IMG/VR virus record: IMGVR_UViG_3300047462_000692
Location: 1 to 27,065 of that record
From: a virus
Length of the DNA stretch: 27,065 nt
Strand: one strand, 5' to 3'
Part shown: positions 1 to 27,065 of the stretch, piece after piece
Layout: each line of letters begins with the position of its first letter
How positions within the stretch are numbered: position 1 is the stretch's first letter
The notes under the pieces: model-generated
Seen by the model: only the letters and a program-made list of their open reading frames with translations
The model's database searches: none
Told to the model about the DNA's origin: nothing
Made by a program: the position numbers and the translations under genes

Positions 1-1
1 C

Positions 2-97
2 GTTACGATCAAGCGTTTGTTGAGCTGGTGTGATACTCGGTGGCTAGGGCGTGAAGCCGGTAAAAGCCTTATGCCGACCGCCTTTCAGCGCCGGTGA
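2..97 (+). CDS. possible 3' end of an upstream gene (partial)
   Basis: The second reading frame is open from the first base of the window to a TGA at 95-97 and encodes about 31 residues, including the protein-like stretch WCDTRWLGREAGKSL. No start is visible, so it would be the C-terminus of a gene lying mostly outside the window. The orientation agrees with everything downstream. An open frame of this length can occur by chance, and I do not recognise the peptide. Confidence is low. Confidence 0.3.
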   Translation, partial: VTIKRLLSWCDTRWLGREAGKSLMPTAFQRR

Positions 98-162
98 AGT
101 TCGTTGTTGAAAGCGGGGAATAAGTCGATCCGTGCGTTTCGCCGCACCGCGCGCAGGACCTC

Positions 163-206
163 ATATGGATGAAGTTCTTGCAACGGCAAAATTTGCATAT
201 CCATAT
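163..206. repeat. inverted repeat, possible operator
   Basis: ATATGGAT (163-170) and ATCCATAT (199-206) are perfect 8-bp inverted arms separated by 28 bp. The spacer contains a second small palindrome, GCAAA-A-TTTGC (186-196). Nested dyads in an AT-rich leader ahead of a gene are typical of regulator binding sites. No protein that would bind here can be named from the window. Confidence 0.35.
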
Positions 207-225
207 CATCGGAAGGTCTCTTTCA

Positions 226-382
226 AAAGTTTATTAAAATAGGTGACTTAATCGAGTTATTATAACTAACGCAATGTCTTCATTTATTGCGTTATTATCT
301 GGTGTGTGTCAAAGTAATTCTAACCACAATTTCTTCAGCATCGTATCTCGGGCCGACTGAGACCAAGGTTCGATCCTGACGA
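226..382 (+). promoter_or_regulatory. AT-rich leader with 9-bp hairpin
   Basis: This stretch is clearly more AT-rich than the phage late genes. It contains a perfect 9-bp inverted repeat, TAACGCAAT (267-275) and ATTGCGTTA (286-294), around a 10-nt loop, and a TATAAC box at 261-266 just before it. It may hold the promoter or operator for the DUF6362-like gene downstream. I see no convincing paired -35/-10 set, so a specific promoter is not called. The whole of 98-475 holds no gene that I accept. Confidence 0.35.
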
Positions 383-475
383 TTGGGTAGGGCGCACAGG
401 AAACGCGGCGGGGATATGTTTAGGCGTTCGGCTAAAAGCTGGACGTTGAACGGTCATGTTAAGGGATCGAAAATA

Positions 476-952
476 ATGATACAGAATATGACGGCGGGCT
501 ACGCAGTAAGACGCATTGAACATGCCGGGGCGACGTTGCGCTGCTTGCGGGTAAGATCGCCGTCGACATTGTTGGCGCGCGGGCGGATTGAGATCGTACA
601 GAACATAGGCGCTGAAATGGGGCCGGAGCGGACCCGGCTGGCATATCCGGTGCCATCGGCACGCGATGTGTCGTTGATGGACGAAGCTTTGTCTTGGATA
701 TGGTTGATCCCAAACCAGGTAAAGCGGCGGGTTGTTTCGATGCGATCGCAATTCCATCCCTATCAGGAGAAGAATATTATTTCCTGGCGGCGATGTGGGG
801 AAATTCTGGGCGCGGATCACAAGACGGTGAAGATTTGGCATGGCCAGGCGATTGGCTTAATCGCGGCGGCATTGCAAGGTGTTGAGATCAAGTCGCCTTC
901 GGGGTGTAATATTGTGCCGGATCATATCCAACTGCACTGGCTAGAAGGCTAA
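476..952 (+). CDS. DUF6362-like phage protein, probable helix-turn-helix
   Basis: The open frame reaches upstream to 383. I choose ATG 476 because AAGGG lies at 461-465, at good spacing, and because the next residues (MTAGYAVRRIEHAGATLR) resemble the usual start of this family. Alternatives are ATG 419 and ATG 488. The 158-aa product carries a central MDEALSWIWLIP segment and a C-terminal SWRRCGEILGADHKTVKIWH stretch that looks like a DNA-binding helix-turn-helix. From memory this matches DUF6362-type proteins found near terminase genes of alphaproteobacterial phages, whose function is unknown. The C-terminal helix pair suggests a late regulator or a packaging-site binder; that is inference. 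It is followed by a 323-bp gap before terS. Confidence 0.6.
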   Translation: MIQNMTAGYAVRRIEHAGATLRCLRVRSPSTLLARGRIEIVQNIGAEMGPERTRLAYPVPSARDVSLMDEALSWIWLIPNQVKRRVVSMRSQFHPYQEKNIISWRRCGEILGADHKTVKIWHGQAIGLIAAALQGVEIKSPSGCNIVPDHIQLHWLEG

Positions 953-1275
953 GAACGTTCGGTTTTCAATAATGACTCATAAAGCTTTGCATAAGTAAGT
1001 AATAATAACAATAAGTTATGATAGAGAATAAAAATGATCACTTTGGAATAAAAATTTCATTGCCCACCTCCCCAAAAATGTTTATAGATTTTGCCATGAT
1101 GTGGCTTTGTGCGTTGGTTTGACCAACCGATACATTGACCCCTAAACTTTCGAAACTTAATTGTAATATCTGCATCCAGTTCACTCCGTTGGCGCCGGAC
1201 GGTTTGGCCAATGGTATTTGGCCATGCGTGCGGCACTGTATTTTTGGCAATGGGACCGGAACGTGAAAAGGGGTT
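953..1275 (+). promoter_or_regulatory. AT-rich non-coding gap upstream of terS
   Basis: No convincing gene lies in this 323-bp stretch. It starts with the 8-bp palindrome GAACGTTC (953-960). It then runs AT-rich to about 1080 and contains a small hairpin (GTTGGT 1113-1118, ACCAAC 1122-1127). The octamer TTTGGCCA occurs at 1203-1210 and 1217-1224, and again at 1296-1303 just inside the small-terminase gene. In many phages the packaging (pac/cos) site lies in or beside terS, so these direct repeats could be small-terminase binding sites. A late promoter is equally possible. Confidence 0.35.
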
Positions 1276-1818
1276 GTGATTTTGGATGACCCTAATTTGG
1301 CCATTTATAAGTCTTCGGCGGATCATTCGGAGCTACTGAAAAAACTCGGGCGATACGCGCCGCATCTGGCGATATTATTGGAAGGTCCGCAGATTGATCC
1401 GCAGCCATCACCGCTGAGTGCCAGAACAACGGATGCATTCATTCAACTGCTTGAGTTTGGTTGGCTACCTTCGGAAGTAGCTGTGATATGGAGTGTTGAT
1501 CGCGCCGAGTTGTCGCGTTGGATTGACTCGGATAATCGGCGCTCGTCGCGAGCGAAACTGGCACGCAAAGCCCAAGCTGAAATGTGGGATCGGGTCGCAT
1601 TTGCCATTGGACTGCATGCACCTAGTGACAGGGTGGAGATGGTTAGGGCGAAGTTGTTGATGGATCACTGCAAGTGGCGATCCAGCACGTATAATCCCGA
1701 TGATTATGCGAAGCGATTGACCGTCAAGAACGTTGCCGCGGACAAGGATGCACGCGAGCTCACCACCGCCGAGCTGCAGATTATTGCCCGTGGAGGCGTT
1801 CTTCCCGGCGGGCTGTGA
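1276..1818 (+). CDS. terS: terminase small subunit (probable)
   Basis: A 180-aa protein begins at GTG 1276. TTG 1282 is an attractive alternative because AAAAGGGG (1266-1273) sits only 2 nt before the GTG but 8 nt before the TTG. Residues about 53-84 (DAFIQLLEFGWLPSEVAV and following) resemble a helix-turn-helix, the DNA-recognition part of small terminases. The C-terminal half has the family-style KWRSSTYNPDDYAKRL, where small terminases often read KW..SKL.P..YGD. The protein would recognise the packaging site and load the large terminase. The position just upstream of terL, separated by one moron-like gene, supports the call. I rely on motif resemblance and synteny only. Confidence 0.7.
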   Translation: MILDDPNLAIYKSSADHSELLKKLGRYAPHLAILLEGPQIDPQPSPLSARTTDAFIQLLEFGWLPSEVAVIWSVDRAELSRWIDSDNRRSSRAKLARKAQAEMWDRVAFAIGLHAPSDRVEMVRAKLLMDHCKWRSSTYNPDDYAKRLTVKNVAADKDARELTTAELQIIARGGVLPGGL

Positions 1819-1862
1819 AGCGTGACGGCGTATTCTTAACAATCAAGATCTTAGGGTAATTC

Positions 1863-2798
1863 ATGAATCCCAGTTTGCTGCACGTGGTGACTTGCGTATC
1901 GAATCCTCTGCGCTGGAAAAGCCGAATTCAGCTCTATCGGGATTTCGAACGGCACATGTTGGAGAGCGGTGTGCACCTCACGGTTGTAGAGTGCGCGCTT
2001 GGTGAGCGGCCGTTTGAACTTGGCGAAAATCCGCTGATTGATTTTGTTGGTGTCAGGCATTCAACATTTACGTTCAACAAAGAATGCCTGCTGAATATCG
2101 GGATCCAGGATGTTGTGCGGCGCTACCCTGATGCCCAGTATATTGGGCTTCTTGACGCGGATGTTCGATTTCGAAATCCCGATTGGGCGAATGCCACAGT
2201 GCACGCATTGCAGCGCTTTGAAGTTGTTCAGACCTGGTTTGATTGTTACGATCTTGGGCCAAATGGTCAGCATCTGGAATTGCACCGCTCATTTGGCAAG
2301 CTCTGGCAGGATCAGCAGCCAATCATGCAAGGTCCGAATGCCGCCGGTGGTGCGTACCGCTTCGGCCATCCAGGTTATGCCTGGGCGTGGCGCCGGAGCG
2401 CGCTTGCAGCGGTTGGATTGCTACCGGAGAGCGCGATACTCGGGGCTGCCGATCACCACATGGCAATGGCACTGATAGGCAGAGTTGGCGATTCCATTCC
2501 GGGCAACCTTGAGCCTGGGTATACCGCGCCATTGCTTAAGTGGCAAAATCGCGCATTGCGGCTTGGCATGAATTTGGGTGCGGTGCCTGGCACGATAGAG
2601 CATAGTTTTCATGGTTCGAAGCAGAAGCGCCGTTATGTGGAGCGCTGGGAAATTCTACATAAGTGGAAGTTCGATCCGCAAGCCGACCTTGTAAAAAATG
2701 AATTTGGCGTTGTTGAGCTTGCCGGCAACAAGCCCGGCCTTCGGATGGATATCGAGCGCTATTTTTCGGAGCGGGATGAGGACGCAAACTCGGTCTAG
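1863..2798 (+). CDS. GT-A fold glycosyltransferase, GT2-like
   Basis: A 311-aa protein with ATG 1863 preceded by TTAGGG. The metal-binding DxD-type motif is LLDADV (D98-A-D100). A WAWRRSAL stretch (174-181) and the acceptor-site motif GAADHHMA (194-201) follow, and a C-terminal FHG (249-251) ahead of RRYVERWEIL is where retaining GT-A enzymes place a metal-binding HG pair. There is no membrane segment, so it should act in the cytoplasm. It could transfer a sugar to phage DNA bases, to virion proteins or to a host glycan precursor; the sequence does not decide which. Its place between terS and terL is odd and suggests an acquired moron or a link to packaging of modified DNA. Confidence 0.8.
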   Translation: MNPSLLHVVTCVSNPLRWKSRIQLYRDFERHMLESGVHLTVVECALGERPFELGENPLIDFVGVRHSTFTFNKECLLNIGIQDVVRRYPDAQYIGLLDADVRFRNPDWANATVHALQRFEVVQTWFDCYDLGPNGQHLELHRSFGKLWQDQQPIMQGPNAAGGAYRFGHPGYAWAWRRSALAAVGLLPESAILGAADHHMAMALIGRVGDSIPGNLEPGYTAPLLKWQNRALRLGMNLGAVPGTIEHSFHGSKQKRRYVERWEILHKWKFDPQADLVKNEFGVVELAGNKPGLRMDIERYFSERDEDANSV

Positions 2799-2881
2799 CG
2801 TGCTGCGCGCCAGTTGCAGGAAATTCTCGTTCTTCAGGAAAAACCTGTTGCTCGCTCCAAGTTGAATAAGATGAGGTTAGC

Positions 2882-4312
2882 GTGGTAATTTCCCGCGAAG
2901 AGGCGGCGCGGCTATTACTCGAACGTCGGCAATCGCTTTCATCATACGCGGCCTATTGCCGGATGGCGATGGGGAAGCGAAGGTTGCAGCCGGCCTTCCA
3001 TCATGATCTTATCATTAACGCGATAGATGGTGTTCTGACAGGGACGGCGCCGCCCCGATTGCTGGTGATTATGCCGCCCGGATCGGCGAAGACCACTTAT
3101 GGCACGCTATTATTTCCGGGATATTTTTTTGCGAAAATGCCGCGTGGCTTGCTGGTTGGTGCTTCGCATACGCAGGATCGGGCCGATGAATTGTCGTTGT
3201 CGGCGATGCAATTCGTTCGTGAGAACCAGGTTGAATTAGGGTATGAGATAGGCGGGCCGTTCGCTCGCGAAGCCGCTCGAGCCTGGGGCACGCGTGCAGG
3301 GGGCAGCTATCGGGCGGTTGGTGCGGGCCGGAAGATCGCCGGCCAACGGATGGACTTCGCTTTTGCGGACGACCTGGTTGGAAGCTCCGAGGATGTGGAA
3401 AAACGCGATCAGCGCGAAAAGTTATGGCGCTGGTTCTGGACCGATTTTCGGTCGCGTTTGCGGCCTGGCGGCCGCATCGTATTGATGATGACGCGGTGGC
3501 ATGAAGATGACCTGGCTGGCAGGCTAATGAAAGTTGCCAGGCCGGGCGAGTGGAGCGTTTTGCACATCAAGGCGGAAGCGGATGAAAACGACATTTTGGG
3601 ACGCAAGCCGGGCGAGATGCTCTGGGACGGTGATCCCAACTATGCTTACGCGGATGAATTGCGGGCGATCAAGGCGGAACACGAGGCATCGGGCCAGATG
3701 GCGGTGTGGGAGGCTTTGTACCAGGGCAATCCCATTACGCCTGGCGGCAACATGTTCCGGATTGAGAATATTGGGATCGAGGAGGCGGCACCAGCAGGGT
3801 TCGATTGGGTGCGAGCCTGGGACTTGGCGGCCAGTGATGGCAAGGGCGACTTTACGGCAGGTTTGAAGCTGGGGATTGGGCCGCACAAGCAGCTTGTCAT
3901 CGGCGATGTCGTGCGGCTGCGCGGTGGGCCTGACGAGGTTGTTCGGGTCGTCAAGGCAACGGCGCAGCGGGACGGCGTTGGGACAGTGATTTCTCTGCCG
4001 CAGGATCCTGGGCAGGCTGGCAAGGCACAGGTTGCGTTTCTGACGCGCGAGCTCATTGGGTTTAATGTGAAGTCCTCGTTAGAGAGTGGCGATAAGATAT
4101 CCCGCGCGATGGTTGCCGCGGCCCAGGCCAATGTCGGCAATATATCGATGGTGCGAAACGTCAATTGGAACGCTGCTTTGCTTGATGAGTTGGCTGCGTT
4201 TCCCAAGGGTACCTACGACGATCAGGTGGACGCGCTATGCCGTGGGGTTGCCGAGCTCGCCGAGGTAGTGAGACCTGCCCGGGTTTTTAATTTCGACCAT
4301 TTGGCGAGGTAG
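2882..4312 (+). CDS. terL: terminase large subunit
   Basis: A 476-aa packaging motor starting at GTG 2882 behind GAGG. The N-terminal ATPase shows a Walker A motif MPPGSAKTT (64-72), a Walker B region FAFADD (157-162) and the coupling motif LMMTRWHEDDL (199-209). The C-terminal RNase H-fold nuclease shows WDLAASDGKGDFT (D312), LPQDPGQAGKAQ (D373) and GTYDDQVDAL (D444/D445), the three acidic positions expected for two-metal DNA cleavage. The length is normal for the family. It translocates DNA into the prohead through the portal encoded next door and cuts concatemers. Only 4 nt separate it from the portal start, so the two are probably co-translated. Confidence 0.96.
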   Translation: MVISREEAARLLLERRQSLSSYAAYCRMAMGKRRLQPAFHHDLIINAIDGVLTGTAPPRLLVIMPPGSAKTTYGTLLFPGYFFAKMPRGLLVGASHTQDRADELSLSAMQFVRENQVELGYEIGGPFAREAARAWGTRAGGSYRAVGAGRKIAGQRMDFAFADDLVGSSEDVEKRDQREKLWRWFWTDFRSRLRPGGRIVLMMTRWHEDDLAGRLMKVARPGEWSVLHIKAEADENDILGRKPGEMLWDGDPNYAYADELRAIKAEHEASGQMAVWEALYQGNPITPGGNMFRIENIGIEEAAPAGFDWVRAWDLAASDGKGDFTAGLKLGIGPHKQLVIGDVVRLRGGPDEVVRVVKATAQRDGVGTVISLPQDPGQAGKAQVAFLTRELIGFNVKSSLESGDKISRAMVAAAQANVGNISMVRNVNWNAALLDELAAFPKGTYDDQVDALCRGVAELAEVVRPARVFNFDHLAR

Positions 4313-4316
4313 CGAA

Positions 4317-5777
4317 TTGGACTCTCAGACTTTATGCGAGGGAATGGGTCTGGCTGATCCGGACTATCCCGCGCGCGTCGCGCAACTTCGATTCCTGACC
4401 AAGGTCAGGGACGGCAAACTATACGACCATATTCCATATGCTTTTTCCGAGGAGCGCAATGGCAATGGCGAGTATATACCCCTCTCAAAGCGGCGGCCGT
4501 CGGTTCGTACCGGCATTTGTCGTGTTGTTGTCGATGATGCGGTTTCGTTGCTGTTCGGCGAGGGGCGGTTTCCCATGGTCGAGGCGCCGAGCCAGGAGTT
4601 ACGCACCGTCATCAAGAAATTGATTGTTGAAACCCGGCTTGGTGAGGTGATGAACGCCGCCGCAATTCATGGGAGCGTCGGTTCGGTTGCGGTTTTGATG
4701 CGTATTCTCTCGAACCGAGCATTTTTCGAGATGCTTGATACGACCTACCTCACGCCAAGTTGGTCTCTGACTGCACCGGACTCGCTGGAGAAGGTGATCG
4801 AGCTGAGAAAGGTGAGGGCGGCGCAGCTACGGGCTGCTGGGTATGTTGTTCAGGATGGTGAATATTGGTTTCAACGGGTGTGGGATGCCGATGCCGAGAC
4901 GTGGTATTATCCGATTTCGGTCATCGATTATGCGGAGGGCAAAGCGCCGCAGCCTGACCCGACGCGCACCGTCGTTCACGGGCTTGGTTTTGTGCCGATG
5001 GTGTGGATAAAAAATCTACCCAGCCACGACAAGTTGGACGGCCCCTGTACCTTTGAGGCGGCCATCAACACGGTTATCGAAATGGATTACCAGCTTTCAC
5101 AGGCGGGGAGGGGGCTGAAATATGCCTCCGATCCGACATTGCTTATTAAAGAGCCGGCGATTGCGGGTGAGGGGAGTATTGTTCGCAGCGCCGGCAATGC
5201 GTTGGTTGTTTCAGAGAAAGGCGACGCGAAGCTGTTGGAGATTAACGGCACGGCGGCGGCGGCGGTGGTTGAATATGTTCACGTGCTGCGCGAGGTCGCG
5301 CTTGAGTCGATCCACGGCAACCGGACCAACGTTGACAAGCTGAATGGCGCGCAGTCTGGCCGGGCGCTGGAATTGATGAACCAGGGCTTGCTTTGGCTGG
5401 CGGATCGTCTGCGGATCACGTACGGCCAGAATGGTTTGCTGCCATTGATCCGAATGGTTTGTTTGGCGTCGGACAAGGTGGGCATAACGGTTGGTGGCGA
5501 GCCGGTAGGCAGGCTGCAGGCGGATGGGCTTTCGCTGAAATGGGCGCGGTTCTCGCCGCCAAACTATGCCGAGAAACTTCAGGAGGCGCAGGCTTATCGC
5601 ACCCTTCGGGATGGCGGGCTGCTGTCGCAGGAGACGGTTATCGGCAAAATTGCCGCGGATAATGATATTGAGGATTTGAGCGAGGAGATTGATAAAATCA
5701 CCAGAGATCAAAACGAAATTGATGCGAGACTAAAACGTCAGCAGGCAAATGTTACGGCTACCGAAACGGATCTGTGA
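4317..5777 (+). CDS. portal protein, SPP1 gp6-like
   Basis: A 486-aa protein starting at TTG 4317, with GAGG at 4306-4309 inside the end of terL. It has the SPP1-gp6-type portal layout: an N-terminal clip/wing region with RRPSVRTGICRVVVDDAVSLLFG, a middle mixed alpha/beta region (IKNLPSH and following), then long helices with KLNGAQSGRALELMNQGL (about 343-361) and a charged coiled-coil C-terminus (SEEIDKITRDQNEIDARLKR). The predicted role is a dodecameric ring at one capsid vertex that docks the terminase and later the neck. Position after terL and before scaffold and capsid genes is classical. No anomaly seen. Confidence 0.9.
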   Translation: MDSQTLCEGMGLADPDYPARVAQLRFLTKVRDGKLYDHIPYAFSEERNGNGEYIPLSKRRPSVRTGICRVVVDDAVSLLFGEGRFPMVEAPSQELRTVIKKLIVETRLGEVMNAAAIHGSVGSVAVLMRILSNRAFFEMLDTTYLTPSWSLTAPDSLEKVIELRKVRAAQLRAAGYVVQDGEYWFQRVWDADAETWYYPISVIDYAEGKAPQPDPTRTVVHGLGFVPMVWIKNLPSHDKLDGPCTFEAAINTVIEMDYQLSQAGRGLKYASDPTLLIKEPAIAGEGSIVRSAGNALVVSEKGDAKLLEINGTAAAAVVEYVHVLREVALESIHGNRTNVDKLNGAQSGRALELMNQGLLWLADRLRITYGQNGLLPLIRMVCLASDKVGITVGGEPVGRLQADGLSLKWARFSPPNYAEKLQEAQAYRTLRDGGLLSQETVIGKIAADNDIEDLSEEIDKITRDQNEIDARLKRQQANVTATETDL

Positions 5778-5875
5778 TTAAAATGGCGGCGTACGAGTCA
5801 ATTAATTTTAGACGAATACCAAGTAGCCTTGGCTGGGACTCATGGCGGTGCCGACCCTGAAGAGGTAAGGCGTGG

Positions 5876-5898
5876 ATGGCCGTGTCAAGCACGGCCAT
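5876..5898 (+). promoter_or_regulatory. perfect 9-bp RNA hairpin before scaffold gene
   Basis: ATGGCCGTG (5876-5884) and CACGGCCAT (5890-5898) form a perfect 9-bp stem with a 5-nt loop in the 176-bp gap between portal and scaffold. No T-tract follows, so it is not a classical intrinsic terminator. It could be an RNase processing or mRNA-stability element separating packaging genes from head genes. The octamer GGCCATGA is repeated about 30 nt further on. Confidence 0.5.
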
Positions 5899-5953
5899 GA
5901 CGGGTTGGGCGGATCGGTCATTGGCCATGATGCGTGGGCGGAAAGGAATTTAA

Positions 5954-6478
5954 ATGACTGAAGAACTAACGAAACCTGGCTCTGCCGGCGCTTCCGATGC
6001 CACACTAGGCGGCAAGATTCTGGAATTTGAGCAAAAGGTTGCAGGTCGAGCGGATGCCGATGTGAAGATGATTCTTAGCGGCATTCTTCGGGCGGGCGAG
6101 AAGACGATGGCTGAGATGGACGCGTTGAAAATCCGCCTCCAAGCTGCCGAAAAGGCGACGCAAGATGTAACGGAGGCAGCGGTGAAAAAAGTCAAACGTT
6201 CTAATCTTCTTGCGGCTGCGAGGGCCGCGGGGGCGATTGACGCGACTGAGGCGCTGCAATTCGTCAAACTCGGCGAGGTGACGGTGAATGATGCCGGAGA
6301 GACGAATGCGGCCGAATTAGTGGCCGGGCTAAAGCTGGCAAAGCCGCATTTATTCTCGAAGACCAGTACATCTGCGGCCGCGGCTTCTCCTGCTAGCGCC
6401 GATCCGATGAAGAAGAGCGTTCTCGCGATGACGAAAGAGGAATACGCGGCGGCCAAGGCCGCTATCATCAAACGCTAA
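5954..6478 (+). CDS. capsid scaffold protein (GP20-like)
   Basis: A 174-aa, charged, mostly helical protein with ATG 5954 behind GGAAAGGAA. A predicted coiled-coil (KTMAEMDALKIRLQAAEK and following) leads to RSNLLAAARAAGAIDATEAL and AAELVAGLKLAKPHLF. This order, helical N-terminus then an AGAIDxxxA patch and a KPHLF-type ending, is that of the phage GP20-like scaffold family. An Ala/Ser-rich linker (about 140-150) precedes a lysine-rich helical tail, DPMKKSVLAMTKEEYAAAKA, which may bind capsid protein; that last point is inference. It sits directly upstream of the major capsid gene, as expected. I see no protease, so the scaffold may leave intact or be cut by an enzyme encoded elsewhere. Confidence 0.8.
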   Translation: MTEELTKPGSAGASDATLGGKILEFEQKVAGRADADVKMILSGILRAGEKTMAEMDALKIRLQAAEKATQDVTEAAVKKVKRSNLLAAARAAGAIDATEALQFVKLGEVTVNDAGETNAAELVAGLKLAKPHLFSKTSTSAAAASPASADPMKKSVLAMTKEEYAAAKAAIIKR

Positions 6479-6539
6479 CTGAACGCGTTACGATGGGTTG
6501 GTTCTGCGAACATCCTTCACCCGAACGCGTCGTTTTGTT

Positions 6540-6564
6540 GCTTCATTTTTTCGCAAAAAGAAGC
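6540..6564 (+). promoter_or_regulatory. AT-core hairpin upstream of capsid gene
   Basis: GCTTC (6540-6544) pairs with GAAGC (6560-6564), and TTTTT (6546-6550) pairs with AAAAA (6555-6559), with one bulged A and a TCGC loop. It lies in the 164-bp non-coding gap between scaffold and capsid. Its function is unknown; it may work with the GC-rich hairpin 20 nt downstream. Confidence 0.35.
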
Positions 6565-6583
6565 GCGCACAGTCCCTATCTAG

Positions 6584-6623
6584 CCGTGCGGGCCGGTTGC
6601 CCGTTTCACCCTTGCCCGCACGG
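6584..6623 (+). promoter_or_regulatory. GC-rich 10-bp hairpin just before capsid RBS
   Basis: CCGTGCGGGC (6584-6593) and GCCCGCACGG (6614-6623) are perfectly complementary 10-bp arms around a 20-nt loop. The capsid ribosome site (GAGGA, about 6632-6636) follows at once. The strong stem could stabilise or mark a processed 5' end of the capsid mRNA. There is no U-tract, so termination is unlikely. Confidence 0.5.
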
Positions 6624-6642
6624 GCGAACCTGAGGAATCAAC

Positions 6643-7965
6643 ATGGCGATTAATAACTTTCCGATTGCTTTGCAGAGCATTATTCAGCAGAATTTTCTGG
6701 AGCGCGAGTTTCAGACCTCGCTTGAAGCAAAGCTTGGCTTCCGCGCTGTTGCCGACCGGATGGATTTCCCGAACACCATCGGTGAAACGATCACCAAAAC
6801 CCGTGCCGGCTTGCTGCAAGTGAGCACCACGCCGCTGGTTCCGGCGAATAACACGAATTTCGATAATGGTTTGACTTCTCAGACCTGGGGCGTCGAGCAG
6901 TTTACCCTGTCCATCAATGAGTATGCGAACACCATCGATCTGAACACGGTTAACGAGCGCGTGGGATTGGCTGGGCAGTTTTTATTGAATGCATCGCGGC
7001 TTGGGGAACAGGCATTTCGTACCTTGGACACGCTGGCGCTGAACGCGTTGCGGAATACCTATATGGGTGGCAATACTGCCGTAAGGGTCACGCTTGGGAG
7101 CCCCGGAACCGCGGTGCATGTTGACGATATCCGCGGCTTCCAGACCACCTTGAACAACGAGGGGCAGGTTGTTGCCGTTAGCGGGAGCAACTCGGTTCTG
7201 GTGTCGGTCGGGTCTGAGTCCTACACCCTGGTCGGCTCGACGCCAGATGGAACTAATGTTAGTGCAGCGCTGCAGCAGGGCGGCATTTCCGGGACGTTGA
7301 CGTTTTCTGGGAACGTGACCGTCGCCGACGCAACCGCCGGGAATGCGGTTGTATCGGCGATCGCTCCGACGATCCTGCGTCCAAATGGCCGTGCAACCAC
7401 GGGCGCTTTGGTCAGCGGCGATACGTTGCTGATGGTGACGACGATTTTGTCGGCCGCCAGTACGATGCGCGACAACAACGTGCCGGATATAGACGGCGCC
7501 TATAACTGTTATCTATCGAACCGCCAGCTGCAAGGGCTGTTCTCTGATCCGGCATTCCAGCTTTTGTTCCGCGGCGCTTACGGGTCGCAGGAATACCGGC
7601 AGGGAAGCGTATTCGAATTGATGGGCGTTCGCTTCGTTCCGGTCAACAACGTGGTTCTGCCGCAGGTTGTGAGCGGGAATAATGTTTATCGCGCGATTGT
7701 GTGCGGGCAGGGCGCTTTGATCGAGGGCGATTTTGCGGGCCAGGATGCCGAGGATACGCCTGGCAATATTGGCCAGAAGGTTACTGTGGATGGTGTCACC
7801 ATGATCACGCGGGAGCCGATGGACCGTTTGCAGGAAATTATTGCACAGTCCTGGAAATGGATCGGCGGGTTCTGTGTGCCGTCCGACACCACGGCGAATC
7901 CGTCGGTGATTCCGACCGCCAATAATTCGGCGTTCAAGCGCGCGATCGTGATCGAAAGTCTGTAA
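6643..7965 (+). CDS. major capsid protein with insertion domain
   Basis: A 440-aa protein with ATG 6643 behind GAGGA. The N-terminal arm (MAINNFPIALQSIIQQNF) is followed by a helical region (EQAFRTLDTLALNALRN). A Gly/Ser/Thr/Val-rich beta segment at about 172-245 looks like an I-domain inserted in an HK97-type fold. The remaining core includes the LSNRQLQGLFSDPAFQLLF and GVRFVPVNNVVLPQVV segments. The C-terminal region has IIAQSWKWIGGFCVPSD. It would form the icosahedral shell. Position after the scaffold and the two hairpins upstream fit a highly expressed structural gene. No N-terminal propeptide cleavage site is evident. HK97 fold is inferred from layout, not from a search. Confidence 0.88.
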   Translation: MAINNFPIALQSIIQQNFLEREFQTSLEAKLGFRAVADRMDFPNTIGETITKTRAGLLQVSTTPLVPANNTNFDNGLTSQTWGVEQFTLSINEYANTIDLNTVNERVGLAGQFLLNASRLGEQAFRTLDTLALNALRNTYMGGNTAVRVTLGSPGTAVHVDDIRGFQTTLNNEGQVVAVSGSNSVLVSVGSESYTLVGSTPDGTNVSAALQQGGISGTLTFSGNVTVADATAGNAVVSAIAPTILRPNGRATTGALVSGDTLLMVTTILSAASTMRDNNVPDIDGAYNCYLSNRQLQGLFSDPAFQLLFRGAYGSQEYRQGSVFELMGVRFVPVNNVVLPQVVSGNNVYRAIVCGQGALIEGDFAGQDAEDTPGNIGQKVTVDGVTMITREPMDRLQEIIAQSWKWIGGFCVPSDTTANPSVIPTANNSAFKRAIVIESL

Positions 7966-8180
7966 TGGCACGGGCGTCAAAGGCGCATGTCGGGGACCAG
8001 GTCGTGCTGCCGGAAGAACTGCCTTCCGGCGTGCGTCTTGAAAAGGTCTTTGGATTTGTCGACGAGTATGGCGATAGGTGGCATTGGGAGGCGGGACAGG
8101 TTGTTCACAATCCCGCTGTCGTCTCCATGCTACTGAACCGCAAGGCGCCGGTGGTCGTGATTGGGGGGTCTCTCGCATGA
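7965..8180 (+). CDS. small conserved phage head-region protein
   Basis: A 71-aa protein translationally coupled to the capsid gene by a TAATG junction. The core FGFVDEYGDRWHWEAGQVV followed by PAVVSMLLNRKAPV recalls small proteins often found right after capsid genes in proteobacterial phages. There is no membrane segment or signal peptide. The role is not known; a minor capsid or connector-assembly role is inferred from position only. It ends in a 4-nt overlap with the next gene. Confidence 0.6.
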   Translation: MARASKAHVGDQVVLPEELPSGVRLEKVFGFVDEYGDRWHWEAGQVVHNPAVVSMLLNRKAPVVVIGGSLA

Positions 8181-8632
8181 GCAACAGCGTTACCGAGACC
8201 GATCCCTCCCAAGAATACGTTAGCAGCGCCCTTACCGATGACGAAAAGGCAAATATCCGGCGCTTCTGCGGTTATCCGGCTTATGGCGCCGGGCCTTCCG
8301 GCTTTCAAGGATGGCGGTTTTTTCAAGCCTATGGGTTGCTGGAATACCGTTTAGGCGTGCAGGCGGATGGGGTGACGCCCAACCTGGCGCCGGCTGAGCT
8401 GTCGATCCTGCGGCAGTATCTGGCTGCGCTTTATACGCTTGAGGCCGCCATTCCGGGCGCCGGTGTCAATCTCGACACCGCGTCCGCCGCGGTTTGGGTG
8501 CATAATCCGAATGAAGTTTTGGACCGGACGACGCTGTATGATGCGTGGTGCCGGCGGCTCTGTCAGTTTCTTGGTCTGCCGCCCGGACCTGGCCTGTCCG
8601 GGGGTAACAACAGCGTCAATCTGGTGGTTTGA
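8177..8632 (+). CDS. head-tail connector / adaptor protein (probable)
   Basis: The frame is open from 8078, but ATG 8177 overlaps the previous stop as ATGA and gives a 151-aa protein. The N-terminal LTDDEKANIRRFCGYPAYG motif, central LEYRLG and LSILRQYLAALYTLEAAIPGAG, and a helical C-terminal WCRRLCQFLG are typical of small helical adaptor proteins that bind beneath the portal. Immediate context (capsid, small protein, this, then a second connector) is the normal place for a head-completion protein. The exact homologue (gp6/gp15 type) cannot be fixed by eye. Confidence 0.65.
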   Translation: MSNSVTETDPSQEYVSSALTDDEKANIRRFCGYPAYGAGPSGFQGWRFFQAYGLLEYRLGVQADGVTPNLAPAELSILRQYLAALYTLEAAIPGAGVNLDTASAAVWVHNPNEVLDRTTLYDAWCRRLCQFLGLPPGPGLSGGNNSVNLVV

Positions 8633-9276
8633 TGGTAAGTGGCGCCGCTATTGCAGCGAAAGTTAATTACGGGCTTGGCATTTCGGGATCGAAGGCCGGT
8701 TTTCCGATGCAATGGTATCGGCCATCTGGAAGCGGTCCGGTCATCGCCAGCGGTAATCTGCTGGGGTCGGTGAATGCCATTGTTTCGCCGAACACAAATT
8801 TTCTCGCGGCCGCCGGTCAGTGGGGAAAGGGTGACCGGTTCGGGGCGTTTGATCCGACAGAGTTTTTGGCCGGCGATTATATTGTTGGGGCCGATACGCT
8901 TTTCGTGGCGGAGATTGTTCCGGCGGCAGCCGCCGTAAGGCTGGTTTTGTGCAATGAAATTTTGACCTGGTCGACGACGAGCGATCCGCCGCCAGGCCCG
9001 GGATTTCGGCCTGGGGTGCGGGTTGCGACACCGGTTGTGACGGGTTGGCCGGTTTGGCTGCAGCCTGCCGATAAGAAGTCTCCGAGCGAGATGCATTTGC
9101 CGGGTACGGTTGAGATGCCGAATGTTGTGGTGTTTCTTCCGGCCTCGATTCCGGGCCAGATCCTGCGTGGCGATCAGTTGCAGACGGCCGAACCTTTGCC
9201 GATCACCTATACGGTGGAAAATGCCATTTATTCGCCGAATGGCTGGCAGATTACCGCGATCCGCGCCGGCGCATAA
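8632..9276 (+). CDS. head-tail stopper / neck protein (probable)
   Basis: Start ATG 8632 overlaps the upstream stop as TGATG; a TTG three bases earlier is less likely. The 214-aa, beta-rich product contains QWYRPSGSG near the start and FLAGDYIVGADTLFVAEIVP in the middle, then VRLVLCNEILTWS. This arrangement (YRP, GDYLVG, FFVA, cN) recurs in connector proteins of alphaproteobacterial phages, as I remember them. It would close the head or join the neck to the tail. It is followed by a TAATG junction to the next frame. Confidence 0.6.
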   Translation: MVSGAAIAAKVNYGLGISGSKAGFPMQWYRPSGSGPVIASGNLLGSVNAIVSPNTNFLAAAGQWGKGDRFGAFDPTEFLAGDYIVGADTLFVAEIVPAAAAVRLVLCNEILTWSTTSDPPPGPGFRPGVRVATPVVTGWPVWLQPADKKSPSEMHLPGTVEMPNVVVFLPASIPGQILRGDQLQTAEPLPITYTVENAIYSPNGWQITAIRAGA

Positions 9277-9293
9277 TGATAAAGGAAATCGAG

Positions 9294-9971
9294 ATGACAA
9301 CGACAAACGCTGGAACGAATGCGGGCGCTGCGCTGGCCGCCGCCATTGAGAATGAGAACCTGCATAAAAGCGCGGCGCAAGCGAAGGCTCGGGCAGCCAA
9401 TGTTGCCACGGCTAAAAGCGCCGATCTGATTGCGCGAGCCGCGAGTGGCACCGAGGTGGATGCCGCTTGCCTGATGCAGGCGCAGGATGAAGCAAGGGTT
9501 GCTGCGGCCGAGTTCGACATTGCCAGCGCTATTCAACGCGGTGCGGAAAAGCGCAGGCAGGAGGCCGAAATTGCTGTCTGGTTTGAACAGGCGGAGCGCT
9601 TGAAAAATTCCGTCGAGCAGTGCTTGAACGAGAGATTTGCCGCGGCGGCCGCCGTGGATTCCTGTTTGGCGGAATTAAATCGCGCCATCGCGCGATTCAA
9701 TGAGGCGGGACAAAGCTTTTCGAATGCGAGAATTGCGGCATCTGGTTTTATGGCTGATCGGCAGGCCAGGCTGGCTGTCAACCCGGTTCTGGCGGCCATG
9801 CCTGCCGGCACGCATCCAAACGCGAGCAACAAGCACGGAGCGGAGGTGCGCCAAATCAGTGCTGCTATTTTCGATGCGGCCAGCGGATTGGAGCGGCTGA
9901 TACCGATTGCAAGCCTGGTGCAACGCGAAACGTTTCTTTGGGGCCGGGTATCTTCCGGATCCGGTTCGTAA
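9294..9971 (+). CDS. alanine-rich coiled-coil protein, unknown role
   Basis: ATG 9276 overlaps the upstream stop, but ATG 9294 has AAAGGAAA at a good distance and is preferred. The 225-aa protein is very rich in Ala, Glu, Arg and Gln, with a predicted long helical region from about 10 to 160 (for example AAQAKARAANVATAKSADLI), so a coiled coil is likely. There is no membrane segment. It lies between neck proteins. I do not recognise the family. A structural spacer or an assembly factor are both possible. Confidence 0.55.
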   Translation: MTTTNAGTNAGAALAAAIENENLHKSAAQAKARAANVATAKSADLIARAASGTEVDAACLMQAQDEARVAAAEFDIASAIQRGAEKRRQEAEIAVWFEQAERLKNSVEQCLNERFAAAAAVDSCLAELNRAIARFNEAGQSFSNARIAASGFMADRQARLAVNPVLAAMPAGTHPNASNKHGAEVRQISAAIFDAASGLERLIPIASLVQRETFLWGRVSSGSGS

Positions 9972-9989
9972 CTGAAGACGGCCTTTGTC

Positions 9990-10970
9990 ATGGCCACCAT
10001 AGACGACGTTGAGCAGGGCGTTTGCAATGCCCTGGCGGGGGTATTGTTTCCGGGCCAGGCCTATCTGGCGGGCGCGGTGGCGACGTGCGACGCCCCTTGG
10101 TCCGGGGCGATCGGGGCCCCGACCTACGCAATACAGGCAAAGCTTTATGTTGGGGAGCCGGTTACGGCCGGGCTTGAGGCGGATATTGCCGCTGGGATTT
10201 CGAATATTGGTGTGATGCGAATCGCCGGTGCGACGCGCGACGTGACGCGAACCAGTCCATATTGGGTGAAGACGAGTGCCAGCGCGCCAACATTTTTGGC
10301 CGCGGCTACCGAGGGTTGCGTAACTTTTGGTGGAACGGCCGGCGCGGGCCAGGTGGCGGGGGTGACGGCGGGGGGCGTTTGCTACGCCTATCGCATGTCC
10401 TCGATCGACAACCCGGCGACGGTCGCATCGGCGTTTGCTGCGGTTATTCCGGCCGCGGCTGCGAGCGGCGCCGTGCTGACGGCGGCTTCGATCCGTGCGG
10501 CAAATGTGGTCGCGGATCAATCGGCGTTCTGGCTGACCGGTCAGAACGAAACCCAGCTGCAGGTGGCCATTGTCGCAGTGCCGTTCGCAGGTGCGGATGG
10601 ACCGCTGGTTCGCGCTGCTTTGACGCGTGCCGTTTACGCCATCGAATCCGCCATGCGGCCGAATGGAAGCTTGACGCGTTTCATTGGGCTACCGGACGGC
10701 ACCACCGCGCAGATTACAGGGTCGGATGAGCGCGATGATGACACCGTGCGGCGCGATGATATGTGGCGGCGCTGGATTACGTTTCGGATAATATACGATG
10801 TTGGCATTAGCCAATTGCAGCCGGCCGCGTTGGCGCCGCTGGTTCTCTTTGGCGCCGATGCGGCGGAGATACAGTGGGCTGGTAATGGCGCCCCGGTGGC
10901 GGGAATTCTTACCGATGGCGCTGGTCATGTCCTTACCGATGCGAGCGGCGATTTGCTTGGAGCCTACTGA
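9990..10970 (+). CDS. neck / tail-completion structural protein (probable)
   Basis: A 326-aa protein starting at ATG 9990 without a strong ribosome site. The N-terminal part has GATRDVTRTSPYW (about 79-91). The middle has TEGCVTFGGTAGAGQVAGV. Around 190-220 the LQVAIVAVPFAGADGPLVRAAL stretch and later WRRWITFRIIYDVGIS suggest a mixed alpha/beta fold similar to tail-terminator domains, embedded in a larger protein. The C-terminus (GVLTDGxGxVLTDASGD-like, about 305-323) looks like a small repeat that could be surface exposed. Position immediately before the tail module supports a tail-completion role. It directly abuts the next start (TGA then ATG). Confidence 0.5.
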   Translation: MATIDDVEQGVCNALAGVLFPGQAYLAGAVATCDAPWSGAIGAPTYAIQAKLYVGEPVTAGLEADIAAGISNIGVMRIAGATRDVTRTSPYWVKTSASAPTFLAAATEGCVTFGGTAGAGQVAGVTAGGVCYAYRMSSIDNPATVASAFAAVIPAAAASGAVLTAASIRAANVVADQSAFWLTGQNETQLQVAIVAVPFAGADGPLVRAALTRAVYAIESAMRPNGSLTRFIGLPDGTTAQITGSDERDDDTVRRDDMWRRWITFRIIYDVGISQLQPAALAPLVLFGADAAEIQWAGNGAPVAGILTDGAGHVLTDASGDLLGAY

Positions 10971-11750
10971 ATGACCAATGCCGTTACGATCAATGCGCCG
11001 ATGGTGGCGTCGGTGGGAGTCGCGTTTCCGGTCAACGGTACGGTGAGCCCGGCGGGAGATGCCGTGCAGCTGCAGCTTGATACGCAAACGATCACGCTGC
11101 CGAGCGGTCCGTGGGAAACGGCAACCACAGCGGCGGGCGTGTTTGCGGGGGCAATGGAGATTGTGGCGCCCGGGACCTGGTATGTCTGGGCGTATGATCC
11201 AGTCTCCGGCGCGTCAGCGGTTTCTGCCGCCATCTCCGTGGCGGCGGCTTTTCTAAATGCCGTGGAAGCAATTCCGGTTTCGATTTCCGTGGCGGCGTCG
11301 TTGCTCGGCGGTAGTGCTGCAGGTGAAACACCGGACGAACTGACGATTGCGGCCGCTGCAACCGATACCGATACCGCGTTGGTCGCTCAGAGCGGAAAAG
11401 TGCTTTTCGCGCAACCGTTCTCGGCAATTTGGACATGGATACAAGAGCATTTACCCGGCTATTTGATGCCGCAGGTGACAATTGCGGCCGCTGGAACCGT
11501 CCAGCTCGATAATTCGGCGCATAATCAGCGGATTTTGCTGATTACCGCGGCCGGCGTGACGATCTCGCCGCTTGTGAGTTCGATGGGGCCCGGCTTTATC
11601 TGCGATGTGATTAATGCGTCCGGATCGACTGTGGCCCTTTTGGGACTGGCCACGAATTCGGGTGCTAACACAATTGCTGTCGGTGGTATTGCACGCATTC
11701 TGGCCGCCACGCCGCCAGGTGGATCTTTGACTGTGTACGCGAAACTATGA
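10971..11750 (+). CDS. Ig-like domain protein with fibre-like C-terminus
   Basis: A 259-aa protein. Residues 10-90 form one Ig-like beta-sandwich of the same type that occurs twice in the protein encoded at 13459: compare GTVSPAGDAVQLQL and GTWYVWAYDPVSGASAVSAAISV with the GTVSP...AVQVGLSS and GTFYIWAEQTA...AVSAAL patterns there. Residues about 150-168 (FSAIWTWIQEHLPGYLM) link to a C-terminal beta region (GFICDVINASGSTVALLG, GANTIAVGGIARIL) that resembles fibre or decoration domains. It may decorate the virion or form part of an adhesin. It ends in an ATGA overlap with the esterase gene, so the two are translated together. Confidence 0.6.
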   Translation: MTNAVTINAPMVASVGVAFPVNGTVSPAGDAVQLQLDTQTITLPSGPWETATTAAGVFAGAMEIVAPGTWYVWAYDPVSGASAVSAAISVAAAFLNAVEAIPVSISVAASLLGGSAAGETPDELTIAAAATDTDTALVAQSGKVLFAQPFSAIWTWIQEHLPGYLMPQVTIAAAGTVQLDNSAHNQRILLITAAGVTISPLVSSMGPGFICDVINASGSTVALLGLATNSGANTIAVGGIARILAATPPGGSLTVYAKL

Positions 11751-13165
11751 CGGCCGTCGATATCACGAGTCTCGGACGATTGGTTCTTGCGGCACCGGGA
11801 GCGGTTCTGCAAAGCGACGTTTCAACTGGCGGCGGGTCGGGCGGTGGCGATGGCGGTGGTGGCGCAAGTGGTCTTGCAAACATCACCTTGCTCAGCGGGC
11901 CTGGCCAGAGCAATGCCGGCTATGCGGAGACCCAGGACGGCGCGTTTCTGGCGATGGTTCAAGCGACTTCGTTCTACTTACAGGGAACGGGTACGCCCGC
12001 CGAGCTGACATCCTGGGTGAACGCCGGCCAGGCGGGTACGGAAGTCTCGGGTATTGGCGTGATGGAGATTGTCACTCCCACCTTGTACAATGCAGCCTTC
12101 CTGGCGAATTCCGCCGGTGCGTCGTTTTCCGCGGCAACGGCGGCGGAAGCTAGCCTTGGCACCTGCGGAACCGGGTATTCGGATTATGTGGCTGGATTGA
12201 ACAACACCCAGCTCGGGCAAGTCCAGGCGCTGGTTTCGTATTGGGGAGAGAATGATAGCCTCGAATACGGCCCGGCGGATAAGGCGGTTTATAAGGCGGC
12301 ATTGGCGAACCTGCTGGCACAGGTGAGGGCCATGCTGGGCAGGACGGCAGCTGAACTGCCAATGATTTTTTTTGGCCCGCCTTATGGACTGCTACCGAAT
12401 TACATCACCTATCCGCCGACGTTACGCGAAGCTTGGGCGGAACTGGATGCTGATCCGGCGCAGAATTTTTATTGGGCGGTACGGCAGACTTATGACACGA
12501 TTTCTCGCAATGAAACGTGGAACGCGGTTACGGGTGTTGCGAGCGGCGGCAATACCGATGGCGGCCACAGGAGTGCGACCGATAATGTGACGCTGTTCAA
12601 ACGCGCGGCACTGCCGGCGGCGCGGGCGATATTGATGGCAAACGGCTTGCCGGCTGCGCTGATTCCGGTGTCTCTCGGCTCGGGGCTTGGGCCGTCGATA
12701 ACGGATGCAGCGCTCGTTGGCACGGATCTGACGGTTACGATTACGCATGATGGCGGCGATGACCTGATCGTGCCGCTTCTGGCTAGCCAGGGCGTTGGTT
12801 TCTCGGTCATGGATGGTGGCGACACCGCCGCGCCCGGAAATATCATCCAGGCAACGTCGTGCATTCGAATCGACTCGACCCATCTGCTCGTGACGTTGGC
12901 GCGTGCGCCGGTAAATCCGCATACCGAATGCCGGCTTTTGTACCCTTGGGCGGGAGAATATTGGACTGTGCAACCGGATAGCGAAATTGGCCGGGGTTGC
13001 GCGGTGACGGATAATTTTTCGGTCGTCGCTAAACCAGCGGGTTTCGATATCAATGCGACACTCGGCACGGGCTGGGCGGCCAATATGCCGCTTTGCACAC
13101 CGGTAACCGTTACGGGAACGGGTTCATCCGCGAGCGCGGAATTTGGAATATCACTCAGTTCCTGA
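11747..13165 (+). CDS. SGNH/GDSL carbohydrate esterase-like protein
   Basis: A 472-aa protein coupled by ATGA to the gene before it. A Gly-rich linker (28-39) leads to LLSGPGQSNAGY, with Ser55 in a GQSN block as in sialate O-acetylesterase and CE6-type SGNH hydrolases. SYWGENDSL (164-172) replaces the usual G-x-N-D block, and DGGHRS (271-276) supplies the catalytic Asp/His pair (D271, H274). Residues about 300-472 form a beta-rich C-terminal region, probably for binding or trimer formation. Such an enzyme would remove acetyl groups from capsule or O-antigen during adsorption. There is no signal peptide, as expected for a virion protein. Position far from the tail fibre gene is unusual. Confidence 0.78.
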   Translation: MTAVDITSLGRLVLAAPGAVLQSDVSTGGGSGGGDGGGGASGLANITLLSGPGQSNAGYAETQDGAFLAMVQATSFYLQGTGTPAELTSWVNAGQAGTEVSGIGVMEIVTPTLYNAAFLANSAGASFSAATAAEASLGTCGTGYSDYVAGLNNTQLGQVQALVSYWGENDSLEYGPADKAVYKAALANLLAQVRAMLGRTAAELPMIFFGPPYGLLPNYITYPPTLREAWAELDADPAQNFYWAVRQTYDTISRNETWNAVTGVASGGNTDGGHRSATDNVTLFKRAALPAARAILMANGLPAALIPVSLGSGLGPSITDAALVGTDLTVTITHDGGDDLIVPLLASQGVGFSVMDGGDTAAPGNIIQATSCIRIDSTHLLVTLARAPVNPHTECRLLYPWAGEYWTVQPDSEIGRGCAVTDNFSVVAKPAGFDINATLGTGWAANMPLCTPVTVTGTGSSASAEFGISLSS

Positions 13166-13175
13166 TTGGACAGCC

Positions 13176-13448
13176 ATGCCAGAAGAAGAAGTGAGTCTCA
13201 GCGTGCTTAAATCCGAGGTCGCGCGGCTCAGTATCGACTTCTATGCGCACGCAAAGAGGGTCGATGACTATATTTTGAAGATCATGGAATTTATTTCCGA
13301 AGAGATTGGCGCCCGGAAAGAGCGCGAGAAGACCATATCCGAACGAGCGGCGTCGATCGAAATGACGTGGACGAAAGTCATGGCGATGGCGGCGATGATT
13401 GGCGCCGCCACCTCGCTCCCGGCGATCTTTCACTTTATCCATCCATAG
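13176..13448 (+). CDS. small coiled-coil protein with C-terminal membrane segment
   Basis: ATG 13176 is chosen over the upstream frame start at 13143, which overlaps the esterase. The 90-aa product starts with a charged helical region (about 1-68, with REREKTISERA-like heptads) and ends with one hydrophobic helix, MAMAAMIGAATSLPAIFHFI (about 69-88). This layout resembles XhlA-type holin-associated or other membrane-anchored coiled-coil proteins. In the middle of a virion cassette it could also be an inner-membrane superinfection factor. The function is not known. There is no detectable strong ribosome site, so coupling to the esterase stop 11 nt upstream is likely. Confidence 0.55.
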   Translation: MPEEEVSLSVLKSEVARLSIDFYAHAKRVDDYILKIMEFISEEIGARKEREKTISERAASIEMTWTKVMAMAAMIGAATSLPAIFHFIHP

Positions 13449-13458
13449 AGGATTTCGC

Positions 13459-14529
13459 ATGGTATTTGCTCCAACGCCGCCGCGCACGCAATTGCCGGCG
13501 CAGCTACTGCCGCTGTCGTCAATTACTTCGACGGCAATTCAACAAGCCGGCGGATCTTCGGGGTCAATCGCGCTTGTTAGCCCGCCAACGACCGGCACGG
13601 CAGGGACTGCCTTGGCGTTGACGGGTACAGTTTCACCATCGGGCGCGGCCGTGCAGGTTGGCCTCTCATCTTCGGCCAGCAGCACGCCATCAAGCTGGGT
13701 CTCGGCAACGGTGTCGGGTACAGGGTGGACCGCGTCCCTCACCCCTTCCAGTGGCGGTACATTTTATATTTGGGCGGAGCAGACCGCGACACCTTCGGTG
13801 CAGGCGATTTCGGCGGCCGTCACCGTCGGTTCGGGTGCCAGCGTGGCGATTACCAGCCCACCCAGTATTGGCACGGTTGGGACGGCGCTTGCGCTGGCTG
13901 GAACGGTTTCGCCAGGCTCGACCGCCGTGCAGGTCGGGCTCTCGAGCTCGGCAAGCGTGGCGCCGACCAGTTGGATCAATGCGACGATATCCGGCACCGG
14001 ATGGACGGCTGCGCTTACGCCCTCAACAGCCGGTACATTTTACATCTGGGCTGAACAAACGGCTGCGCCATCCGTTAAGGCCGTATCCGCTGCTCTGGTT
14101 GTTTCGACGGCGGGCGGATCGGCGCTGTCCTACAGTCTCATCAGCGGATCCGGCAACGGATCGCTTACGGGCACCACACTTGCCACGACGAGCTCCGGAT
14201 CGGCGCCGGCGGTGGATTGGACTTCGAGCATTGTGCACGCGGCAACGGATGTGGCGCCGAATGTCACGCTCTCCGCAATTGGCAGCATAGCGGCTGCAAA
14301 ATTCTGGTTCGATACGACCAGTACGGGCGTTGCGCCGGGAACCTATGGCAACGGATTGTTCAATGGCGCTGCGGTCGCATTCTATGCCTTTGCCGATGGA
14401 TTTGGCACCCCAACCTGTGCTCCGGCGGCGCCCAGTAGCGCGGGTACCTATTACGGCAAGTACGCTTTTTACAACAGCTCCGGCACGCTGCTTGGCGTGT
14501 TTAGCACCAGCGCCATCACCGTTACCTAA
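13459..14529 (+). CDS. tandem Ig-like repeat structural protein
   Basis: The frame runs back to 13399, but ATG 13459 behind AGAGGA avoids the previous gene. The 356-aa protein has two tandem Ig-like domains (about 36-123 and 128-215) offset by 92 residues: ALALTGTVSPSGAAVQVGLS versus ALALAGTVSPGSTAVQVGLS, and GTFYIWAEQTATPSVQAIS versus GTFYIWAEQTAAPSVKAVS. A C-terminal 140-residue beta-rich domain follows (KFWFDTTSTGVAPGTYGNG, YYGKYAFYNSSGTLLGVFST). Ig-like repeats on phage capsids and tails usually bind host-surface or mucin glycans. It shares its Ig type with the protein at 10971, bracketing the esterase. It lies 15 nt before the sheath gene. Confidence 0.65.
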   Translation: MVFAPTPPRTQLPAQLLPLSSITSTAIQQAGGSSGSIALVSPPTTGTAGTALALTGTVSPSGAAVQVGLSSSASSTPSSWVSATVSGTGWTASLTPSSGGTFYIWAEQTATPSVQAISAAVTVGSGASVAITSPPSIGTVGTALALAGTVSPGSTAVQVGLSSSASVAPTSWINATISGTGWTAALTPSTAGTFYIWAEQTAAPSVKAVSAALVVSTAGGSALSYSLISGSGNGSLTGTTLATTSSGSAPAVDWTSSIVHAATDVAPNVTLSAIGSIAAAKFWFDTTSTGVAPGTYGNGLFNGAAVAFYAFADGFGTPTCAPAAPSSAGTYYGKYAFYNSSGTLLGVFSTSAITVT

Positions 14530-14544
14530 AAAGGAATGATCTGA

Positions 14545-16092
14545 ATGACCATTGTACAACAGGGCGCGATCAACACGACCGCGCTGATTGTTCCCGATCT
14601 GTACGTGCAGATCGTTCCGCCGCAAAATCTGCTGCTGAACGGCGTGCCAACCGATGTGCTGGGCGTGGTTGGCACGGCGCCCTGGGGGCCGGTGAATTCG
14701 CCCGTCATTGCGGGCAGCATGAGCGACTTCGCGGCCTCGTTCGGCACGCTTGTCAACCGAAAATATGATCTTGGGACCCAGGTGGCGATTGCGGTGCTGC
14801 AAGGGGCGTCGAATTTTCGATTGGTGCGAGTTACCGACGGCACCGATACGAAAGCTGATATCGTTATTCAGAGCACCTGCCTTACCATCACCGCAAAATA
14901 CACAGGCAGCGCCGGTAATGGGATTGTCGTTACCCTTGCTGCGGGCTCGGCCGCCAATACCACCCAGGCGGTCGTGACCCTGCCGGGCGCGACGCCGGAG
15001 ATTTATAATAATATTGCCGGAACCGGAAACGCGTTCTGGGTCAACCTGGCCGCCGCGATCAATAGCGGCAACAGCGCGTTGCGCGGGCCGTCGCAGCTGG
15101 TCACCGCGGTTGCCGGCGCCGGCACCGCGGCTCCGGCCTTGACGAGTTACACGCTGGCCGGTGGAACCGATGGCGTAACCTCGATTACCACCGCTTCGCT
15201 GATCGGCGTTGACTTCGCGCCGCGCACCGGCATGTATGCGCTGCGGGGGCAAGGTTGCGGTGTCGGCGTGCTTGCGGACCTTGACGATTCCACCTCTTGG
15301 ACGACGCAGGTTGCCTTCGGTCTTTCCGAAGGCGTGTATATGGTGATGACTGGTCCGGCCGGTGATAACATCACCAATGCGGTTTCGACGAAAGCCAATG
15401 TTGGGTTGGATAGTTATGCCGGGAAGCTGATGTTCGGGGATTGGCTGTACTGGTATGATCCGGTAAATGCCGTGACGCGTGCGTGCTCGCCGGCCGCCTT
15501 TGCCGCGGGCCGTCTCGCTAACTTGTCGCCCGAACAGTCATCACTCAACAAGCAAATCTATGGCGTGGTTTCAAGCCAGAAGTCAGGTGCTCCGGGGTCG
15601 CCGACCTATTCCACCTACGCAACCGCCGACCTTTCCGCGTTGCTTGGGGCCGGCATCGACGTGATCTCGAACCCGCAGCCCGGCGGCGCCTATTGGGGCG
15701 TTCGCGGCGGCTTTAACACGTCGTCAAACGCTGTTATCGACGGCGACAATTACACGCGCCTTACCAATTATATCGCTGCGACGCTGTCGGCGGGGATGGG
15801 ACAATATGTGGGGCAATTGGTCAACACGACGCTGTTTCAAAACATCAAGGCGACGCTGCTTTCTTTCCTGAGCGGGATGCTCACTCAGGGGCTGCTGGGT
15901 AGTAGCGATGGAACACTGCCTTTCGCGGTCGTTTGCGATACCACAAATAACCCGCTTAGCCGCACTGCGCTCGGCTATGTTCAGGCTGATGTGCAAGTGC
16001 AATATCAGGCGATCAACGAGAAATTCATCGTCAACGTGCAGGGCGGCCAGTCCGTGGTGGTTTCGCAGACCGCGACCATTCCGCAGCAGTAA
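14545..16092 (+). CDS. contractile tail sheath protein
   Basis: A 515-aa protein with ATG 14545 behind AAAGGAATGA. The N-terminus (PDLYVQIVPPQNLLLNGVP, VVGTAPWGPVN) is the conserved sheath start of Mu gpL/P2 FI-like proteins. The central TLAGGTDGV followed by ALRGQGCGVGVLADL and a C-terminal region with the conserved VIDGDNYTRLTNYIAATL and NPLSRTALGYVQADVQVQYQ complete the family pattern. It polymerises around the tube and contracts at infection. This fixes the phage as a myovirus type. An accessory beta domain (about 105-205) is inserted after the N-terminal region, as is common. Confidence 0.95.
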   Translation: MTIVQQGAINTTALIVPDLYVQIVPPQNLLLNGVPTDVLGVVGTAPWGPVNSPVIAGSMSDFAASFGTLVNRKYDLGTQVAIAVLQGASNFRLVRVTDGTDTKADIVIQSTCLTITAKYTGSAGNGIVVTLAAGSAANTTQAVVTLPGATPEIYNNIAGTGNAFWVNLAAAINSGNSALRGPSQLVTAVAGAGTAAPALTSYTLAGGTDGVTSITTASLIGVDFAPRTGMYALRGQGCGVGVLADLDDSTSWTTQVAFGLSEGVYMVMTGPAGDNITNAVSTKANVGLDSYAGKLMFGDWLYWYDPVNAVTRACSPAAFAAGRLANLSPEQSSLNKQIYGVVSSQKSGAPGSPTYSTYATADLSALLGAGIDVISNPQPGGAYWGVRGGFNTSSNAVIDGDNYTRLTNYIAATLSAGMGQYVGQLVNTTLFQNIKATLLSFLSGMLTQGLLGSSDGTLPFAVVCDTTNNPLSRTALGYVQADVQVQYQAINEKFIVNVQGGQSVVVSQTATIPQQ

Positions 16093-16115
16093 AAGCCAGA
16101 GTTCAGCCGGTTAAA

Positions 16116-16140
16116 CCAACGTTGTGAGGCGTTGGGGTTT
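16116..16140 (+). terminator. weak intrinsic terminator / attenuator between sheath and tube
   Basis: CCAACG (16116-16121) and CGTTGG (16130-16135) form a 6-bp stem with an 8-nt loop, extendable by AA/TT pairs with a bulge, and are followed by GGTTTTGTT. This shape is that of a weak Rho-independent terminator. Between two genes needed in similar amounts it would act as partial attenuator or 3'-end stabiliser rather than a full stop. Confidence 0.5.
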
Positions 16141-16165
16141 TGTTCCGTTCACAAGGAATTGTATC

Positions 16166-16588
16166 ATGTCGTCATATACCATCGGTGAGGATGTTCGTGC
16201 TCAGATCATCGGGCCCTACGGTCCGATCACCGCCCCCCAGCAAACCTTGATTTCGGTTTCTCCTAATCAGACGGTTCAGTCGTTCCAGGATCTGACAGGT
16301 ACGACGAATTCGCGGACGGTCGTCAGGGGCGTGTCTGGCAAGATCACCTTTACGCGAACCAATCCGGACCTCGAAAATCTCGCGGCGCAAATGAGCCAGA
16401 ACTGGAAGGCGGGCGTGCCGATCCCCGGGGGCAGTTTCACTTACACCATCAGTGAGCTGAATGGTACCGAAACCACGGTTCACCTAAGTCCGGTTTCATG
16501 GATGATTACCAAAATAGGCGACGCGACGCCGGGTAAGCCGGTTTTGCAGGAGCTTAGCTTTATCGGTGACGGATACCAGACCGTATGA
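16166..16588 (+). CDS. tail tube protein
   Basis: ATG 16166 is preferred (AAGGAA at good spacing) over the frame start at 16124. The 140-aa product is beta-rich: YTIGEDVRAQIIGPYGPIT, then VRGVSGKITFTRTNPDLENL and SWMITKIGDATPGKPVLQEL, with a typical ending LSFIGDGYQTV. It would form the stacked hexameric tube inside the sheath. Position directly after the sheath and before the assembly chaperone is diagnostic. It joins the chaperone gene by an ATGA overlap. Confidence 0.87.
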   Translation: MSSYTIGEDVRAQIIGPYGPITAPQQTLISVSPNQTVQSFQDLTGTTNSRTVVRGVSGKITFTRTNPDLENLAAQMSQNWKAGVPIPGGSFTYTISELNGTETTVHLSPVSWMITKIGDATPGKPVLQELSFIGDGYQTV

Positions 16589-17145
16589 TCGAGATCACGC
16601 TGAAGGATGGCCGTGTTCTTGGCATTGAGGCGGTCACGCCGGTGGAATCCATGCGACTAGCGGAGGGTACCCGCGAGCTGAGCGGCAATCGTGGCTGGTG
16701 CGCAATGGCCCTCGTCGCTGCGTCCATTCGTAGCATTGGCGGGATTCCGCGACCTTTTCCCACCCATAAGAAACATATCGAGGCGCTGTTAAAGGATTTG
16801 AACGAGGACGACGTTGCGGACATCCGTGCTGCGAGCGGGAGGGCGAAATCGGAGCCGGTCGAGATCGAATTCAAGTCTCTGTCGCCCTATGAGCTTCTGA
16901 AAGTGTATGAATTCGCTGGCGAGTTCAATGATGTTCGGGGCTGGGTCGGGCCGGCGACGATTGTGGCCTCGGTAAGAAAAATTGGCGATAGGGTAGTGAA
17001 CTTTCCGGAATGCCAGGCTGATTTGATCGCGCTGGTAACCGAGCTCGGGATGGCGGGGTTTACGGCGGCGACCGCCAGGATGAATGAGGCACTGGACGCA
17101 GCCGATTCCAGAGCCAAAGTTTTGGAGACGGCAGCAAAAAACTGA
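16585..17145 (+). CDS. tail assembly chaperone, short (G-like) form, duplicated domain
   Basis: A 186-aa protein coupled by ATGA to the tube gene. Chaperones of this type hold the tape-measure protein while tube subunits assemble around it. The protein is a tandem repeat: TPVES (18-22) matches SPYEL (100-104), RGWCAMALVAASIRSIG (36-52) matches RGWVGPATIVASVRKIG (118-134), and FPTHKKHIEALL (58-69) matches FPECQADLIALV (140-151). All pairs are offset by exactly 82 residues. Usual chaperones of this class carry one such domain. The stop lies right after a slippery heptamer, so a longer form is expected. Confidence 0.82.
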   Translation: MIEITLKDGRVLGIEAVTPVESMRLAEGTRELSGNRGWCAMALVAASIRSIGGIPRPFPTHKKHIEALLKDLNEDDVADIRAASGRAKSEPVEIEFKSLSPYELLKVYEFAGEFNDVRGWVGPATIVASVRKIGDRVVNFPECQADLIALVTELGMAGFTAATARMNEALDAADSRAKVLETAAKN

Positions 17146-17330
17146 GTAGCCGAGCGTTTTTTGAGGACGCGGTTCTACTGGTAATGAACGGCGCGGCTGC
17201 CAATGTGGAAGCCGCGCTTGCCATGTCCGATGTTTGGCGCTCGGCCACCGTTTTTGCAATCAAAAAAATTGAAACGCGGCGACGCCGTGAAATTGTGGCG
17301 AATATTGTTGAGGCGCTTAGCGGAAGGTAA
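16585..17330 (+). CDS. tail assembly chaperone, -1 frameshift (GT-like) fusion
   Basis: A ribosome slipping back by one at 17136-17142 leaves the short frame just before its TGA and reads 62 more codons (17142-17327) to TAA at 17328-17330, giving about 248 aa. The extension begins LSSRAFFEDAVLLVMNGAAA, then NVEAALAMSDVWRSATVFAI, and ends in a basic helix with KKIETRRRRE. It has no start of its own near the junction and fits the T-domain of G/GT pairs, which recruits tube subunits. Place (between tube and tape measure), motif and open extension all agree. The frameshift itself is inferred; no product has been seen. Confidence 0.8.
17136..17142 (+). promoter_or_regulatory. -1 programmed ribosomal frameshift site A AAA AAC
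   Basis: In the chaperone frame the last codons are GCA AAA AAC TGA. The heptamer A AAA AAC has the X XXY YYZ form and lies immediately before the zero-frame stop. No stem sits at the usual 5-9 nt distance. A strong 8-bp stem, GCGCGGCT (17191-17198) with AGCCGCGC (17210-17217), lies about 48 nt downstream. Confidence 0.8.
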
Positions 17331-17393
17331 CGCAAATCGCCGGTGGGCGATGTCGTGCCATATGCTTAGTGTTAATGATGGAGTTTTTAGGGC

Positions 17394-18833
17394 ATGATGG
17401 GTTATGATGTCGGCGCCCGCTTTCGTCCCGATGAGGAGCCGACCGGATTATTTGACGGTACCGATGCCGCGATCCCTTTGGTACAAAGCCTGGTCGATGA
17501 CGTTTTTGCATCGAGCGCCAGGCTTCCTCGTATGGTTCCCGATGCCACCGACAATGTGTCGGACTTCATTGGCGTATTGGGCGATGCGGCGGAGTCGGCG
17601 GGTAAGATGCACGTTGCAGGTGGCGTAAGCGGAAGCGCTAATAGTGACGTCGCATCGAACACAGCAATATCCATCCCCGCAAATCGCGAGCAGCGCGCTG
17701 GGTGGGACCCCATGTCGGCGATCTTTACAGCACGGTTCGCCGGAGGCGTGATGGCGGGTGGAGCCGGAGGAAGGATCGGGCCATCTGCGCTCGACTACGG
17801 CGATCGATTGTTGCCGGATGCTACAGTGAAAGTTTTGGAGGGTGCTGCTGGGCTCGAAGGCTTGGATCAGACTCACGATTTCAGGCAACGTGGTGCGGAG
17901 CTCGAGTCGATCCAGCGGAACGCTGGACGCTGGGATTTCCCAAGTGAGAGCGATTTCGATGGCCGCATGCATGGCAATCCATTGGCGACGTTCGAGGATT
18001 TGGACGCGAAGAGCAATGCTGACTTTGGCGAAGGCATTGAACCCCGGGATGCGCGCGTCTTGGCGGCTCTAACCGGTAGCGTTCCAACCCGGCCGGACGA
18101 AGCGGCAGTGGAAAATGGGGCGACGCTCGAGCAAAATAATGAGCAACTGTTCGGGCTCGGCTATGGGATTGAGCGAGCCTCGTCGAAAGGTGAGACCGAG
18201 GCCGTCCGTGATTCGATTGAGAAGCAAAAATACCCAACAGACCCAGCGGATTTCAGTGGCCCCGAAGGTGAGTTCTATCCGTTTATTCGCAAAGGACTTG
18301 GCGGTGACGGGATACAGGATTTCGCCGTGCACGATTTCTTGCGACGAGCAGGGAACGGCAAACAAATTTTTGCGGTTGGTACGCCAAACGCTCGGACCAT
18401 GATGCTGGCGCCCTCGCGTGCAGCTTCAGACGGCGATGAAACGCCGAGCGTGAATAGGATACCGGATTTTTCTGGACTGTGGGGAATGTTACGGCATGCG
18501 GAACGGATATTGCCGAAACCTAGCTTGACCGAAGCGGCTGATGACGGGCAGGCTGCGGCGAACGAATTCGAAACGAGACCAAGCCACTTGCTCGATATGC
18601 TGAACAAGTTGGTCGCAACCGGCCTTGCCAGTCATCGCCAGAACGATGATGCGCGTATGTCGGACGAAAAGCTTGCTGCAGCCGGCGGCAGGAGCGGGCC
18701 GACTGGGCATCGGAATGATCCGATCTATACCGTTGCGGTCAGTTCGATGACCGGCACGCTTATGCCTTTGGTGCCAACGCCTGGCAGCAGCACGCGCAGT
18801 CCGCCGATACCGGGACAAAGGAATCTGCCATGA
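17394..18833 (+). CDS. tape-measure-position protein, atypical
   Basis: A 479-aa protein (ATG 17394, GGAG 10 nt upstream; ATG 17397 is possible). By position after the chaperone and before hub proteins it should be the tail tape measure. At about 0.15 nm per residue it would set a tail near 70 nm. Yet it lacks the usual long hydrophobic helices: most of it is acidic, Gly/Asp/Arg-rich and probably disordered, with one modest hydrophobic patch (IFTARFAGGVMAGGAGG) and a Pro-rich C-terminus. The segment after residue 270 (PEGEFYPFIRKGLGGDGIQD) is more ordered. It may be a diverged tape measure or another baseplate-associated protein. It ends in ATGA with the next gene. Confidence 0.5.
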   Translation: MMGYDVGARFRPDEEPTGLFDGTDAAIPLVQSLVDDVFASSARLPRMVPDATDNVSDFIGVLGDAAESAGKMHVAGGVSGSANSDVASNTAISIPANREQRAGWDPMSAIFTARFAGGVMAGGAGGRIGPSALDYGDRLLPDATVKVLEGAAGLEGLDQTHDFRQRGAELESIQRNAGRWDFPSESDFDGRMHGNPLATFEDLDAKSNADFGEGIEPRDARVLAALTGSVPTRPDEAAVENGATLEQNNEQLFGLGYGIERASSKGETEAVRDSIEKQKYPTDPADFSGPEGEFYPFIRKGLGGDGIQDFAVHDFLRRAGNGKQIFAVGTPNARTMMLAPSRAASDGDETPSVNRIPDFSGLWGMLRHAERILPKPSLTEAADDGQAAANEFETRPSHLLDMLNKLVATGLASHRQNDDARMSDEKLAAAGGRSGPTGHRNDPIYTVAVSSMTGTLMPLVPTPGSSTRSPPIPGQRNLP

Positions 18834-19669
18834 GTGTGAATTCGGATATCCTTTCCGCGATCACGGCCGCCGGTCAATTGTTTGCCGGATATGGCACGGT
18901 AACGCTTGGACCGGTGCAATTCAGCGGGATGAGCCTGCCAATTTCGATCCCGATTGGCGGCGAACAATTGATGTCGGTACAAAAATTGCCCGGCGGCGCG
19001 CGGATCATCGACGTGATGGCGCAGGACGACGATGATATTGGGTGGGCTGGCTATTTGGACGGCCAATTTGCGACCGAGATTGCACAAACCCTCGATAAAA
19101 TTCGGCGCTCGGGCCAGGCGGTGACGCTGGCGTGGGATGTGTTTTCTTATCAAGTGGTCGTTTGCAGGTTTTCCTGTCAGATCAGGCACACGCCGATGCC
19201 GTACAGGATTTGCTGCACTGTCATTGCCGACAACACACTCGTCACTGGCACAACCGCGGTAAGCATGGCCTTGCAGGTTACGGCGGACCTGCAAGACGGC
19301 AACCCGGCGGCAGCGCTTGGTGCCGTTAGCCAAGGCATCGTGGGGCCCACCGTTACGAACGCCGGGGCCGCCGCCTCGGTGACGAATGCTACCACCGTGG
19401 GGAGTGCAGCCTATGCCGCCGCGGTGGGCGCCGTGAACACTGCGGCGTCGGCTCTACAAACGGCGTCCGGCACGGCAGATGCTACGCTGGCGCCATTGGG
19501 CGTATCGCTGCAGTCTTTGACACAGGCTGCAACCACGGGCCTCGACACGTTCGGGTTTTCCACCGATGTGAACAACGCGTTGGCAGCGTGCGGTGACGCG
19601 GCAAATCTCAGTGCCGCGCAAGGATATGTTATTAGAGCACAGCAAAATCTTGCGAGGGCAAGCGCGTGA
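18830..19669 (+). CDS. baseplate/tail protein, P2 gpU or Mu gpN-like (probable)
   Basis: A 279-aa protein starting inside an ATGA overlap. The N-terminal 140 residues carry DDIGWAGYLDGQFATEIAQT, then LDKIRRSGQAVTLAWDVFSY and VVVCRFSCQIRHTPMPYRICC, a pattern I associate with P2-U/Mu-N type tail-end proteins (ALDALRxSG, LTWG, V.V..F). The C-terminal half is Ala/Thr-rich and helical and could be a coiled coil that contacts the tape measure. It would cap the tube at the baseplate. Next gene is a LysM-like protein, as in P2-like and Mu-like clusters. The exact family is inference. Confidence 0.65.
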   Translation: MSVNSDILSAITAAGQLFAGYGTVTLGPVQFSGMSLPISIPIGGEQLMSVQKLPGGARIIDVMAQDDDDIGWAGYLDGQFATEIAQTLDKIRRSGQAVTLAWDVFSYQVVVCRFSCQIRHTPMPYRICCTVIADNTLVTGTTAVSMALQVTADLQDGNPAAALGAVSQGIVGPTVTNAGAAASVTNATTVGSAAYAAAVGAVNTAASALQTASGTADATLAPLGVSLQSLTQAATTGLDTFGFSTDVNNALAACGDAANLSAAQGYVIRAQQNLARASA

Positions 19670-19857
19670 CCACCGAGGTGACGGTAACCGGGACTGACTG
19701 CTTCAGCCTTGCCGCGCAATACCTTGGTGATGCAACAGAGTTTTACCGGATCATGGTGCAGAACGGCCTGACCGATCCGGTCATTTCAGGGCCGCCGGTT
19801 GTATTGGTTATTCCTGATGTTGAGACCAGCTCGACGGACGGGATTCCAACGCTTTGA
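19666..19857 (+). CDS. small LysM-like tail protein (P2 gpX-like)
   Basis: A 63-aa protein starting at GTG 19666, which overlaps the previous stop as GTGA. The segment DCFSLAAQYLGDATEFYRIM followed by NGLTDPVISGPPVVLVIPDV has the L-A-x-x-Y-L-G, W/F-x-x-I-x-x-x-N and I-P-D-x pattern of the short LysM-type tail protein X. It would bind at the hub and may hold the gpU-like ring to it. The length is normal for the family. The stop overlaps a TTG start of the next small gene. Confidence 0.78.
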   Translation: MTTEVTVTGTDCFSLAAQYLGDATEFYRIMVQNGLTDPVISGPPVVLVIPDVETSSTDGIPTL

Positions 19858-20009
19858 CCCGCGAACGCGAGGCCGAGATCCGTGCCGCGGCCATGGTCTA
19901 CTTTGCGCAGCGCATGATTCCGCCCGAGGAGACCATCGCCATGAGCCTCGATGAGATAGCCTTGCTCTATGCATATCTTGCGAGGCGGGAAATCGGCTGC
20001 CGAAGATGA
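19854..20009 (+). CDS. 51-aa protein locked between gpX-like and hub genes
   Basis: TTG 19854 overlaps the gpX-like stop as TTGA, and TGA 20007-20009 overlaps the hub start as ATGA. The product is 51 aa, charged and helical, starting with TREREAEIRAAAMVYFAQRM and ending in LDEIALLYAYLARREIGC. It is too short for usual length cut-offs. Without it, 152 bp would be untranslated in a cluster where every other junction overlaps. ATG codons at 19893, 19914 and 19941 are in frame and could be used instead. Function unknown; a small baseplate subunit or hub chaperone is a guess. Confidence 0.7.
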   Translation: MTREREAEIRAAAMVYFAQRMIPPEETIAMSLDEIALLYAYLARREIGCRR

Positions 20010-21121
20010 GCCAAAGCATATTGAATTATCCCAGATTTCTGGTGACGGTAAATGGGAGCGTATTGGAGGGGGTGAGCAGCGTGAGGATCACGCAAGCGAA
20101 TGCTTACCAAATTGCCAGTTTTTGTCTGACAAAGGGCTTCGTTCCGAATGATGGTTTTCCTGCTTCGTGGTGGGCCGCAACGGCAAATAAGACGATCCTC
20201 ATAACGATTGAATTGTCGGTTGACGGAACGACATTTTTTCCGATGATCACCGGCAATGCGGATAGTCATATATATGACGCCATTGCAAACACGATCTACG
20301 TGGTGGGCCGTGATCTCGCTGCCAGCATGATCGACACCAGGATCGTTTCGACTTACAGGAACTTGACGGCAAGCGAGATTGCGGAGCAACTCAGCGCCGA
20401 GCATGGGTTGCAGGCCAACATCACGCCGACAAACAATATTGTCGGCCGCATCTACGATATTGATCATGATGAGACCAGTAGTGGTGACTTTTCGCAGGCG
20501 AGCAATGAATGGGATTTGCTTTGCCGGCTGGGTCAGGCGGAGGGAATTATTCCCTATGTTTTTGGATCGACACTTTATTTTAATCCTCCAAGCGCTAATC
20601 CGCCAATTTTTCCGGTGGAATTAACGCGCAACGTCAACGGTCTGCTGGTCTCGGGCGTGACGGGCCTAATACTTGAGCGGCATATGACTTATGCCCGCGA
20701 TGTAATCGTAACGGTTAACTCATGGAGCAGCCGGAAGAAGACAACGATTACGGCGACGGTGCGGACCCGAACAAAGGACCAAAGCATTGATCCTGCACTG
20801 AAGCCCTCAATCTATTTATACGAGATCCCGAACTTGAGCGAGGCGCAGTGCCTGGCGAAGGCGCAGCAGCTTGCTTTGGACATCTCCGCGCATGAACGTT
20901 ATGCAAGGGTGACCGTTCCGTCCCTGGCGTTGATGAACCCGCGAACACTTATTGCGGTGTCCGGAACCGGGACGGATTACGACATGACCTATTTTCCGTT
21001 GAGGATCACCTATGAGGTTTCGACCGAATGTGGTGCCACGACGGTCGTGGACGCGAAATTCTCATCGCCTCTAGAGACCTATGATGGTGATACGGGGCAG
21101 TTATTGGGGAGTGCGCAGTGA
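20006..21121 (+). CDS. baseplate hub protein, gpD / late control D-like
   Basis: A 371-aa protein starting in an ATGA overlap. The beta-rich N-terminal domain (LVTVNGSVLEGVSSVRITQA) is followed by VVGRDLAASMID, ASEIAEQLSAEHGLQANITP and EWDLLCRLGQAEGIIPYVFG, the usual string of the gpD/T4 gp27-like hub. The C-terminal part contains VTVNSWSSRKKT and ISAHERYARVTVP, then MTYFPLRITYEVS. The protein forms the trimeric hub between tube end and spike. The spike gene follows with a GTGA overlap, as expected for a trimeric pair. Confidence 0.87.
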   Translation: MSQSILNYPRFLVTVNGSVLEGVSSVRITQANAYQIASFCLTKGFVPNDGFPASWWAATANKTILITIELSVDGTTFFPMITGNADSHIYDAIANTIYVVGRDLAASMIDTRIVSTYRNLTASEIAEQLSAEHGLQANITPTNNIVGRIYDIDHDETSSGDFSQASNEWDLLCRLGQAEGIIPYVFGSTLYFNPPSANPPIFPVELTRNVNGLLVSGVTGLILERHMTYARDVIVTVNSWSSRKKTTITATVRTRTKDQSIDPALKPSIYLYEIPNLSEAQCLAKAQQLALDISAHERYARVTVPSLALMNPRTLIAVSGTGTDYDMTYFPLRITYEVSTECGATTVVDAKFSSPLETYDGDTGQLLGSAQ

Positions 21122-21702
21122 GCTTTACAGATGCGCAGCGCCGGGAAATCGCCGCCATCGCGTCGATTTCGGCGGCAAACCGATCCGGTATTGTCACCAG
21201 CTGGCAGGCGACGCCGCCGATGGCGAAGGTACAGATCATGCCATGGAACTCCGCCGATGGAACGCCACCTGAGACGGGATGGATCCCCGTGTTATCGAGC
21301 GCTGCGGGGTATCTGGGCAATGGCTGGCGGGTTTTGATGCCACCGATGATTGGCGCTCAAGCGTTTATTCAGCCGGAGGTCGGAGACGCGCAGAATTGGG
21401 TTGTTACCGGGTTCTACTTCTCCGATGTGGACCCGGCGCCGGCCGGTGCTGAGCCGGGAGAAATTATGATTCAAAACGAGACCGGCTCGCTGCTATATTT
21501 GCAGGCGGGAGGTGGCATTTCGGTCGTCACGCCGACGCTGAATATCTCGGCGCCGAATGGGGGAGACGCAACGGTGAACGTTACCGGGTCGCTTAACGTC
21601 ACGGTTGAAACAACGACAAACGGCATTGCATTCACGCCGCACACCCATGCCTATGTTCCGGGTGGAAATCCGCCGACGCAAACCGGCGAGCCGCAAGGAT
21701 AG
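21118..21702 (+). CDS. baseplate spike protein, gpV-like
   Basis: A 194-aa protein starting at GTG 21118 (GTGA overlap). The N-terminal OB-like domain (SGIVTSWQATPPMAKVQIMP, then GNGWRVLMPPMIGAQAFIQPE) is followed by a beta-prism region rich in repeated turns (LLYLQAGGGISVVTPTLNIS, then VNVTGSLNVTVETTTNG). The apex carries PHTHAY (H175, H177), the HxH pattern that binds iron at the tip of P2 gpV and phi92 spikes. It would pierce the outer membrane, so the host is Gram-negative. Confidence 0.9.
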   Translation: MSFTDAQRREIAAIASISAANRSGIVTSWQATPPMAKVQIMPWNSADGTPPETGWIPVLSSAAGYLGNGWRVLMPPMIGAQAFIQPEVGDAQNWVVTGFYFSDVDPAPAGAEPGEIMIQNETGSLLYLQAGGGISVVTPTLNISAPNGGDATVNVTGSLNVTVETTTNGIAFTPHTHAYVPGGNPPTQTGEPQG

Positions 21703-21705
21703 GAG

Positions 21706-22065
21706 ATGGGAGATATTTCGCATTTCTACGGTGCTGACATAGACCTCAGCGCCGGCGGGGATTTTTTGTATATTGCGGACGAGACGCAGCAGCATGTGAT
21801 CAAGCGGTTGCTGACCGCGGCGGGCGCCGACATCTGGAATCTTACATATGGCGCCGGTCTCGGGCGGTTCGTGGGACAGCCCATAAATCTGTCGGCGATA
21901 ACCAATGCGATCCTCTCGCAAATCTTTCAGGAGGCGAGTGTCGCGCAATTGCCTAATCCAACGGTGACAGCCACGCAGAGTGGAACGGTGATTACAGTTA
22001 CGATCGCCTATACCGATGCCACGACTGGCCAAGGTCAGATTCTAACGTTGCCGTTGGGGGACTAA
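21706..22065 (+). CDS. baseplate wedge protein, gpW / gp25-like
   Basis: A 119-aa protein with ATG 21706 just after AGGAG. The segments FLYIADETQQHVIKRLLTAA, WNLTYGAGLGRFVGQP and ILSQIFQEASVAQ, then TVTATQSGTVITVTIAYTD, match the gp25/W family, whose R-L-L-T, Y-G-x-x-L and the final beta pair are conserved. It contacts the sheath and starts its assembly at the baseplate. Length and order (V, W, J) are as in P2. Confidence 0.85.
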   Translation: MGDISHFYGADIDLSAGGDFLYIADETQQHVIKRLLTAAGADIWNLTYGAGLGRFVGQPINLSAITNAILSQIFQEASVAQLPNPTVTATQSGTVITVTIAYTDATTGQGQILTLPLGD

Positions 22066-22066
22066 T

Positions 22067-23224
22067 ATGCAGCTTTCACTACAAACAAAGAGCCAGATTG
22101 TAGCGAATATGTCCGCAGCGATTCAAGGAGCGGCTGCGACAGGCGGATTTACGATTTCGATGACTCCGGGGTCCGCGATGCTGGCCTTTGTAAATGCTTG
22201 CGCCGGAACCTATTTGTGGCTGCAATGGTTGACGACTCAAGTGCTGAGCGCGGCCCGTTTGGCGACATGTTCAGGTAGTGATTGCGATTTGTTCTGTGCC
22301 GACTTCGGTTTTATTCGCATCGCTGGCACAGCCGCGTCAGGGCAGGTGACATTCGCCCGCTACAGTGCTGCCCAGCAGGCGGTGATACAAGTTGGCGCAA
22401 CGATAAAGACGACCGATGGCACGCAGAGTTTCGTGCTGGTGGCGGACGCCGCGCAAACGGCGTATTCCGCAACCGCCTATGCCTACATCATCCCCGCCGG
22501 TGTCGCCAGCATTACGGCGACGGTGCAGAATACGGTGGTTGGGGTGGCCGGCAATATTATTGCAGGTGCGCTTGGGCTGGTGACCAGCAATATCCCATAT
22601 GTCGATACGGTTACGAATGCCGCGGCTTTTACCAATGGGATGAACGCAGAGAGTGATACCGCATTCAAAGCGCGGTTTGGCCTGTTTCTTACATCGCTTG
22701 CCAAAGCCACGCCCGTCGCGCTGCAGTCCGCCGTACTCGGTGTAGCGCAAAGCCTGACATGCGCGGTGCTGTCAGGTGTACAAACAGTAGGAGGTGCATT
22801 TGCACCGGGCTATGGTGTGATTGCAGTAGATGATGGCAGCGGGGCGACGCCAAGCAGCACGCTAACGGCCGTTGCGACCGCGGCAACCGGGCCTTCGATG
22901 CTGGCGCTTGGCGCGGTCTGCACGGTTATGCAGGCACCGGTCATTACCGCCGATATTGCATTGACGATTACGTGCGGCACCATGGTGGAGAAGGCGGCGG
23001 CCTTGCCGTTGGTGACAGCAGCGATCACCGCTTATATTGCCGCACTTCCGGTCAGCACATCGAGCGTCCCGGCACCGCTACCTTACAGCGCTATTTTCAA
23101 AATCGCATATGATGCGTCGGCAAACGTGACCAATGTTACAAGCGCCACGCTCAATGGCGGGACGGCGGATATTGGCGGATCACCTGGAACGGTGGTGCGC
23201 GCCGGTACGGTGACGGTGAGCTGA
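22067..23224 (+). CDS. baseplate J protein
   Basis: A 385-aa protein, 1 nt after the gpW stop. N-terminal TPGSAMLAFVNACAGTYLWL and the ATCSGSDCDLFCADFGFIRI region are followed by GTAASGQVTFARYS and VQVGATIKTTDGTQSFVLV, then VVGVAGNIIAGALGL and NAESDTAFKARFGLFLTSLA. This is the order of baseplate J/gp47-like proteins (Baseplate_J family). The wedge protein links gpW to gpI. Cysteines at about 67-76 (CSGSDCDLFC) are more numerous than usual for this location. Confidence 0.9.
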   Translation: MQLSLQTKSQIVANMSAAIQGAAATGGFTISMTPGSAMLAFVNACAGTYLWLQWLTTQVLSAARLATCSGSDCDLFCADFGFIRIAGTAASGQVTFARYSAAQQAVIQVGATIKTTDGTQSFVLVADAAQTAYSATAYAYIIPAGVASITATVQNTVVGVAGNIIAGALGLVTSNIPYVDTVTNAAAFTNGMNAESDTAFKARFGLFLTSLAKATPVALQSAVLGVAQSLTCAVLSGVQTVGGAFAPGYGVIAVDDGSGATPSSTLTAVATAATGPSMLALGAVCTVMQAPVITADIALTITCGTMVEKAAALPLVTAAITAYIAALPVSTSSVPAPLPYSAIFKIAYDASANVTNVTSATLNGGTADIGGSPGTVVRAGTVTVS

Positions 23225-24075
23225 TGGCCAGCATCGTATCGCGTACCATAGCAGCGCTACCGAGCGGGCAGACCGTTGATTTTCAGGTTCTGAACAACAA
23301 TGGCGTTCTGACAACAGCGATTCTGCCGGTTTACGACCAAGCGGATTTCACCGGGCGTCTGTTGCGGCTCTTGCCGGGTGGTTGGTTCCCGGCCGCGGCA
23401 CCGCGTTTGTTCGCGGTGTTGCAGGCGCCGGCGCTTATGTTCTCACTGATCTACGGGATGACGGTGTTTGCAAAGGCGCAGCAACGGATTGCGTCGGCGA
23501 GCGGCGCATTTTTGGACCTGGCAGCGCAAGATTTTTTCGGCAGCGCGCTGCCGCGGCTGGAATATGAATCCGATGCGGCCTATGCGACGCGGATTCAATA
23601 TAATCTGACGGCGCCCCGCGGTACCTATAACGGCATGATGTCGATGCTGGAGCAGCTCACCGGCAACACCCCTGCCATATTTCAGCCGAATAATGTGGCG
23701 CAGACAGGGGGGTGGGCGACGCAGAGTGATCCAGTCGCGGGTGGCGGGGTATTTGCCTTCTACGATGATGCGGGCGAGAGCGGTGCCGGGTTATGGGGTT
23801 CGATGGCGCTGCCCTGCCAAGTTTTTGTTACCGTTGAAGCGCCTTTGACAGGATATTATGTCTTCGCGAATCAAGGTGGCATATCGACAGCGTTAGCACC
23901 CGCAATCGGCGGCGGGTACGGATTCGCGACACAGAGCATGCCAGTTGCCGGCGGTGGATCACTCGCCTTTGTAGATCCGGAGTCGGTACCGGGTTCAATT
24001 ACGGATGCCATTATCTATCAGCAAATCGCTGCATGGATGCCTGTGGGATACATCGCCTGGACCCAAATTACCTAA
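23224..24075 (+). CDS. tail protein I-like baseplate/fibre-attachment protein
   Basis: A 283-aa protein coupled by TGATG. By position (after J, before the fibre) it corresponds to gpI. The N-terminal two-thirds contains FTGRLLRLLPGGWFPAAAPR, FLDLAAQDFFGSALPR and DAAYATRIQYNLTAPRGTYN, as in the DUF2313/gpI-like relatives that carry R-L-L-P-P and x-x-Y-R. The C-terminal part holds two similar stretches, GGWATQSDPVAGGGVFAFYD (162-181) and GYGFATQSMPVAGGGSLAFV (231-250), which look like a duplicated beta motif. It would anchor the fibre to the wedge. Confidence 0.68.
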   Translation: MASIVSRTIAALPSGQTVDFQVLNNNGVLTTAILPVYDQADFTGRLLRLLPGGWFPAAAPRLFAVLQAPALMFSLIYGMTVFAKAQQRIASASGAFLDLAAQDFFGSALPRLEYESDAAYATRIQYNLTAPRGTYNGMMSMLEQLTGNTPAIFQPNNVAQTGGWATQSDPVAGGGVFAFYDDAGESGAGLWGSMALPCQVFVTVEAPLTGYYVFANQGGISTALAPAIGGGYGFATQSMPVAGGGSLAFVDPESVPGSITDAIIYQQIAAWMPVGYIAWTQIT

Positions 24076-24086
24076 CGGAGTTTTGC

Positions 24087-25520
24087 ATGACCGATCGCGT
24101 AATAAGCTATGCCGGTGCTTTGCCGCGCGTGGAGGACTTCTTATCTGTCGGCAAATACGCAATGGTAGGCGTCGGTGCGGTTGCCGAGGCCATTCTCGGC
24201 CAAATCACCCAGGTCGCGGGGTTGACGGTAACAGCTGTTCCAAACACGGCGGTGCCTGGTTCGGCGTTCGCCGTAAATGTCGGACGTGGATTTATCTTCT
24301 CGTATCAGGAGACAGATCCGAGCGCTTACGGTGTGCTAGGAACAGATACCGGGACCAATGTTCTAAAGACGGGCATTCTCGCGGCCGGTGTGGATGTTGG
24401 ACTTACGAATTCGGCTCCCGCATCTGCAGGCTATTCGACAAATTATCTGATATCCGCCGCATTCATTGAACAAGATATCAATGCAGCGGTATTGCCTTAC
24501 TATAACGCCGCGATCCCGTCGCAGCCGTTCAGCGGGCCGGCGAATAATTCAGCCGCGCAAGTTACGACACGACAGGATACGGTTCAGCTTCAGGTATTAG
24601 CGGGAACGCCGGCGCTTACAGGTACCCAAGTGACGCCGGCAACACCTGCCGGCTATGTGCCATTATATGTGGTCACGATCAAAAATGGCGATACTCAAAC
24701 CGTAAATGGACAGATCGCACTGGCGCCTGGCGCCCCATACATTAATTCTGTGGCCGGGCTGACTCAGATTATTCAACGTGGCTCAACAAACTATGCAGTA
24801 GCGGGCGGAAGCGCAAATCTGATTACTGTATCGCTATCGCCGGCCCTGACAGCTTATGAAGATGGGACATGGGTAACCTTCAAGGCCGCCGAGTCGAATT
24901 CGGGAGCTACGTTCATCAGTATAAATGGCCTATCTAATCTCGCCGTTTTACAGGGTGGCGCGACGCTTTCGGGTGGAGAAATTCTGGCGGATTGGTCCTA
25001 TAGTGGGGTTATTCTGTCCGGTAGTTTTCACTTGGCAGAGTCTGGCGCCGGCTCGATCAATGTTGCGCACGGAACGGCGTCCACACATGCCGTAAATATG
25101 TCGCAATTTCCTGTGCGCCAGTTTTTTTCTGCCTCGCAGCCTGGCATCATCTCTGGCCCTGCGAATAATACAACATATACAATTGAGACTATAGAGCTAA
25201 CATTTCCCGCCGCCAGCAAAAGCGGGGCGTTCCGCGCCAATGTGAGGATGGTAGGCGAAGGAACCGCGACCGCCGCAAACATGCGCCAAAACTTTCAAAA
25301 TATATTGAGCGACGGAACGAATACTTATATCGGGAACGCCTCCTTGGTCACAGCGTTCGCCATCGGAGACACGTGGGGAACCGCCGATACCATTCTAACG
25401 TCTGGAACCTATTCACCCGGTTCCACCGTGACGTTTACACATCAAATTCATACTGGTGGCGGCGGCCCCGATTTCACCATTCAGAACTGTTTTATGGAAA
25501 TCATTGTGGAGGAAGCCTAA
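24087..25520 (+). CDS. tail fibre protein
   Basis: ATG 24087 (CGGAG upstream) is preferred over the open frame from 24033, which overlaps the gpI-like gene. The 477-aa protein has an N-terminal attachment region (DRVISYAGALPRVEDFLSVG, GKYAMVG), then LISAAFIEQDINAAVLPYYN, and a central fibre domain SPALTAYEDGTWVTFKAAES, NSGATFISINGLSNL (about 251-284), the common 'itaYxdG...fkaaxxNxGatxisinG' module. The C-terminal domain (about 345-477) would bind the host receptor. No fibre assembly chaperone gene follows before the lysis genes. Confidence 0.78.
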   Translation: MTDRVISYAGALPRVEDFLSVGKYAMVGVGAVAEAILGQITQVAGLTVTAVPNTAVPGSAFAVNVGRGFIFSYQETDPSAYGVLGTDTGTNVLKTGILAAGVDVGLTNSAPASAGYSTNYLISAAFIEQDINAAVLPYYNAAIPSQPFSGPANNSAAQVTTRQDTVQLQVLAGTPALTGTQVTPATPAGYVPLYVVTIKNGDTQTVNGQIALAPGAPYINSVAGLTQIIQRGSTNYAVAGGSANLITVSLSPALTAYEDGTWVTFKAAESNSGATFISINGLSNLAVLQGGATLSGGEILADWSYSGVILSGSFHLAESGAGSINVAHGTASTHAVNMSQFPVRQFFSASQPGIISGPANNTTYTIETIELTFPAASKSGAFRANVRMVGEGTATAANMRQNFQNILSDGTNTYIGNASLVTAFAIGDTWGTADTILTSGTYSPGSTVTFTHQIHTGGGGPDFTIQNCFMEIIVEEA

Positions 25521-25523
25521 GCA

Positions 25524-25592
25524 GTGGTGGCCGGATCTAAAGCCGAGCATGATGTGAAACGGCACGCCTCATGGTCGCCGCGCGGTGAATAA
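25524..25592 (+). CDS. 22-codon ORF upstream of holin (possible leader)
   Basis: GTG 25524 (or 25527) lies 11-14 nt after GGAGG (25508-25512) and opens a 22-codon frame ending at TAA 25590-25592, overlapping the holin GTG start. The holin start has no ribosome site of its own, so this ORF could couple its translation. It contains AEHDVKRHASWSPRGE. It may be noise. Confidence 0.3.
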   Translation: MVAGSKAEHDVKRHASWSPRGE

Positions 25593-25851
25593 ATTCATCG
25601 CCGAGCTCTTTAAAGGTCCGGATGGCGTGAAGGCGGATGAAATTTCCGTGCTTGCGGTCGGCATTGGAGTTTTGTTTGTCCTCACGCTGGAAATTTTTCT
25701 TGGACTGGAAATTTTTGACGTCGTCATTCGTAGCCACCCATTTGTGCCGCTCGAGTTCTCGAACGCGGCAGCGATACTCTTCGGGTCCGCCGGTACAGTT
25801 TTGGCGGCGATTACCGTTGCAATGGGTATAAAGGCGAAATTTGGAGGCTGA
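25585..25851 (+). CDS. holin (probable, two transmembrane segments)
   Basis: An 88-aa protein starting at GTG 25585. Two hydrophobic helices are clear: about 20-44 (ISVLAVGIGVLFVLTLEIFL) and about 59-81 (SNAAAILFGSAGTVLAAITV). They are separated by a short loop with HPFVPLEF, and the C-terminus is basic (KAKFGG). The size and layout suit a class II holin. It stands directly before the spanins and endolysin. The endolysin lacks a signal peptide or SAR helix, so a pore-forming holin is required. Weak ribosome site suggests controlled translation. Confidence 0.65.
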   Translation: MNKFIAELFKGPDGVKADEISVLAVGIGVLFVLTLEIFLGLEIFDVVIRSHPFVPLEFSNAAAILFGSAGTVLAAITVAMGIKAKFGG

Positions 25852-25852
25852 G

Positions 25853-26239
25853 ATGCTCACAATCTTACTGCCATTTCTGAGGAAGCTCTGGCCGTATGTT
25901 GCTATTGCCGGTTTTTGCTTTACCGGCGGGTGCGCTGCCGGCTATCGATTTGAAATCGGTGCTGTTGACGCGGCTAAATTGGCGTTAGCAATACAACAAA
26001 AAAATGATGTCGAGGCCGTTGCCGTTGAAAACGCTGCAGCTGCGTCCGAAATCATTGCGAGAGATGCCAAGGCGAACACTGCCGCAGCCGGGTTTGCGGC
26101 AGCGAATGCGCAGGCCGGACAATGGCAAACAGTACTCACCGGTCAGATTGCCGCGCAGACCGCACTGCCGGGCAAAGACGCGCCGGATGCGCCAGTGCTA
26201 TCCGCCGCGCTTGACGAGATCATGAAAGGGCAGCGATGA
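25853..26239 (+). CDS. i-spanin, Rz-like
   Basis: ATG 25853 (GGAGG at 25843-25847) is chosen over TTG 25841. The 128-aa protein has one N-terminal transmembrane helix (WPYVAIAGFCFTGGCAAGY, about 13-31) followed by an Ala-rich, charged helical periplasmic domain (NDVEAVAVENAAAASEIIAR and onward). This is the topology of Rz-type inner-membrane spanins. Its stop overlaps the start of a lipoprotein gene (ATGA), the usual Rz/Rz1 pairing. It helps to fuse inner and outer membranes at lysis. Confidence 0.75.
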   Translation: MLTILLPFLRKLWPYVAIAGFCFTGGCAAGYRFEIGAVDAAKLALAIQQKNDVEAVAVENAAAASEIIARDAKANTAAAGFAAANAQAGQWQTVLTGQIAAQTALPGKDAPDAPVLSAALDEIMKGQR

Positions 26240-26523
26240 AAAAGCAGAAAAGGCGAGCCCAAAGCTGGGCTCGAAACGCCAGCCTCGGCGTCATCGGAAT
26301 GCTTTGTTTGGCAGCATGTGCGGGCGCGCCTACAGCAACGGTGCTGACCAGAACTCAGATTGAGCGTGTAATAATACCAGCTTCACTGTTGACGGTTGCA
26401 ACGGAGCCAGCGGTACCAACGAGCAGGATGCAAAGTGCCGCCGCGGATTACATCGTGCATCTCAAGATCAACGATGACGAATGCCATCTGGATGTCGGCG
26501 CGATAGCTGCAACCCAGCAATAA
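26236..26523 (+). CDS. o-spanin, Rz1-like lipoprotein
   Basis: A 95-aa protein overlapping the i-spanin by ATGA. A basic N-terminus (KKQKRRAQSWAR) is followed by a hydrophobic stretch and the lipobox LAAC (25-28), so lipidation at Cys28 is expected. The mature 68 residues contain IIPASLLTVATEPAVP and later DYIVHLKINDDECHLDVGAI, similar to Rz1-type proteins that end in a short L-x-x-C..L..I segment. It would be anchored in the outer membrane and bind the Rz-like protein. Confidence 0.78.
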   Translation: MKKQKRRAQSWARNASLGVIGMLCLAACAGAPTATVLTRTQIERVIIPASLLTVATEPAVPTSRMQSAAADYIVHLKINDDECHLDVGAIAATQQ

Positions 26524-26576
26524 AAGTGGTTTGCAAGCAGTAATTTGAAGTATGGCGTAGCGCAGGATGAAGCTGC

Positions 26577-27065
26577 ATGATTGAAGATACTGACGCTCAA
26601 ATAGAGCAAGCAGAACAGATTGCGCTCTCAATTGCCAAGCCATTTGAAGGATTTGAGGCTAACCCGTATCCCGATCCTGGTACAGGCGGGGCGCCATGGG
26701 CGTTTGGATTTGGGTCAACGCGAGACGCTGAAGAGAGGCCGGTGACGCCAAGCACCACACCAATAACTTACAACGAAGCCTGCGATCTGGCGATGCGGGA
26801 TATGTACCGGGCCTTTCATGCAATCGCCAGCGACATCACGATGCCTCTGACGGTGCATGAAATCGCGGCGATAATGGATTTTATTTATAACGTCGGAGCC
26901 GGGAATTTCAAATCATCGACATTATTGCGAATGATAAATGATGGGCGTTATGAGCTTGCTATGAACGAATTCGAGCGTTGGGACGAGGCGGGAGGAAAGG
27001 TGATGGCAGGGCTTCTACGTCGCCGGATCGCAGAAGCGCAAATTTTCAACACCGAAGATTTGTAG
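26577..27065 (+). CDS. endolysin, GH24 phage lysozyme
   Basis: A 162-aa protein ending exactly at the window end. The family start IAKPFEGFEANPYPDPGTGG contains the catalytic Glu24 and Asp33, nine residues apart as in T4 lysozyme (E11/D20). PWAFGFGSTRD follows, where most relatives read WTIGYG, so the residue matching T4 Thr26 appears to be Ala42. Later motifs are ITYNEACDLAMRDMYRAFHA, IAAIMDFIYNVGAGNFKSST and GLLRRRIAEAQIF, all typical. There is no N-terminal hydrophobic helix, so export depends on the holin. It cuts peptidoglycan between MurNAc and GlcNAc. Confidence 0.87.
   Translation: MIEDTDAQIEQAEQIALSIAKPFEGFEANPYPDPGTGGAPWAFGFGSTRDAEERPVTPSTTPITYNEACDLAMRDMYRAFHAIASDITMPLTVHEIAAIMDFIYNVGAGNFKSSTLLRMINDGRYELAMNEFERWDEAGGKVMAGLLRRRIAEAQIFNTEDL

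Follow-up and report, generated by a model that had tools for sequence, protein, structure and literature searches.

A gene cassette between the putative tail terminator and the sheath

The window, meaning the whole stretch of 27,065 nucleotides analysed here (IMG/VR record IMGVR_UViG_3300047462_000692), is from a provirus of a contractile-tailed phage with Acetobacteraceae-like hosts, and at least one genome carries the element as a provirus. The list of open reading frames places four cassette genes between a putative tail terminator (TT) gene and the sheath gene, at the positions given by an earlier sequence-only reading. The genes that matter here are the following.

8629..9276, + strand: gp215, a neck protein (phrog_14605) inherited together with TT and the cassette
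9990..10970, + strand: TT326, the putative tail terminator (phrog_13532); its C-terminal extension, residues ~287-326 (...GILTDGAGHVLTDASGDLLGAY), is the proposed docking peptide
10971..11750, + strand: Ig1, with an N-terminal Ig domain (1-92), a linker and a C-terminal beta domain (166-259)
11747..13165, + strand: SGNH esterase (Est), with the N-terminal motif GRLVLAAPG, a Gly-rich linker, a catalytic domain (~43-298) and a C-terminal beta domain (~300-472)
13176..13448, + strand: CC, a coiled coil plus a hydrophobic C-terminal segment; the start is ATG, and an alternative TTG at 13143 is possible
13459..14529, + strand: Ig2, a tandem-Ig protein with a conserved segment at the N-terminus (MVFAPTPP), a pair of Ig repeats and a distinct C-terminal domain
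14545..16092, + strand: tail sheath (phrog_23, E 3.5e-45), the downstream edge of the exchanged block
24033..25520, + strand: canonical tail-fibre gene fib495, separate from the cassette

The cassette is tightly spaced, as had been claimed: TT ends at 10970, Ig1 and Est overlap by 4 nt, CC and Ig2 are 10 nt apart, and 15 nt separate Ig2 from the sheath gene. Purifying selection acts on each of the four genes (omega ~0.03-0.16). The Ig domain of Ig1 matches both repeats of Ig2 (~29% identity, E 2e-6 and 8e-6), which bears out the proposal of a shared Ig type, and several relatives have one Ig repeat fewer in Ig2. CC had been described as a coiled-coil membrane protein. The coiled coil holds, but the transmembrane segment is weak in the window, where the best 19-residue Kyte-Doolittle mean is 1.62 versus 2.0-2.6 in relatives. 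At most neck and tail-fibre sites, CC comes after the esterase.

The premise that the sheath normally follows the terminator directly agrees with approximately 65 cassette-less relatives, in which the TT-to-sheath gap is 79-574 nt; in phiKX1, a 67-aa ORF alone lies between the two genes and there is no cassette. Sheath relatives either have the cassette as a whole block or lack it, and the four genes do behave as a unit, in keeping with the suggestion of one shared assembly. The position of a gene is no proof of the position of its product in the virion.

The only named phages that share the window's sheath are phiKX1/2 and a distant Alicyclobacillus phage, and a tblastn search of 50,697 phage records with Est, EstC and Ig1 returned no match. 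Family libraries gave nothing informative for Ig1, a weak SASA match only for Est, and a function-unassigned PHROG only for TT. Naming the upstream gene a myophage tail terminator of the Mu gp37 kind fits its place between the adaptor/neck genes and the sheath; the identity is assigned by gene order and without a direct match, profile searches of PDB sequences having yielded nothing relevant for TT.

Inheritance of the cassette with the terminator extension

In the window's lineage, the TT extension is present in every distinct contig that bears the cassette and includes the end of TT (17/17) and in none of the cassette-less loci (0/~63). At 65-70% sheath identity, TT proteins are 55% identical within cassette-bearing pairs and 44.5% within cassette-less pairs, and 28.7% (maximum 35.7) across the two classes. 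The neck protein gp215 behaves similarly, with 24% identity across classes versus 55% and 35% within them at equal sheath identity. The adaptor connA and the sheath are not exchanged with the cassette, and connA lacks the pattern seen for TT and gp215; these two controls led us to reject general divergence as the source of the TT difference. By sequence comparison, TT and gp215 are swapped along with the cassette in this lineage and the adaptor and sheath are not, a co-exchange that could reflect recombination hitch-hiking.

These comparisons also bear on whether Ig1 might instead be a capsid-mounted head fibre or spike that carries the esterase. The C-terminal domain of Ig1 (AlphaFold model m4385f3726a75) resembles the capsid spike of Pseudomonas phage Pa223 (9ny6_C; Z 12.3, rmsd 1.6, with 86 residues aligned in the VIA structure comparison). 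However, the match is limited to this one domain, the N-terminal part differs and the mode of attachment presumably does too, and a common distal knob fold is uninformative on the anchor. Moreover, the major capsid protein is about equally similar across the cassette classes and within the divergent cassette-bearing class; TT and gp215, by contrast, follow the cassette. We regard a head location as quite improbable, and propose that Ig1 is the base or stem of an adhesin.

A second myophage lineage again carries the module between TT and sheath, in the gene order Hc1-Neck1-TT-phrog_208-sheath as in ST64B. Its TT is unrelated to that of the window (profile comparison probability 0.3), and its sheath belongs to a different family, phrog_165. 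TT extension and cassette are concordant in 33/33 contigs of this lineage; we give this concordance as counts because the tree-based independent pairs test was not significant (p 0.5; three state changes, 2-3 pairs). In L161-163, a natural 4.1-kb deletion takes the TT extension, the fibre and the esterase at once. Elsewhere, the TT of L209 has the same LTD-type extension followed by a different inserted gene, and five genomes have a TT fused to a ~350-aa domain for which the family libraries gave no informative match. An assignment of this domain by eye as a TIM-barrel glycosidase (WNELAEGGW) was dropped for want of search support. The arrangement may have evolved in two or more unrelated families of terminator, with some Acetobacteraceae TTs fused to this putative enzyme or binding domain, a proposal that we hold only tentatively.

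Homologous modules occur at a second type of site. Cassette-less relatives (L135-L139) carry one in the tail-fibre locus, downstream of the fib495 counterpart, and in the EstC tree neck and fibre sites are intermixed. The cassette had been called separate from the fibre; it does lie apart from the canonical fibre gene, but parts of it have homologues in the tail-fibre locus of relatives. It could be argued from the same observations that the cassette encodes ordinary baseplate fibres whose genes are merely placed before the sheath gene, particularly as the N-terminal anchors could dock at any place. This reading leaves unexplained why a TT extension accompanies every neck-site module in two lineages and why both are lost together in L161-163. 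In L068, whose contig is L137, a fibre-site module goes with a TT that has no extension, which led us to reject the idea that the extension tracks the module wherever it is, and the N-terminal anchor of the module differs between neck and fibre sites. We consider relocated fibre genes unlikely. In L128, where the module has a tail-fibre-like site, the protein immediately upstream of it terminates in a motif similar to the TT extension.

Neck mounting, one of the two placements (head or neck) that the sequence-only reading offered, is favoured by the tie between TT extension and cassette in two lineages, and further by the exchange of TT and gp215 with the cassette and the recurrent TT-sheath position. 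Other cassettes contain fibre-like, LamG, GP4-fibre-like and CBM-like parts. Given these parts and the modules in fibre loci, host recognition is the most likely function, and on its sequence relationships the cassette is a mobile receptor-binding module.

Predicted fold and activity of the esterase

The nucleophile motif GQSN (S55) and H274 are invariant in an alignment of 13 Est homologues, and the catalytic domain also holds W166-G-E-N-D. In the DxxH motif, the Asp (D271 in the window) varies among homologues, with Asn or Ile in L095, L097, L099 and L100. The predicted structure, from a shallow alignment (pLDDT 69), matches the CE20 acetylesterase XAC1771 (Z 19.9), SIAE (Z ~15) and an N4 tail-complex chain (Z 13.9). 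The Pfam SASA profile scores 16.2 bits (E 0.0081), below its gathering cut-off of 24.8 bits; therefore, we describe Est as working like SASA and do not file it as a Pfam member. The earlier esterase call agrees with this predicted fold, which is that of carbohydrate O-acetylesterases, and Est is a predicted SASA/CE20-like acetylesterase.

Such an enzyme might also be a lysogenic-conversion or cargo product that alters the host's own glycans and is no part of the virion. The proviral state of the element and the hydrophobic C-terminal segment of CC would suit this role. However, the cassette genes are packed gap-free inside the structural operon, their homologues belong to fibre loci, the block moves with TT, and the esterase N-terminus, by eye, looks less like a signal peptide than like a docking motif. 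We judge conversion or cargo to be very improbable.

A candidate neck adhesin and its relation to known systems

On balance, the cassette probably encodes a neck-anchored, interchangeable adhesin that bears a SASA/CE20-like acetylesterase and is docked via the TT C-terminus. In other myophages, the C-terminal arm of the tail terminator ring inserts into the top sheath ring. The extra C-terminal peptide of TT would emerge at the neck/tail junction and grip the N-terminal anchor of Ig1, which would project the spike-like domain. The conserved motif at the esterase N-terminus (GR-x-LL-x-APG type) would serve for attachment, the enzyme would strip O-acetyl groups from a host glycan, and Ig2 would contribute more Ig and terminal domains. 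The comparisons show the gene order, conservation and modularity, the pairing of TT extension with cassette, the joint exchange of TT and gp215, and the esterase and spike folds; virion location of the cassette proteins, docking to the TT extension, Est activity, the glycan target and any role of CC are inferred.

If this is true, contractile phages can bear at the neck the same receptor-binding and glycan-modifying modules that others put on tail fibres. The extension (~20-40 residues) is proposed as a specific, removable attachment point, which makes the role of collars and neck appendages in adsorption testable, and as a sequence signature it could be used to annotate second adhesin loci in uncharacterised phages.

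The description of the cassette as a new type of device was overstated. In the N4-like podophage G7C of Escherichia, gp63.1/gp66 form a two-component adhesin with an O-antigen deacetylase on a neck-connected fibre, and relatives swap the esterase for other enzymes (PMC6393563, PMC10743462). The cassette would share the neck-linked deacetylase and the exchangeable enzyme; G7C, as a podophage, has no sheath or tail terminator arm. The neck fibres of N4 and DEV (DEV gp53) are collar-attached and have an esterase-like domain (PMC10925440). The Est fold matches the N4 tail-complex chain across 219 residues, but the N4/DEV fibre is a single long polypeptide on the podophage head-to-tail adaptor, with no multi-gene cassette or TT extension, and the G7C/N4 adhesins showed no sequence similarity to Est, EstC or Ig1 in the tblastn search described above. 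CE20/SIAE enzymes (XAC1771, 7kmm) share the fold along the whole chain and the GQSN motif is present in Est, but identity is 16%, the DxxH Asp is not kept in all Est homologues, and the Est C-terminal domain occurs on other proteins in relatives.

T4 whiskers (wac), the XM1 collar spikes gp40, for which a host-sensing role has been proposed (PMC10491603), and the Milano/7-7-1 collars likewise surround the neck of contractile phages; they have no described enzyme and are attached as collar rings, not through a TT C-terminal extension. The lactococcal neck passage structure is also an appendage of the neck, optional and variable, and combines carbohydrate-binding modules with a conserved N-terminus, but it is a single protein of siphophages with Gram-positive hosts, and the part of the account consulted here mentions no esterase (PMC6669499). 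Relative to these systems, what is new is a probable neck-type deacetylase adhesin in contractile phages, an apparent platform at the TT C-terminus, and a module that moves between the neck position and the tail-fibre locus.

The cassette and its phage

The window, which is the whole 27,065-base IMG/VR record, carries the head, tail, and lysis set of a contractile-tailed phage as judged by ORF calls and profile matches. Its genes run in the order TerS, TerL, portal, major capsid protein, head–tail genes, sheath, baseplate, fibre, and endolysin-like gene, and the final base of the record is the exact end of the last ORF. The region considered here reads as follows.

8629–9276: neck protein gp215
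9276–9971: gp231
9990–10970: putative tail terminator (TT; identity by gene order) with a C-terminal extension
10971–11750: Ig1, first cassette gene
11747–13165: esterase
13176–13448: CC
13459–14529: Ig2, last cassette gene
14545–16092: sheath

The four ORFs, their tight spacing, the GQSN motif, and the conserved His proposed by the sequence-only reading are all real, and the Ig type that it saw in both Ig1 and Ig2 indeed represents homologous repeats. All four cassette genes are under purifying selection, with omega values of about 0.03–0.16 when set against as many as five relatives, versus about 0.02–0.06 for capsid, tube, and sheath. The predicted esterase model (pLDDT 69, pTM 0.79) matches carbohydrate O-acetylesterases over the entire chain, with Z scores of 19.9 for the CE20-like carbohydrate acetylesterase XAC1771, 16.8 for the tailspike of cyanophage Pan3, about 15 for mammalian SIAE, and 13.9 for one chain of the N4 tail complex. 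Because the Asp of the DxxH motif is not invariant among homologues, the catalytic triad may vary among members. In Ig1, a poorly predicted linker connects an Ig domain to a C-terminal beta domain (residues 166–259) that matches the Pa223 capsid spike in a structure search (Z 12.3, rmsd 1.6). CC is a short coiled coil with a hydrophobic end.

The closest named phages are Komagataeibacter phiKX1 and phiKX2 (sheath 53%), and phiKX1 has no cassette. The sole bacterial genome match is to a Rhodovastum atsumiense MAG, in an 88-kb contig that shares the cassette at 78–80% identity and in which the phage block is flanked by apparent host genes. A gene block of ~26–27 kb, from a DUF6362-like gene to the endolysin, is common to the window (1–27065) and this contig (L108; G001:C99 about 56.8–83.3 kb), and no integrase, repressor, or replication gene was seen in the MAG block. 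On a second contig (L206/L207), host-like genes follow the endolysin. Rather than an active phage, the block may represent a provirus that is domesticated or GTA-like. Members of the TT family were detected in 115 of 299 Acetobacteraceae genomes, mostly at one copy per genome, suggesting that proviruses of this type are very common among Acetobacteraceae.

Two other window genes deserve mention. A glycosyltransferase-like gene (1863–2798, recognized by eye and without a PHROG match) has an unusual location between the small and large terminase genes and is 84–87% identical to its copies in L108 and L206. The gp231 gene, for which no family match was found, was seen only in the nearest cassette-bearing relatives, at 59–90% identity.

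Linkage of the cassette to the tail terminator

Among 80 sheath relatives fetched, the cassette is confined to the nearest ones and two further loci (L009 and L024); in the other relatives showing both genes, TT and sheath lie 79–574 nt apart. In this lineage, ~40 extra C-terminal TT residues, ending in an LTDGxGxxLxDxxGxxLG-type motif, are present in every one of the 17 distinct cassette-bearing contigs that include the gene end and absent from all of about 63 cassette-less loci. An independent search started from TT returned cassette-bearing contigs only, plus one contig truncated at TT. When sheath identity is matched, similarity of TT and of gp215 is far lower across cassette classes than within them, which is not the case for the adaptor control gene connA.

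A second lineage (L133 and relatives) has the gene order Hc1, Neck1, TT, module, phrog_208, and sheath (phrog_165), which is identical to that of ST64B except for the module. Similarity between the TT families of the two lineages is not detectable, and therefore the TT–sheath position is occupied in two different head–tail backgrounds. Here, TT is 205–207 aa long and ends in a WDDGxxW-type motif when the cassette is present, versus 185–190 aa when it is not. TT form agrees with cassette status in 33 of 33 informative contigs; this concordance represents only three changes on the TT tree and is given as a count, with no claim of statistical significance. In a natural deletion found in three samples (L161–163; contigs sharing at least 99.6% identity), TT codon ~187 directly abuts the end of the esterase gene, such that extension, fibre, and catalytic domain are gone together.

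Three further arrangements point the same way. On one contig (L209), an unrelated 404-aa gene stands between the sheath and a TT that bears an LTD-type extension. In five Acetobacteraceae genomes (L185, L193/L215, L199/L214, L184/L211, and L194/L212), TT continues into a conserved C-terminal domain of ~350 aa that contains a WNELAEGGW motif and has no match in Pfam, NCBIfam, or PDB sequences. At the L128 fibre site, the module is directly preceded by a protein that ends in a motif resembling that of the TT extension.

Module variation and exchange with the fibre locus

As a receptor-binding module, the cassette is variable: its content between Ig1 and sheath differs among relatives. In L095, L106, and L107, a separate ORF encodes all or part of the SGNH domain and the esterase C-terminal domain is fused to other proteins; these cassettes also hold a GP4-fibre-I-like protein (PF23140), DUF4376, or a Laminin_G_3 lectin domain. 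A further hydrolase, of the GDSL type (6912–8150; phrog_6102 "lipase"), lies between Ig1 and esterase in L098, which thus has two SGNH enzymes in one cassette.

By using the esterase C-terminal domain alone as query, copies were recovered at fibre sites. The tail-fibre locus of the cassette-less L135–L139 encodes an Ig1-type spike domain with Fn3 or Ig repeats, the esterase, and usually a CC-like ORF, and L128 and L140 carry the module set in fibre-like surroundings. On the L068/L137 contig, the module is at the fibre site and TT has no extension. In an apparent siphophage (L124, 253–3874), the esterase lies directly upstream of a gene that by eye resembles a major tail protein; the C-terminal part of this latter protein matches Ig2. 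The tree of the esterase C-terminal domain splits with strong support into two halves, each with neck-site and fibre-site copies, and the L100 neck copy and L128 fibre-site copy are sisters (support 100/100), which indicates that the module moves between the two sites. At most neck and tail-fibre sites, CC follows the esterase. A GR-x-LL-x-APG type motif is likewise kept at the esterase N terminus at most sites, as would be expected if the enzyme docks on the same kind of partner.

A proposed neck apparatus and its precedents

Mu gp37 is a structurally proven tail terminator whose C-terminal hairpin enters the top ring of the sheath and moves when the tail contracts (PMC11915804), and the TT C-terminal arm forms part of this ring in Mu, Milano, and R-type pyocin (PMC11915804, PMC10491603). 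By gene order, gp37 is the counterpart of the second-lineage TT. Because the arm is built into the ring, residues beyond it would plausibly emerge outside the neck/tail junction. The added TT peptide would hold the adhesin base (Ig1 in the window), the esterase would hang on the adhesin via its N-terminal motif, like gp63.1 on gp66 in G7C, and deacetylation of a host glycan would help adsorption. What is demonstrated comprises the genetic association and the folds; we infer docking, location, and activity.

The sequence-only reading had held that a head- or neck-mounted glycan-deacetylating apparatus, separate from the fibre, would be a new type of adsorption device. This claim fails because G7C has a neck-connected deacetylase (PMC6393563), DEV has collar-attached fibres bearing an esterase-like domain (PMC10925440), 936 phages have neck structures with carbohydrate-binding modules (PMC6669499), and the contractile phage XM1 has collar spikes, as cited in PMC10491603. 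In the literature searched, no description was found of a contractile-phage esterase/adhesin module tied to a TT extension, or of such a neck module exchanged with the tail-fibre locus. Relative to these precedents, what is apparently new is the contractile-phage setting with its tie to the TT extension, together with the exchange between neck and fibre loci.

Follow-up and report, generated by a model that had tools for sequence, protein, structure and literature searches.

The window, which is the whole 27,065-base virus record analysed here, contains a contractile-tail module. Downstream of the tail sheath gene come a putative tube gene, an ORF that we assign to a tail assembly chaperone (TAC), and baseplate genes, including one for a Baseplate_J protein (Table 1). 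The product of the putative tube gene matches phrog_12993, a family of unknown function, and the gene is placed by its position alone. The same applies to the putative tape measure gene (17394–18833), whose 479-aa product has no Pfam or PHROG match; the product of the gene at this position comprises 535 aa in the relative L003 and 742 aa in phiKX1, a Komagataeibacter phage (LC644975). The host group of the phage is the acetic-acid-type bacteria. Elsewhere in the window, a 311-aa ORF between the terminase genes (1863–2798) reads as glycosyltransferase-like and has no Pfam match at 0.01, and a protein encoded at 11747–13165, in the structural region, resembles sialic-acid acetylesterases weakly (SASA, E 0.008), without reaching the Pfam cut-off.

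Table 1 Features of the TAC locus, in positions of the window.
Feature	Position	Strand	Remarks
Tail sheath gene	14545–16092		phrog_23
TAC ORF (0-frame product)	16585–17145	+	186 aa, 20.07 kDa predicted
Shine-Dalgarno-like GGAG	17124–17127	+	8 nt upstream of the heptamer
Slippery heptamer A AAA AAC	17136–17142	+	Directly before TGA 17143–17145, in the correct register
−1 frame extension	17142–17330	+	62 codons and TAA 17328–17330
Outer stem, 5′ arm	17149–17158	+	6 nt past the heptamer, 12 nt from the first base of the P-site codon AAA
Outer stem, 3′ arm	17236–17245	+	Pair probability about 1.0
Middle helix of the rod-like structure	17165–17173 with 17220–17228	+	Nested in the outer stem
Inner apical hairpin	17190–17218	+	Nested in the outer stem; predicted in 6/7 clade members

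A search with the window TAC retrieves three near relatives, and a search with a sheath alignment (window, L003, and phiKX1) retrieves 80 loci each from bacterial genomes, mainly of Acetobacteraceae and other Rhodospirillales, and from IMG/VR. With an iterated profile, the TAC is located in 151 loci, the window included, and removal of duplicates leaves 133 distinct sites. In the 15 sheath loci without a TAC, the sequence stops before or within the gene. The clade of the window has nine members (the window, L002, L003, L004, L006, L088, L091, L284, and L289) and is distinguished below from the main family.

The window TAC is composed of two copies of one domain of about 80 residues (residues 1–84 and approximately 85–172). 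The two halves match each other in hhalign (P 95%, E 2.8e-8, 28% identity over 65 columns), and each half also matches the single-domain TACs of relatives. Judged from these alignments, the window-clade TAC consists of a tandemly duplicated domain of which main-family TACs have one copy. The AlphaFold2 model of the window-clade TAC (pLDDT 90.6) repeats the strand-helix pattern. The window TAC has no Pfam match, its PHROG match is phrog_20383, again of unknown function, and Phage_TAC_15 is matched by only one of 42 members, weakly (E 0.21). Foldseek lists several tail assembly chaperones, none of them significant, and the PDB search gives none. PHROG, Pfam, and Foldseek searches of the TAC and the extension yield no significant match to a named family, and tblastn against GenBank phages, with the TAC of the window and with that of L021, finds nothing. 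We infer the TAC identity from the gene order and the frameshift.

The TAC ORF ends in GCA AAA AAC TGA, in which the heptamer conforms to the X XXY YYZ pattern of a −1 programmed frameshift signal. A sequence-only reading of the window had drawn attention to this site, and its coordinates are confirmed. The site is conserved, an in-frame heptamer being found at the TAC end in 149 of the 151 loci with a recognisable TAC (133 distinct sites). One of the two exceptions is L153, whose contig ends there. The other is L034, a prophage in a metagenome-assembled genome, in which (7310–7410) the extension is conserved and the heptamer and 5′ arm are degenerate, possibly through decay or an assembly error. 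The 125 main-family heptamers comprise 111 G GGA AAC, 12 A AAA AAC, and 2 G GGA AAT, and all seven window-clade sites in the deduplicated set have A AAA AAC. The final base is C or T at all 133 sites and never G. The run of six A in the window could suggest that the fusion arises by slippage of RNA polymerase rather than of the ribosome. However, the G GGA AAC that predominates in the main family has no long homopolymer, and a folded RNA is conserved at ribosome-entry distance (see below). Transcriptional slippage is rejected on both counts, its probability being close to nil.

Past the heptamer, the −1 frame remains open over the 62 codons described by the sequence-only reading, which had also proposed a long product of roughly 27 kDa; the predicted fusion has 248 aa and a mass of 26.84 kDa. 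No stop interrupts the −1 frame over its first 40 codons in 132 of 132 distinct loci, and frame 0 is stopped in all of them. The case envisaged by that reading, in which relatives lack both the heptamer and the extension, is not encountered. A comparison of codon conservation among relatives, likewise proposed there, gives a pN/pS of 0.28 in the −1 frame of the window clade (1.41 and 1.58 in its other two frames) and of 0.19 in the −1 frame of the main family; over both groups, the other two frames range from 1.4 to 2.2. By this measure, the extension is under purifying selection in the −1 frame only, and it has the character of the conserved, selected coding extension that is expected of a programmed frameshift.

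The AlphaFold2 model of the extension, built with 46 sequences, contains three helices and has a mean pLDDT of 93.9. The extensions of the window clade and of the main family align with a two-residue insertion, and residues G17 and R33 are invariant in both. BLASTP between the extensions of the window and phiKX1 finds no pairwise similarity. Because the 46 extensions can be aligned and share G17 and R33, the extensions of the two groups are probably homologous. At E 0.001, the extension matches nothing in Pfam or PHROG, as might be expected of a decayed or chance open frame. Such a frame is contradicted by the pN/pS values, and it accords neither with the conservation across 132 loci nor with the confident predicted fold; we reject it as having almost no probability.

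The extension could instead be a separate small gene, expressed by re-initiation or internal initiation. It is so annotated in phiKX1 (PhiKX1_590), and potential start codons are present: an ATG lies in frame at 17184 of the window, upstream of which a Shine-Dalgarno sequence is not seen, and codon 17 is GTG in 125 of 125 main-family loci. However, an ATG occurs within the first 25 codons in only 12 of the 125 main-family loci, the invariant GTG is located inside the stem described below, and the codons 5′ of any candidate start are conserved as well. The earlier statement that the extension has no start of its own is therefore nearly right, in that 113 of the 125 main-family relatives lack an early ATG, but it overlooks the ATG of the window. 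A separate gene would also leave the invariance of the heptamer without a reason. With main-family starts scarce and the heptamer invariant, re-initiation is rejected as very improbable.

In the main family, a predicted stem of 9–10 bp starts 5 nt past the heptamer, with CGGCACCCC pairing with GGGGTGCCG. Each arm corresponds to three codons in register, R-H-P in one and G-V-P in the other, and the codons are nearly fixed: the glycines are GGG in 118 of 124 cases (background 0.31), the valines GTG in 125 of 125 (background 0.48), and the histidines CAC in 119 of 124 (background 0.45); the binomial p values for these biases take no account of the shared ancestry of the loci. When synonymous codons are shuffled with protein and codons kept, the mean z is −3.1, and 30 of the 30 sampled main-family loci fall below −1.5. 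The stem is retained in L085 with its register shifted by one base. In a scan of IMG/VR with the RNA motif alone, using no protein, a TAC reads into the motif in 98 of the 118 matches listed. Covariation over all column pairs of the ungapped alignment reveals no clear further helix or pseudoknot. RNAalifold on the two clades mixed gives only a weak consensus (−2.1 kcal/mol), which we think is due to the differing folds of the two clades.

The local stem of the main family is missing from the window clade, for which a 10-pair long-range stem is predicted instead. The sequence-only reading had taken 17191–17217, about 48 nt downstream, for the only strong stem; this hairpin turns out to be nested in the long-range stem, which begins close to the heptamer (Table 1). 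The outer stem has a pair probability of about 1.0 in all seven clade members folded and is also present in L284 and L289. Synonymous shuffles in the window clade give z values from −1.3 to −4.1, and dinucleotide shuffles of the window structure give −3.67. Invariant third positions are concentrated in the stem (4/5, vs 8/51 elsewhere; Fisher p 0.006). Covariation counts for the window-clade structure are not above those of shuffles; covariation contributes nothing here, since eight of the ten outer pairs are the same in every sequence. When 75 nt are folded alone, a local AGCCG/CGGCT stem (17148–17152 with 17194–17198) forms in the window instead. The predicted stems, at 6 nt in the window and 5 nt in the main family, both start at the distance of about 5–9 nt expected of a downstream stimulatory structure. 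Hairpins of dnaX and HIV hinder the ribosome at 11–12 nt (PMC7282821).

The stop codon adjoins the heptamer in 107 of the 133 distinct sites, which favours the idea that the frameshift is real but stimulated mainly by ribosomes pausing at the adjacent stop, with RNA structure secondary; the sequence-only reading had also named the nearby stop as a possible stimulator. The spacing between heptamer and stop is not fixed at 0 nt, however, but may be 3 nt (two sites) or 18 nt (24 sites), and all three stop codons are used. Since the 24 sites with the stop 18 nt on keep both heptamer and stem, adjacency is not required, and a stop next to the heptamer cannot be what stimulates the shift in general. 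As a common mechanism, stop-codon pausing is rejected, and we consider it unlikely to be the main stimulus.

The GGAG upstream of the heptamer is present at the same distance in 7/7 window-clade sites, and GGAG or AGGA is found in range in 9/125 main-family sites. In E. coli, −1 shifting is stimulated when a Shine-Dalgarno-like element lies 8–11 nt upstream (PMC6321510), and the GGAG of the window may act as a −1 stimulator in the same way as the element of dnaX. E. coli has only one lysine tRNA, and its ribosomes slip more readily on A AAA AAG (PMC5009743). The one host genome inspected, the Acidocella genome of L008, contains tRNA-Lys(CUU), tRNA-Lys(UUU), and tRNA-Asn(GUU). The presence of both lysine tRNAs suggests that AAG would be a poorer choice in this host.

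The sheath-tube-TAC order, the heptamer at 133 distinct sites, the selected extension, and the stem at the right distance all point to one gene that encodes two tail assembly chaperones by a programmed −1 frameshift of the lambda G/GT type. We hold this reading, which agrees with the earlier one and likewise derives from sequence, to be highly probable. Most ribosomes would terminate at the TGA and release the 186-aa TAC. A minority would shift back by one base at the A AAA AAC in vivo, helped by folded RNA that hinders the ribosome at the mRNA entry channel, and would read the 62 further codons to make the 248-aa fusion. If the parallel with lambda gpG/gpGT holds, the tape measure protein would be coated by the short form, and the extension would recruit the tube protein. 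A more speculative proposal, to which we give a modest chance at best, is that the window clade has rebuilt its stimulator, so that the three-helix long-range rod, in competition with the local stem, could adjust how much long chaperone is made relative to short, in parallel with the duplication of the TAC domain.

The TAC frameshift of lambda was reportedly generalised by Xu, Hendrix and Duda in 2004. The lambda heptamer is G GGA AAG, which the G GGA AAC of the relatives resembles. Unlike in lambda, the tail is contractile, homology to a named TAC family is not detectable, the last slippery base is C or T, the stop usually adjoins the heptamer, and the downstream stem is strongly conserved. 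The gpE/gpE′ pair in the FETUD operon of phage P2 shares with the window a contractile tail, a TAC gene after those of sheath and tube, and a −1 shift. The heptamer of P2 differs from that of the window, and a sequence relation is not found, the window TAC and extension having no Pfam match. E. coli dnaX resembles the window clade in its A6 heptamer and upstream Shine-Dalgarno-like element, and also in its geometry, with a spacer of about 5 nt and a ~10-bp stem 11–12 nt from the P-site codon. However, dnaX combines A AAA AAG with a local hairpin, whereas the window clade combines A AAA AAC with a long-range stem and nested hairpins, and the shifted product is shorter in dnaX but longer in the window. 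In phiKX1, PhiKX1_580/590 carry the same GCA AAA AAC TGA and a −1 extension, with GGCACCCC/GGGGTGCC as the stem. Unlike in the window, they are annotated as two separate genes and the TAC has a single domain; phiKX1 is inducible, and the word frameshift does not occur in its genome paper (PMC8566455).

The trick, which is very probably in use here, is one known from many phages; what is new is the strength of its conservation in the family, together with the RNA hairpins next to the heptamer. Our results add a large group of contractile-tailed Acetobacteraceae phages, poorly annotated as a whole, to those with a probable TAC frameshift; in this group, annotation easily misses the extension or presents it as a gene of its own. 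The group offers more than 100 natural variants in which nearly fixed codons make up the arms of the frameshift stem, and one clade in which the stem has been replaced; together these are good material for studying what determines the long-to-short ratio. In addition, one contig (L191), whose upstream ORF does not match the TAC profile, has G GGA AAC next to a stop, along with a stem of this kind. Its −1 extension looks different, and the contig may encode an unrelated TAC whose signal is convergent.
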